From contig JAQYAY010000024.1 in NCBI GenBank assembly GCA_029338735.1, positions 1-64,000 on the forward strand: a stretch of DNA of 64,000 nt, in the 5' to 3' direction. Origin of the DNA: Lachnospiraceae bacterium. GTDB lineage: Bacteria; Bacillota; Clostridia; Lachnospirales; Lachnospiraceae. The number at the start of each line of letters is the position of its first letter. Positions within the stretch are counted from its first letter, which is position 1. Positions 1 to 64,000 of the stretch are shown here, piece after piece. The position numbers and the translations under genes were made by a program. Below the pieces are notes generated by a model, which worked only from the letters and a program-made list of their open reading frames with translations, ran no database searches and had not been told where the DNA came from.

Positions 1-86
1 GGAGCTCCAAGATTAGCAACTGGTGCGAATGTGAATGCTGTTGCTGCAGCAAGCACCAGGGCTAAACCTTTTTTAAGATTTAACAT
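1..86 (-). CDS. N-terminus of a secreted protein (signal peptide MLNLKKGLALVLAAATAFTFAPVANLGA...), truncated by window edge
   Basis: Reverse strand ATG at 84-86 preceded by GGAGG RBS; K/R-rich start then hydrophobic Ala/Leu core. Confidence 0.7.
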   Translation of the reverse strand, partial: MLNLKKGLALVLAAATAFTFAPVANLGA

Positions 87-459
87 AATTTGTATTATTC
101 CTCCTTTTTAGTTGGAATGTTTTTCATTGTGCTAAGTGAACTGGTCCTCCCAAACCGTATCCACATGATACCGAGGCGTTCGCGAATTCACTGCCATGCG
201 TCGGCAGGAATTACGATCTGTGCTCAGCTAGAAAAGCTTTGCACTGGTATCATACTTCTATTCACTTTCCTCAGGACTCATCGCTGGATTCATCCTTTGG
301 ACAGTCTCTACTTTACGCATTTCAGGGGTTTTCCACAAATTTGAGTATGACGTTCTATCGGGCTTATTCCACATTAAATTTAGATATTGTAGGCTATCTC
401 CCGATAGTTATTTCATATTCGGATTGTATACAATAAATAAGGTTCAATATTTTTTCAAT

Positions 460-488
460 TTGATTAAAAACAGCGAAGATAGTATAAT
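460..488 (+). promoter_or_regulatory. Putative sigma-A promoter upstream of the 520-1294 module
   Basis: TTGATT (460-465), 17-nt spacer, TATAAT (483-488). Confidence 0.55.
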
Positions 489-519
489 ATAGGTGCAATG
501 ATCGTTAGCACTTGAGGAG

Positions 520-807
520 ATGAACATTATGAATAAAACTCCGAAAATCGTCCCATTTGGCACATTTCCTATGGATGATGACATGGTCGAGATCATGACC
601 ACCTTACCTGATTCAAAAGGTAATGGATACCTGACCGCTGAACTGCCTGATGAGAAATATGGATTCAAAACAGCGAAAATTACATATCCTGACCTTACTG
701 TGCAGCATTCAATTGGATTCACACAGGATGAGCTTGACTGGATACTACATCTCATAAGCAACAACCTTAACTTTATCCAGAACAGACTGGAGCTGATCTA
801 TGCCTAG
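520..807 (+). CDS. Hypothetical protein, first gene of a three-gene module
   Basis: ORF with GAGGAG upstream; 8-bp overlap with next ORF; no family recognised. Confidence 0.7.
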   Translation: MNIMNKTPKIVPFGTFPMDDDMVEIMTTLPDSKGNGYLTAELPDEKYGFKTAKITYPDLTVQHSIGFTQDELDWILHLISNNLNFIQNRLELIYA

Positions 808-1123
808 TTATACCCTGTTCGGATACAGGTTCTTCTTTTATAGCAACGAATTCAAAGATGCTTACAACCTGGAGCCTGTACACATTCATGTATGCAAAGG
901 CCGCCCATCACATGGCGCTCCCAAGTGGTGGGTAGGTGAAAACAAGATATGCAGAGCAGACAACGCAGATGTCACAGACTACGGCTTAAAAAATTCGGAT
1001 ATCAAATTCATCGAAGAACTCATTCTTTCTAACACCGATGTGATTATAAAAATGTGGAAAGAACAGTTTGGTGAAAATATGCTCTCATATCATTCAAGCG
1101 TTCAGGATAATGAAAAAGCATAA
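800..1123 (+). CDS. DUF4160 family protein
   Basis: GYRFFFYSNE....PVHIHVCKG....KWW... then helical C-terminus ending in WKEQFG, typical of DUF4160. Confidence 0.75.
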   Translation: MPSYTLFGYRFFFYSNEFKDAYNLEPVHIHVCKGRPSHGAPKWWVGENKICRADNADVTDYGLKNSDIKFIEELILSNTDVIIKMWKEQFGENMLSYHSSVQDNEKA

Positions 1124-1126
1124 ACT

Positions 1127-1294
1127 ATGGACAGAAGCACTAATAATGATACAAGCAAAAAGCTATATGCCCTAGACAAAATACAGTCAATGTCAGAACT
1201 ACTTTCTGATCTGAAGAAAGCTGACAATGAAGCTAATGAAAAAGGCTGGATCGAGTCTAATGAGCTTGAGAAAGAGCTGGGGATTTACGACTAA
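1127..1294 (+). CDS. Small (55 aa) antitoxin-like protein
   Basis: ATG 1127 to TAA 1292-1294: MDRSTNNDTSKKLYALDKIQSMSELLSDLKKADNEANEKGWIESNELEKELGIYD; below the ORF-track size cutoff; directly follows DUF4160 gene. Confidence 0.55.
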   Translation: MDRSTNNDTSKKLYALDKIQSMSELLSDLKKADNEANEKGWIESNELEKELGIYD

Positions 1295-1301
1295 TGATGA
1301 T

Positions 1302-1934
1302 TTATTTGACCCCTCTGATCCCATTCATCACCAGCCTTGCTGCATAATCTGCCAGTTCTGATGATTCCAGCGGATCTGCACTTATTCTGTTTTCCTCATA
1401 GATATAGAAAATTGAATATAGATAGCCTTCTACAATATCTGCATCATCGCCTTGATAATAGCTGCTGAAGGCGTCGGAGGTAAATACCTGATGCAGGAAG
1501 CGGTCCCTGAAATCGCGTTCCTGTACTGATGTCAGCAGAGAATAGACTCCTGGTTCAAGAGAATCAAGGTATTTATATATTATGCGGATATCCTGAGTAA
1601 TTTCACCTGTCAGGCGGCCTATCAGATCTGCAGCTTTCACATCGCACACATCATTTTTCATATCATCCATATTTCTGTAATGCAGATAGAATGTCTTCCT
1701 GTCTATATGAGACCGGTCGGTCAGCTTTAATACTGAGATGCGGTCTGGAGACATCTCACCGAGCAGTTCGATATATACTGCTCTCAGCTTGTTAACAGTC
1801 TTTCTGACCCTCGGATCTCTGACATTCTTTGCCGACGTCCTTGGTCCCGGAATCCATTCAGAGGAATTCTGACCTGACTCAGTGACATTATCAGATATCT
1901 GCTTTACTGAATTCTTCTCAGTAGTCTTCGCCAT
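1302..1934 (-). CDS. TetR/AcrR-like transcriptional regulator
   Basis: TetR-type N-terminal HTH (KLRAVYIELLGEMSPDRISVLKLTDRSHIDRKTFYLHYRNMDDM). Confidence 0.75.
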   Translation of the reverse strand: MAKTTEKNSVKQISDNVTESGQNSSEWIPGPRTSAKNVRDPRVRKTVNKLRAVYIELLGEMSPDRISVLKLTDRSHIDRKTFYLHYRNMDDMKNDVCDVKAADLIGRLTGEITQDIRIIYKYLDSLEPGVYSLLTSVQERDFRDRFLHQVFTSDAFSSYYQGDDADIVEGYLYSIFYIYEENRISADPLESSELADYAARLVMNGIRGVK

Positions 1935-2967
1935 CTGTATTTCCTTTCTTCTCTATCCCATGCAGAGCCTGCCAGCACAGGTGGATTATCTGTCTGTCTC
2001 CTACATCCGGGATTGAACGTACTTCTTCCTCATCGAGTGACAATACATCACCCACGGTATCCAGCCCCTGACTGTGAAAAGCATCGAGAGTCTTATTCCT
2101 GAACCCGAGTTCGCCCAGATCTGTATCAGGATAGACGCGCTCAAAATCAACAGTTTCAGAACCATCTGAAGACCGAAATTTCTTTTCTGAATCCTCCTCT
2201 CCTCCATGCACTCCATCAGAAAGTGCTGCTGCATAGCCTGCTGCACTCTCAGTGAATTCAAAGAGCAGTTTCTCCGGATTCACATTCATCAGATCACGCA
2301 GCCGCCTGACGCCGTGATCTGTATAGAAATTCTTCTCTTCATCAGTCAGTGAATCATCTGAAGATATATCATTATCAAATGCCGGCGCTATTCTTTCCAT
2401 AAATGCAATAGCTGACTTCATCCATGACAGCTCATCCTGGTGCCTGCGATACTGCTCTTTCATCTGACCGAGATTCAACAGATACTTCTTCCCTGCAACC
2501 AGATCAGATACATGCTCACGCAGCTTCATCAGTGCCTGATTCTTCTTCACCCTGACATTGGATTCATTGATCCCGAGCTTCTGAGCTATATCCTTCACAC
2601 TCTTTCTGCCCTTATAGAAAGAATCCACAATACTCTTCTCATCATCTTCCAGATATTCATCCTCAATACCTGCAAGTATCTCATCGAAGTCTGAAGGGAT
2701 ATACACATATTTCTCACCGCACAGGTCGTATACCAGATCATCCTGCCAGGCCGGATGCCGGAATTTCTCTATATCTTTGTCATCAGGAACTGATTCACCT
2801 TCTGACTTTCTTAGTCCTCGAACAAGCGTTGAAAAAGTAGACTGACTCACGGAATTACGCGCCAATGCCTGCGATACCGGCACTGCATCGAGCATTTCAC
2901 GACATGCCTCTGACAGGTTCTTTGCAAATGTTTCCGCAAGATGTATATCAGATGTCGTAAACTGCAT
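1918..2967 (-). CDS. Sigma-70 region 4-like / RNA polymerase alpha-CTD-like fusion protein
   Basis: Region 4-like HTH (LEDDEKSIVDSFYKGRKSVKDIAQKLGINESNVRVKKNQALMKLREH) and C-terminal alpha-CTD-like HhH (LGELGFRNKTLDAFHSQGLDTVGDVLSLDEEEVRSIPDVGDRQI). Confidence 0.75.
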   Translation of the reverse strand: MQFTTSDIHLAETFAKNLSEACREMLDAVPVSQALARNSVSQSTFSTLVRGLRKSEGESVPDDKDIEKFRHPAWQDDLVYDLCGEKYVYIPSDFDEILAGIEDEYLEDDEKSIVDSFYKGRKSVKDIAQKLGINESNVRVKKNQALMKLREHVSDLVAGKKYLLNLGQMKEQYRRHQDELSWMKSAIAFMERIAPAFDNDISSDDSLTDEEKNFYTDHGVRRLRDLMNVNPEKLLFEFTESAAGYAAALSDGVHGGEEDSEKKFRSSDGSETVDFERVYPDTDLGELGFRNKTLDAFHSQGLDTVGDVLSLDEEEVRSIPDVGDRQIIHLCWQALHGIEKKGNTDGEDY

Positions 2968-3105
2968 GAATATTCCTCTTTCTCATAAATCCGTGTCATA
3001 TCTATGTACAAGTCCAGATTATAGCATAATTACGATTTCATCGCAATAATTTACGTTGTTATCATAATGCATTTATGTAAATTATCTTATGGAGGCTACA
3101 GAAGA

Positions 3106-3396
3106 ATGATAAAAGGACTCGCTACAAAATTAAAGAAAAAGAGACAGGAACTAGACCTGTCCCGAAAGATTGTCGCTGATAATATCGGCATCTCCGCCTC
3201 CACTCTAGCTGATTATGAAAACGGATATGGCGAACCATCGCTTAAAGCGCTCATGAAACTCGCCACCCTCTATAAATGCTCCACCGACTATCTCCTCGGC
3301 ATTGAAAAAGCTTCTCCCCAGAAATCTATCGATGTCACAGGACTATCCTCAGAACAGATACGTGCACTCCAGAAATTCATAGATTCTATCAAATAA
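3106..3396 (+). CDS. XRE-family helix-turn-helix regulator
   Basis: HTH_3 pattern (LKKKRQELDLSRKIVADNIGISASTLADYENGYGEPSLKALMKLATLYKCSTDYLLG); internal ATG chosen over upstream 3067. Confidence 0.85.
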   Translation: MIKGLATKLKKKRQELDLSRKIVADNIGISASTLADYENGYGEPSLKALMKLATLYKCSTDYLLGIEKASPQKSIDVTGLSSEQIRALQKFIDSIK

Positions 3397-3401
3397 AGCA
3401 G

Positions 3402-3426
3402 ACAAAAAACGAGGCATCCTGTGCCC
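3402..3426 (-). terminator. Rho-independent terminator downstream of the 3441-5030 gene
   Basis: Minus strand GGGGCA-CAGGA-TGCCTC followed by GTTTTTT. Confidence 0.55.
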
Positions 3427-3440
3427 CGCCATAAAAATCA

Positions 3441-5030
3441 TTATTCAATCATTTCTGATATCACTGCTTCTGCCACCTTGATCCCGTCTATCGCGGCAGA
3501 TGTGATCCCGCCGGCGTATCCGGCACCCTCGCCACATGGATACAGGCCTCGGACAGATGACTGGAATGTCTCATCACGCGGTATCCGGACCGGACTCGAA
3601 GTACGGCTCTCAACACCACTCATTATCGCATCATACCTTGCAAATCCATGAATCCTGTGGTCGAAGTATGACATACCTTCGATAAATGCATTCTCTATCG
3701 ACTCAGAATATATGCCTCGCAGATTGGCAAATGCATGTGCTCCCTTCGTCAGTGACTCGAAGTCTCCATACGACGTACTATCCCTGTTCTCCCTGAAATC
3801 TCCATACAGCTGCTGAGGTATCCTTCCATCACACAGATCATACGATTTCTTCTCTATCGACCTCTGATACTCTATCGCTCCCAGAGGATCATTCATATCA
3901 TACTCACCAGCACCTACTGCTACAACAATAGCCGAATTCGCGTTGCCTGAATCACGGCCATAGTTGCTCATTCCGTTCACAGCCAGATGAAGCGCCTCTG
4001 ATGATGCATTCACTACATATCCGCCAGGACACATGCAGAATGAATAGACTCCACGCTCACCCTTCGAGTATGCGAGCTTGTACGGAGCTGCTGGCAGATA
4101 CGCTGCAGCATCTTTGCCATACTGTGACTCATTTATAAAGTCCTGCGGATGCTCCACACGGAAGCCCATTGCAAACTGCTTTGCCTGCATCGGGATGTGC
4201 TCGTCATAGAGCTCATAGAATGTATCTCTTGCTGAATGTCCTATTGCAAGGATTACAGTATCCGTTGCGATATCTCCTGAATCAGTATGTACTCCTATGA
4301 CTCTGCCATCAGTCAGTATCAGCGACTTCATCTGAGTACTGAATCTGACTTCTCCACCTTTCTCAATGATTGCATTTCTTATATTGCTTACGACTTCGAT
4401 CAGTCTGTCAGTTCCTATATGCGGCTTTGCCTCATAAAGTATCTCAGACGGAGCACCGTACTTGACGAATGTCTCAAGCACGAACCTGTTCCTGCCGTTC
4501 CTGTCATGGACTCCGGTATTGAGCTTTCCATCTGAAAAGGTACCTGCTCCTCCTTCTCCGAACTGCACATTCGAATCTGGCTCGAGAACCCCGGTCTCAA
4601 AGAACTTCTCTACATCTTCTCGTCTCTGTGCGGCAGGCTTTCCTCTCTCTATTATCAGCGGGCAGAGTCCTGCCTCAGCCAGTACAAGTCCTGCAAATAG
4701 TCCCGCAGGTCCGAGTCCAATGATCACAGGTCTTCTGCCTTCTGACGGAGTCAGTCCATGCACCAGTCTGTATGATTTTTTCTCATATGGCGCGATATTC
4801 TTTATCCTGTGGTCACTTAATATCTTTTTCTCATTAGCAGAGACTGACACAGCCACCTGATACAGCAGGAATACATCAGGCTTTTTCCTTGCATCAATTG
4901 ATTTCTTCAGAATTGTCAGCTTTTCGATCCTGTCAGCGCTTACATGAAGTCTCTTCGCGGCCTCCCTTATCAGCGTATCTCTGCCATCATCCTTCGGTCT
5001 TATCTTTATATTATCTATTCTTATGCACAT
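3441..5030 (-). CDS. FAD-dependent dehydrogenase (COG2509-like)
   Basis: VIIGLGPAGLFAGLVLAEAGLCPLIIERG dinucleotide-binding motif; GEGGAGTFSDGKLNTG; C-terminal GEGAGYAGGITSAAIDGI. Confidence 0.85.
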   Translation of the reverse strand: MCIRIDNIKIRPKDDGRDTLIREAAKRLHVSADRIEKLTILKKSIDARKKPDVFLLYQVAVSVSANEKKILSDHRIKNIAPYEKKSYRLVHGLTPSEGRRPVIIGLGPAGLFAGLVLAEAGLCPLIIERGKPAAQRREDVEKFFETGVLEPDSNVQFGEGGAGTFSDGKLNTGVHDRNGRNRFVLETFVKYGAPSEILYEAKPHIGTDRLIEVVSNIRNAIIEKGGEVRFSTQMKSLILTDGRVIGVHTDSGDIATDTVILAIGHSARDTFYELYDEHIPMQAKQFAMGFRVEHPQDFINESQYGKDAAAYLPAAPYKLAYSKGERGVYSFCMCPGGYVVNASSEALHLAVNGMSNYGRDSGNANSAIVVAVGAGEYDMNDPLGAIEYQRSIEKKSYDLCDGRIPQQLYGDFRENRDSTSYGDFESLTKGAHAFANLRGIYSESIENAFIEGMSYFDHRIHGFARYDAIMSGVESRTSSPVRIPRDETFQSSVRGLYPCGEGAGYAGGITSAAIDGIKVAEAVISEMIE

Positions 5031-5060
5031 TTTGTACTTGCGATCTGATCTTGTACTTCG

Positions 5061-5990
5061 TTACACTTTGTTACACTTATCACAGATATACTCAACTATC
5101 TCCTCTGTCCCACTGTACTGCCTCCTGTCGACCCATATGACGTCCTGGTAACGGCGGAACCAGGTGAGCTGGCGCTTGGCAAAGTGTCTCGAGTCCTGTT
5201 TGATCTTATCGACTGCCTCATCAAGTGTGCATTCTCCGCGGAAATATGTGAACAGCTCTCTGTATCCTATAGCCTTGGCAGCGGTGCAGTCCTTATCACC
5301 TATCTCATTATATATACGTCTTGCCTCGTCTAATAGTCCGTTCTGCATCATCGTATCCACTCTTGCGTCGATCCTGTCATACAGAGCCTTCCTTTCATCT
5401 GTCAGCACAAAAAAATACAGGTCATACGGTGACTTCCTCTGCCTCTCCTTCGCATTGTGCTCTGAGATCTTCTCTCCATGATTCCTGTAGTATTCAATCG
5501 CCCTGATGACTCGCTTCACATTGCCGGCCGGTATCGCATCAGCGCTCTCCGGATCCACATTGCCAAGCCGATCATGCAGAGCTTCATTTCCGTACTTGGA
5601 AGCATACGCTGACAGCTCATCCCTGAACTCTGTATCTATCTGCTCCTCACCGAAGTCTATATCATATGCAAGCGCCTGTATATAGAATCCTGTGCCACCA
5701 CAGATGATCGGAACCTGTCCGTCATCATATATGGCATCCATCGCTGAATGCGCCATATCTACAAACCCGGTCACATCATAGTCATCTGTGGGCTCCATTA
5801 TATCAATCCCGAAGTGGCGGACTCCGTCCATTTCCTTCTTTGTGATCTTGGCCGTCCCGACGTCCATGCCGCGGTATACCTGCATGGAATCAGCAGATAT
5901 CACGGAACCGTTTATTTTTTTAGCGAGAGCCACTGAGACTTCGGACTTTCCGACAGCAGTAGGCCCTGCGATTATTATCAGTTTTTTCAT
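5061..5990 (-). CDS. miaA: tRNA dimethylallyltransferase
   Basis: MKKLIIIAGPTAVGKSEVSVALAKKINGSVISADSMQVYRGMDVGTAK; start placed downstream of a terminator hairpin. Confidence 0.95.
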   Translation of the reverse strand: MKKLIIIAGPTAVGKSEVSVALAKKINGSVISADSMQVYRGMDVGTAKITKKEMDGVRHFGIDIMEPTDDYDVTGFVDMAHSAMDAIYDDGQVPIICGGTGFYIQALAYDIDFGEEQIDTEFRDELSAYASKYGNEALHDRLGNVDPESADAIPAGNVKRVIRAIEYYRNHGEKISEHNAKERQRKSPYDLYFFVLTDERKALYDRIDARVDTMMQNGLLDEARRIYNEIGDKDCTAAKAIGYRELFTYFRGECTLDEAVDKIKQDSRHFAKRQLTWFRRYQDVIWVDRRQYSGTEEIVEYICDKCNKV

Positions 5991-6006
5991 AGCTTTCATT
6001 ATAACA

Positions 6007-6041
6007 CAAAAACGCCACCCGTACACAAGGTACAGGTGGCG
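6007..6041 (-). terminator. Rho-independent terminator ending the arabinose/phosphoketolase operon
   Basis: Stem CGCCACC (6013-6019)/GGTGGCG (6035-6041) with inner GTAC/GTAC; TTTTT tract on minus strand. Confidence 0.8.
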
Positions 6042-6054
6042 CCCAATTAGTCAA

Positions 6055-6711
6055 TCAGTCCCCGAATACGGCTCTGTAGTCGTTCTGGAACTTGACGATT
6101 CCCTCATCCGTAAGTGGATGATGAATCATCTGGAGGATTACCTTGTAAGGAACCGTGGCAATATCAGCTCCTGCAAGGGCACACTGTGTCACATGAAGCG
6201 GACTTCTGACAGATGCTGAAATGATCTGTGCTGTGATGTCATCATAGTTTTTGAAGATCGTTGAAATCTCCTCTATGAGCCTGAAGCCTGCTTCTGAAAT
6301 ATCATCAAGCCTTCCGAGGAACGGAGATACATATGTAGCTCCTGCTCTGGCTGCGAGAAGTGCCTGATTGGCTGTAAAAATAAGGGTGCAGTTGGTCTTG
6401 ATTCCTTCACTGCTGAGTGTCCTGATAGCCTTGAGACCTTCAGCTGTCATTGGGATCTTTACGACCATATTAGGATGGATGGCTGCAATCTCACGGCCTT
6501 CCTTTATCATGCCCTCTGCATCAGTCGTGGTAGCTTTTACCTCGCCTGAAATAGCTCCGTCAACGATCTGGGTGATCTCCCTGAGGACGGTCTTGTAATC
6601 CCTGCCCTCCTTGGCAATGAGTGACGGATTGGTCGTCACTCCTGCAAGGATACCCATATCATTGGCTGCCTTTATCTCGTCAATATTAGCTGTATCAATA
6701 AAGAATTTCAT
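6055..6711 (-). CDS. fsa: Fructose-6-phosphate aldolase / transaldolase-like protein
   Basis: [40 protein letters not shown]; TalC/Fsa size (218 aa). Confidence 0.9.
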
Positions 6712-6730
6712 CTAAATCACTCCTTAGTTC

Positions 6731-9115
6731 TTAGTCAAAATCCTTCCATTTCCACTCTGTGATCTCTGGCAGATCTACACCATACTCATGAATGTACTGC
6801 TTGTGCTCAACGAGCTTGTCGCTCATCTTCTGGAACAGATATGATCCTCTGTTGCCGAGCTCTGGCAGATACTTGAGAGCGGCCTGTACGAGATGGAATC
6901 TGTCGATGTGGTTCTGAACACGTACATCGAACGGAGTCGTGATCGTACCTTCCTCTTTGTAACCTCTGACATGCATCAGACGGTTGTTGTGACGACGGTA
7001 TGTCAGCTCATGAATAAGCGTTGCATATCCATGGAAGTTGAATATTACAGGCTTATTCGTGGTGAAGAGCATATCGTACTCTGCATCTGAGAGTCCATGT
7101 GGATGCTCGTTCTGCGGCTGGAGCTTGAACAGGTCTACTACATTGATGAAGCGGATCTTGAGTTCCGGAATCTCCTCACGAAGGATTGATACTGCTGCAA
7201 GAGCCTCGAGTGTAGGTGTCTCACCTGCGCAGGCAAATACGATGTCAGGCTCCTGACCCTGATCATTTGAAGCCCAGTCCCAGATACCGATACCCTGAGT
7301 GCAGTGCTTTACAGCTTCCTGCATTGAGAGCCACTGTGGTCTAGGATGCTTTGAAGCGATGATCACATTGACATAGTTTCTTGAACGCAGGCAGTGATCC
7401 ATCGTTGAGAGGAGGCAGTTGGTATCTGGTGGCAGATAGATACGTACCACATCTGCCTTCTTATTGGCGATATGATCCATAAATCCAGGATCCTGATGTG
7501 TGAATCCGTTATGATCCTGCTGCCATACTGTTGAGCACATCATGAGGTTCAGGGAAGCGATCTGCTCTCTCCATGGGAGCTGGTTGCAGACCTTGAGCCA
7601 CTTGGCATGCTGTGCTGCCATTGAATCGATGATACGTGAGAATGCCTCATATGTATCGAAGAATCCATGACGTCCTGTGAGCAGATAGCCCTCGAGCCAT
7701 CCTTCACACATATGCTCTGAAAGCATTGAATCCATGACACGTCCTGCTCTTGACAGATGATCATCCTGATCGGTCTGTGCGGCATTCCAGTCACGGTTCT
7801 CAACTTCGAATACATCCTGGAATCTGTTTGAATTATTCTCATCAGGAGAGAAGATCCTGAAGTTCTTCGCATCTGCATTGAGCTTGAAGATATCACGGAT
7901 GAATGCGCCGAGGTTCTGTGTGTCCTGGCTGTCCTTCTCACCATGATGTCCAATATCGAATGCATAGTCCCTGAAGTCCGGCATACGCAGATCATGAAGG
8001 AGCTTGCCTCCGTTGGCATGAGGATTCATTCCGATCCTGTGATTGCCCTCTGGTGCAAGTGCTGCAATATCCGGCATCAGATGTCCGCCCTCATCGAAGA
8101 GTTCTTCCGGCTTGTAGCTGTGGAGCCAGTCTGAAAGGATCTGGAGATGCTCAGGCTTGTCCATCATTACAGGTACCTGATGAGCAAGGAAATTGCCTTC
8201 GATACGGTTGCCATCAACCATCTTAGGACCTGTCCAGCCCTTAGGTGTACGAAGAACTATCATAGGCCATACAGGTCTTGTATCGTCACCTGTCTCACGG
8301 GCATTCTTCTGGATATCCCTGATTCTCTCGATGACCTTGTCCATGGTCTCTGCCATCTTCTTGTGCATCGGGATCGGATCGTCGCCTTCTACGAAATACG
8401 GCTCCCATCCGCATCCATGGAAGAAATCAACGAGCTCTTCATGGCTCATTCTGCCAAAGATTGTAGGGTTTGCGATCTTGTATCCGTTCAGATTCATGAT
8501 AGGAAGAACGGCACCATCACTTATAGGATTGATGAATTTATTTATATGCCATGATGTAGCAAGAGGTCCTGTCTCTGCCTCACCATCACCTACAACTACT
8601 GCTGCGATGAGGTCAGGATTGTCGAAGACTGCTCCGCAACCATGTGAGAGTGAGTATCCGAGCTCACCACCTTCATGGATGGATCCCGGTGTCTCAGGTG
8701 CGCAGTGTGAAGGCACTCCGCCTGGGAATGAGAACTGCTTGAAGAGCTTCTGCATTCCATTCTCATCCTGAGAGATATTCGGATAGATCTCTGAGTAGCT
8801 GCCGTCGAGATAGTCGTTGGCGATGAAGAAGTTGCCGCCATGTCCCGGTCCTGAGAGCAGGATCAGATCAAGGTCATATCTCTTGATCTCACGGTTCAGA
8901 TGGGTAAAAATGAAGTTCTGTCCAGGAACTGTTCCCCAGTGACCTACGATCTTTTTCTTGATGCAGTCCCAGGTCAGAGGCTCCTTGAGGAGCGGGTTCT
9001 TGAGAAGATAAAGCTGACATGCAGAAATATAGTTAGCTGCACGCCACCACCTGTTCATCCTCCCGATGAGTTCGTCTGTTATCGGTCCCTTTTCAGGTAT
9101 CTTGTTGTTGTCCAT
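6731..9115 (-). CDS. xfp: Xylulose-5-phosphate/fructose-6-phosphate phosphoketolase
   Basis: Full-length 794 aa; [46 protein letters not shown] motifs. Confidence 0.97.
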
Positions 9116-9132
9116 AGATTCCTCCTTTGAAT

Positions 9133-10728
9133 CTACCAGTTGATATTGTCAATTGCACTGCTTTCTACAGCAAGGCCTGCCTTGTAATGGTCTATGAATT
9201 TCCCGTATCCTGCTACCGTCTCTTCATCAGGTGCGATAGTATCACCCTTCATCTGGGCAAAGATATCATTGTCGAGGAAATCCGTCAGACTCCTGTCAGA
9301 AGCATCCTTCATGTATAGTGCCAGAAGAGCCATGCCCCATGGGCCGCCTTCCGTAGCAGTCGATAAAACAGTTACCGGAGTATTGATGGCTGCGGCCAGG
9401 TACTTCTGGGCAACTCCAGGAGTTCCGAACAGTCCGCCATGACCGGTGATGCGATCGATCTTTATCTTTTCATCCTTCTGCAGAATATCCATTCCGAGCT
9501 TTACTGCTGCAAGTGCTGAATAGATATTTGCACGCATCATATTGGCAAGGGTGAATTTTGAATCCGGCATACGTACATACAGTGGCCTGCCTTCATTGAG
9601 CTTCGTGACTCCCTCACCGGAATAGTATCCGTAGTTGAGAAGCCCGCCGCAGTCTGCATCGCCATCTAAAGAGGCCTTGCAGAGAATGGTGTAGAGATCA
9701 TACTGCTTCGGGTCCAGTCCCAGCGTCTCTACGAACTGCTCAAACATATCATGCCATGCATTGATATCAGATGTACCATTATTTGCATGACTCATTGCGC
9801 AAGGCGCACCATCAGGTGTTGTGACCATATCGATCTCTCTGTGCAGAGACTTCAGTGGTCCCTCTGTGACAACCATTGCAAAAGTAGACGTTCCGGCTGA
9901 TACATTACCTGTACGCGGTGCTACTGCATCTGTTGCCACCATTCCTGTTCCTGCATCACCCTCTGGTGGTGCGAATGGAATGCCGGCCTTGAGATTTCCT
10001 GATTCATCGAGAAGCACCGCTCCGGCTTCAGTAAGCTTACCTGCCTCCTGTCCTGCAACGAGGACCTTCGGAAGCACATCTCTTAATTTCCATGAATATC
10101 CCTTATCAGCGATCAGTTTGTCGAAGGCATCGACCATCTTCTGGTCGTAGTCCTTTGTATCTGAATCAATAGGGAAGATTCCTGATGCGTCTCCGATTCC
10201 TGTGACCTGCTGCCCTGTGAGCTTCCAGGTCATATAGCTGTCAAGAGTCGTTGCAAAGTCAAGATCCTTGAGGAACTTCTCATCATCAAGAATATACTGA
10301 TACAGATGAGCTATAGTCCATCTGAGAGGGATATTGAAATTGAACAACTCCGTCAGCTGGTCTGCTGCTGCCTGGGTATTGGAATTACGCCAGGTCTGGA
10401 ACTCTGCAAGAGCCTCACCATTTGTGTCAAGAGGAATGATACCGTGCATCATGGCTGAGATTCCGATGGCCCCGATAGTCTTTATCGTGACGCCATATTT
10501 TTCCTCAACGGATTTTCTCAGGTCTGAATATGTATCCCTGATGCCGTCATCAATCTCTTTGTATGAATATGTCCAGATGCCATCCTTCAGGGAATTCTCC
10601 CATCTGTGATTGCCCTTTGCCAGGACATTGCCCTTGTCATCGATGAGCACTGCCTTGATATTGGTAGAGCCGAATTCGATTCCAAGAGAGGTTAGTCCTT
10701 TTTCTATTATTTCCTTATTTTCCATCAT
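9133..10728 (-). CDS. FGGY-family carbohydrate kinase (xylulokinase-like; probable L-ribulokinase by context)
   Basis: [19 protein letters not shown] ATPase phosphate motif and FGGY layout; start ATGATG at 10728 overlapping the araD stop by 14 bp. Confidence 0.88.
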
Positions 10729-11428
10729 GATGACCTTTCTGCCCGTAATAGGCATTTGCACCATGCTTTCTGTAATAGTGCTTGTCCTGAAGCTCCTGAG
10801 GTGCTGTACCAACGCGAGGATTGATCTGCTCTGTGAGGTATGCCATCTTAGCAACCTCTTCGAAGACTACTGCATTGTAGACTGCATCGTCTGCATCCCT
10901 GCCCCAGGTGAATACTCCGTGATTCTTGCACAGAGCACCAGGAACTGCTATCACATCACGCTTGCTCTCATCAAAGTAATCAGCGATCAGGATTCCCGTA
11001 TTCTTCTCATATGCCTCGTCAATCTCCTGCTTTGTCAGATTCCTGACACATGGGATTGGTCCATAGATGTAGTCGGCATGAGTGGTTCCATAGCACGGAA
11101 TGTCACGTCCTGCCTGAGCCCATGAAGTAGCATATGTAGAATGTGTATGAACGATTCCGCCAAGCTGCGGGAAACGGCTGTACAGAACCGCATGAGTCGG
11201 AGTATCAGACGAAGGATTGAGATCACCCTCTACCTTGTTGCCATCGAGGTCCACAACCACCATGTCCTCTGGCTTCAGGTCTTCGTATGGGACACCGCTC
11301 GGCTTGATGACAAAAAGTCCTGACTCCTTGTCAAGAGCACTTACATTGCCCCAGGTAAAAGTCACAAGATGATGAGCCGGAAGCTGCAGATTAGCCTTCC
11401 AGACTTTTTCTTTCAGTTCTTCTAACAT
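10715..11428 (-). CDS. araD: L-ribulose-5-phosphate 4-epimerase
   Basis: LVTFTWGNVSALDKESGLFVIKPSGVPYEDLKPEDMVVVDL; HTHSTYATSWAQAG class II aldolase signature. Confidence 0.95.
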   Translation of the reverse strand: MLEELKEKVWKANLQLPAHHLVTFTWGNVSALDKESGLFVIKPSGVPYEDLKPEDMVVVDLDGNKVEGDLNPSSDTPTHAVLYSRFPQLGGIVHTHSTYATSWAQAGRDIPCYGTTHADYIYGPIPCVRNLTKQEIDEAYEKNTGILIADYFDESKRDVIAVPGALCKNHGVFTWGRDADDAVYNAVVFEEVAKMAYLTEQINPRVGTAPQELQDKHYYRKHGANAYYGQKGHHDGK

Positions 11429-11432
11429 GAGC

Positions 11433-12527
11433 TTAATCCTCCGTATTAATATTCTTTACAGAATCCCTGACTATGATCTTCGGGAGAAACAGATGATCTC
11501 CGCTCGCCTGAGGATTCTCTATCTTTGCAATTATATTTTCGGCCGCAATCTCACCGAGTCTCCTTTTCGGATGTGGAAAAGTGGTCAGAGCCGGCTTCAC
11601 ATTCTGTGCTATCTCTGCATCATCGACACTTATGATCGAAAAATCATCCGGAACCCTGATACCTCTTGCATCCAGTCCCCAGATCAGCTGGCAGGCTACT
11701 TCGTCATTATATGTAAAAATGGCGGTTGCTCCTTTTATCCTGCCAAGGATATAATCAATAAGCGGCTCAACATTGGCAACACTCTCTGTGTCCAGCCATA
11801 TGACCTTCTTCGGATCCGGAACTATATCATGATCCCTGAGTGCCCTGTCATACCCGGCAAATCGCCTGCTTCCCTGCAGATCCTCACAATGAAAAATTGC
11901 CGCGATATCCCTGTGTCCCATCTGAATCAGATATTTCACAGCCTCGTAGCCAATATTTTCATCATCGAGTCTGATGCATGGTATATCAAGCACCGGATAC
12001 GCTGAGTTTATAAACAGTACAGGTATACCTCTCTTCTCCAGAATCCTGTAATACTTCATATTCGGATTCGGAAGAGCACTCTTAGACGGTTCTGCTATCA
12101 GAGCATCTATATTATCCTTTTCAATTATTTTCCTGAGAGTATTCCGTTCCTTCTCGATATCATTGTCTGTAAATGACATCCGCATTGAATACCCTCTGCT
12201 GTTGAGAGTATCTGAGATTCCCTGCAGCACCGGAGGGAAAATATAATTGTCTACATAGGTCAGCATGACCGCTACAGACATGTACCTCGGATTTCTCTTC
12301 GGCTGGTTCACATCACCTACATAGCTTCCGCTTCCACGGATCCTCGTGATTACCTTGTTCTTCTCCAGCTCTCCCGTAGCATGACGGATGGTCTGCCTTG
12401 AAAGCGAAAACTTTTCTGCCAGTTCCATTTCAGACGGCATGCGGTCACCCTGTTTGAGGTGGCCGCTGTCGATCTCTGACAGAATATATTCAATCACTTT
12501 TTTGTACTGTGGCTGTGATTCCGTCAT
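11433..12527 (-). CDS. araR: GntR-HTH/LacI-type regulator, AraR-like
   Basis: N-terminal GntR wHTH (MPSEMELAEKFSLSRQTIRHATGELEKNKVITRIRGSGSYV) plus LacI/GalR effector domain; within ara operon. Confidence 0.9.
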   Translation of the reverse strand: MTESQPQYKKVIEYILSEIDSGHLKQGDRMPSEMELAEKFSLSRQTIRHATGELEKNKVITRIRGSGSYVGDVNQPKRNPRYMSVAVMLTYVDNYIFPPVLQGISDTLNSRGYSMRMSFTDNDIEKERNTLRKIIEKDNIDALIAEPSKSALPNPNMKYYRILEKRGIPVLFINSAYPVLDIPCIRLDDENIGYEAVKYLIQMGHRDIAAIFHCEDLQGSRRFAGYDRALRDHDIVPDPKKVIWLDTESVANVEPLIDYILGRIKGATAIFTYNDEVACQLIWGLDARGIRVPDDFSIISVDDAEIAQNVKPALTTFPHPKRRLGEIAAENIIAKIENPQASGDHLFLPKIIVRDSVKNINTED

Positions 12528-12546
12528 AGTTTCCTTACTTTCTTAA

Positions 12547-13992
12547 TTACTTATGATATGCGTAAAACTTCTCGAGATCAGCCTCTGTAGTATCATCACC
12601 GATTGTGATGAGCTCTGTTCCTGTGAGTTTTGCGAAAAGAGCGATATCAGAACGGTTGAGTGCTGTTGAGATAACTGAGTGATGAGCTCCGCCTGCATAG
12701 CACCATGCTGCTGTTCCGATCTCGAAATTTGGCTTGTGTCTGTACATGATATGTGCTACAGGAAGATTCGGCATCGGATGCGGCTCCTTGATGAGCTCTA
12801 CATCTGCACATACGATACGGAAATGATCTCCCATATCGATGAGTGTAACCTGGATTCCATCGCCCTGTACACAGTCAAATACGAGTCTTGCTGGATCTGA
12901 CTTGCCGCCGATTCCAAGAGGATGAACCTCGATACGAGGCTTGTTGGCTGCGAGCTGTGCTGGAACCTCAAGCATATGGCTGGCAAGCTCTACTTCCTCA
13001 CCAGGAGTGAGGTCATAGGTGTAGTCCTCCATGAAGCCTGTAGCTCCGTCACGTCCTTCTGACATCTTCTCGAGAACAGCCTGGAATGCAGCGATCTTGT
13101 AGTCGCCCTCTGGTCCGAAGCCGATTCCCTTTGCCATCATGTTCTGAGCAGCGATTCCTGGGAGCTGGTCGAGTCCGTGGAGATCCTGGAAGCTGTCTGT
13201 GAATGCTGAGCAGCCGTTCTCCTTTAAGAACTTCTCGAATGCAACTTCGTATCTTGCCTGCTCTTCTACTACCTTGACACGGTCAGTAGCCATCTCGTAC
13301 TTCTCATTGTACTCAGCCATCTTGTCAGCGATCTCTGACTCTGTGACAGAAGATGCAAGATCAGCGATCTCGCCGATGCCCCAGTACTTGATCTCCCAGC
13401 CGTACTGGATCTCACATGAGAGTCTGTTACCATCGGTAACTGCTACATCACGCATGTTGTTGCCGAATGTAGCCACACGCATATGATATGAGAAATCAAT
13501 GGCCTTTGCAACCTGTGCGAACTGCTTTACCTTTGCAATGAAGTCATCATGCTTGTAGTAGCCTGCTACTACCTGATGAGGAATATTGAGTCTTGCTAGG
13601 ATATATCCGAACTCACGGTCACCATGAGCAGCCTGGTTCAGATTCATGAAGTCCATATCGATTGTATCGTATGGGAGCTTCTCATTAGCCTGAGTATGAA
13701 GGTGGAGAAGAGGCTTGTTAAGGATCTGAAGCCCCTTGATCCACATCTTCGCCGGGGAGAAAGTATGCATCCAGGTGCATACTCCTACGCAGTCATCATC
13801 GCAGACTGCCTTTTTCATGTCCTCGACACAGATCTCTGATGTCTCTACAGTCGGAAGGAGTTCGAACTGTATTGTATCAGCGAGCTTTTCATTTAAAAAA
13901 TCGACCATATCCTTACAGTCTGCTGCTACCTGTCTGAGACACTCCTCACCATACAGATCCTGGCTGCCAGGAATGAAATAAATCTTTTTCAT
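12547..13992 (-). CDS. araA: L-arabinose isomerase
   Basis: MKKIYFIPGSQDLYGEECLRQVAADCKDMV; WMHTFSPAKMWI; PGEEVELASHMLEVP. Confidence 0.97.
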   Translation of the reverse strand: MKKIYFIPGSQDLYGEECLRQVAADCKDMVDFLNEKLADTIQFELLPTVETSEICVEDMKKAVCDDDCVGVCTWMHTFSPAKMWIKGLQILNKPLLHLHTQANEKLPYDTIDMDFMNLNQAAHGDREFGYILARLNIPHQVVAGYYKHDDFIAKVKQFAQVAKAIDFSYHMRVATFGNNMRDVAVTDGNRLSCEIQYGWEIKYWGIGEIADLASSVTESEIADKMAEYNEKYEMATDRVKVVEEQARYEVAFEKFLKENGCSAFTDSFQDLHGLDQLPGIAAQNMMAKGIGFGPEGDYKIAAFQAVLEKMSEGRDGATGFMEDYTYDLTPGEEVELASHMLEVPAQLAANKPRIEVHPLGIGGKSDPARLVFDCVQGDGIQVTLIDMGDHFRIVCADVELIKEPHPMPNLPVAHIMYRHKPNFEIGTAAWCYAGGAHHSVISTALNRSDIALFAKLTGTELITIGDDTTEADLEKFYAYHK

Positions 13993-14013
13993 AATATTCC
14001 TTTCTGTCACTAA

Positions 14014-14991
14014 TTACTTTACGACATCTGTTGCTTCACGGTCTGCGAAGATGAATACGAATACAAGGAAGATAACACCCTGGATCAGCTGATTCATCTG
14101 TGTTGAGATTCCCATCATGTTGAGTCCTGACTGGAGGATTACGTACATGAATGAACCAACGATGATATTTAAGAAGTTAACTTTTGCACCACCTGAGATA
14201 GGCATTCCACCAAGTACAAGAGCGATCAGGATCTGTGTCTCCAGCTGGTTACCACCAGAAGCTGTAACTGATCCGTTCTTGATTGCTGTAAAGAATGCTG
14301 CGAATCCTGTGATGGCACCTGAGAGAACGTATACCCAGAACTTCATTCTGTCTGTTCTGATTCCTGCGAACTTTGCAGCTTTCTCTCCTGCACCGATTGC
14401 CTTGAGATCTGTTCCGAATCTTGTAAAACGGAATACTACAAATCCTACTGCAAGGATGATGACTGTAAGTGTTACCTTGAGGCCTGTTGTATCGATCATC
14501 ATGAGGTCCATTGATCCTGAAACAGGTGAATCAGATGTCAGATACTTGATGAGTCCTCTGAAGAGGAACATTGTACAAATTGTAACGATGAATGACTTGA
14601 TCTTACGATTGACATAGAAGAAACCATTGATCGCACCGATTCCTGCTCCTGTTGCAATACCAGCAACGATTGCGAGCGGAAGGCTGACTCTTGATACCAC
14701 ACAGATGACGATGGCTGCAAGTCCTAAGATTGATCCCTGGGAGAAATCCAGACCACCCATTGTCATGATAAAGAATACACCCATTGACGAAATGATGATC
14801 GGGTATACCTGGCTGATAACAAGTGACATGCTTGATACCATTCCGCCATTTGTAATAACATTAAAAATAATGAATATTGCTACGAGTCCAATAATCGGGA
14901 GGATGGTACGAAAGGCGGTTGCCATTCTTGCCTTCTTCATCTCTTCATCAAGACTTGTAGTTGTAGAAACTTCTGCACTTGAACTAGGCAT
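14014..14991 (-). CDS. Sugar ABC transporter permease (AraH/RbsC type)
   Basis: Multi-TM BPD_transp_2 protein; VFFIMTMGGLDFSQGSILGLAA; GTDLKAIGAGEKAAKFAGI. Confidence 0.9.
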   Translation of the reverse strand: MPSSSAEVSTTTSLDEEMKKARMATAFRTILPIIGLVAIFIIFNVITNGGMVSSMSLVISQVYPIIISSMGVFFIMTMGGLDFSQGSILGLAAIVICVVSRVSLPLAIVAGIATGAGIGAINGFFYVNRKIKSFIVTICTMFLFRGLIKYLTSDSPVSGSMDLMMIDTTGLKVTLTVIILAVGFVVFRFTRFGTDLKAIGAGEKAAKFAGIRTDRMKFWVYVLSGAITGFAAFFTAIKNGSVTASGGNQLETQILIALVLGGMPISGGAKVNFLNIIVGSFMYVILQSGLNMMGISTQMNQLIQGVIFLVFVFIFADREATDVVK

Positions 14992-15001
14992 ATTTTCCTC
15001 C

Positions 15002-16507
15002 TTATACCATCTTTGCGATCAGGTCATTCTCTGTGACTGATGGATCACGCTTTACTTCGCCGTTTATCTTTCCATCCTTCATGATGAGAATATTGTCGCA
15101 CATTCCAATAAGCTCCATCAGCTCCTCGGAAATCATGAGAACTGACTTGCCCTGTTTTCTCATGCTGTCCATCAGCTGGTAGATGTCCTGCTTTACCTTG
15201 ATATCGATACCACGTGTCGGGCTGTCGAGGATCAGGATATCTGAATCAGCTCCGATCCAGCGTGCAAGTACAACCTTCTGCTTGTTACCACCTGACAGCT
15301 TTGATACGAACTGGTTGATGTTGACCATCTTTACTGAGATCTCTTTTGCATATTTATTTGCAAAAGCGTTCTTCTTTCTGTCACTGATGAATGGTCCGAA
15401 AGCTGTGAGCTTTCCAAGTGACGGAAGAGTGATATTGTCTCCGATACTCTGGTTCATGACTACTGATTCGTTGTCACGGTCCTTAGAAGTATAGGCTATT
15501 GAATGCCTGATGGCTGTCGGGATATCATTGATGTGGGTTCCGTCTCCGAGAACTACCTCACCTGTACGGTCGTAGCTGGCTCCGAAGAGTGCCTTACCTA
15601 CTTCATGCATTCCTGACTCAGACAGACCACCGATTCCAAGGATCTCGCCCTTGTGCAGGTCAAGATTGATATCGTCGATCAGTCCTGGTACTGAAACGTT
15701 CTTTGCTGAGAGAACTACTTCATCTGAAACCTTTTCACCATAGTCGCTCCTGTAATAGTTACCTGTTACTTCACGGCCTACCATGAGTCTCTTCAGATCA
15801 TCAGATGTGACATCCTTTGCATCTACTGTGTCGATGTAATCACCATCACGGAGGATTGTGATCGTATCTGACATATTAAGGACTTCGTCAAGGTCATGAG
15901 AAATAAAGATTACTGTTCCGCCATAGTCACGGATTCTTCTCATGTGCTTGTAGAGCTCTTCACGGCCTTCCTGAGAAAGGGCTGTCGTTGTCTCATCGAC
16001 TACGACTACCTTTGGCTCGAAGTATGTAGCCTTTACGATCTCGACGAGCTTTCTGTCCTCGAAATTGTAATCATCGACCATTCTGTTGGCCTTGATACGC
16101 TCAAAGCCATACTTCTTGAGCAGATCATTGGCTGCCTTGTTCATGGCTCCTGTATTTCTGATGATTCCTTTGATGAATCTCTGCTCATGTCCGAGGAAGA
16201 TATTCTCTGCAACTGTGAGTCCATCGAGAGTACCCTGCTCCTGAACGATGATTGAGATTCCGTGGTCATTGGCATCTACCTGATCCTTTGGATGAACCTC
16301 TTCACCATCGAGGATGAACTTACCTGTCTCCATTGAGTAGATTCCTGTGAGCATGTTGGTCAGTGTTGACTTACCTGAACCATTCTCACCTATGAGTGCA
16401 TGTATCTCACCTTTGTAAAGGTCAAATGATACATCCTTTAATGCCTTTGTGATACCGAAGGTCTTGCTTATGTTGCGAACCTGTAAACGTACTTCTTTTT
16501 CGCTCAT
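15002..16507 (-). CDS. Sugar ABC transporter ATP-binding protein, two ATPase domains (AraG/RbsA type)
   Basis: Walker A GENGSGKST, second half LSGGNKQKVVLARWIGADSDILILDSPTRGID. Confidence 0.95.
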   Translation of the reverse strand: MSEKEVRLQVRNISKTFGITKALKDVSFDLYKGEIHALIGENGSGKSTLTNMLTGIYSMETGKFILDGEEVHPKDQVDANDHGISIIVQEQGTLDGLTVAENIFLGHEQRFIKGIIRNTGAMNKAANDLLKKYGFERIKANRMVDDYNFEDRKLVEIVKATYFEPKVVVVDETTTALSQEGREELYKHMRRIRDYGGTVIFISHDLDEVLNMSDTITILRDGDYIDTVDAKDVTSDDLKRLMVGREVTGNYYRSDYGEKVSDEVVLSAKNVSVPGLIDDINLDLHKGEILGIGGLSESGMHEVGKALFGASYDRTGEVVLGDGTHINDIPTAIRHSIAYTSKDRDNESVVMNQSIGDNITLPSLGKLTAFGPFISDRKKNAFANKYAKEISVKMVNINQFVSKLSGGNKQKVVLARWIGADSDILILDSPTRGIDIKVKQDIYQLMDSMRKQGKSVLMISEELMELIGMCDNILIMKDGKINGEVKRDPSVTENDLIAKMV

Positions 16508-16526
16508 GTATTTTTCCTCCCTTCGA

Positions 16527-17498
16527 TCACTTTACTATCTCGCCCTTGCGGACTTTTGTTGTCAGGGTAATGATGATAAGAAGTGCAAGTCCTGTTATCA
16601 GGTCCTGGATAGCTGTAGGAGCGCCCAGTGCGATGAATCCGTAGAAAATGATGTTGATGACAAACTCACCGATGATGATTGCAGGAAGAGGCATTCCGTA
16701 TTTCTTGAATGCGAGTCCGAAGAAACATCCCATTGTAGGAATGAAGTTACGGCTCATTGAAGCCATTCCTGTCTGAGCTACCATTGAAGAACCATAGCTG
16801 ATTGTAAGGATTGCTTCGATTCCGAAGAACGCACCGGAAATGATGAATGCAAGTACCTTGTACTTATTGACATTGATACCCATGTTCTTTGTTACACCTT
16901 CGTTAGAACCGATAGCGTATGTATAGGTTCCTATCTTGGTGTAGTTCAGAAAAACGTATGCTACGATGAAAGCTACGATTGCAAGAGGAATTGCACCCTG
17001 GAGCTTTCCGAATATTCTAAGGTTGGATGGCAGTGTCTGCTCTACTCCGCCTGCAATGTAACTTGCAAGTGCTTCATATATAAGAGCAAGTCCTGTCGTA
17101 ACGATCATTGATGGGATATGAAGCTTTACATAGAAGATACCATTGAGAAGTCCTACGATAGCACCACATACGATACTTCCAATTATGATTCCTGCGTATC
17201 CCCATCCAAATGTAACTGCGAGCTTGCAGCCTACGATAGCTGAAAGCATGATGTTGGCACCGATTGAGAAATCGAACATACCCATGACCATTACGAAATA
17301 GAATCCGATGGCACCAATTGATGCCATAAGGCTGGCCTGGAAGTATGATAACATCTGTGACGGTGAGCCGAAGTTGTGCGGCGTGATAATCTTAAATACA
17401 GCCCAGGATGCAATGACAAGTGCTATGAGGATGGCGTATCCTTTGACATAACCATTTGTCTGCTTCTTTTTCCCTGCTACTGCAACATTAGTATCCAT
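16527..17498 (-). CDS. Sugar ABC transporter permease, second copy
   Basis: Multi-TM; GFYFVMVMGMFDFSIGANIMLSAIVG; TYTYAIGSNEGVTKNMGINV. Confidence 0.9.
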   Translation of the reverse strand: MDTNVAVAGKKKQTNGYVKGYAILIALVIASWAVFKIITPHNFGSPSQMLSYFQASLMASIGAIGFYFVMVMGMFDFSIGANIMLSAIVGCKLAVTFGWGYAGIIIGSIVCGAIVGLLNGIFYVKLHIPSMIVTTGLALIYEALASYIAGGVEQTLPSNLRIFGKLQGAIPLAIVAFIVAYVFLNYTKIGTYTYAIGSNEGVTKNMGINVNKYKVLAFIISGAFFGIEAILTISYGSSMVAQTGMASMSRNFIPTMGCFFGLAFKKYGMPLPAIIIGEFVINIIFYGFIALGAPTAIQDLITGLALLIIITLTTKVRKGEIVK

Positions 17499-17553
17499 AC
17501 TTATTTACCTCGTTTGGGAAAATGTACTTTACAAATTTTTTCTTAAAAAGATA

Positions 17554-17578
17554 GCCGGTACCGCCGTGCGATACCGGC
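17554..17578 (-). terminator. Intercistronic hairpin between the binding-protein gene and the first permease gene
   Basis: GCCGGTA (17554-17560)/TACCGGC (17572-17578), followed on the minus strand by TATCTTTTT. Confidence 0.6.
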
Positions 17579-17610
17579 CAATTAATGCCTATAATAATCG
17601 TCTGTGACTA

Positions 17611-18792
17611 TTATTTACCAGCTCTTGTCTTAGCATCCTCAATTGATACTGAAGCTGCTGTCTTCTTGAGGTCGTCAAGGCTCTCTTCTGACATCTTAAC
17701 GAGCTCATCATCTGTGTATGGAAGGCTGTCTACGAAATACTTCTCATATTCCTTGTAGTCATCAGCACTTGATACATACAGATATGGGAATGGAACATCT
17801 TCGAACTTTCCTGCGAAATCCTTGTAGTTACCCTTGATAGCGTTGTAAACCATCATGAAAGCGATAAGTGGGTCACAGTAATGTCCGCCAGACTCACCAG
17901 CCATTGTGCCGTTTGCAAGTCTGTCTCCAAGGTCTGGAAGGAAGTCTGTTGAAACAACATCGATATCCTTTGTCTTTCTAGCACTCTCAATTGCTGAAAG
18001 AGCACCCTGAAGAGGATCTCCGCCGCCGCCGGCAGGAATGATAGCATCAAGGTTCTGATCGGCCTGCATCAGAGCGTTAGCTGCCTTAGCACCACCCTCT
18101 GAAGACGTACCAGCGTACTGTGGTTCAGAAAGCTTAGCCTTATCATCTGGATTATCCTTGTTCCAGTCTTCAACGCCCTTCTTGTATCCTTCGTAACGGC
18201 CGAGCCATGTAGCATCGCCCTGCTCCCATCCGATAAGTCCGATATCTCTGTCGCCCTTATCAAGAAGAATCTTAACGAGCTGCTCACCATTGGCTACCTC
18301 GTCCTCATGAACTGCTCCAATGTAGTAAGGTGACTCTGTTGCTGCCTTGTAGATATCTGCGCTGTTGTCCTTGGAAATGATTCTGAAGAACTGTGCGAGA
18401 TAAACCTTGTTCTGGTTACATGTCTTGATAGCACTTGCCATCTCTGAATCAGATGAGTTGCAGATGATGATTCCCTGGCATCCTGCTGCACAGAGCTGCT
18501 CAACTGATGCTGTAACCTTCTCTGAAACGTGTCCCTGGTCTACATACTGTACTTTAACGCCAAGTGCCTTGGCTGCCTCATCAATAATGAGCTTACACTG
18601 TGAACCAAGTACATCTGTTGAACTCCAGATCGAAACACCGATCTTGATCTTGGAATTGTCTGTAACTGTTGGTGTAGCGCTTCCTGATGACTTCTTGCCT
18701 GATGAAGCAGCTCCGCCTGATCCACAGCCAACCAGCATAGCAGCTGAAAGGCCGATTGCTAATAATGATTTCGCAATCCTCTTAAACTTCAT
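17611..18792 (-). CDS. Sugar ABC transporter substrate-binding lipoprotein
   Basis: MKFKRIAKSLLAIGLSAAMLVGCGSGG lipobox; Peripla_BP_4-like domain; start 18792 with AGGAGG upstream (the track ORF is over-extended). Confidence 0.93.
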   Translation of the reverse strand: MKFKRIAKSLLAIGLSAAMLVGCGSGGAASSGKKSSGSATPTVTDNSKIKIGVSIWSSTDVLGSQCKLIIDEAAKALGVKVQYVDQGHVSEKVTASVEQLCAAGCQGIIICNSSDSEMASAIKTCNQNKVYLAQFFRIISKDNSADIYKAATESPYYIGAVHEDEVANGEQLVKILLDKGDRDIGLIGWEQGDATWLGRYEGYKKGVEDWNKDNPDDKAKLSEPQYAGTSSEGGAKAANALMQADQNLDAIIPAGGGGDPLQGALSAIESARKTKDIDVVSTDFLPDLGDRLANGTMAGESGGHYCDPLIAFMMVYNAIKGNYKDFAGKFEDVPFPYLYVSSADDYKEYEKYFVDSLPYTDDELVKMSEESLDDLKKTAASVSIEDAKTRAGK

Positions 18793-18845
18793 AGTAAAAT
18801 CCTCCTTTTTTCTTCTTACTATGTTCCCTGGGTGATGTAAAGAAA

Positions 18846-18859
18846 TTGTATATGTACAA
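18846..18859. promoter_or_regulatory. AraR-like operator 1
   Basis: TTGTATATGTACAA, near-palindrome matching the core of the B. subtilis AraR site (TTGTACGTACAA); same 14-mer at 19012. Confidence 0.75.
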
Positions 18860-18912
18860 CTTTGAGATATCTTGTACAATTTCTTTCTGTCCTCACCGCT
18901 TTTGTTGATACA

Positions 18913-18941
18913 AATATACAGCTTGTATGCCGGGTTGTCAA
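18913..18941 (-). promoter_or_regulatory. Sigma-A promoter of the arabinose operon
   Basis: Minus strand TTGACA (18936-18941), 17-nt spacer, TATATT (18913-18918). Confidence 0.85.
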
Positions 18942-19011
18942 TATACTTTATGCGATTTTGTGAATGTTTGATGAATTTTGCATGGCCTTTTTGTGCACTT
19001 TTACTATATAG

Positions 19012-19025
19012 TTGTATATGTACAA
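19012..19025. promoter_or_regulatory. AraR-like operator 2
   Basis: TTGTATATGTACAA inside the longer palindrome ATATAGTTGTA-TATG-TACAACTATAT. Confidence 0.75.
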
Positions 19026-19045
19026 CTATATAATGATGTAACAAA

Positions 19046-20260
19046 TTATTGTAAAAATGATGCAGTTGTACCTGCCAGATGTCCGGAGGAAAACGCCCAC
19101 TGCAGGTTGTAGCCGCCGCAGATGCCTGCCGCATCCATGAGTTCACCACAGACATAGAGGCCAGGGATCTTTTTCAGTGACAGATCATCATTTATCTCAT
19201 CAAAAGTGACTCCGCCTGATGTGGTCTGCGCGTAATCAAATCCCCTGCTGCCCTTTACCTGAAGTGAAAAATGCTTAATACGTGATGCCAGTTCTTCAGT
19301 ATCAGGGGCATACTCTCCTATTGTCGCCCTGCTTCCGATCAGTATCTGAGCGAGTTTTTCCGGGAATATTCCTGTGAGGAGTAAATATGCAGGATCCGAT
19401 TGTCTAAGAGCTGATGATGCACTTATATTCTTGTCCAGTACTTCAATGGTTTTCTTTTTATCATATACGTACAGAAAATCTATCACGACCGCTACATCTG
19501 CTCCTTCATCCAGTGCGCGGACTGCCTCTGATGATATCTGAAAGACAGGAATTCCTGAGATGCCATACTCTGTGATCTGCAGATTTCCTGCAGCAGTGTC
19601 TGTAATGGCATTATCAATTTCAAGCGTGACCTTCGCATCGTATCTCACGCCTGCTGCCTTTTTCAGTGGGTTGTCCTTTATTACCAGCGGCACTAGTGAC
19701 GGGAGTGGTTTTCTGATATGTAGGCCATTTTTCTCAAGAAAAGAAAGCCCGTCGCCTGTGCTCCCTGACTTCGGTGCGGCGAGTCCGCCTGTAGACAGGA
19801 TGACCCTCTTCGCCTGATATGCGTAGTCCCCCACATATACATCGAAATGATCATCTGTCTTCCTGATATCTGTCACGGTCTTGCCGCCCTTGAGCCTGGC
19901 CCCGAGGCTTCTGGCATGCGATACAAGAGCCTTCTGCACAGACTCTGCGGAATTGCTCATCGGATAGTACCATCCCCTCCTGCATACTTCCGGAATTCCT
20001 ATAGACGCAAAAAAATCAATCAGCTCGCCATTGTCGAACTGACTGATGATCTTTTTTACCCTTTTGGGATTTCCGGTATTAAAGCATGAACTAGTCATAC
20101 TGATATTTGTGAAATTGCATTTCCCGTTCCCCGTGGCAAGTATCTTCCTGCCGCATTCCGGATTTTTCTCGAGTACTACTACTTCTGAACCACGTTCAGC
20201 TGCTGCGGTGGCAGCCATTAGTCCGGCCGCACCGCCGCCTATTACTATGATATCTGTCAT
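19046..20260 (-). CDS. HI0933/YhiN-family flavoprotein
   Basis: MTDIIVIGGGAAGLMAATAAAERGSEVVVLEKNPECGRKILATGNGKCNFTN; GGYNLQWAFSSGHLAG; ATGA overlap with upstream gene sets the start. Confidence 0.92.
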   Translation of the reverse strand: MTDIIVIGGGAAGLMAATAAAERGSEVVVLEKNPECGRKILATGNGKCNFTNISMTSSCFNTGNPKRVKKIISQFDNGELIDFFASIGIPEVCRRGWYYPMSNSAESVQKALVSHARSLGARLKGGKTVTDIRKTDDHFDVYVGDYAYQAKRVILSTGGLAAPKSGSTGDGLSFLEKNGLHIRKPLPSLVPLVIKDNPLKKAAGVRYDAKVTLEIDNAITDTAAGNLQITEYGISGIPVFQISSEAVRALDEGADVAVVIDFLYVYDKKKTIEVLDKNISASSALRQSDPAYLLLTGIFPEKLAQILIGSRATIGEYAPDTEELASRIKHFSLQVKGSRGFDYAQTTSGGVTFDEINDDLSLKKIPGLYVCGELMDAAGICGGYNLQWAFSSGHLAGTTASFLQ

Positions 20261-21918
20261 TTGAGCAGATGCATCCTTTCTGCTAATGCTATGAGCCTGC
20301 CTCCATGAGGCACTCTCTCGAGCTCTGTGCGAGTGATGCCGCCTAGTCCGAGCATCACGAAGAAATATACTATTACTCCTGCGAGTATGGAGACAATGGT
20401 TCCAAGTGCATTTGATCCGAGTCCTTTGTCTATCACAATATATACAAGGTATACTGCAATACCCATTATGATAGAACCGATGAGCGGGATGATAAAGGTC
20501 TTCTTTACATCCTGATGAGTGCCTGAATACTTCACGACTGCATGTCCGTTCAGCACACACATGAGGAATGCATAGAATGCATTGGCCAGTACGACTGCAT
20601 ATATATTGAGTCTGAAGAACTGCATTGCCGCATACAGGAATCCTGCCTGGATTACCAGTGATATGGCAGCATTCTTTACAGGAATTCTCAGCTTGTCTAT
20701 TCCCTGAAGTAGTCCGTTACTGAGTGTTGAAAGAGAATAGAACAGTACTGAAATGGCACCCACCATCAGCATATATGCAGATGACGGATCTGTATCCGAG
20801 AACAGGAGTCTCTGTATAGGACCTGCCAGAACGAAGATACCGATTGTACACGGGAATGCTATCACCATGATGAATCTGGTCGCTGCATGGATCTTCGAAC
20901 GGACTTCATCCATATCTCCGCCCTTGTATGAAGTAATGAGCGCCGGTACCGATGATGATGCCATCGATGAAGCGATGGCTATAGGCACATTGATGATGAC
21001 ACGATACTGTCCTGAGTACACGCCCCACCACACATCTACCTGATGCTGTTTATACCCCTGATACAGTGCGAAATTCTTGAAAAGTGACTGATCTATGATT
21101 GATGAGATATTGTACAGAGTTGTCGACAGGAGTACCGGGATAATAGTCGTGAGCAGAAGCCATATGATATTTCCATAGCTGTCCTTCGCTGTTGTCTTGT
21201 CACGTCTCATTTTTCTCCTGAAACGTTTCCTGTATGCCATTATGACAAAGATCAGGAATGCAAGAGAAGCGCAGGCTCCCATTGCTGTACCGAGTGTTCC
21301 GCCGGCGGCGCCCCAGGCTGCAGCGTATTCCTTGGAATCTCCAAGGACTGCGCCTGCCTTTGCGCCATACTGATACAGGAAGTATGCAGCGATGACTGAT
21401 ACTATGGCATTTACGACCTGCTCCGCTATCTGCGACAGGGCTGTCGGCATCATGCTGTTCATTCCCTGGAAGAATCCACGCAGCACTCCTGCTATTGCTA
21501 CGAGAAAGATAACCGGTGAGAGCACTTTAAGAGCTATTGATGCAAGCGGAGTCGCCAGAAGCTTTGCCGTGAAGAAATCAGCCCCGAACCATACTACCAG
21601 AGCGAATCCACCGCCACTTGCCGTTGCAAAAAGAAGTGAGCCCTTCAGGAACTTCCACGCATTTTTCGCCTGCCCCTGTGCCATCCTTGTGGCCACAAGC
21701 TTCGATACTGCAAGCGGAATACTGTATGATGAGATCAGAAGTATCAGATTATAGATCTCATACGCAGTACCATAATAGTTGTTGCCTTCCTTGCCGATTA
21801 TTGCTGTCAGAGGAAGCCTGTAGACAAGGCCTATGACTCTGCTGATGATCGATGCGACCGCCAGCAGCGATCCCTGCATCAGAAAATTTGCGTCGCTCTT
21901 TTTTGCACGGCTGCCCAT
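20257..21918 (-). CDS. Polysaccharide biosynthesis / MurJ-SpoVB-like flippase (MVF/MATE superfamily)
   Basis: About 14 TM segments; LMQGSLLAVASIISRVIGLVYRLPLTAIIG. Confidence 0.88.
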   Translation of the reverse strand: MGSRAKKSDANFLMQGSLLAVASIISRVIGLVYRLPLTAIIGKEGNNYYGTAYEIYNLILLISSYSIPLAVSKLVATRMAQGQAKNAWKFLKGSLLFATASGGGFALVVWFGADFFTAKLLATPLASIALKVLSPVIFLVAIAGVLRGFFQGMNSMMPTALSQIAEQVVNAIVSVIAAYFLYQYGAKAGAVLGDSKEYAAAWGAAGGTLGTAMGACASLAFLIFVIMAYRKRFRRKMRRDKTTAKDSYGNIIWLLLTTIIPVLLSTTLYNISSIIDQSLFKNFALYQGYKQHQVDVWWGVYSGQYRVIINVPIAIASSMASSSVPALITSYKGGDMDEVRSKIHAATRFIMVIAFPCTIGIFVLAGPIQRLLFSDTDPSSAYMLMVGAISVLFYSLSTLSNGLLQGIDKLRIPVKNAAISLVIQAGFLYAAMQFFRLNIYAVVLANAFYAFLMCVLNGHAVVKYSGTHQDVKKTFIIPLIGSIIMGIAVYLVYIVIDKGLGSNALGTIVSILAGVIVYFFVMLGLGGITRTELERVPHGGRLIALAERMHLLK

Positions 21919-21921
21919 GTT

Positions 21922-22419
21922 TTATTCCCTTCCGATCCCCAGATTGTCGAGTATCACATTCTGAAGTCTTTCCATCTCTTTTGCCTCATCGTCCTTCACA
22001 TGATCATAGCCACACAGATGCAGCATGCTGTGTGCGATGAGGAATGCATATTCTCTTTTTACAGAATGACCGAATTCGTCTGCCTGCCTGCACACCTTCG
22101 GCGTACAGAGCACAATGTCTCCGAGCACTACTTCCTTTGTATCAGGATCCAGTATCTCTTCATCATCCTCCAGGAATGAGAAATCTCCCGGTGCCGGAAA
22201 CTCCACCATGGGGAATGACAGTACATCAGTCACCCTGTCCACATTGCGGAACTGCTGGTTCTCTACATGTATCTCTTCTTCAGATACCAGCGACAGTGAA
22301 ACCTGTACCGGCAGTGGAAATTTCAGTACTTTAAGTGACTCTTCGACTACGTCATTTGCCACTTTGACATAATCAAAATCAAGTCCGTCAGTTATTAAAT
22401 CATCAATAAGTAAGTTCAT
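21922..22419 (-). CDS. ybeY: Endoribonuclease YbeY
   Basis: RNVDRVTDVLSFPM and HSMLHLCGYDH motifs. Confidence 0.95.
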   Translation of the reverse strand: MNLLIDDLITDGLDFDYVKVANDVVEESLKVLKFPLPVQVSLSLVSEEEIHVENQQFRNVDRVTDVLSFPMVEFPAPGDFSFLEDDEEILDPDTKEVVLGDIVLCTPKVCRQADEFGHSVKREYAFLIAHSMLHLCGYDHVKDDEAKEMERLQNVILDNLGIGRE

Positions 22420-22431
22420 ATTATTCGTAGG

Positions 22432-22511
22432 GGGGACAAGGGGACGGTTCTCTTGTCTTTTTAATTCAAGTTATTTAGTTAAAAAGACAAGAGAACCGTC
22501 CCCTTGTCCCC
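22432..22511. repeat. 31-bp perfect inverted repeat (33 bp including A/T pairs) with a short loop
   Basis: GGGGACAAGGGGACGGTTCTCTTGTCTTTTT (22432-22462) versus exact reverse complement at 22481-22511. Confidence 0.95.
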
Positions 22512-22519
22512 TGCCCCCT

Positions 22520-23785
22520 CTATAGTTCTTTAACCAGCACATCACGTATACGCAGGAACTGGTTGATTGAAATACCGGAATCATCGTAGATTCCTGACAG
22601 CGAGAGATCATTGAAGGCCTGATAGATGAGCATCTGCTTGTTCCAGGTGCTGTTCATCTGGTTGCCCTTCTTCGCGATCGCATCCATCCGGCGCATGACG
22701 GAATCACACATATGCACAATGGCCGATTCCTTAGATGTCGGACGGCGGATCAGGCCCTGATACTCATAGAGAATCGAGGTGAGCTTCTCCGGGAATCCAT
22801 TTTCTGCTGCTATATCCATGGCACAATCTATCTCCCTGTCGCCACGGATCAGACCGACCCTGTAATAGAGCCCGCCTGCTGCCGCAAGGTACGGATCCGC
22901 CCCGATCTCCTGTGCAGCCAGAAGAGCCAGCACCGAAAGCTTTCTGGCTCTCTCATACTCATCTGCCGAGAACAGCTTGATATCATTGATCAGAGGATAA
23001 TCATTCTCTATGATCGTCTGGTAATGATATATCTTCTCCCTGTTCATCCGTTTATTAATGGCAGGCAGGATAAATACTGCAAATACTGCCGTCGCCAGTG
23101 CAAGTACCAGAGCATATTCCATCTCTGTCCTGCTGATTGACAGCGCCTCAAAATACTGCACTGCCACAGGAAGCAGCATCTGAAGTGCTGCTATCATTAT
23201 AAACAGCGGTATCTTCTGAATCTTTTCAGCTTCAAATACTGTCTCGGACAGCATTACGGCTATGACTGCCTCACACAGATACAGGCATACAATCCGCCCG
23301 CTCACTCCTGCACCAAGCGCATATGAACTCACAGCTATGACTGAAGCCGCAATGGAGAGCGTCCTGTCCCTGAACGGAGTAATAATAAATGATGCCAGCA
23401 TCACTGGCATCAGCCATTCAGGAATGAAGAAACTCCCTGCAAGCAGTAGGCCATTGGCAATCGCATACAGAGTGACGAGTGACACGTAGTCTGTATCCTC
23501 ATACCATAGTCTCCTGGTCTTTCTTTCATGAAGCATGAAGATCACAAATACCAGGCACAAGGGTACTACTACGAGGAATTCACAGAATATGCCTCCCGTT
23601 GCGAGATGTCCTTTCCAGGCATTAGCACAGGCAAATATCACCGAAAGTCCTACGAAAAGGACAGCCATCGCTACCCGCTTCGGATGAAACCGCTCTTCAA
23701 CAGGAACTATTTTCCTTACTTCAGACGACTCAGCTTCTGCCTTTGTGCTTTCTTCTGGCGTTCTGCTTATTTTCATATTCTTCAT
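22520..23785 (-). CDS. Membrane protein in the pgpH position with a degenerate HD-like C-terminal domain
   Basis: Multiple TM segments then a PgpH-like region (LSVLALLAAQEIGADPYLAAAGGLYYRVGLIRG; TSKESAIVHMCDSVMRRM); lies between phoH and ybeY. True start may be the ATG of MKISRTPEE. Confidence 0.75.
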   Translation of the reverse strand: MKNMKISRTPEESTKAEAESSEVRKIVPVEERFHPKRVAMAVLFVGLSVIFACANAWKGHLATGGIFCEFLVVVPLCLVFVIFMLHERKTRRLWYEDTDYVSLVTLYAIANGLLLAGSFFIPEWLMPVMLASFIITPFRDRTLSIAASVIAVSSYALGAGVSGRIVCLYLCEAVIAVMLSETVFEAEKIQKIPLFIMIAALQMLLPVAVQYFEALSISRTEMEYALVLALATAVFAVFILPAINKRMNREKIYHYQTIIENDYPLINDIKLFSADEYERARKLSVLALLAAQEIGADPYLAAAGGLYYRVGLIRGDREIDCAMDIAAENGFPEKLTSILYEYQGLIRRPTSKESAIVHMCDSVMRRMDAIAKKGNQMNSTWNKQMLIYQAFNDLSLSGIYDDSGISINQFLRIRDVLVKEL

Positions 23786-24719
23786 ATGCTTTTACAATCT
23801 TCTGAACCAGAGGATGTCTCACGACATCGGCTCCTGTGAGCTTTACAACTCCTATTTCATCCACTCTCCGAAGTACCGCAAGCGCCACATCGAGTCCGCT
23901 CTTAGTCCCCGGCGCAAGGTCCTTCTGTGTTGCATCACCTGTGATCACGGCCTTGCTTCCGAATCCGATTCTTGTCAGGAACATCTTCATCTGCGCCGGT
24001 GTCGTGTTCTGCGCTTCGTCTAATATGATAAATGCATTGTCAAGAGTACGGCCTCTCATGTATGCGAGAGGTGCGACCTCAATCGCACCCTTTTCCATAT
24101 TTCTCTGAAAAGTCTCCGCTCCCATGATCTGATACAGGGCATCATAGAGCGGTCTCAGATACGGATCAATCTTGGACTGCAGATCTCCAGGCAGGAATCC
24201 GAGCTTCTCACCAGCCTCTATTGCAGGTCTTGTAAGAATGATCCTCTCGACCTCCTCATGCATGAAGGCAGTGATACCGATTGCCATTGCAAGGTAGGTC
24301 TTGCCGGTACCTGCAGGCCCTACTCCGAAGGTGATCATCCGCTTCCTTATCGTATCGACGTATTCCTTCTGCCCGAGAGTCTTTGGCTTTACAGGCTTGC
24401 CGGATACCGTGTGACAGATGATATCGCTGTCAAGTGTCACAAGAGGATGATCATCACCCTCCGGTGTCTCGTCAATTGAGAGAGCATAGTTCACATCACC
24501 ATCTGTGATCTCATGCCCGCGCTTTGACAGCTCATACAGCTCATTAAAGACCTTCTGCGCCTTTTCGAGCCTGTCGCCGTCACCTTCGAGCTTCACCTCA
24601 TCTCCCCGCAGGATAAAGTCTACCCCGAGTGAATTCTCAAGTATTTTCACATGTGAATCAAACTCTCCGAAGATATTGCGTAAATCCTTTTCAGGGATAG
24701 AAAGACTGATCTCTGCCAA
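23730..24719 (-). CDS. phoH: PhoH-like ATPase
   Basis: ITFGVGPAGTGKTYLAMAIG Walker A; NAFIILDEAQNTTPAQMKMFLTRIGFGSKAVITGD. Confidence 0.96.
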   Translation of the reverse strand: MAEISLSIPEKDLRNIFGEFDSHVKILENSLGVDFILRGDEVKLEGDGDRLEKAQKVFNELYELSKRGHEITDGDVNYALSIDETPEGDDHPLVTLDSDIICHTVSGKPVKPKTLGQKEYVDTIRKRMITFGVGPAGTGKTYLAMAIGITAFMHEEVERIILTRPAIEAGEKLGFLPGDLQSKIDPYLRPLYDALYQIMGAETFQRNMEKGAIEVAPLAYMRGRTLDNAFIILDEAQNTTPAQMKMFLTRIGFGSKAVITGDATQKDLAPGTKSGLDVALAVLRRVDEIGVVKLTGADVVRHPLVQKIVKAYEEYENKQNARRKHKGRS

Positions 24720-26030
24720 TTAAAACTTTTCCTCCAGAATAATATTTCCTGTCTCAGGCTTCGTATCAGAAAATGTATATGCTTTCCTGATATCGTCTTC
24801 TGCGTCCATTATCGCATCCTTGCTCTTCGAATACAGGCACAGGAGCTCGTCGCCCTTTTTTACATAGTCTCCCGCTTTTTTGTACAGGTATACTCCTGCC
24901 GAATAATCTATACTGTCCTCTTTTTTAAGCCTTCCGGCTCCGAGGACATTGGCTGCGTGGCCGATGCGTGCTGCATCAAGCCCGCTCACATATCCGTCAT
25001 GCTCAGATGTGACCACACCCCTGAATCTGGCCTTCGGCAGCAGATCCGGATCCTCTGTGATATCCTTTGCTCCCTGATGCCTTATCATCTCACGGAATTT
25101 TCGAAGAGCCCTGCCGTCATCTAAAGAGGCCTGTAGCATCTGCTCTGCATCCTTAGTATTCTCTGCCTTACCGGCAAGGAGCACCATGTGGGATGCCAGA
25201 CACATCGTAAGAGTCTTCAGATCTTTTTGACCCTTGCCCCGGAGAAGGTCGAGTGCCTCACATACCTCAAGTGAATTGCCTACAGCATTGCCCAGAGGCT
25301 CATTCATATCCGAAATGACTGCAGACATACGAAGGCCTGCTTTTTTCCCGATCTTCACGCATAGTTCTGCGAGCTTCTTCGCCCCCTTCAGATCCTTCAT
25401 GAATGCACCACGGCCGCACTTCACATCGAGTACTACTGCATCAGATCCGGATGCTATTTTCTTGCTCATGATTGATGACGCTATGAGCGGGATGCAGTCA
25501 ACAGTAGCAGTCACATCCCTTATCGCATACAGCTTCTTGTCACAAGGATCGAGGTTCTTCCCGGTCGTCGCGATTGCACATCCGATCTGCTGGATCTGGC
25601 TGATGAACTGATCTTCAGACAGATTCGTGTGCATATCAGGAATAGAAGCAAGCTTGTCAATCGTGCCACCTGTGAGCCCAAGGCCCCTGCCCGAAAACTT
25701 CGCCACAGGGATCCCGAGAGATGCCACCAGTGGCACAAGTATCAGGGTAGTCTTGTCGCCTACCCCGCCTGTTGAGTGTTTGTCAACCTTGATGCCATCA
25801 ATTGACGAAAGGTCAATCCTGTCTCCGCTCTCAGCCATAGCCATGGTCAGGACTTCAGTCTCCCATTCGTCCATTCCACGTAGTACTATAGCCATGAGCA
25901 TGGCTCCGATCTGCTCATTGGAAGCAGTACCGTCTACCACGCTCTGAACGAAGAATCTGATCTCTTCGTCGGTCAGTGTATTTCCGTTTTTCTTTCTGTC
26001 TATGATATCAAATATTCTCATATTCCTCAC
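24720..26030 (-). CDS. pdp: Pyrimidine-nucleoside phosphorylase
   Basis: RIFDIIDRKKNGNTLTDEEIRFFVQ; KVDKHSTGGVGDKTTLILVPLVA; KFSGRGLGLTGGTIDKL. Confidence 0.95.
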   Translation of the reverse strand: MRNMRIFDIIDRKKNGNTLTDEEIRFFVQSVVDGTASNEQIGAMLMAIVLRGMDEWETEVLTMAMAESGDRIDLSSIDGIKVDKHSTGGVGDKTTLILVPLVASLGIPVAKFSGRGLGLTGGTIDKLASIPDMHTNLSEDQFISQIQQIGCAIATTGKNLDPCDKKLYAIRDVTATVDCIPLIASSIMSKKIASGSDAVVLDVKCGRGAFMKDLKGAKKLAELCVKIGKKAGLRMSAVISDMNEPLGNAVGNSLEVCEALDLLRGKGQKDLKTLTMCLASHMVLLAGKAENTKDAEQMLQASLDDGRALRKFREMIRHQGAKDITEDPDLLPKARFRGVVTSEHDGYVSGLDAARIGHAANVLGAGRLKKEDSIDYSAGVYLYKKAGDYVKKGDELLCLYSKSKDAIMDAEDDIRKAYTFSDTKPETGNIILEEKF

Positions 26031-26950
26031 TTATCCGGGTAATACGAAAATCCCATATGATATACTTTACTCTTATTGCCATGCCTGTCTACTGCTATCG
26101 CCGAGAGGACATTGTATCCCTTCGGTATCTTTACAGGCTCTGTATATACATTATCCGATGTATCGGGCATCCTGCTCTTCTTGCTCCACGAATAGTAGAT
26201 CGTAGTTCCTTCGTCCGCCGCCAGCGTCACTTTTTTCTCTGAAGTAAACTCTCCTCCGTCCGGACTCGCCTTCGGCTCTGATGGAGTCTTGTACCTGATA
26301 GTGTATGTATGCGACTCTACTTCTCCGAACTTGCCATTTGAATTCCTGCAGACAGCCCTGACACGCGTCTTACCCTCTGTCAGATAGATGGAACCGTCAT
26401 ACAGATGTCCATGAACACCGTTCGGGGCCTTGCCGTCTGTAGTATAGAAGATCTCGTAGTCGTCTCCACCCTCAGGCGCAGACAGCGTCAGCAGGATGTC
26501 ATCGTCATAAGTACCGCCAGATACAGAGAATACAGGAGGCCTGATCAGGTAATCTTTAAAAATAGCCTTCGCTTCATCCCCTTTGGCATACTGCTGGGCA
26601 GATTCCATTCTGTCATAGGCACCGTCACTCTCATAGATCTGAAGCAGCAGACGGAAAGCCCTCGTATAGCTGCCATCGAGCTTTACAGCCCTGAGCAGAT
26701 ACTGCTCTGCGAGCTGCTTCTGACTTCCCATCTTGTAATAGACATTGCCAAGGGCAAAAAGAGTCCTGGTGTCAGACGGATTCTTCTCCAGAGCATTGCG
26801 GTAATGTAGGGTGGCGTCATAGTATTCTTTCTTTTCTTCAGCCTGCCGACCGGCCGTATACTGATATGAAAACGACCTGGTATACTGATAATAGATAAAG
26901 CCCATCAGGGCAAGAACAATTATCAGTCCAATAGCGATTTTCTTCTTCAT
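26027..26950 (-). CDS. Membrane-anchored TPR protein with CHB_HEX_C_1-like repeats
   Basis: N-terminal TM; TPR-like helices (YDATLHYRNALEKNPSDTRTLFALGNVYYKMG); two beta-rich repeats with IFYTTDGKAPN and IYYSWSKKSRMPD; ATGA overlap with downstream gene. Confidence 0.8.
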   Translation of the reverse strand: MKKKIAIGLIIVLALMGFIYYQYTRSFSYQYTAGRQAEEKKEYYDATLHYRNALEKNPSDTRTLFALGNVYYKMGSQKQLAEQYLLRAVKLDGSYTRAFRLLLQIYESDGAYDRMESAQQYAKGDEAKAIFKDYLIRPPVFSVSGGTYDDDILLTLSAPEGGDDYEIFYTTDGKAPNGVHGHLYDGSIYLTEGKTRVRAVCRNSNGKFGEVESHTYTIRYKTPSEPKASPDGGEFTSEKKVTLAADEGTTIYYSWSKKSRMPDTSDNVYTEPVKIPKGYNVLSAIAVDRHGNKSKVYHMGFSYYPDK

Positions 26951-26956
26951 AGGCGA

Positions 26957-27799
26957 TTACCTGGTGGCTGCCTCTACGCAGTTCTTCATGAGCATGGCGA
27001 TAGTCATCGGACCCACTCCGCCCGGAACAGGCGTGATATACGAAGCCTTCTGTGATGCGCTCTCGAAATCCACATCACCGCAGAGCTTACCATTCTCATC
27101 TCTGTCCATTCCGACATCAATGACTACAGCACCATCTTTGATATCGTCAGCAGTGAAAAACTCAGGCTTTCCGATAGCCGCAACAAGGATATCCGCCTGT
27201 CTTGTGATCTCTCTCAGATTCTTTGTATGTGAGTGGCATACAGTGACAGTACCGTTCTCACGAAGAAGAAGCATGGCCATAGGCTTGCCAACGATATTGC
27301 TCCTGCCCACAATTACGCAGTTCTTTCCATCGATAGAGACACCGCTTCGCCTGATCAGTTCGATAATGCCAGCCGGCGTACATGATTTGAAGCCCGGAAG
27401 ACCAATAGACAGTCTGCCAACAGAAATCGGTGAAAAACCATCCACATCCTTGTCCGGATCGATGGTATTGATCACCTTGTCTTCATCAATCTGCGGCGGT
27501 AAAGGAAGCTGAACCAGGATACCATGAACAGATGGATCAGCATTGAGCTCCCTGACCTTCTCAAGAAGCTCACTTTCCTCAGTATCGGCTGGCAGATCAA
27601 TAGAAACAGACTTGATACCGGTATATTCACAGGCCCTGATCTTGTTCCTCACATACACATGACTAGCCGGATCATCTCCAACCAGCACGACGGCAAGGCA
27701 CGGCTGAATGCCTTCGGCATTAAGCTTCGCAACAAGAGCCTTCACCTCATCCTTAATATCCTGTGAGATTTTCTTACCGTCAATTCTTTCAGCACTCAT
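26957..27799 (-). CDS. folD: Methylenetetrahydrofolate dehydrogenase/cyclohydrolase
   Basis: [64 protein letters not shown]. Confidence 0.96.
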
Positions 27800-27812
27800 A
27801 TTAACTCCTGAC

Positions 27813-29483
27813 TTAAAACAATCCCGTGATACGTCCATCGTCCGTTACATCAATATTCTCAGCCGCCGGATGCATCGGCAGTCCAGGCATCGTCATGATA
27901 TTGCCGAGCACAGCAACCACGAATCCGGCACCTGCAGACGGATACACTTCTCTGACGTTAATCTTAAATCCCGTCGGACGGCCAAGAGCCTTCGCATCAT
28001 CGGACAGCGAATACTGAGTCTTTGCCATGCAGACAGGCAGATTGTCCATTCCGAGGTCCTTCAGCTTGCTCAGCTGCTTCCTGGCACCGGCAGTATAGTT
28101 GACACCACAAGCACCGTAGATTTCCTTCGCAATAGTCTCGATCTTGTCCTCGAGAGGCATATTGTCAGGATAGAGCACATGGAAGTCACTCTTCTTGTTC
28201 TCAAGGGTATCGATGACCTTGTCGGCAAGATCCAGACCGCCTTCGCCACCCTTTGCGAATACCTCAGATACAGCGAACTCAGCACCTCTCTCCTCGCAGA
28301 AATTCTTTACGAAATCAATCTCAGCCTGTGTATCTGTATCGAAAGAATTCAGGGTCACGATTACAGGAACACCGTACTTCTGGAGATTCTCAATGTGTTT
28401 CTCAAGATTTACGATACCTTCCTTCAGAGCCTCAAGATTCTCTGTCTTCAGGTCATCCTTAGGTACTCCGCCATTATACTTTAAGGCTCTTACAGTTGCA
28501 ACAAGTACGACAGCGTCAGGACGTAGGCCTGCCTTTCTGCACTTGATATCGAAGAACTTCTCAGCGCCGAGGTCAGCACCGAATCCGGCCTCTGTGACAG
28601 CTATATCGCCGAGCTTTAATGCTGTACGTGTAGCACGGACAGAGTTGCAGCCATGAGCAATATTTGCAAATGGTCCGCCATGAACAATAGCCATATTGTG
28701 CTCAAGTGTCTGTACGATATTAGGCTTTAATGCATCTACAAGAAGGGCAGCCATAGCACCAGTGGCCTTGAGGTCATCAGCCGTTACAGGCTCACCATCA
28801 AAATTGTAGGCAACGATTATTTTTTTCAGTCTCTCTTTCAGGTCATGAAGGTTACAAGCCAGGCAGAAGATAGCCATGACTTCGCTTGCCACTGAGATCA
28901 CGAAATGATCCTCACGAGGCATACCGTCTGACTTCTTACCGAGTCCTACAACGATATTACGGAGTACCCTGTCGTTCATATCCATGCAGCGCTTCCATAC
29001 TACGCTTCTCGGATCGATGCGAAGCTGGTTGCCCTTCTGGATATGGTTGTCAAGCATTGCTGCAAGAAGATTATTGGCGCTTGTAATAGCATGGAAATCA
29101 CCTGTGAAATGGAGATTCAGCTCTTCCATAGGGACAACCTGTGCATATCCACCGCCTGCTGCTCCTCCTTTTATTCCGAAGCACGGTCCGAGTGAAGGTT
29201 CACGAAGTGCAGCTATGGTCTTCCTGCCTCTCTTATTCAGGGCATCTACAAGACCGATTGTGGTCGTAGTCTTTCCTTCTCCTGCCGGAGTAGGATTGAT
29301 GGCTGTCACAAGGACCAGCTTGCCATCAGGCCTGCCATCAAGCTCTTTCAGATAGTCCTCTGTGAGCTTTGCCTTGTACTTGCCATACAGCTCGAGTGAA
29401 TCATACGGTATATCATACCTCTCTGCCACCTTCTCGATACGAAGCTTCTCTGCTTCCTGTGCGATCTCAATGTCTGACTTCAT
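27813..29483 (-). CDS. fhs: Formate--tetrahydrofolate ligase
   Basis: [49 protein letters not shown]. Confidence 0.97.
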
Positions 29484-29500
29484 ATTGCCTCCTTGGTTTT

Positions 29501-29577
29501 AATTCTGAGTTCTGAGTTATTAGTTTTAAGTTTTAACTTTGAACTTTGAACTTTGAACTCTGTACTTTTAACTTTCC
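29501..29577. repeat. Degenerate heptanucleotide tandem array between fhs and ftsK
   Basis: Reads in 7-mers: ATTCTGA GTTCTGA GTTATTA GTTTTAA GTTTTAA CTTTGAA CTTTGAA CTTTGAA CTCTGTA CTTTTAA. Confidence 0.85.
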
Positions 29578-32156
29578 AGATACTGATTAAACTGCTCCAA
29601 TGTCATCAGGACTGTACGCGGCTTCGTGCCTGTCTCGGCTCCGACGACGCCTGCCTCCTCCAGCTGATCCATGATACGTGCCGCACGGTTGAATCCTATC
29701 TTGAAATTCCTCTGCAGCATTCCGATCGAGCCCTTCTGCTTGTCTATTATGAGGCGGCCTGCATCTGCAAAATACTGGTCTCTCTCATTGAAATCACCGC
29801 CTGCATCCGAACCTCCTGATTCTGATGAAGGAGTGCTCTCTTCTATTGATTCCTGGATCTGCGAATCGTACTCCGCGTCTCCACCGTTCTGCTTCTTTAT
29901 GAAGTCGACTACCTTCGATACATCCTCGTCAGGAACAAAGGCTCCCTGGACCCTGAGCGGCTTTGTAAACCCCTGCGGGAAATAGAGCATGTCGCCTTTC
30001 CCTAAGAGCTTCTCAGCACCATTCATGTCAAGAATGGTCCTCGAATCCACTCCGCTAGTGACTGCAAATGCTATACGGCTAGGCATATTGGCCTTGATGA
30101 GACCGGTGATGACATCAACAGATGGTCTCTGCGTAGCAATGACGAGGTGTATGCCACAGGCTCTTGCCAGCTGTGCCAGTCTGCAGATGGCTCCTTCGAC
30201 TTCCTTTGGACACTGCATCATAAGGTCTGCCAGCTCATCGACTATGACGACGATCTGAGGCATCTTCTGAACATCTATCATCACGGTCTCGCCGTTCTTG
30301 TCCTTAACGCCTATCTTACCATTTTTTATCCTGGCATTGTAGCCCTTTATATCACGGACTCCGGTCTCTGCGAACTTCTTGTAGCGGTCTGTCATCTCAT
30401 TTACAGCCCACTGCAGTGCCCCGGCTGCCTTCTTCGGGTCTGTGACAACAGGTGTCATCAGGTGCGGAATTCCATTGTATACTGACAGCTCCACGACCTT
30501 CGGATCTATCATGATGAATTTTACTTCAGAAGGCTTTGCCTTGTAAAGTATCGACATGATGATCGTATTGATGCAGACTGACTTTCCTGAACCTGTAGCT
30601 CCTGCTATCAGCAGATGAGGCATCTTCGCAATGTCTGATACAATGACCTTGCCGGCAATATCTCTTCCTGCCGCAAAAGCAATCTTTGACTTCGTGCTCT
30701 GGAATTCCTTTGATTCCATCATCTCCCTGAACGGGACTACCATTGTATGCCTGTTCGGAACCTCAATTCCTACCGCGCTCTTTCCCGGTATCGGTGCCTC
30801 GATACGGATATCTGCAGCTGCCAGATTCAGCTTGATATCGTCAGCCAGATTCACGATCTTTGATACCTTGACTCCCATCTCAGGATGGATCTCGTATCTA
30901 GTGACTGTGGGACCGCAGGTCACGTCTGTCACCTGTGCATCTACCCCGAAGTTTTTGAGCGTCGTAGCAAGCTTGTCAGCTGTCTGCTGCAGGTATTCCT
31001 GCGTATTGGCATTGGTGCCCTGCTTCTCCTGCTTCAGGAGAGATACCGGTGGAAATACATATTCTCGCTCCGGCACAGACGGCCTGTCCATAGCAATTGG
31101 AGCATTATCAATATCAGGCTTCTTTTCTTCCTGTACTGGCTGCGTCTTCGGCTCGTCATACACATCTTCTGTGATCTCATGAATTCCGTCACTTGCTGCC
31201 TTCGGCTGTGCCACATGTATCTGTGGCTTCTGCACTTCTTTGACAGGCTCTGGTACTGGCTGTGGTTGTTGCTCGGGATCTGGTTCATCCACTATATGGA
31301 TATTCGTCTTTACATCCTGACCGCTTACGAGCCTGACCTCTTCCTTTTCAGCTGCTACAGGGATGTCATCAGGATTCTTCTGAGTGTTTTCTTCTGCCTC
31401 TTTTAGATCATCACTGGTCAGCTCCCGAAGTCCATCATGACGCTCCGGCGCACTATCCTCCCTCTCAGGAGATGGGATCAATGTCACACCTGAGAAAACC
31501 CTTTTTTTCTTCGCAGGCTTTTTTTCAGGCTCATCTGCTATCATGTCGCTTTCACGTCTTTTACGGCGTTCCCTTTTTTCAGGCTCTTTCTTTTCCTCCC
31601 TCGGAGTCCTGTCCCTGTCTATGAATCTCGACAGCAGGCCTTTTTCAGAGACGAGGACTATGCAGATGATCATGAAGATCACCAGCAGGATCCCGGCTAC
31701 AAGAGGACCGAAAGCCTTTGCAAAAGCACCACCAATGATACATCCGAACAGGCCTCCGCCAGACCTGCCATGATAGGATTCAAGATATGCCTTGGCAGGA
31801 GCCGGTACAGACCTGCCATATATGATGACATCAATTATGCCATCCAGGAAAATCACGAAGAAAAATGCTGCCCACAGCTTGATCTTCGCGATCGTACTTC
31901 CTTTATTCGATACTGCAAAAAAAATACCGATAAGAATTCCTATCGGAAGCACATAGTTTACAGCGCCAAAAAGCCCGAAGAGGAAGCGGCTTAATGTGTT
32001 TCCCACTTTCCCTCCGAGCCCGAAATTGCTAAGAAAAAGCAGTATGCAGACTGCAAGGGAAAGCCAGAGGATGATATCTCTTTTCACTCCGGTTTCAGGC
32101 TGCTGCTTCTTAGCTGCTGCAGCCCTACTATTCTTTCTCTTCTTTGTGTCTGACAT
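29568..32156 (-). CDS. ftsK: DNA translocase FtsK/SpoIIIE
   Basis: N-terminal TM domain, charged linker, [23 protein letters not shown]-terminal gamma domain. Confidence 0.96.
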
Positions 32157-32168
32157 ACTGCCCTGATT

Positions 32169-33632
32169 TTATCCTTCCTGTGTATCTCCGCAGAGATAAT
32201 TGTACAGACCCTCATACTTGAACTTCGAAGCGTTCCATGAGTAGTCTTTATTCATGTCGCGCTCTGCCATCTTGTTCCAGTCGGTCTTCTTTGTAAAGTA
32301 AATCTCCTTTGAATAGTTGACGATATTGAGCATCTCATCGCCATTGTAATTCTTGAATGAGAAGCCATCACCTGTCTTGTCATATTCATTGTATGGCTGT
32401 ACTGTATCCTTGAGTCCGCCTGTCTCTCTCACGATAGGGATGGTTCCATATCTGAAAGCGATGAGCTGGGTCAGTCCGCATGGCTCAAAGCGTGATGGCA
32501 TCAGGAATGCATCAGCTGCTGCATAGAGCTTGCGTGCCATATCCTCTGAATAGTAAATATTAGCAGAGATCCTGTCCGGATACTTCCATGCATAGTGACG
32601 GAACATATTCTCATATCGGTTCTCACCAGTTCCTACTACTACGAACTGGGTATTCTCATCTGCGATGCCGTCCATTGCATAATTGATCAGGTCAAGACCC
32701 TTCTGGTCTGTGAGCCTTGATACCAGACCGATCATGTACTTCTTGCTGTCGACGGTGAGGCCAAGCTCTTCCTGGAGCTTTTCCTTGTTGATCTTCTTAT
32801 TCCTTCTGAAGCTCGACACATCATACTGCTTGTAGATCGACATATCTGTAGAAGGATCATAGGTCACATAATCGATACCATTCACAATACCCTGCATATC
32901 GAAATGTCTTGATGACAGGAGTCCGTCAAGTCCCTCGCCGTAATACGGGGTCTGGATCTCTTCACAGTAGGTCTGTGATACTGTCGTGATGTAGTCTGCA
33001 TATACGAGACCACCCTTCAGCATATTACCGCCCTTATTGAACTCCAGCTTGTCAGGAGTGAACAGATATGACGGAAATCCTGAGAGGCCTTCCATCGTTT
33101 CTATATCCCAGATACCCTGGAACTTGAGATTGTGGATAGTCATAATGGTCTTGATGCCCCAGAAGAATTCATTGCCCTGGAACTCATTCTTCAGATAAAC
33201 AGGTATGAATCCTGTCTGCCAGTCGTGGCAGTGAATGATATCAGGCTTGAAATCAATCACTGGAAGCATCGAAAGCACAGCCTTGTCGAAGAAGGTGAAT
33301 TTCTCGATATCGTATCTCGTATCTCCGTATGGATAGAAGCACTCGAAGTATTCGAGATTGTCGATGAAATAATAGGTGATGCCCGCGTATTCATACTCCA
33401 TCACGCCAACATACTTTTCGCCCATTAATGGTCCGCCAGTCATCTGAAAGCTCGTGACAAACTTGAAATTGTCACGGAATCTTGGCGGAATGCAGGTGTA
33501 ATCCGGGATAACCACCCTTATATCCCAGTTTTCTTTGTCGAATTCCTTTGGGAGAGCGCCGACTACATCAGCCAGTCCTCCGGTCTTCACAAATGGAAAA
33601 CATTCACTTGCTGCAAAAAGAATTTTCTTCAT
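32169..33632 (-). CDS. glgA: Glycogen synthase (ADP-glucose type)
   Basis: MKKILFAASECFPFVKTGGLADVVGALPKEF; PSRFEPCGLTQLIAFRYGTIPIVRETGGLKDTV. Confidence 0.96.
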   Translation of the reverse strand: MKKILFAASECFPFVKTGGLADVVGALPKEFDKENWDIRVVIPDYTCIPPRFRDNFKFVTSFQMTGGPLMGEKYVGVMEYEYAGITYYFIDNLEYFECFYPYGDTRYDIEKFTFFDKAVLSMLPVIDFKPDIIHCHDWQTGFIPVYLKNEFQGNEFFWGIKTIMTIHNLKFQGIWDIETMEGLSGFPSYLFTPDKLEFNKGGNMLKGGLVYADYITTVSQTYCEEIQTPYYGEGLDGLLSSRHFDMQGIVNGIDYVTYDPSTDMSIYKQYDVSSFRRNKKINKEKLQEELGLTVDSKKYMIGLVSRLTDQKGLDLINYAMDGIADENTQFVVVGTGENRYENMFRHYAWKYPDRISANIYYSEDMARKLYAAADAFLMPSRFEPCGLTQLIAFRYGTIPIVRETGGLKDTVQPYNEYDKTGDGFSFKNYNGDEMLNIVNYSKEIYFTKKTDWNKMAERDMNKDYSWNASKFKYEGLYNYLCGDTQEG

Positions 33633-33659
33633 GGCTTAGCCTCCTTTAGATATCAAGGA

Positions 33660-34400
33660 TCAATCCTCAGTATCGTTTTCCCAGTTATTATATACCTCCT
33701 GGACGTCGTCATCATTATCGAGCCAGTCAAGTATCCTCTGAATATTGGTCTTGTCCTCTTCGCTGGAAAGAGTCACATAGGTCTGAGGGATCATGGTCAC
33801 CTGGGCATCAGCCATCGGGATTCCCTGATCCTCAAGCTTGCCTCTGACATCTGAGAAATCCTCCGGAGCAGTAGTGATGACATAGCTGTCATCCTCTTCC
33901 TCGAAGTCCTCGGCACCTGCATCAAGAGCAGCCATCATTAGTGAGTCCGCATCCATATCGCACTCTTCCTTGTCTACGATGATCTGTCCCTTTTCATCAA
34001 ACATATATGACACACATCCCTGTGTACCGATATTCCCGTGACCCTTTGAGAAAGCATTCCTGACATTGGCAGCCGTACGGTTCTTATTGTCTGTAAGAGC
34101 CTTGACGATGATAGCTGTTCCGCCAGGTCCGTATCCTTCATAGGTGACGGTCTCATAATTGACACTATTGGCATCTCCTGCTGCCTTCTTGATTCCACGA
34201 TCGATAGTATCATTAGGCATATTTGCAGCTTTGGCCTTCGCAATGACATCACGGAGCTTGCTGTTATTTGCAGGATCAGGACCTCCCTCCTTTACTGCAA
34301 CGGCAATCTCACGTCCTATGATGGTGAAAACCTTTCCCTTTGCAGCGTCGTTTTTCTCTTTTTTGTGCTTAATGTTAGCAAATTTTGAATGTCCTGACAT
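33660..34400 (-). CDS. yebC: YebC/PmpR-family protein
   Basis: [32 protein letters not shown]. Confidence 0.95.
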
Positions 34401-34463
34401 TTTTACAAAAATTCCTTTCCTTATAATTTAACTAAGATATTTTACCATTTAACTGATTTTCTT

Positions 34464-35300
34464 TCAAGCCTTCTGAACTTTTACTTTTGTGATGACTCTC
34501 TCATGAACTCCGAGTATCTCAAAAATATATCCGAATGCCTTGATTTTGAAATGGGCATTTTCTTCAGGCACATGGCCATACAGATAGATCAGAAGCCCGT
34601 TCAGAGTCTCGATCTCAGACTCTTCTACCTCAGTGAGATCAATATCAAGCCTCTCTGCGACATCAGACAGCGGTGCCCGTCCGCTTATGATATATACTCC
34701 AGGTGCCTTTTCCACGATCAGTCTCTCATCATTGTCATGTTCATCCTGGATATTGCCAACTATCTCCTCGAGGACATCCTCCATCGTGATGATCCCGGAC
34801 GTCTGTCCGTATTCATCCACCACAATCATCAGGTGCAGCTTCTGGAACTGCATCTGTGTAAAAAGCGTATTGATCGAATGTGTCTCCGGAATGAACTGAG
34901 CCTTCCTGATGAGGCCGTCGATATCCCTGATCTTCTTGTCCCTGTCCTTCTGCTGGATTGCAAAATGAAACAGCTCCTTCATGTGGATCGTCCCGATGAT
35001 ATTGTCGAGATCCTTCAGGTAGACAGGGAATCTCGAATAATGGCTCTTGTCAAAGACCTCAATTGCCTCTTCAAGAGTCATCTCCCCATTCAGAGCCTCG
35101 ATATCTGACCTGTGCGTCATGATATCCTTCGCATCCTTGTCATCAAAGGCAAAGATATTCTCGATCATCTCAGCCTCTGAGGCCCTGAGATTGCCCTGCT
35201 CATGGCTCTCATTTACCATCGACATGATATCGGCTTCGGTCACATTCGGGTCGAGATTGTGCAGAGTCTTCTTCTGTTTCTTTTTTGAAAAAATGCCCAT
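34464..35300 (-). CDS. CBS-domain transporter-associated protein (CorC/HlyC-like)
   Basis: Paired CBS domains (DIMTHRSDIEALNGEMTLEEAIEVF..) and CorC_HlyC C-terminal domain; no TM domain; start MGIFSKKKQKK. Confidence 0.88.
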   Translation of the reverse strand: MGIFSKKKQKKTLHNLDPNVTEADIMSMVNESHEQGNLRASEAEMIENIFAFDDKDAKDIMTHRSDIEALNGEMTLEEAIEVFDKSHYSRFPVYLKDLDNIIGTIHMKELFHFAIQQKDRDKKIRDIDGLIRKAQFIPETHSINTLFTQMQFQKLHLMIVVDEYGQTSGIITMEDVLEEIVGNIQDEHDNDERLIVEKAPGVYIISGRAPLSDVAERLDIDLTEVEESEIETLNGLLIYLYGHVPEENAHFKIKAFGYIFEILGVHERVITKVKVQKA

Positions 35301-35305
35301 ACACC

Positions 35306-36463
35306 TTACCTGTAGAATTTCTTCTTCTCGACCATGACTCCATCCTTGTAGTACAGGCGCGGGATTCTGATTCCCAGGTCGCATGCCAGCTCATAATTGA
35401 ATCTGCCTGAGATGTCACCGAGTTCTTCGATTGTGATCTCGTCATCGCCGTTTTTCCCGATGAGTGTGACTTCATCCATATTGGCGACATCCGGCACATC
35501 GCTCACGTCAACCATCATCTGGTCCATGCAGATGCGTCCGACAATCGGGCATCTCCTGCCACGGATGATGACAGATGCCTTGTTGGAAAGGCTTCTCGGA
35601 TAGCCGTCTGCATATCCGACCGGAACTGTAGCTATCTTTCTCTCCTTATCTGTTACATAGATCCCGCCGTAGCTGATTGAAGTGCCTGCAGGAACTGTCT
35701 TTAAATGCACGATATGTGAAACGAGTGACAGTGACGGCTCAAGAGGGAAACTGTGATCCACATCATCAGAAGGCCACATGCCGTACATCGTGATGCCGAG
35801 ACGGACTGCATCGAGCTTGTCCTTAGTATAGTCCATGGATGCAGCTGAATTGCAGCAGTGACGGATCTGGAAATCAAGGCCTCTGTCATGCAGCATACCG
35901 ATCATCTTCGTGAACTTCGCATACTGGTCATCGGTATACGTCATATCTTTCTCATCTGCCTTCGCAAAATGAGTGAAAATCCCCTCAGGAATAAGTGAAT
36001 CATCATTGAACAGATCTGCTATCTCATCGGCTGCCTCTTCGGTCACAGGATATCCGATACGTCCCATTCCGGTATCTATTGCTATATGGCAGTATACCTT
36101 CTTACCGAGCTTCCTTGCATAAGCGGCATAGTCGGTTGCCATCTTTTTTGAAAAAATAACCGGACGCACGCCTTCTCTGATGATCCTCTCATATGAATGA
36201 GTGAACGTAAATCCGAGGATCAGGATAGGCTTCTTAATGCCAGCCTCGAGGAGCTCATATGCCTCTTCTGCCGTGGCTGCTGCATATCCGTAGATATCGT
36301 CATCATTCTCCAGGTCCTTTGCTATCGGAACTGCACCATGACCATAGCCGTCAGCCTTCAGGACTGCGTACATCTTCTGGTCTGCACATTTCTTTTTAAC
36401 TTCTCTGATATTGTGCTCTATTGCGTTGAGATCAACCTTTGCGCATATTCTGTAAAAATCCAT
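35306..36463 (-). CDS. alr: Alanine racemase
   Basis: YAVLKADGYGHGAVPIAKDLE PLP-lysine motif; DTGMGRIGYPVTEEA; GRICMDQMMVDVS. Confidence 0.96.
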   Translation of the reverse strand: MDFYRICAKVDLNAIEHNIREVKKKCADQKMYAVLKADGYGHGAVPIAKDLENDDDIYGYAAATAEEAYELLEAGIKKPILILGFTFTHSYERIIREGVRPVIFSKKMATDYAAYARKLGKKVYCHIAIDTGMGRIGYPVTEEAADEIADLFNDDSLIPEGIFTHFAKADEKDMTYTDDQYAKFTKMIGMLHDRGLDFQIRHCCNSAASMDYTKDKLDAVRLGITMYGMWPSDDVDHSFPLEPSLSLVSHIVHLKTVPAGTSISYGGIYVTDKERKIATVPVGYADGYPRSLSNKASVIIRGRRCPIVGRICMDQMMVDVSDVPDVANMDEVTLIGKNGDDEITIEELGDISGRFNYELACDLGIRIPRLYYKDGVMVEKKKFYR

Positions 36464-36479
36464 CGTTTCTGTATCCTTT

Positions 36480-37343
36480 TTATCTCATACTATCAGCTTT
36501 CAGCAATACTTCCGGCAGAGCCTCTGCTATATCCATTGCCTTCATCCCTCTGACTCCGTACTTCTCTGCTGCTGCATCTCCTGCAGCACCGTGTATATAC
36601 ACTCCAAGAGCTGCTGCATCAAAGGCATCGAGCCCCTGTGCCAGAAATGATGCCACAATTCCAGCCAGCACATCTCCGCTCCCGGCTGTTGACATACCAT
36701 TATTTCCTGTGGTATTGAGTACTGCCCTGCCGTCAGGCGCCACAGTGACTGTACGGGCATCCTTTAATGCTATTACCACCTGATAATCAGCGGCATACTT
36801 TGCAGCTATGCCCTGCATATCCTGCTTTATCTCTGCTATGCTTCTGCCTGTAAATCTGCTCATTTCCATCAGGTGAGGAGTCAGAATGACAGGATCATTC
36901 TGTGCCTTATCACGGAGCTCTTCCCGCAGATACCCGCTATTCGAGATCAGATTGATGCCGTCTGCATCGATCACAAGCGGCATATTCTCCGACATGAGAA
37001 CTGTGTCAAGCATCTCCTCTGCCCTGCGGCCCCTACCTATTCCCGGTCCTATAAGGACTGCAGTTGCCCAGTCCATCGAATCGCATACAGATTCGGAATT
37101 CCTGTCTGAAGAAAAAAGTACTTCCGGCACCGTATTCATCAATGGGATGAAATTATTTTTATGGCTAAGCACCCTGACCATTCCAACTCCGGTCCTCAAG
37201 GCTGAGAACGCTGAAAGAATGGCACATCCTGCACACTCTTTCTGACCGGCGATGTCGAGCAGCCTGCCATATGTCCCTTTATTGCTGTCCGCTATTCTCT
37301 TCGGCAGCAGATTCTTTATCTGGCTCTCCTGAAGAGCTCTCAT
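36480..37343 (-). CDS. nnrD: ADP-dependent NAD(P)H-hydrate dehydratase
   Basis: GRLLDIAGQKECAGCAILSAFSALRTGVGMV; NTTGNNGMSTAGSGDVLAGIVASFLAQG. Confidence 0.9.
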   Translation of the reverse strand: MRALQESQIKNLLPKRIADSNKGTYGRLLDIAGQKECAGCAILSAFSALRTGVGMVRVLSHKNNFIPLMNTVPEVLFSSDRNSESVCDSMDWATAVLIGPGIGRGRRAEEMLDTVLMSENMPLVIDADGINLISNSGYLREELRDKAQNDPVILTPHLMEMSRFTGRSIAEIKQDMQGIAAKYAADYQVVIALKDARTVTVAPDGRAVLNTTGNNGMSTAGSGDVLAGIVASFLAQGLDAFDAAALGVYIHGAAGDAAAEKYGVRGMKAMDIAEALPEVLLKADSMR

Positions 37344-37995
37344 CTGTACCATTTCCTGATTCTCCTCCGTCCTTTGGCTGCTGTGAAGCCATATAAGAAT
37401 CTTTGCTCGTCAGTATCAGCTGGTTGTCATCAGTGATGTCGAAGATAGAGAGCATTTCCTTGCCGAATATATCATGCATATACGAATAGATCTCACGGTT
37501 ATTGATCTCCCGGTTCTGCTTCTTGATGATATTCTTCTTGAGCTTCACTCTGACTTCCTTGATCCAGTCTGATATCTCTCTGATCTCATCCGTATTCACA
37601 CGCATCCTCTCGTATGCATATGCCACGGACAGTTCCATCAGATGATCATTGGCAGCCTTCAGCTCCTTCGGGATCTCAAGGAGACGATCCTCAATGTCCT
37701 CTATCCTCTGGTTCGTCTCATCGATCATTGTAGCGTCCTTGGTGACATTTGTCGAGCCAGCCTGGTCCACATGATCTACAATATTGGCCATCAGCTTCTT
37801 CTTGACCTTTTTCAGCTCTTTAAGATCATTATTCAGACCGCCCTGTTCTTTCAGGATCTCATTTACCTTTACCTCGGCATCTTTGATGTCATCAGGCTTG
37901 CCCTCAAGGGCAAAGAGTCTGTGCCACTTCTGGTCAAGAACTAATATCGGAATCTTCGTCTGCGCGACCTTTTTTCGTATCTCCTCATCATCCAT
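37279..37995 (-). CDS. Conserved-looking coiled-coil protein of unknown function
   Basis: MDDEEIRKKVAQTKIPILVLDQKWHRLFALEGKPDD; long helical heptad region; low-complexity acidic tail; between rex and nnrD. Confidence 0.75.
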   Translation of the reverse strand: MDDEEIRKKVAQTKIPILVLDQKWHRLFALEGKPDDIKDAEVKVNEILKEQGGLNNDLKELKKVKKKLMANIVDHVDQAGSTNVTKDATMIDETNQRIEDIEDRLLEIPKELKAANDHLMELSVAYAYERMRVNTDEIREISDWIKEVRVKLKKNIIKKQNREINNREIYSYMHDIFGKEMLSIFDITDDNQLILTSKDSYMASQQPKDGGESGNGTDESSSGEPDKESAAEENSGQQ

Positions 37996-38040
37996 ATTAC
38001 ATCCCTCCAACAGCCAGGTTAATTAAGGAAGTTCTTACGG

Positions 38041-38664
38041 TCACCTTTCGGCCATATTATAAGACAGCTGCATCAGTGAATCTGAGAGGTGTACGTTCTC
38101 AACTACAACGTCTTTTGGCACCATCAGATCTACATGTGCAAAATTCCAGAAAGCCCTGACTCCGAGATTCACGAGGTACTCTGCTACCGGCATGGCCGCT
38201 TCTTTTGGCAGAGTAAGCACTGCTATATCCACACGATGCTCCTTGATGAAATCCTCGAACTCATCTACCATCTGTATTGATATTCCGCTGATCTTCTTTC
38301 CCTTTTTCTCAGGATCCACATCGAATAGCCCGACCATTCTGAATGGCAGTTTCTCAAAGCTCACATAGTTTGCAATGGCTGCTCCGAGATTACCGACTCC
38401 GAAGAGTGCCACATTGTGCACCATGGTGAGCCCCAGTATCCTGCCGATCTCTTCATAGAGGAACTGGACATTGTATCCGTATCCCTGCTGTCCGAACCCG
38501 CCGAAATTGTTGAGATCCTGCCTGATCTGCGATGCCGTGACATGCATTCTCGCCGACAGCTCTTTGGATGAGATTCTCTCGACTCCGTTCTCGAGCAGTT
38601 CTCCCAGATATCTATAATACCTGGGCATCCTTCTGATGACAGCCTGTGAAATATTATGTTCCAT
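38041..38664 (-). CDS. rex: Redox-sensing transcriptional repressor Rex
   Basis: VIRRMPRYYRYLGELLENGVERISSKELSARMHVTASQIRQDLNNFGGFGQQGYGY; NVALFGVGNLGAAIANY. Confidence 0.96.
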   Translation of the reverse strand: MEHNISQAVIRRMPRYYRYLGELLENGVERISSKELSARMHVTASQIRQDLNNFGGFGQQGYGYNVQFLYEEIGRILGLTMVHNVALFGVGNLGAAIANYVSFEKLPFRMVGLFDVDPEKKGKKISGISIQMVDEFEDFIKEHRVDIAVLTLPKEAAMPVAEYLVNLGVRAFWNFAHVDLMVPKDVVVENVHLSDSLMQLSYNMAER

Positions 38665-40583
38665 TATTCAGCCAACCCTTCCCACTTATCATAAAGCTTT
38701 TTGAGCTCGTCATCAAGAGAATTTAATTCTTTTGTGAGCTCATTCAGCCTAGCTGAATTCTTTGCTACCTCTGGATCTTCGAACTTTTTATTGATCTCGT
38801 CCTTTGCAGCTTCCTTTTCTTCTATTTCTTTCTCAATGGCCGCTATTTCACGTTCCTTTTTCTGCTTCGCCCTGGCTTCTTCCTTCTGCTTCTTCCAGTC
38901 ATCTACAGAACTGTTTTTGTCCTCGTCACTATCCCCTATATCCTCAGTTCTCTCCGAGATACCATAGTCCGTCCTTATCTCATCACGCTTCTTAAGATAA
39001 TAATCGTAATTACCCAGGTACTCGTGAATTCCGTCTTTTTTCAGTTCAAGAATTCTCGTGGCTGTCTGGTTCGCGAAGTATCTGTCATGAGACACATAGA
39101 GCACTGTGCCATCGTAATTGTTCAGCGCATGCTCGAGGATCTCCTTAGAGTCCATATCCAGATGGTTCGTAGGCTCGTCGAGGATCAGGAAGTTGGCCCC
39201 ACTAAGCATAAGCTTTGCAAGGGAGATTCGTCCTCTCTCACCACCTGACAGGTCACGGATCTGCTTGTAGGCCTCATCTTCACGGAAAAGGAAAGCCGCA
39301 AGGACATTTCTGACTCTCGTATTATTCAGATTCGGATATGCATCCTGCATCTCATCGAAAAGTGTATTGTCCTCATTGAAGCCGTGCTGCTCCTGGTCAT
39401 AGTATCCGATAGTGACACCGGCTCCTAATTTTATCTTTCCTGAATCAGCCGGGAAGATATTATTTATTATCTTGAGGATCGTTGACTTGCCAATTCCGTT
39501 GTCTCCGATCAGAGCTACCTTTTCGCCTCTTTTTATCTCAAAAGATATATTCGAAAAAATCCGCATTCCGTCAAATGACTTGGACAGATTCTCGACTGTC
39601 AGCACATCTTTTCCACTTGTAGAAAGCGGCGAAAGTGACAGTTTCATCGAGTTACCTGGTTCCTTTGGCTTCTCAATACGGTCTATCTTGTCGAGAACTT
39701 TCTTACGGCTCTCTGCTCTTTTTATCGACTTCTCACGGTTGAAGCTCTGCAGCTTCTCGATGACTTTTTCCTCATGTTCTATCTTCTTCTGCTGCTTCTC
39801 GTATTCTCTCTCCTGAGTCAGCAGGAACAGATCCTTCTGCTGCATGAATGCAGAGTAGTTGCCATTATAGTCATGAGCTTTTTCACCGGACAGATCTATA
39901 CATCTCGTGACCGTCCTGTCGAGGAAATACCTGTCATGAGCAACGATAATGACTGCCCCGCTATAATTCACGAGGAAATTTTCAAGCCATTCTATGGAAC
40001 GCAGGTCCAGATGGTTTATTGGCTCATCAAGAAGCAGGAGATCAGGATTCGTCACAAGAAGCTTCGACAGGGCTACTCTTGTCTTCTGTCCTCCTGAGAT
40101 CTCTGACATCTTTTTGTCAAAATCCTCCTCGGCGAAGCCCAGTCCTTTCAGGGTTCCGCCTACTCTTGACAGATACGAGTCTCCGCCTTCGAGCATGTAT
40201 TCATGAGACAGCTTCTGGTATGAATCCATAAGCTTCGTGAGGTCATCCCCACTTACGGTCTTCATATCAGACTCCATTTTTCTGAGCTGTGCCTCCATGT
40301 CAAGGATATCTTCCCTGGCATGATACACATATTCATAAATGGTGCCCGGATAGTCCGCATCCTGGTACTGCGCCAGATATCCGTATGTAGAGTCCTTAGC
40401 AAAAACAACGCTTCCCGAGTCTGCAGGTTCCTCGCCTACTATGACTTTGAGAAGCGTAGATTTGCCGCAGCCATTGTTGCCCACAATGGCTACGTGCTCA
40501 TGTTCTCTTATCTGAAAAGACAGGTCCTTAAATACTACCTTGTCTCCAAAACTTTTTGTCAGATCAGAAACACTTAATATCAT
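38664..40583 (-). CDS. ABC-F family ATPase
   Basis: Two ABC domains (GNNGCGKSTLLKV; GDNGIGKSTILKI), LSGGERGRISLAKLMLSGANFLILDEPTNHLD, C-terminal coiled coil. Confidence 0.95.
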   Translation of the reverse strand: MILSVSDLTKSFGDKVVFKDLSFQIREHEHVAIVGNNGCGKSTLLKVIVGEEPADSGSVVFAKDSTYGYLAQYQDADYPGTIYEYVYHAREDILDMEAQLRKMESDMKTVSGDDLTKLMDSYQKLSHEYMLEGGDSYLSRVGGTLKGLGFAEEDFDKKMSEISGGQKTRVALSKLLVTNPDLLLLDEPINHLDLRSIEWLENFLVNYSGAVIIVAHDRYFLDRTVTRCIDLSGEKAHDYNGNYSAFMQQKDLFLLTQEREYEKQQKKIEHEEKVIEKLQSFNREKSIKRAESRKKVLDKIDRIEKPKEPGNSMKLSLSPLSTSGKDVLTVENLSKSFDGMRIFSNISFEIKRGEKVALIGDNGIGKSTILKIINNIFPADSGKIKLGAGVTIGYYDQEQHGFNEDNTLFDEMQDAYPNLNNTRVRNVLAAFLFREDEAYKQIRDLSGGERGRISLAKLMLSGANFLILDEPTNHLDMDSKEILEHALNNYDGTVLYVSHDRYFANQTATRILELKKDGIHEYLGNYDYYLKKRDEIRTDYGISERTEDIGDSDEDKNSSVDDWKKQKEEARAKQKKEREIAAIEKEIEEKEAAKDEINKKFEDPEVAKNSARLNELTKELNSLDDELKKLYDKWEGLAE

Positions 40584-40590
40584 ATAAAAT

Positions 40591-41802
40591 TTATCCTAAT
40601 TCTTTCTCGAGATTTTCTCTGATTGCAAGGATGAAGTCCCTGCTATTGAGCTTTGTCGGGTTCGGAAGGGTCGTGATGAGGGCCAGGTCTCCTGTCATCC
40701 TGCCTGACTCGATCGTGTCGATCGTTGCCTTTTCAAGCGCATCTGCGAACCTCACGAGATCTGGCAGATCATCGAGCTGTCCTCTCTTCCTGAGGGCTCC
40801 TGTCCAGGCAAAAATAGTTGCTACAGAGTTCGTGGATGTCTCCTCACCCTTCAGGTACTTGTAGTAATGTCTCTGTACTGTACCATGAGCTGCCTCATAC
40901 TCGTAATATCCCTGTGGGGAGACGAGTACTGATGTCATCATGGCCAGTGAACCGAAGGCTGATGAGAGCATATCACTCATGACATCTCCATCATAGTTCT
41001 TGCAGGCCCATATGAATCCGCCGTGGCTCTTCATGACACGTGCTACTGCGTCATCTATGAGTGTATAGAAATATGTGATTCCTGCTGCTTCGAACTTGTC
41101 CTTGTATTCCTTATCATAGAGTTCCTGGAATACGTCCTTGAAGGTGTGATCATATTTCTTTGAGATCGTATCCTTGGTTGCAAACCACAGATCCTGCTTT
41201 TTCTCTAATGCAAAAGTAAAGCAGCTTCTTGCAAAGCTCTCGATTGAGGACAGCAGATTATGCTGTCCCTGTACTACTCCTGGTCCGTCGAATTCATGGA
41301 CAAGGGCTCTCTCTTCTGTGCCATCCGGCTTCGTATATACGAGTTCTACCTTACCTGGTCCCGGGATCTTCATCTCTGTTGCACGGTATACGTCTCCGTA
41401 TGCGTGACGGGCGATCGTGATTGGCTTCTCCCAGGTCTTGACATTCGGCTCAATACCCTTTACGACTATCGGTGCCCTGAATACTGTTCCGTCGAGGATT
41501 GCACGGATTGTGCCGTTAGGGCTCTTGTACATCTTCTTCAGATTGTACTCTTTGACTCTGGCGGCATTCGGGGTGATCGTTGCGCACTTTACTGCGACGC
41601 CGTATTTCTTCGTTGCGTTACTTGCATCTATTGTGACCTGATCATCGGTCTCATCTCTGTGCTTCAGGCCGAGGTCGTAGTACTCGGTCTTTAAATCTAT
41701 GAATGGTGTAAGGAGCTCGTCCTTGATCATCTTCCAGAGGATACGGGTCATTTCGTCGCCGTCCATTTCGACAAGCGGCGTCTTCATTGTAATCTTTGAC
41801 AT
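40591..41802 (-). CDS. icd: NADP-dependent isocitrate dehydrogenase
   Basis: [64 protein letters not shown]. Confidence 0.96.
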
Positions 41803-41824
41803 TTTTATCTCCTATTTGTCGGTC

Positions 41825-41954
41825 AGAGAGCAAACGCAGGTTTTTCGAGACACGCTCTCGCTCTGTTCTCAACGCAGCGGACGCATAAGGCCGCATAGAA
41901 CGCGGCCTAAGCGCCGGCGTTTCGAAAGGTCTCTCAAAACCTCTTTTGCTCTCT
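41825..41954. repeat. Nested imperfect inverted-repeat element (structured RNA or MITE-like)
   Basis: Outer arms AGAGAGCAAA/TTTGCTCTCT; bulged AACGC..CGG.CGC / GCG.CCG.GCGTT; inner AGGCCGC-ATAGAAC-GCGGCCT. Confidence 0.75.
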
Positions 41955-41973
41955 TCCCTCTAGAATCAGTTAA

Positions 41974-42226
41974 TTCATTACAAAGCTTAGAATTCAGACT
42001 TATAACCTATTACTTCATTACAAAGCTTAGAATTCAGACTTATAAACTATTACTTCATTACGAAGCTTAGAATTCAGACTTATAAACTATTACTTCATTA
42101 CGAAGCTTAGAATTCAGACTTTTAAACTATTACTTCATTACGAAGCTTAGAATTCAGACTTATAAACTATTACTTCATTACGAAGCTTAGAATTCAGACT
42201 TATAAACTATTACTTCATTACGAAGT
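41974..42226. repeat. 40-bp tandem direct repeat, six full copies plus a partial copy in the leuS 3' end
   Basis: TTCATTACRAAGCTTAGAATTCAGACTTATAAACTATTAC starting at 41974, 42014, 42054, 42094, 42134, 42174, partial 42214. Confidence 0.97.
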
Positions 42227-44624
42227 TAATGATACGGCCTGGGACGAAGATTTCCTTGACTACGTTGCCTGTCAGCTTATCCGCGATTTCCTTACGAGCT
42301 GCTGCGAGGGCGTCGTCCTTCCTGACGTCCTTTGGAAGAGAGATGACTGCCTTGGTCTTGCCATTGATCTGAACTGGCATCTGGATATCATCCTCTTCTG
42401 TGAGCTTCTCATCCCACTCTGGCCATCTCTCCTCGAAGACTGAGGTCGTATAGCCGAGATGCTCATGCATCTCCTCTGCGAGATGTGGTGCAAACGGTGC
42501 GAGAAGGACTGTGAGGGTCTCAAGTGTCTTCTTATCGACTCCGCCCTTCTTCGCGATCTCGGTCAGAGTATTGGTATACTCCATGAAACCCGAAACCACT
42601 GTATTCAGTGAAAATGCCTCAAGACGGGTCGTGATGGTCTTTATCATCTGATTCCTGATACGGATGAGTTCCTTTGTCTCAGGCGCGTTTTTCCCGCTTT
42701 CCTCTGTAACGAGCTTATAGACCTTCTTTAAGAATCTATTGATTCCCTCGATGCCTCTGTCATCCCAGGCGCTGTCAAGCTCTGGCGGTCCTATGAAAAG
42801 CTCATACATACGAAGTGAATCGCAGCCATAATCTCTTATCATGTCATCAGGAGAAACGACATTTCCAAGGGACTTACTCATCTTGATTCCCTTCGGTCCA
42901 AGGATCATTCCCTGGTTGAAAAGCTTCTTGAACGGCTCGTCAAAATCTATCACACCTATATCATGCAGGAACTTGGTCCAGAATCTGGCATAGAGCAGGT
43001 GAAGCACCGCATGCTCCACTCCTCCGATATACATATCTACCGGAAGATACTTGTCTGCCTTCTCACGGCTCACGAGCTCCTTGTCATTATGCACATCCAC
43101 ATATCTGAGGAAATACCATGATGACCCTGCCCACTGTGGCATTGTATTGGTCTCTCTCTTGGCCGGGCCTCCGCAGCACGGGCAGGTAGTATTGACCCAG
43201 TCCGTCATTGATGCAAGCGGTGATTCGCCCGTATCCGTAGGCTGATATGACTTCACATCCGGAAGAACCACAGGAAGCTGATCCTCCGGTACCGGAACCG
43301 CTCCGCACTTCGGGCAGTGGATGATAGGGATAGGCTCGCCCCAATATCTCTGACGCGAGAATACCCAGTCACGGAGCTTGTAGCTGACTGTCCGCCTGCC
43401 GAGTCCCATCTTCTCTATCATATCAGGCGCTTCTGCCTTGAGCTTCTCAGAGTCCATTCCGTTCCAGTCACCGGAATTGATCATCTTGCCCTTTGCCTCT
43501 ACATACGGCTCATCCATATCTGTCATATCAGAGCCATCCGGGCTTATTACCGGAATGATCTTTAGTCCGAACTTCTTTGCGAAATCCCAGTCTCTCTGAT
43601 CATGGGCTGGAACACACATGATGGCTCCTGTTCCGTGATCCGCAAGCACATAGTCGGAGATCCAGATAGGAACCTCCGCTCCGTTCAGAGGGTCAATCGC
43701 GTATGAACCTGTCCATACTCCGGTCTTCTCCTTATTCTGTACCCTGTCAACATTTGACTTGTTGGCTGCTGCCTTGCAGTATGCCTCTACCTCTTCTCTC
43801 CTGTCATCGGTGGTAAGATACTTTACCATCTCATGCTCTGGAGAGAGCACCATGAAGGTAGCTCCGTAAAGGGTATCTGGTCTTGTGGTAAAGACTGTAA
43901 TAGCCTTATCCGGGTCATCCTTGAGCGGGAAATTGACCTCTGCGCCGTATGATCTTCCGATCCAGTCCGTCTGCATCTTCTTGACCTTCTCAGGCCAGTC
44001 GAGATCCTTGAGCCCGTCTAATAGTCTGTCTGCATATGCTGTGATCTTAAGCATCCACTGACGGAGGTTCTTCTTGGTTACAGGGGTGCCGCATCTCTCG
44101 CAGATACCGCCCTCCGCCTCCTCATTCGCCAGCACTGCCTTGCAGTGAGGACACCAGTTAAGCGGCATCTGTTTCTCATAAGCCAGCCCGTGCTTGAACA
44201 TTTGGACAAAGATCCACTGTGTCCACTTGTAGTATGACGGATCTGTGGTATTGATCTCCATGTCCCAGTCATAGACTGCACCGATCTGCTGCACCTGACG
44301 CTTGATATTCGCTATATTCTTCGCGGTGGAAATCGACGGATGCTGACCGGTCTTTATGGCATAGTTCTCTGCCGGGAGTCCGAATGCATCCCAGCCCATC
44401 GGGTGGATCACATAGTATCCGTGCATCAGCTTATATCTGCTCCAGACATCGGAGATCACGTATCCTCTCCAGTGTCCTACATGCAGTCCTGCGCCTGACG
44501 GATATGGAAACATATCCAGACAGTAATACTTTGGTTTCTTATCGTCCTTTGGATTTACCGGTTTCTCTTCCCAGATCTTGCGCCATTTATCTTCTACGGC
44601 GCGATGGTTGTAAATAGTATCCAT
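42210..44624 (-). CDS. leuS: Leucyl-tRNA synthetase
   Basis: LDMFPYPSGAGLHVGHWRGY (HIGH region); KGIKMSKSLGNVVSPDDMI (KMSKS). Confidence 0.97.
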   Translation of the reverse strand: MDTIYNHRAVEDKWRKIWEEKPVNPKDDKKPKYYCLDMFPYPSGAGLHVGHWRGYVISDVWSRYKLMHGYYVIHPMGWDAFGLPAENYAIKTGQHPSISTAKNIANIKRQVQQIGAVYDWDMEINTTDPSYYKWTQWIFVQMFKHGLAYEKQMPLNWCPHCKAVLANEEAEGGICERCGTPVTKKNLRQWMLKITAYADRLLDGLKDLDWPEKVKKMQTDWIGRSYGAEVNFPLKDDPDKAITVFTTRPDTLYGATFMVLSPEHEMVKYLTTDDRREEVEAYCKAAANKSNVDRVQNKEKTGVWTGSYAIDPLNGAEVPIWISDYVLADHGTGAIMCVPAHDQRDWDFAKKFGLKIIPVISPDGSDMTDMDEPYVEAKGKMINSGDWNGMDSEKLKAEAPDMIEKMGLGRRTVSYKLRDWVFSRQRYWGEPIPIIHCPKCGAVPVPEDQLPVVLPDVKSYQPTDTGESPLASMTDWVNTTCPCCGGPAKRETNTMPQWAGSSWYFLRYVDVHNDKELVSREKADKYLPVDMYIGGVEHAVLHLLYARFWTKFLHDIGVIDFDEPFKKLFNQGMILGPKGIKMSKSLGNVVSPDDMIRDYGCDSLRMYELFIGPPELDSAWDDRGIEGINRFLKKVYKLVTEESGKNAPETKELIRIRNQMIKTITTRLEAFSLNTVVSGFMEYTNTLTEIAKKGGVDKKTLETLTVLLAPFAPHLAEEMHEHLGYTTSVFEERWPEWDEKLTEEDDIQMPVQINGKTKAVISLPKDVRKDDALAAARKEIADKLTGNVVKEIFVPGRIINFVMK

Positions 44625-44656
44625 TTCTTCCTCCATCGAAAAATACAATTATTCAA

Positions 44657-44685
44657 ATTTTAAGCATTGGAGCCTCTTTTGTCAA
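44657..44685 (-). promoter_or_regulatory. Sigma-A promoter of leuS
   Basis: Minus strand TTGACA (44680-44685), 17-nt spacer, TAAAAT (44657-44662). Confidence 0.75.
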
Positions 44686-44689
44686 GGCA

Positions 44690-44740
44690 ACAAAAAAAGA
44701 TGAAAAAGGGAAGGGGGCCCCTTTTTCACCTTTTGCAACT
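44690..44740 (-). terminator. Rho-independent terminator downstream of aroA
   Basis: Minus strand GAAAAAGGGGCCCCCTTCCCTTTTTC followed by ATCTTTTTTT. Confidence 0.8.
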
Positions 44741-44800
44741 CAGGTATTCTGATCAGTAGCAGACTGCGGAACAGACTATATCATATCACGTAAATCAATG

Positions 44801-46078
44801 TCAATCAGGGAAAACACTGAAGAAACCCGGATACGAGATATTCACACATGACGGGTCATCAAGAGTTGTCTCTCCATCTGCATTAAGCGCGGCAACTGCG
44901 AAACTCATAGCAATGCGATGATCCTTGTATGTCCTGATTGATGCACCATGTAATGGGCGGCCTCCGTTTATGACGTAGCCGTCGTCTGTCGGTGTTATGT
45001 CGCAACCCATTGCACTCAGATTCTCTGTGACCGTGGCAATGCGGTCGGATTCCTTGACTCTGAGTTCTGCTGCGTCTCTTATCACTGTCGTGCCGTCGGC
45101 ATAGGCAGCCATTACTGCAATCACCGGCAGCTCATCAATGAGCGTCGGGATTATATCTCCCTCTACAGTCGTACCATGAAGGGATGAGGTCCGTACATTG
45201 ATATCAGCGACTTCCTCACCAGATACTGTTCTTCTGTCTGTATAGGAAATATTTCCGCCCATATCCTCTATTACTTTAAGGATTCCTGCCCGGGTAGGAT
45301 TGATATTTACATTTTTTATCAGAATATCTGCATCCTCGCAGATGAGTCCTGCCACTAGAAAATATGCTGCCGAAGAGATATCACCGGGCACTGTAATATC
45401 CTGTCCATGAAGAACCGGCTCCGGATCTACCTCGACATAATGTTTTTCTTCATCTGTCTTTACAGAAGCACCGAATCCGCGAAGCATGAGCTCAGTATGA
45501 TTCCTTGAAATAGCCGGCTCAGTGACAGAAGTCTTCCCGTCAGCATATAGTCCGGCAAAGAGCACGCATGACTTCACCTGTGCCGATGCGACCGGAGAAA
45601 TATAATCAATGCCGTGGAGATGACCGCCTGTAACAGTCATTGGCAGACATCCATTATCTGAATCAATGCCTGCTCCCATCTCAGATAAAGGAGTAATAAC
45701 TCTCTTCATCGGACGGGTTCTGAGAGAATCATCTCCTGTAATAGTCGACGAAAAGTCCTGTCCTGCAAGGATGCCTGACATGAGTCTCGTGGTCGTACCA
45801 CTGTTACCAGCATCCAGAATACCATCAGGCTGGTGCAGGCCATGCAGACCTTTTCCGTGAATCGTCACATTGCTGCCATCTCTTTCAATCTCAATTCCCA
45901 TCTTCTGAAAGCAGGCAATACTTGACAGGCAGTCTGCACCTTCCAGAAATCCGTGAAGATGAGTATCGCCCTCTGCCAGCGACCCCAGCATGATGCCTCT
46001 GTGCGATATTGATTTATCTCCGGGTACTCTTATCTCGCCACGGAGATGCCGAATTTTATGCATTTTTGTATACTCCAT
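44801..46078 (-). CDS. aroA: 3-phosphoshikimate 1-carboxyvinyltransferase (EPSP synthase)
   Basis: LRGEIRVPGDKSISHRGIMLGSLAEGDT; LDAGNSGTTTRLMSGILAGQ; ELRVKESDRIATVTENL. Confidence 0.96.
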   Translation of the reverse strand: MEYTKMHKIRHLRGEIRVPGDKSISHRGIMLGSLAEGDTHLHGFLEGADCLSSIACFQKMGIEIERDGSNVTIHGKGLHGLHQPDGILDAGNSGTTTRLMSGILAGQDFSSTITGDDSLRTRPMKRVITPLSEMGAGIDSDNGCLPMTVTGGHLHGIDYISPVASAQVKSCVLFAGLYADGKTSVTEPAISRNHTELMLRGFGASVKTDEEKHYVEVDPEPVLHGQDITVPGDISSAAYFLVAGLICEDADILIKNVNINPTRAGILKVIEDMGGNISYTDRRTVSGEEVADINVRTSSLHGTTVEGDIIPTLIDELPVIAVMAAYADGTTVIRDAAELRVKESDRIATVTENLSAMGCDITPTDDGYVINGGRPLHGASIRTYKDHRIAMSFAVAALNADGETTLDDPSCVNISYPGFFSVFPD

Positions 46079-46092
46079 TCCGTCAATATCCT

Positions 46093-47262
46093 TTATCTTA
46101 TGTGCAGCTTATAACTATGTGCCTCAAGCAGTTCCTTCGCCGCCTCGAAATCCTTCTCCGAATACAGCTCAATCTGCAGCACACCTTCTTCGAACTCACG
46201 GTTATGAATGATCCCGATATTCTTGATGGAAATACCGGAAGCCGCAAGAATAGTCGCAACAGTCGCAATCTGCCCGGGCTCATCCCGCAGATCTGAATAC
46301 AGCGTAAAGTCCGCAGGAATAAGGCCGGATTTACGAACAGGAAGACTGTCACGGAAATCCTTGGCCGACTGGAACTTAGACCTGATCAGGGCGCCATCAC
46401 CGTCTTCAATAGACCTGCGGAAACCATTCAGAATATCCTCATAGCTGTCAATCATCCGGAGTATTGCGTCCTTATTTGACAAGCATATATTCTCCCACAT
46501 GACAGGAGACGAGGATGAAATCCTCGTGATATCTCTGAATCCGCCCGCTGCAATTGTCTTCAGCAGGTCGTCCTTATTATTTTCACTCACCAGATTCACA
46601 AGCGAAGCCGAGATCACATGTGGCAGATGGCTGATTGCAGCGACTGCGAGATCATGCTCGTGTGGCTTTAAGACCATTGTCTGCGAACCAAGCGAAGTGA
46701 TGAATTTATTGAACTCAGGAACTATTTCTTTTGCCTTATCACTCTGATATGTCAGAAGATAATAAGCATTCTCAAGGAACGCCGGATCAGAATATGCATA
46801 TCCTGTATTCTCTGAACCCGTCATCGGATGACCACCTATGAACTGATCGGAAAGTCCAAGCTTCTCGATTTCAGCAGCGATATCACCCTTTACCGAACCG
46901 ACATCCGTAATCAGTGTATCAGGCTTCAGATACGGTTTTATCCTGGACAGATATTCAATATTTTTAAGTACAGGAGAGCACAAAAAAATAACGTCACAAT
47001 CCGCAATCTCTTCATCCGAGAGCAGATCATCATTTTCAATAAGACCGTCATTGTAAGCGGCTTCAACAGTCTCCTTATGTCCGGTCGTCGCATACAGCCG
47101 GATGTCAGGATAGATCTGTTTTATAGCCTTCGCGACAGAGCCGCCAATGAGCCCCAGACCTACAAAAACTATTTTCCTGGGATTAAAATCCAATTTCTTT
47201 TTCCTTTCCAAAAGTGACAATTCACAAACATTTATAATACTTTTACAGGAGATGATTGTCAA
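46093..47262 (-). CDS. tyrA: Prephenate dehydrogenase with C-terminal ACT domain
   Basis: KIVFVGLGLIGGSVAKAIKQ; GGHPMTGSENTGYAYSDPAFLENAYYLL; true start may be a TTG at LDFNPRK with GGAAAGG upstream. Confidence 0.9.
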   Translation of the reverse strand: MTIISCKSIINVCELSLLERKKKLDFNPRKIVFVGLGLIGGSVAKAIKQIYPDIRLYATTGHKETVEAAYNDGLIENDDLLSDEEIADCDVIFLCSPVLKNIEYLSRIKPYLKPDTLITDVGSVKGDIAAEIEKLGLSDQFIGGHPMTGSENTGYAYSDPAFLENAYYLLTYQSDKAKEIVPEFNKFITSLGSQTMVLKPHEHDLAVAAISHLPHVISASLVNLVSENNKDDLLKTIAAGGFRDITRISSSSPVMWENICLSNKDAILRMIDSYEDILNGFRRSIEDGDGALIRSKFQSAKDFRDSLPVRKSGLIPADFTLYSDLRDEPGQIATVATILAASGISIKNIGIIHNREFEEGVLQIELYSEKDFEAAKELLEAHSYKLHIR

Positions 47263-47870
47263 ATGCCTATGGCTTCCTTTGCAATACGGTCGGCCATTTC
47301 ATTGTACTCTACACCAGTATGTGCGGCGACCTTGTGAAAACTGATGACAATTTTCTGATTCATACGCTTCATATAGTCCGCATACTGCTTCGTCAGCGGA
47401 TTGTTCGTCTTCCACTGGCCTGTGGCCCACATCTCAATACCTGCGTAGTCATAACAGATATCAACCGATTCATAGCCATTATCATACGCGTACTTCGCAG
47501 CGTTCATGGCGCCGAGCATCTCTCCCCCGACATTTCGTATTGCAAGAACTGACGGATCATTCCCGCTGCCGTTCTTCGTCTCTATCGTATCATCAGGCTT
47601 TATGAAGACACAGCCATATGAGTACCTGCCCTTATCCTTAGAAAAGCTGCCATCCACATATGCTATCAGCATTTTCTCTTCCGGAATGTCATCCAGTCTC
47701 GAATCGTCTTCATCGGGCTTCATATATGAAATCGCTTCCTGCTCAGTCACAAAGCCCTTATATACGGCTCCCTTGAAACCTGTTACCTGCTTCTTGCACT
47801 CGTCCCAGCTTCTGAAGATTCCTGTCTTTCTTCCTTTTTTTACCGCATAAAAATGTTTTTTCTCAGCCAT
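47259..47870 (-). CDS. rnhA: Ribonuclease H with N-terminal viroplasmin-like domain
   Basis: KKHFYAVKKGRKTGIFRSWDECKKQVTGFKGAVYKGF; AYVDGSFSKDKGRYSYGCVFI; VAAHTGVEYNEMADRIAKEA. Confidence 0.93.
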   Translation of the reverse strand: MAEKKHFYAVKKGRKTGIFRSWDECKKQVTGFKGAVYKGFVTEQEAISYMKPDEDDSRLDDIPEEKMLIAYVDGSFSKDKGRYSYGCVFIKPDDTIETKNGSGNDPSVLAIRNVGGEMLGAMNAAKYAYDNGYESVDICYDYAGIEMWATGQWKTNNPLTKQYADYMKRMNQKIVISFHKVAAHTGVEYNEMADRIAKEAIGI

Positions 47871-47882
47871 ATCTTCCTTTTT

Positions 47883-48740
47883 TCAGCCTGCAAAAATCAC
47901 ATCTTTGAACTGGTCATTCTCAACTGATCTGTTGTCCGGCTTATAGTAGTATGTCTTTCCAGATACCTTAAAACCGTACAGGAGATTCCTGCCCTTTACC
48001 TTCATTGAGGTAAAAGTAATCTTTTTGCCCTTCTTAAATGTTTTTGTCTTCTTAAGTGCCGTGCTCGTATATGCCTTCATATTACGTGCAAGTGTCAGCT
48101 TTTTCGTTGTATTATTCTTTTTCGAAGCTGTCTTCATCGTAGTGAATCCCTTGAAATCAAGCGATGAAAATACGAGCTTCCCATTTTTCTCTGTAAATAT
48201 GACATCATAACTCGTAGCACCCGTGGAATCGAGCATTCCTCCACCGATGCAGTATATCTTCGCGCCATTGGCAAAATATGGATCTGAGTCCGTATGTATA
48301 CCGAATCTGACCATCGGATCCGCATTGCATACCTTTACCAGCTCATCCTTTGCGGCATCATATCTCAGGAACTCGCAGAGGTTATAATCATCATTTTCGA
48401 TGAAATCACGGACATACATATACTGTGAGCCTGACTTCAGCTTTATCAGTGTCATCTCTGCATACGAAGTCCTCTGTGTCGACACAAAACATTCACTGCC
48501 ATTTATCATGATCTTAAAGCCATCTGCGTCGCCATCATCATTTCTCTTTCCCATGGCCAGTGTGATGCTGTCTGGTACGCCATCACCTGTGATGTCATAT
48601 GATGTATATTCCTCATCACAATCCATCTCAAATACATTGCTTGCAGCTGACCCAGCTCTGGCCTCTATTGGTGTGAGACCAGTAATTACCATTGCTGTTA
48701 CAGCTATAACAGCTGTTATTTTTCCAATTATTTTTTTCAT
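47883..48740 (-). CDS. Secreted protein of unknown function with a Ca-loop-like motif
   Basis: Signal peptide MKKIIGKITAVIAVTAMVITGLTPIEARA; YDITGDGVPDSI; start set at 48740 (track ORF is over-extended). Confidence 0.75.
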   Translation of the reverse strand: MKKIIGKITAVIAVTAMVITGLTPIEARAGSAASNVFEMDCDEEYTSYDITGDGVPDSITLAMGKRNDDGDADGFKIMINGSECFVSTQRTSYAEMTLIKLKSGSQYMYVRDFIENDDYNLCEFLRYDAAKDELVKVCNADPMVRFGIHTDSDPYFANGAKIYCIGGGMLDSTGATSYDVIFTEKNGKLVFSSLDFKGFTTMKTASKKNNTTKKLTLARNMKAYTSTALKKTKTFKKGKKITFTSMKVKGRNLLYGFKVSGKTYYYKPDNRSVENDQFKDVIFAG

Positions 48741-48825
48741 AAAAAGCAGCTCCTTTGTCATGGCTATATAGTAACGGATTGGCCGGTTAATTGCAATATT
48801 ACATGAAACATATATAATATATCTT

Positions 48826-50172
48826 ATGAATTCAGAAGGAAAGAACGGAATCACTACAGGAGTGATATGGAAACAGATACTCATATTTTTCTTCCCGATA
48901 CTCATCGGGGCGGTGTTCCAGACTCTATATAATACAGTCGATGCAGTCGTCGTAGGGAGATTCTCCGGGAAAATTGCTCTCGCAAGCGTGGGTGGATCAT
49001 CAGGACAGATAGTTGGATTTATTTTTACTTTTTTCATGGGACTATCATCCGGCGCAACCGTTATTATAGCGCAGGCATACGGTGCAGAGGATTCCGGAAG
49101 AGTCGATTGTGCGCTGCACACTGCATATACATTTGCCCTTGCAGGCGGCATCATCCTTGGCCTCCTCGGTATACTTCTCGCATCTCCTCTTCTGATGCTG
49201 CTTCAGACACCGTCTGACCTGTTTGGACAGTCACTCATATATGTGCGGATCCTGATGGCCGGACTTGTATTTACTCTGATCTATAATATGGGGTCAGGTA
49301 TTCTGCGTGCAATTGGAGATTCCAGACGACCGCTGTATATACTAATCGCCTGCTGTGGAATGAATATAGTTCTTGACCTGTGGTTCGTCGCAGGCCTTGG
49401 AAAAGGTGTCTTCGGTGCCGGCATCGCTACCGTGATCTCACAGGCATTTTCAGCAGTTCTTGTGACCTGGCTTCTTATGGAAAAGACTGATGGCATGCAT
49501 CTTTCTTTTAAAAAGCTTCACATCAACCCAAAAGTACTCTCAAGGATTCTGTCAATCGGTTTTCCTACTGCAATAGCAGGCAGCATGTTTACAGTGTCCA
49601 ATATGATACTGCAGGCATCCATCAACCATATGGGCTCAGATACCGTGGCTGCATGGACGGCATACAACAGAATTGATGCGTTCTGGTGGCTTACAGATGA
49701 AGCGTTCTGCGTCTCGATCACGACATTCGTCGGCCAGAACTATGGTGCCGGAAAACCTGACAGAATCACAAGAGGTATAAGGGATGTCATTGGGATGGAG
49801 GCTGTTCTTGCAGTCGCTGCAGGAATACTTGTGGTATCTGCAGCGCCTTTTCTAATGTCTTTATTTACCACATCACAGAACGTAATTGATATAGGTGTCA
49901 GAATATCACGGGTGATTGCACCGTTCTACTGGATATTCGTATGCCCGGAGATTTTTTCATCATCGCTTCGTGCAGAAAATCACGTCACATTCACAACTAT
50001 ATCAAATATCCTGTGTATCTGCATATTCAGAATCATCTGGACATACGTAGCAGCAGGCAAGGACGTATCCTTCCTGCTGCTCTGTTATCCTATAAGCTAT
50101 TCAATTGCTTTGACTCTCGTATCGGTCTACTTTGCCATAAAGCAGCCTCGGATCATGAAAAAGCTGAGATGA
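48826..50172 (+). CDS. MATE family efflux transporter
   Basis: 12-TM pattern; FFPILIGAVFQTLYNTVDAVVVGRFSGKIALASVG. Confidence 0.93.
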   Translation: MNSEGKNGITTGVIWKQILIFFFPILIGAVFQTLYNTVDAVVVGRFSGKIALASVGGSSGQIVGFIFTFFMGLSSGATVIIAQAYGAEDSGRVDCALHTAYTFALAGGIILGLLGILLASPLLMLLQTPSDLFGQSLIYVRILMAGLVFTLIYNMGSGILRAIGDSRRPLYILIACCGMNIVLDLWFVAGLGKGVFGAGIATVISQAFSAVLVTWLLMEKTDGMHLSFKKLHINPKVLSRILSIGFPTAIAGSMFTVSNMILQASINHMGSDTVAAWTAYNRIDAFWWLTDEAFCVSITTFVGQNYGAGKPDRITRGIRDVIGMEAVLAVAAGILVVSAAPFLMSLFTTSQNVIDIGVRISRVIAPFYWIFVCPEIFSSSLRAENHVTFTTISNILCICIFRIIWTYVAAGKDVSFLLLCYPISYSIALTLVSVYFAIKQPRIMKKLR

Positions 50173-51645
50173 TCAGCTGTTGTCCTTAACAGCCGATGTC
50201 AGCTGACCAGTGATATTCATAATATCCTTATAGCCAGTCTTCACGGCTTCAATGCCTTCATTCAGATCACTGATACCGGAGGAAATGCCCTCCATGGCTT
50301 CAGATGTCGTATTCATGCTCTCTGCTATTGAGGATACATCTGAAAGAGTCGTATCAAATATATCCTTCATCTCACTGGCACCCTGCTCGATCTCAGCTGA
50401 GCTGTCCAGCACCTTGTCCGTATTGGATCTGATCACTTCAAATGATGATGCAACCGTATCTGCATAGTCCCTGCTGTCACAAACATCATTGACACTGCTG
50501 TTCAGCTGATCTACTACGACCTGCATCTGCTTTGACACCTCTGTGATGATATCTCCGATCTGATCAGAGAAATCCGCAGAACTATCCGAGAGATTTCTGA
50601 TCTGCTCAGCCACGACTGCAAATCCTCTTCCGGCTTCTCCGGCTCTTGCTGCCTCTATTGAAGCATTCAGCGAAAGAAGATTCGTCTGTGATGAGATATC
50701 ACGTACATTCTGGAGTATGCCTGAAATATTAGTCACCTGTTCGTTCAGCTCTTCCACTGCCTGTGAAACACCTGTCATTGTATCTGACAGACTACTCATC
50801 TTTTCAGACAGATTTGTGATCATCTGATTGCCATTATGTACATTTGTTGCATTCTCTGCTGAGACTGACTTCAGACCGGCTGTAGCATCGGCCATCTTCG
50901 TGATTTTCTCAGAACTCTCTCTTATCTGACTCTCAATCCTTGAAGTCTGATCAGCTACATTCTTTGCATCATCGGCTACATTCTGGCTGGTGGCTGCAAT
51001 CTCTGTGGATGCACTGCTTGCCGACTCTACACTCTGTGAAATATTCTGTGAAGTCGTATCAAGTACGGTCAGAGAATCCTTAATCTCATCAAGAAGTGAT
51101 GTTGCACGCTTCGACTGTACCTGTGAATCACGGCTCGACTTTGTGATGCTATTGAAGGATTCCCTGTTGAGTCTTGACATCGATACGAATATCATGCATC
51201 CACTGGCAATATAGACGATACAGATTGCCATTGAGTCAATTTTCCATGACGACGCAAGTTTTTCCTGATACTGAAAGTAAAATAATATCATGCAGACTGC
51301 ACTGATGATACTCTGAATAAGAATCGGTCTGAAATCTTCATATATCACTATCAGGAACAGATCCAGGAAAAACATCAGATAATTTGCCGTCCCCGGAAAA
51401 GCAAGCATCAGAGCTATCGAAAATCCTGACAGGATCGCCACAAACAGATACATCATGACTACAGGATTTATTTTATTCACTATAAAATAAAGAATCCCGC
51501 ATATGACTACTCCTGCAATCACAAATGGAATGATCTGTGAAACACTGACAAAAATACCATTGACAACTGCTCTTAAGATGACACAGAAAAACAATGTAAT
51601 AACAAGGATCTGACTTTTCCGTCTAAGGGTATCCTCATATTTCAT
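50173..51645 (-). CDS. Methyl-accepting chemotaxis protein with a multi-TM N-terminus
   Basis: [41 protein letters not shown] signalling hairpin; about six N-terminal hydrophobic segments. Confidence 0.92.
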
Positions 51646-51741
51646 TAAAAAACCTCCTGAAAAAAATAGAACTGCAGGCACACGCCTACAGTCCTATTTT
51701 ACTCTACTGAGAGTTTAAAATCCACTAAATTCTGTGAAAAA

Positions 51742-53100
<1,359 letters not shown>

Positions 53101-53187
53101 TTAATAAATCTCCTTTCCTTTTCCAAAGGATTTGTTTATTAGAACCTTTAATATTATAGCACAAAATGTTCCCTTGTAAATACATTT

Positions 53188-54639
53188 TTACACGTTGATC
53201 TCAGCCTTAACTCCAAGCTCATCCTTATTGGCTTCGAGTACTGGATTAACTACATTCTCCAGATACTTTGTGACCTGACGAGGTGCGCGGCCGATATATT
53301 TCTTAGGATCCATTGACTTCTTCAGAGTATCGAGATCAAGCGGGAAAGCATCATCTGCAGCGATAAGCTCTAAGAGGTTATTATCTCCGCCGTTTTCCTT
53401 GACATTCTTTCCTGCTTCCATTGACAGTTCTCTGATACGCTCGTGAAGCTCCTGGCGGTTGCCGCCTTCCTTCACGCCGTCCATCATGATATTCTCAGTT
53501 GCCATGAATGGAAGCTCAGCCATCAGATGCTTCTCAATGACCTTCGGATATACGACAAGTCCATCTACCACATTGAGGCAAAGGTCGAGCACACCGTCTG
53601 TTGCCAGGAATCCCTCTGCTACTGAAAGACGCTTATTTGCTGAATCATCAAGCGTTCTCTCGAACCACTGCGTTGCTGAAGTAATTGCAGGATTTAAGGC
53701 ATCGATCATGATATATCTGGACAGAGATGCGATTCTCTCGCTTCTCATAGGATTTCTCTTGTAAGCCATTGCTGATGAACCGATCTGATTCTTTTCAAAT
53801 GGTTCCTCAACTTCCTTCAGATGCTGAAGGAGACGGATATCATTGCTCATCTTGTGAGCTGATGCTGCTACACCTGCAAGTACGTTGAGTACTCTTGTAT
53901 CAAGCTTTCTCGAATATGTCTGACCTGATACTGGAACGCATTCCCTGAAGCCCATCTTCTTTGCGATCATCGGGTCGATCTGATCTATCTTCTCATCATC
54001 TCCATCGAAGAGCTCCATGAAGCTGGCCTGGGTTCCTGTGGTCCCCTTGGAGCCTAGAAGCTTCATTGTGGAAATGACATAGTCGATATCTTCGAGGTCC
54101 TGCATGAACTCATTGCACCAGAGCGTTGCACGCTTGCCAACTGTCGTAGGCTGTGCAGGCTGGAAATGAGTAAATGCAAGAGTTGGCAGATCCTTGTACT
54201 TGTCTGCAAACTTTGCAAGCTCATTTATGACATTAAGGACTTTCTTTCTTACGAGCTGAAGGCCCTCACGCATGATGATGACATCTGTATTGTCACCTAC
54301 ATAGCAGCTTGTAGCTCCGAGATGAATGATGCCTGCTGCCTTCGGACACTGCTTGCCATATGCATAGACATGGCTCATCACGTCGTGTCTGACTACCTTC
54401 TCACGCTCTCTGGCGACATCATAATTGATATCGTAGATATGCTCCTTCATCTCATCAATCATATCCTGCGTGATGACAGGCTTGCCGTTTTCAGAGAGTC
54501 CGAGCTCCATCTCAGTCTCTGCAAGAGCGACCCAGAGCTTTCTCCATGTAGAGAATTTCTTGTCCTCAGAGAAAATATACTGCATCTCTTTGCTTGCATA
54601 TCTCTCACTCAGAGGACTGATGTATGCATCTGTTCCCAT
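53188..54639 (-). CDS. purB: Adenylosuccinate lyase
   Basis: IIHLGATSCYVGDNTDVIIM; GSSAMAYKRNPMRSERIASLSR signature. Confidence 0.96.
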   Translation of the reverse strand: MGTDAYISPLSERYASKEMQYIFSEDKKFSTWRKLWVALAETEMELGLSENGKPVITQDMIDEMKEHIYDINYDVAREREKVVRHDVMSHVYAYGKQCPKAAGIIHLGATSCYVGDNTDVIIMREGLQLVRKKVLNVINELAKFADKYKDLPTLAFTHFQPAQPTTVGKRATLWCNEFMQDLEDIDYVISTMKLLGSKGTTGTQASFMELFDGDDEKIDQIDPMIAKKMGFRECVPVSGQTYSRKLDTRVLNVLAGVAASAHKMSNDIRLLQHLKEVEEPFEKNQIGSSAMAYKRNPMRSERIASLSRYIMIDALNPAITSATQWFERTLDDSANKRLSVAEGFLATDGVLDLCLNVVDGLVVYPKVIEKHLMAELPFMATENIMMDGVKEGGNRQELHERIRELSMEAGKNVKENGGDNNLLELIAADDAFPLDLDTLKKSMDPKKYIGRAPRQVTKYLENVVNPVLEANKDELGVKAEINV

Positions 54640-54659
54640 AGTTGTTTAGTCTCCTTGAT

Positions 54660-54728
54660 TTAGGGGTTAGGGGTTAGGGGATAGGGTTATAAACCAGGCA
54701 ATCCCTATCCCCTAAGTCCTATTCCCTA
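54660..54728. repeat. TTAGGGG/CCCTATT-type heptanucleotide array with a 13-bp inverted repeat
   Basis: 3x TTAGGGG (54660-54680); arms TTAGGGGATAGGG (54674-54686)/CCCTATCCCCTAA (54703-54715). Confidence 0.9.
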
Positions 54729-56168
54729 TTTTTCGTAACTTCCACGTATATCATCCTTCGGCGGCTCCAGCGGATACTTGCCTGTGAAGCAGCCTTTGCA
54801 GATTCCAAGTCCGTCGACCATCTGCTCAAGGCGGTCTATAGACAGATATGCCAGAGAATCAGCTCCAATTATTTTTCTGATATCTTCTATGCTTCTGTTG
54901 TATGCTATCAACTGCTCCCGGACAGGAATATCTGTACCGAAATAGCATGGCCACAGGAACGGAGGCGATGAAATACGTACGTGCACCTCTGTTGCTCCAG
55001 CTTCCTTGAGCATACCGACAATTCTGTCTGAAGTCGTTCCTCGGACAATCGAATCATCGATCATGATGACACGCTTGCCGGCAACTGCCTCACGGAGCAC
55101 ATTGAGCTTCACCCTGACTGATGACTCACGGCTCTTCTGGCCAGGCTTGATGAAGGTACGGCCTACATAGCTGTTCTTTACAAAAGCAGTACCATATGGA
55201 ATGCCTGACTCCATAGCATATCCCATGGCGGCGGCATTGCCGGATTCCGGAACACCTACCACGAGATCAGCATCAACAGGAGAATCCTGTGCCAGGAAAC
55301 GACCCGCCTTGATCCTTGAACTGTAGACAGATACACCGTCTATATAAGAGTCCAGCCTTGAAAAATAGATATACTCAAAAATGCATCTGGCCTGCTTCTC
55401 AGGCGGCAGCGCACGTGACATATCAGAATGAAGGACACCGTCTGACTTCACCCAGACAGTCTCACCAGGTCTCACGTCGCGGACAAACTCAGCCCCAATC
55501 GTATCAAGAGCAGCAGTCTCAGATGTGAAAATATAGCTGTTGCCACGCTTGCCGATCACAAGCGGCTTGAATCCATGAGGATCTCTTACGGCAATCAGCT
55601 TTCTCGGACTCATAAGAACGAACGAGAAAGCACCTTTGAGCTTCTCGCAGGCCTTATTCACAGCCTCTTCAACAGTAGCAGAATGAATTCTCTCACGGGC
55701 AATCAGGTACAGGATAGGCTCGGTATCAATAGTAGACTGGAAAATAGCACCAGTCTCCGACAGATACTGCTTGAGCTCGTTGGCATTGATCAGATTACCA
55801 TTATGAGCGAGTCCCAGAGTACCCTTCAGGTAATTGATGACCATAGGCTGGGCATTTTCTCTTGTAGACTCACCGGCCGTCGAATACCTGACATGACCGA
55901 CACCGATATCACCATGAAGAGTAGACAGATTGTCCTTGGAGAAGACCTCATTCGCAAGACCCATATCCTTGATGAGACTCACATTGTTCTTCGGACCATC
56001 GGTATCAGAAACCGCAATACCAGCGCTTTCCTGACCACGGTGTTGGAGAGCAAAGAGACCATAGTATATGGTGCTCGCTACATCCTCGCCATCCAGGTCA
56101 TATATACCAAATACTCCACATTCTTCGTGGAGTTCATCATTCACATTTGTTTCAAAATACTTTTCCAT
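54726..56168 (-). CDS. purF: Amidophosphoribosyltransferase
   Basis: ECGVFGIYDLDGEDVASTIYYGLFALQHRGQESAGI; VIMIDDSIVRGTTSDRIVGMLKEAGA. Confidence 0.97.
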   Translation of the reverse strand: MEKYFETNVNDELHEECGVFGIYDLDGEDVASTIYYGLFALQHRGQESAGIAVSDTDGPKNNVSLIKDMGLANEVFSKDNLSTLHGDIGVGHVRYSTAGESTRENAQPMVINYLKGTLGLAHNGNLINANELKQYLSETGAIFQSTIDTEPILYLIARERIHSATVEEAVNKACEKLKGAFSFVLMSPRKLIAVRDPHGFKPLVIGKRGNSYIFTSETAALDTIGAEFVRDVRPGETVWVKSDGVLHSDMSRALPPEKQARCIFEYIYFSRLDSYIDGVSVYSSRIKAGRFLAQDSPVDADLVVGVPESGNAAAMGYAMESGIPYGTAFVKNSYVGRTFIKPGQKSRESSVRVKLNVLREAVAGKRVIMIDDSIVRGTTSDRIVGMLKEAGATEVHVRISSPPFLWPCYFGTDIPVREQLIAYNRSIEDIRKIIGADSLAYLSIDRLEQMVDGLGICKGCFTGKYPLEPPKDDIRGSYEK

Positions 56169-56192
56169 ATGTTTAAGTGGTTAGGGGTTAAC

Positions 56193-57068
56193 CTACCAGG
56201 CCAGATCCTTACCTGTCAGCAGCTTATATGCTTCCTTATACTTCGCAATAGTCTTGTCAATGACATCCTGCGGCAGATTGTAATCGCTGTCAGGATTGGC
56301 CTTGAGCCAGTCACGGACGAACTGCTTGTCAAATGAAGGCTGTGACTGACCCGGCTTGTAGCCGTCTGCAGGCCAGAAACGTGATGAATCCGGAGTCAGC
56401 ATCTCGTCACCAAGAACGACATTTCCGTTCTCATCGAGACCAAACTCAAACTTCGTATCAGCAATTATGATGCCCTTAGTCAGAGCATAGTCAGCGCACT
56501 TCTTGTACAGAGCAAGAGTATCATCACGAAGCTTTGTAGCGTACTCCTTACCTTTGCCAGGATGAAGCTTCTCAATGATTTCAACTGACTCATCAAAAGT
56601 GATATGCTCATCATGATCACCAAGATCAGCCTTGGTTGTAGGAGTATAGATAGGTTCAGGCAGCTTGTCTGACTCAACAAGACCAGCCGGAAGGGAGATA
56701 CCACATACAGTACCGTTCTCCTGATATGACTGCCAGCCACTTCCTGTGATGTATCCTCTTACGATACACTCGATTGGGAGCATGTCGAGCTTCTTTACCT
56801 TCATGCTGCGTCCAGCGAACTCATCTGTCTGGAAGAATTCAGGCATATCCCTGACATCACATGAGAGCATGTGGTTAGGAATGATATTCTTCGTGTAGTC
56901 GAACCAGAATCTGCTCATCTGTGTGAGCACCCTGCCCTTGTCAGTGACCTTATTCTTCAGGATCACATCGAATGCAGAAATTCTGTCCGTTGCAACCATG
57001 ATGATGGAATCACCGTCATCATACACTTCTCTGACTTTTCCTTCTTTGACTGGCTTGTACTCTTTCAT
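56193..57068 (-). CDS. purC: SAICAR synthase
   Basis: VKEGKVREVYDDGDSIIMVATDRISAFDVIL; IIIADTKFEFGLDENG. Confidence 0.96.
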   Translation of the reverse strand: MKEYKPVKEGKVREVYDDGDSIIMVATDRISAFDVILKNKVTDKGRVLTQMSRFWFDYTKNIIPNHMLSCDVRDMPEFFQTDEFAGRSMKVKKLDMLPIECIVRGYITGSGWQSYQENGTVCGISLPAGLVESDKLPEPIYTPTTKADLGDHDEHITFDESVEIIEKLHPGKGKEYATKLRDDTLALYKKCADYALTKGIIIADTKFEFGLDENGNVVLGDEMLTPDSSRFWPADGYKPGQSQPSFDKQFVRDWLKANPDSDYNLPQDVIDKTIAKYKEAYKLLTGKDLAW

Positions 57069-57086
57069 CTTTTTTCCTTTCTTTGC

Positions 57087-57167
57087 TAGGGGGTTAGGGG
57101 TTAGGGGTCAGGATTCAGGGACCAGGCAGTCCCTATCCCCTATTCCCTATTCCCTATATCCTATTTA
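57087..57167. repeat. Second heptanucleotide array, related to 54660-54728
   Basis: GGGGTTA-type 7-mers, shared core ACCAGGCARTCCCTATCCCCT, then CCCTATT-type 7-mers to the gpmI stop. Confidence 0.9.
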
Positions 57168-58706
57168 TTTTTCCACAAGCAGCGACTGTCCTGTCATCTC
57201 TGCCGGTTTCTCCATACCCATGAGATCAATCAGTGTCGGCACGATATCGCAGAGCTTGCCGCCCTCACGAAGACCATACTTAGGATCAGCATTGACAAGG
57301 ATAAATGGAACCGGATTCGTAGTATGACTTGTAAGCGGCTCACCTGTCTCGTAGTTGATCTCCTGCTCGCAGTTACCATGGTCAGCGCAGATGAACATGA
57401 CACCATCCATCTCCTTCAGAGCCTCTACGGCCTTGCCTACGCAGGTATCTACAGTCTCAACAGCCTTGATAGCTGCATCAAGGACACCTGTATGACCAAC
57501 CATATCAGGATTAGCGAAATTGATGATGATCACATCATACTTGCCGCTTCTGATTGCGCCACAGAGCTTGTCACATACTTCAGGAGCACTCATCTCAGGC
57601 TGGAGATCATATGTAGCAACCTTCGGGCTCTTTACAAGGATCCTGTCCTCACCCGGATTCGGTTCCTCGACTCCACCATTGAAGAAGAACGTCACATGAG
57701 CATATTTCTCAGTCTCAGCGATACGGGCCTGAGTCATTCCATGATCAGCAAGGTACTGACCGAATGTATTCGCAAGTTCTTCCTTCTTGAATGCGATCTT
57801 CGTATTTGGAATAGTATCATCATACTCAACGAAACATACGTAGTCTGTCTTTACTCTCTCGCCTCTGTCAAATCCGTTAAACTCATCAGCACAGAAAACT
57901 CTTGTCATCTCACGTGCTCTGTCAGGACGGAAGTTGAAGAAGATGACACTGTCTCCATCATCAACAGTTGCAACAGGCTTGCCGTTCTCTTTGATGACAC
58001 ATGGGATCACGAACTCATCAGTCTTGTCAGCAGCATATGAATTCTCGATAGCCTCTTTTGCAGAAGCAGCTTCATTACCCTCACCAAGTGTAAGAGCTCT
58101 GTATGCCTTCTCGATTCTGTCCCATCTGTTGTCACGATCCATTGCGTAGTAACGGCCGCTGATCGAAGCTATTTTTCCAACGCCGATCTCTTTCATCTTG
58201 TCTTCAAGCTCGGCGATGTATTCCTTGCCGGCTGTAGGAGATGTATCACGTCCGTCAAGGAAACAGTGCACATATACATCATTTACGCCCTCGCGCTTTG
58301 CCATCTCAAGCAGTGCATACAGGTGTGTATTGTGTGAATGAACACCACCGTCTGACAGAAGTCCCCAGAGGTGAACCTTCTTGCCGTTCTTCTTCGCATT
58401 GTCAAATGCCTGAAGGAGTTCTTCATTCTTGAAAAAGTCTCCATCCTCAATAGCCTTGGTGATACGGGTCAGTTCCTGATATACGATACGTCCGGCGCCC
58501 ATATTCATGTGTCCTACTTCGGAATTGCCCATCTGACCGTCTGGAAGTCCTACTGCAAGACCGCTTGCTGCACCCTGTACGAAAGGATACTGCTTTACGA
58601 GACTGTCCAGTACAGGCTTCCTGGCCTGAGCTACTGCATTTGCCTTTGGATTCGGATTGATTCCAAAGCCATCCATGATCAAAAGTACGTATGGTTTCTT
58701 TGCCAT
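57165..58706 (-). CDS. gpmI: 2,3-bisphosphoglycerate-independent phosphoglycerate mutase
   Basis: VLLIMDGFGINPNPKANAVAQARKPVLDSL; GLPDGQMGNSEVGHMNMGAGRIVYQ. Confidence 0.97.
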   Translation of the reverse strand: MAKKPYVLLIMDGFGINPNPKANAVAQARKPVLDSLVKQYPFVQGAASGLAVGLPDGQMGNSEVGHMNMGAGRIVYQELTRITKAIEDGDFFKNEELLQAFDNAKKNGKKVHLWGLLSDGGVHSHNTHLYALLEMAKREGVNDVYVHCFLDGRDTSPTAGKEYIAELEDKMKEIGVGKIASISGRYYAMDRDNRWDRIEKAYRALTLGEGNEAASAKEAIENSYAADKTDEFVIPCVIKENGKPVATVDDGDSVIFFNFRPDRAREMTRVFCADEFNGFDRGERVKTDYVCFVEYDDTIPNTKIAFKKEELANTFGQYLADHGMTQARIAETEKYAHVTFFFNGGVEEPNPGEDRILVKSPKVATYDLQPEMSAPEVCDKLCGAIRSGKYDVIIINFANPDMVGHTGVLDAAIKAVETVDTCVGKAVEALKEMDGVMFICADHGNCEQEINYETGEPLTSHTTNPVPFILVNADPKYGLREGGKLCDIVPTLIDLMGMEKPAEMTGQSLLVEK

Positions 58707-58727
58707 TTGTAAAATACCTCCATTTTA

Positions 58728-60002
58728 TCAGAAAATGTCCTTCAGATCCTTATTCAGGAATGACCAGACGCTTTTCTTTTCACTACCTGTATCAAGATCG
58801 GCTGCCGGCACTTCATCTGCCGAGACCTCCCATGGAAGAAGCGTATATTTCTTCATGGCAAGCCTCTTGATGCCCTGCATGTACTGCACAGTCTTCTCTG
58901 TATCATAAGTACTGATACCTGCGACCTCTCCGCGCATTCTGTCAATATGCTCCACGAGCATCTTGATATTATCTCTCATCTGCGACGGGGTAAATCTGCT
59001 GCCATCAGAAACGCTGTACAGTGACAGTGCAAAACCGTTGCGGAAGGTATCTTCCACATCTCTTGCCGGCTCCATATCTATCGAATCAATAAATGGAACA
59101 TTGTAATCGTCAAACTTGGTGTGTTTTTTATAGAAAAGATTTCTCTCGTGATTTAATTCCTTGAGAGTCTTGTCAATCAGGCCCTCATCTTCTACTACAT
59201 GTCTGCAGCTGGCTTCAACACCCTTTTTCACAGCTGCAATATTTATGCCGTATGCTTTTGAATAGGCTCTCTCATACTCTTCAGCACTCATCACATAGTC
59301 CTCTCCGAGAACTATGGTCTCTGTTACTGCTGCAAAATCCACCTGACAGATGAGCTTCTTGACTTCGCCCTCCTGACGGGTAGAAATAGCCTTCTGTACC
59401 TCTTCCTCGAGCTTGTGGCGGACTTCTGCATAGTCAGATGCCCTCTGTCCGAGCTGCTCGCCCCGGCAACAGGCGTCCACTAAGATATCACGGACCAGCT
59501 TCAGTGTATCCGTAACTTCCTTATCACGGCTGTCATGGTGTCCTTCCCTGGTATCTTTTACAAGGTCACCGCCATAACCCATCTGGTTCTGTATAGCAAG
59601 AAGCTGCTTCTTTTCTTTCTCACTGACAAGTGGAAGCTTGTGCTTCGGCAGAGACGGATCAATCATCACGAATTCTATCTGGGCAGCCCTCTCATCTCTC
59701 TCGAGATCTTCAGCTTTGTCCTGCTCGATGACCTTCTCCTCTACCTCATACTTGTCGAGAGGGAAGGCATTGATCTTCTTCAGCTCTTCCCTTCTCTTCT
59801 CTATGACCAGCTTCTGAGTATCCTCTGGAAGATCTGCTATCTCCGGCGTCTGTCTGATGATATCCTCATCTGTCGGAATTATGCCGTCATAAAAGCTGTA
59901 CATCTCGCCATATTCCCTCTTAAGAAAGGTAACAGGGCGGATTTTCCCCATGTCATCAATAAAGGCATATTGTTCATTCTCTTTTAATCTGATGACCAGC
60001 AA
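58728..60002 (-). CDS. Uncharacterised 424-aa protein
   Basis: Long ORF in operon-like context between gpmI and a SEC-C protein gene; no family recognised. Confidence 0.75.
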   Translation of the reverse strand: MLVIRLKENEQYAFIDDMGKIRPVTFLKREYGEMYSFYDGIIPTDEDIIRQTPEIADLPEDTQKLVIEKRREELKKINAFPLDKYEVEEKVIEQDKAEDLERDERAAQIEFVMIDPSLPKHKLPLVSEKEKKQLLAIQNQMGYGGDLVKDTREGHHDSRDKEVTDTLKLVRDILVDACCRGEQLGQRASDYAEVRHKLEEEVQKAISTRQEGEVKKLICQVDFAAVTETIVLGEDYVMSAEEYERAYSKAYGINIAAVKKGVEASCRHVVEDEGLIDKTLKELNHERNLFYKKHTKFDDYNVPFIDSIDMEPARDVEDTFRNGFALSLYSVSDGSRFTPSQMRDNIKMLVEHIDRMRGEVAGISTYDTEKTVQYMQGIKRLAMKKYTLLPWEVSADEVPAADLDTGSEKKSVWSFLNKDLKDIF

Positions 60003-60028
60003 ATCTCTATACCTCCGAAACGAATCCC

Positions 60029-60559
60029 TTACTTCTCATATCCAGGGAGCGGTTCTGCCCCTGGTCTTCCATGGCAGTACTTATACTTCTTGCCGCTGCC
60101 GCATGGACACGGATCATTCCTTCCGATCTTCTTCACATGAACTGTATGTGACTGCTTCTGGTCACGGATCAGCTCTCTCTGGGTGTCCTTATCATAAATG
60201 GCATCCCACTCCGGAAGAGTATAGAGCCATTCAGCCTTGGCATCTACCATCTCCCTGAAGAGCTTCTCCTTGTCAAAGTCAAGGCTCACCTCTGTCTTCT
60301 CATCCATTGTATCTATTGGATTCCCTACCTTGAGGCTGTCCTGTATTCCATCGAGAAATCCTGCCATCTCGAGATTCGTGAGTCCGAATGTCTCTGCGAG
60401 TGCTTCTACCGTTCCCTTATACGGCTTTCCAAAATCCTTCAGCAGGACCTTGTAAGTATTTTTCTCTTTTTCAAAATAGTCTTCCCAGAATTCCTTCAGT
60501 GCATACTGACTCTGGTTCTGATTATATGCGACTGCTTTCCAGTCATCTAATAATGCCAT
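60029..60559 (-). CDS. SEC-C zinc-binding motif protein
   Basis: C-terminal [22 protein letters not shown]. Confidence 0.9.
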
Positions 60560-60658
60560 CTCTTTAACCTCCTGACATTGTTGCTTTTACAGCATTATCT
60601 ATTCTAGCAAATAATCGGCTTGTTGACAAGAACGATTGTTGTGATTATTATATAAATT

Positions 60659-60889
60659 ATGATTAAGAAAGTTTTTGGAATTATCGGAATTATCCTCCTG
60701 GTGGGGATGTATGCAGCGACACTTATTTTCGTTATTGCAGGCAATATGACTCTGTTCAAGGCGTTTCTGGCTGCCGATGTCGTGATACCTGTGATGCTAT
60801 GGGTCATAAGGATTTTTGTAAAAATAGCAAAACCTGACAACAGCGAATTTGACGACGCTGTCAAAAACAATTCAAAAGACAAAAAATAA
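60659..60889 (+). CDS. Small two-TM membrane protein (76 aa)
   Basis: Two hydrophobic segments and a charged C-terminus; same-size antisense ORF 60604-60882 is less protein-like. Confidence 0.6.
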   Translation: MIKKVFGIIGIILLVGMYAATLIFVIAGNMTLFKAFLAADVVIPVMLWVIRIFVKIAKPDNSEFDDAVKNNSKDKK

Positions 60890-60900
60890 GCTCCCCATTT

Positions 60901-61581
60901 TTAAATATGGGAAGCCAGCCACTCCAGATCTTCTGGTGTGGTTATTTTTCTGTTCTCTTCTTCTCCCGGCACAGGATGTGCATGAAGGCCTGCACCTTTT
61001 TCCATTATCATCACATCATCGGTGATCTGTGAGAAATCACAAACATCTGAAATCAGCTTTTCATACGCACTCAGTATGCTCTTCCTCTCAAATGCCTGCG
61101 GCGTCTGCATTCCAACCAGCTTTGAACGGTCAAAGGCATCCATCAGTGTTCCATCCGGTGATATCTGTCGGATCGTATCCTTGACTGGTATCACCGGCAC
61201 TGCTGCCTTATATTTTTCAACTGCTTCTATTGTGTCAGCAATCAGTCTCTGTGATACGAGAGGCCTTGCGCCATCATGGATCAGGACATAGTCTCCTGAT
61301 GCTGCCTTTATTCCATTATAGACAGACAGAGCCCTTACGGCTCCGCCTGCTGTCACCTGAGTACATTTCGATACCTTATATTTACGGACAATTTTCTCAC
61401 AGTATTCTATATCTGACTGTCCGGTTACAAGCACTATTTCATCTGCAGCACTTTTTTCAAATGCCTCAAGACTATATGCTATCAGCGGCTTTCCAGCCAC
61501 TTCCATGAACTGCTTGGGCCTATCGCTTTTCATCCTCGATCCCTTACCGGCTGCGAGGACGATGGCACTAATTGTTTCCAT
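60901..61581 (-). CDS. ispD: 2-C-methyl-D-erythritol 4-phosphate cytidylyltransferase
   Basis: METISAIVLAAGKGSRMKSDRPKQFMEVAGKPL; VLIHDGARPLVS; start overlaps the upstream stop by 1 bp. Confidence 0.93.
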   Translation of the reverse strand: METISAIVLAAGKGSRMKSDRPKQFMEVAGKPLIAYSLEAFEKSAADEIVLVTGQSDIEYCEKIVRKYKVSKCTQVTAGGAVRALSVYNGIKAASGDYVLIHDGARPLVSQRLIADTIEAVEKYKAAVPVIPVKDTIRQISPDGTLMDAFDRSKLVGMQTPQAFERKSILSAYEKLISDVCDFSQITDDVMIMEKGAGLHAHPVPGEEENRKITTPEDLEWLASHI

Positions 61582-63722
61582 TATCTTCTCTTTCTGTATA
61601 CTACGACTATGATTCCGCATGCTATGAGGAAAATCGGGATAAAGATTCCGAAGAAGAATCCGTATATCCTGATAACCTTTGCAGAGATCGTGAGGGTCGT
61701 CGAATCAATCGTCTTTGTCGGTATATTAACCGATGACTTGCTCTGATCAGGGAGCAGGTATGAGAATACATCTGAGAACAGCGTCTCATTCCTTCCAGAT
61801 ACTACCTGGTTCATCTGTTCAGTAAAGGCATATACAGATCCGAAGGCTGCCACTCTTCCATCGTCCTTCTTTGCAATGAGTCCGAGCGAGAACTGTCCCT
61901 GCTCATCTCCTGATTCCTTCTTAATTTTCGACTCTGTATCCTGTACTGCTGTCTGCAGGTCATCAGATGACTGACTGTTCTTCGCTATTGCCTTGTCGCT
62001 CGTGACTGCCAGATTGATGAATTTCACTCCATCAGTCTTTACCTTTGTGAGTCCCAGCGAATACGGCATGAAGGCCTGAAGGGTTCCTGTCACATCCCTG
62101 GTCGCATTTGTATCCTTTACTTCTGGAAGCAGCAGGTAGGGGCTCTGGTAGTAATAGTTCTCATCGGTTTCTGCAACTGCACCGTCACTTGCCTTTATAC
62201 CCTCATCTGTCAGGAATTTGTTGACATTTTTCAGTGACGAATTCTTCATGACATCAAGAGCTATGAAAACCCTTCCGCCATCATCCACATAGCTCTCCAG
62301 CTTCTTTACATCATCCTCTGAAAAATCACTCTGAGGTCCGAAGACTATGACTGCCGATGCATCATTCGGCACCTTTGATTCAGTCAGGAAATTCAGCTCT
62401 TCCGTCTGCGTATTAAGCTTCTGGAGAGCCCTTGTAAATGTAGAATCCATTGATGGCTCATCATGACCTGTGAGCACATATACCTTTGCCAGGTTGTCAG
62501 AATCTATATAATTGATCGCACCTGTGACCTGACCCTCGATATCATATCCTGAGATCTGCTGTGAATACGAAGTATAATCGACCGATGTCTGATACAGATC
62601 ATCCACCGGAATTACCTTGCTCCTGCTGCCGCTCACGACTATCAGGCTTCCTGTTGACAGATCTTCATCTGTATATTTTGATGCAAATGTCGGATTCTTG
62701 TCAGGATCGACATACTTTACAGTGATATGCTTTGATGCAGCCTGATACTGCTCCAGAGTCTTCTTCAGCGTGATCTCGTAATCATAGGTGAGTGCTGACT
62801 TCCTGGCCATGCAGTAGATGGTCACATCCTTGTCCAGACTTTTTAGTATCTTCTTCGACTTCGACCCGAGTGTATAGTACTTCTGTGTCGTCATGTCAAA
62901 GACTGCTGCCTTCGCAGGCACCTTCGTCATTGCGTAGTTTCCGCCGACTGCGACTGCAAATACTGCAACGATTGTCACAAGTGAAAATGCTGACAGAGTC
63001 AGATGCTTCCTCGATACATTGTATCTCCTCTTCAGAATGACCTGTGTCGAAACCACAAGGCAGATCAGTATGGCCGTCACATAGTAGACCACATGTCTCA
63101 GCGAGAAACTGCCTGACAGGAAGTCGGATAACGGTGTGATAAAGTCATACCATCCGAGTATTTTTGCGACTGGTCCTGTCAGTGAAAAAGTACTGACAAA
63201 TGATGATGAGATATATCCCACAAATATCAGAAGAAATGATACAACTGCCGCTACTATAAGATTCTCTGTAATCGCTGATGCAAACATTCCGATTGCTAGA
63301 AGCGTAAGTCCGTACAGAAGCATTCCGAAAAGTGCTGTATAATTTTCTCTTAATGAGACTGTCCCGAACATGCGAAGCACTAATGGGGAAATAGCCATTA
63401 TTGCGATCACTATCAGATAGCATAGTGCAAGGGCTAAATATTTGCCCAGGACAATTTTCCCAACAGATACAGGGGATGTAAGTGTGAGCTGATCTACCTT
63501 GTCACGCCGTTCCGCTGCAAAGACACGCATCGTGAGTACAGGAACAGTGATCAGGAAGACGAATGTCATTCCATTCAGAGCATAGCTGATTGTCGGAATT
63601 CCCTGATACAGATTGTAAACGGAAAAATACAGACCAAACACTACAAGATTGATGCCTATGAACAGCCATCCTGTCATGCTGCGAAAGAAAGAAAGAAATT
63701 CTCTTTTAAGTATTGCTTTCAT
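61581..63722 (-). CDS. Fused ABC-2 permease (GldF-like) + ABC_transp_aux/GldG-like protein
   Basis: N-terminal six-TM ABC-2 permease half, then GldG-like extracytoplasmic region (KVYVLTGHDEPSMDSTFTRALQKL...), final TM. Confidence 0.85.
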   Translation of the reverse strand: MKAILKREFLSFFRSMTGWLFIGINLVVFGLYFSVYNLYQGIPTISYALNGMTFVFLITVPVLTMRVFAAERRDKVDQLTLTSPVSVGKIVLGKYLALALCYLIVIAIMAISPLVLRMFGTVSLRENYTALFGMLLYGLTLLAIGMFASAITENLIVAAVVSFLLIFVGYISSSFVSTFSLTGPVAKILGWYDFITPLSDFLSGSFSLRHVVYYVTAILICLVVSTQVILKRRYNVSRKHLTLSAFSLVTIVAVFAVAVGGNYAMTKVPAKAAVFDMTTQKYYTLGSKSKKILKSLDKDVTIYCMARKSALTYDYEITLKKTLEQYQAASKHITVKYVDPDKNPTFASKYTDEDLSTGSLIVVSGSRSKVIPVDDLYQTSVDYTSYSQQISGYDIEGQVTGAINYIDSDNLAKVYVLTGHDEPSMDSTFTRALQKLNTQTEELNFLTESKVPNDASAVIVFGPQSDFSEDDVKKLESYVDDGGRVFIALDVMKNSSLKNVNKFLTDEGIKASDGAVAETDENYYYQSPYLLLPEVKDTNATRDVTGTLQAFMPYSLGLTKVKTDGVKFINLAVTSDKAIAKNSQSSDDLQTAVQDTESKIKKESGDEQGQFSLGLIAKKDDGRVAAFGSVYAFTEQMNQVVSGRNETLFSDVFSYLLPDQSKSSVNIPTKTIDSTTLTISAKVIRIYGFFFGIFIPIFLIACGIIVVVYRKRR

Positions 63723-64000
63723 CAGTTATCCTCCTTTCCATCTTTTTCGTCTGCATCATCAAGCTCATCTGAAAGCTCCTGTATATTGTCGTCTTCTGCT
63801 TCATCCTCATCATCTGTATCCTCTTCCTCTTCATATCTGGAAGTAAGAGGATCATGGACATCAGCGATCTCATCATCACTCCCGGTCAGTTCAAGGAATA
63901 CATCCTCAAGCGACTCATCGTGCTCCTCGAGCAGATGCTCCGTATTATCAGACAGAACCAGCCTTCCTTTTGAGATAATGAGCAAATGGTCACAGACTTC
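63722..64000 (-). CDS. C-terminal part of an ABC transporter ATP-binding protein with an acidic tail (truncated by window edge)
   Basis: EVCDHLLIISKGRLVLSDNTEHLLEEHDESLEDVFLELTG (post-Walker B region); overlaps the permease gene by 1 bp. Confidence 0.8.
   Translation of the reverse strand, partial: EVCDHLLIISKGRLVLSDNTEHLLEEHDESLEDVFLELTGSDDEIADVHDPLTSRYEEEEDTDDEDEAEDDNIQELSDELDDADEKDGKEDN

Follow-up and report, generated by a model that had tools for sequence, protein, structure and literature searches.

Upstream of icd, in the 64,000-nt stretch of Lachnospiraceae DNA analysed here (the window), lies an elaborate, multi-armed palindrome. An initial annotation had offered two readings of it, a structured regulatory RNA or a member of a dispersed repeat family. 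The question is whether the element belongs to icd, or icd merely happens to lie next to one copy of something else.

Results

Position and fold of the element upstream of icd

The element was located by covariance-model search at 41958-41821 on the minus strand, which is the icd strand, inside the leuS-icd gap. Model R1, built from an alignment of 40 copies from the element's own and related genomes, scored it at 127.9 bits (E 9e-46; R1 E-values are rough). RNA folding of 41803-41970 gave -71.6 kcal/mol for the minus strand (z -5.65; none of 200 shuffles was as good) and -60.6 kcal/mol for the plus strand (z -4.87). The icd-sense strand is thus the better folder. Its fold rises from a long basal stem through a tandem G.A step to a three-way junction, from which a 2-bp GNRA mini-hairpin and a bulged, GC-rich arm branch off (Table 1).

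The palindromic stems named in the initial annotation are all present in the sequence, and the fold z-score of -5.65 supports them. The apparent side arm GCTCTCGCTCTG is also real; on the minus strand it corresponds to the mini-hairpin GC-GAGA-GC plus flank. The placement before icd on the icd-sense strand held as well, but the spacing had to be corrected, since the element ends 18 nt from the icd ATG and not about 25 nt.

Table 1. Features of the leuS-icd region in the window.
Feature	Position	Strand	Basis
Whole structured repeat	41821..41958	-	cmsearch R1 and fold z -5.65; closing pair 41958/41821
P1 basal stem, 5' arm AGAGAGCAAAAGAGGTTTT	41936..41954	-	fold; 17/17 modelled P1 pairs covary across copies
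P1 basal stem, 3' arm AAAACCTGCGTTTGCTCTCT	41825..41844	-	fold; P1 covariation; G.U 104 vs A.C 25
GA of tandem G.A step, P1/P2 boundary	41934..41935, partner GA 41845-41846	-	sequence and alignment A1
P2, GAGAC / GTCTC (GUCUC in RNA)	41929..41933 / 41847-41851	-	pair counts
P3, runs on into P4 arm	41863..41928 (41928-41917 with 41875-41863)	-	fold, pair counts
P4, conserved arm CGG.../...CCG with variable GC-rich apex GGCCGC/GCGGCC	41878..41916	-	pair counts
CT bulge between P3 and P4	41876-41877	-	CU/UU in 108/110 copies
GNRA mini-hairpin GC-GAGA-GC	41854..41861	-	GNRA loop in 108/110 distinct copies
Putative icd Shine-Dalgarno AGGAG, directly after the element	41809..41813	-	sequence, inference
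icd, isocitrate/isopropylmalate dehydrogenase family	40591..41802	-	Pfam PF00180
leuS, upstream gene, same strand as icd	42210..44648	-	Pfam tRNA-synt_1 and editing domain
40-bp tandem array, 6.4 copies, outside the repeat family	41970..42225	.	TRF; unit includes leuS 3' end

Copy number and distribution

The window copy was used as a BLASTN query, a check proposed in the initial annotation, and matched 15 further places in its own genome at E <= 0.001. With the covariance model, 16 full copies, one strong partial copy and three weak matches were found in this genome of 1.9 Mb. Of 200 genomes sampled from the same family, Lachnospiraceae, 89 carry copies, many of them at least 16 each. In a sample of the phylum, 5 of 399 genomes had matches, the own genome included, and one of these (G595) lies outside the family. 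Carriers include uncultured rumen Lachnospiraceae, a genome labelled [Clostridium] symbiosum and Brotaphodocola catenula; many of the sampled genomes appear to be MAGs.

Rfam, also suggested at the outset, holds no family that convincingly matches the element or its copies. Over the element in the window Rfam 15 gave no match at the gathering threshold, and at permissive thresholds nothing rose above chance over copies in 13 own and 11 divergent loci. No match to the repeat was obtained in the plasmid and phage records searched, nor in viral contigs searched by the core pattern, and no tRNA-like identity of the element was found. A pattern match in Stenotrophomonas was at chance level (15.5 bits) and was discarded. 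Searches of the main texts of open-licence papers found no description of the repeat in Lachnospiraceae or of its motif string. The repeat is apparently uncatalogued, and is absent from Rfam.

Covariation and strand-specific constraint

In a structure-naive alignment of 40 copies, the RNAalifold consensus had compensatory changes in 25 of 34 pairs. The hand-drawn structure, scored on the same alignment, gave a covariation of 0.487, compared with 0.192 after shuffling and at most 0.156 with slid partners. Among 110 distinct copies aligned by the model, two-sided compensatory changes were seen in 47 of 50 pairs, with a covariation of 0.761 (0.201 shuffled, at most 0.13 slid); this alignment leans towards the model, and the structure-naive results are therefore the check.

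Features that a mere palindrome could do without are conserved too. The mini-hairpin loop is GAGA, GAAA, GGGA, GCGA or GCAA (GNRA) in 108 of the 110 copies, its third base is always a purine, and ten copies close it with U-A in place of C-G. P3 and P4 are separated by a bulge that reads CU or UU, again in 108 of 110. The basal stem is 20-25 bp long and almost free in sequence, and the folded shape is kept while most of the sequence changes.

Mismatches in P1 were counted over the 110 distinct copies. G.U occurs 104 times and A.C 25 times; per copy, G.U exceeds A.C in 58 copies and falls below it in five (related copies are non-independent, so p-values are nominal). Because G.U outnumbers A.C, and each G.U would be an A.C mismatch on the opposite strand, the constraint acts on one strand. 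The selected form is therefore a single strand, RNA or ssDNA, with the polarity of icd in the window copy. The invariable purine in the loop, and a P1 that tolerates G.U but not A.C, modestly favour RNA over ssDNA. The main counter-observation is that the conserved arms contain little G.U, a pattern as compatible with DNA as with RNA; at one such pair UA occurs 55 times, CG 54 times and G.U never.

The initial annotation had held that a lack of both compensatory substitutions and other copies would speak against regulatory RNA and repeat family alike. Compensatory substitutions are pervasive, on the structure-naive alignment and on the 110 copies. Its suggestion of a dispersed repeat family is borne out by about 17 copies in the genome, by compensatory changes throughout the copies and by the strand-specific structural constraint.

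Genomic context of the copies

Both neighbouring genes were called for 83 copies, from simple ORF calls. Sixty-eight of these have co-directional genes on either side (40 sense, 28 antisense), nine lie between convergent and six between divergent genes. Neighbours in the own genome include V-type ATP synthase, nrdD, leuS/icd, era, thrS, hisG, glnS, serS and a SIS-domain protein, probably glmS. Neighbours this varied speak for insertions that are tolerated in the gaps of operons, and against regulation of any one gene.

Aminoacyl-tRNA synthetase genes (leuS, thrS, glnS, serS) adjoin four of the 16 full own copies (L060-L075), an excess above chance expectation that was noticed post hoc. A T-box leader (L013:1717-1919) lies just upstream of the thrS copy, which is placed between the T-box and thrS.

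Polymorphism at individual sites

Insertion sites were compared among related genomes. In G002 and G010, leuS and icd almost abut and the element is absent. The copy upstream of era is common to the own genome and G008, and is absent in G010, G002, G004 and G011. At gyrB-gyrA (genes named by eye from sequence) the own genome is empty, and a full copy is present on one contig of G010. On a second G010 contig, and in G002, a deletion has removed all but part of the 3' arm. These comparisons argue that the repeat is mobile and is dispensable at given sites.

Contigs C8 and C76 of G010 thus differ at the gyrB-gyrA junction, full in one and deleted in the other, within a single assembly. The G010 MAG probably mixes two strains.

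At the icd site, the own genome and G008 have identical flanks, while the elements are 52% identical and 20 pairs are changed on both sides. Other copies shared by the two genomes (era, thrS) are 98-100% identical. The low identity at icd, set against that at era and thrS, suggests that the icd copy was probably replaced as a whole, or converted, as if by exchange of a cassette. The proposal that the element is a regulatory RNA of icd is not supported by these results: copies adjoin dozens of unrelated genes in both orientations, relatives lack it at leuS-icd, and a close relative carries a different subtype there.

Units carrying the repeat

In the own genome, copies resemble one another only up to the ends of the hairpin. 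Larger units were found in other genera. About a dozen of the copies in G202 are enclosed in MITE units of ~275 bp, which have inverted ends around GGGTGTCAAAAGCCC and target duplications of 8 bp; G142 has two copies within a larger inverted-repeat unit, and G146 has copies in tandem units. Where two copies lie close together on opposite strands, as at more than a dozen loci, they diverge, and their 3' ends face outward. Many copies end ...A|G...C|GT(C/A). No clean target duplication was seen at the bare hairpins of the own genus. The inverted ends of the G202 units were used to seek an autonomous relative, and only MITE-sized facing pairs were obtained. A 3.1-kb stretch between two copies in G023, judged by eye, contained no recognisable transposase ORF.

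Discussion

Comparison with known repeats

REP elements, tagged by GTAG/CGTC, are palindromes of 20-40 bp forming a simple stem-loop (PMC3733652). The repeat resembles REP, BIME and REPIN sequences in being a palindrome found outside genes in many dispersed copies, alone or as inverted pairs, that codes for nothing and has a short conserved foot. It differs in being ~140 nt long, with a three-way junction and a GNRA arm, and in showing no association with Y1 (RAYT) transposases (Fisher p 0.57, 200 genomes). A 3' foot reading C|GTC or C|GTA is common among the copies, and C|GTC bears a superficial likeness to the CGTC tag.

Like MITEs, the repeat is short, non-coding, dispersed in many copies and polymorphic in its insertions, and the G202 units have terminal inverted repeats and 8-bp target duplications. 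In the own genus, however, the unit is the hairpin alone, and its terminal stem varies by copy with no conserved terminal inverted repeat. The MITE definition fits in part only. The MITE-like repeats bcr1-bcr3 of Bacillus cereus (PMC3446304) are likewise intergenic, often within operons or UTRs, and the likeness to bcr1 is of kind only.

Among the mobile/repeat sequence candidates (MRSCs) of recent RNA surveys, MRSC-65-2 is described as one long stem with a UYCCGG repeat, found in diverse phyla (PMC11109978). As presented there, it resembles the present repeat in having structured copies with covariation by the dozen in each genome, no consistent orientation towards genes, and the standing of a suspected selfish element whose RNA or DNA form is undecided. 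The repeat described here is branched and nearly confined to one family, unlike MRSC-65-2 as described. It behaves like dispersed palindromes of the REP and MITE type and like MRSCs.

Explanations for the repeat

The element in the window is likely to belong to a family of non-autonomous mobile repeats, dispersed and ~140 nt long, in which selection keeps a specific single-stranded fold. This reading builds on the copy number, the fold with its strand-specific covariation, the intergenic and mostly intra-operonic placement, and the polymorphism by insertion, loss and replacement. A trans-acting factor of the mobilising machinery would recognise the conserved core and thereby limit propagation to copies that fold. 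Copies in operons would enter the mRNA by passive read-through transcription, here between leuS and icd, where the fold may mildly affect processing or stability. Against it stand the rarity of G.U in the conserved arms, the lack of a clean target duplication at the bare hairpins of the own genus, the lack of association with Y1 transposases and the fact that no mobilising enzyme was found.

Alternatively, the hairpin may act at the DNA level, as a ssDNA or cruciform substrate of a transposase or recombinase, with the RNA incidental. Its arms would then stay complementary through the needs of the enzyme and through arm-templated correction (quasi-palindrome repair). This is a possible, though less probable, account. 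Compensatory exchange in the conserved arms almost without G.U intermediates, the divergent orientation of close copy pairs and the clustering of tandem duplications beside copies agree with it, and short GNNA loops are stable in DNA too. Arm correction alone, however, would erase the bulges, mismatches and junction, all of which are conserved; the P1 asymmetry is unexpected from double-stranded repair, and the constant purine at the third loop position is as in RNA GNRA loops. It is unlikely that the hairpin is a passenger in MITEs, moved by transposases acting on enclosing inverted ends and with no role of its structure in movement. The units of G202, G142 and G146 fit such a passenger, but the enclosing ends vary from genus to genus around a common hairpin core, similarity in the own genome goes no further than the hairpin, and a passive interior would not keep a fold with 47 of 50 pairs covarying.

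The conserved junction, GNRA hairpin, strict bulges and free basal stem may also be seen as a new functional RNA (a ribozyme, a guide or an RNA-protein assembly) that drives its own spread via RNA, which we regard as quite unlikely. If true, it would be a bacterial counterpart of SINEs in nearly half of the sampled family genomes, on several unrelated MITE backbones. A cis-acting regulator of icd (riboswitch, leader or attenuator) would account for a highly structured element on the icd-sense strand, 18 nt before the ATG and beside the ribosome-binding site. It is nevertheless very improbable: 16 full copies, some antisense, lie by unrelated genes in the same genome, G002 and G010 lack the element at leuS-icd, the subtype at icd differs between the own genome and G008, and Rfam gives no match. 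No more credible is the idea that a RAYT (Y1) transposase mobilises the element as a palindrome of the REP/BIME type. Dispersed extragenic palindromes in singles and inverted pairs, with the short foot given above, recall such a system, but a branched ~140-nt fold is far from simple hairpins of 20-40 bp (PMC3733652). Furthermore, Y1 transposases, with RAYTs and other Y1 enzymes pooled, occur in 42 of the 89 carrier genomes and in 58 of the 111 genomes that lack the repeat, and 22 of 39 high-copy genomes show none.

The repeat is abundant in a major gut and rumen bacterial family and is missing from Rfam, and its copies are a natural experiment. Hundreds of compensatory changes make the fold known ahead of bench work. 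It can be asked what machinery spreads palindromic repeats without a recognisable transposase, and what effect such folds have on landing between the genes of housekeeping operons.

Tandem duplications near the copies and in the window

Of 158 sides of copies, 22 have a tandem duplication with units of at least 8 bp no more than 120 nt away, compared with about 2 expected from farther flanks, a background that is mostly coding DNA and not a matched intergenic control. The loci include L063, L065, L020, L068, L023, L108, L182 and L188. Hairpin-induced slippage would explain the excess.

At leuS-icd, the rest of the gap is filled by the 40-bp array (97% matches), whose unit holds the leuS stop codon. 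G008 has only ~1.5 units at this site, against 6.4 in the window; the array has therefore expanded recently. The window also has three short arrays of 7-bp units, at 29524-29575, 54660-54686 and 57130-57165 (TTTGAAC, TTAGGGG and TCCCTAT).
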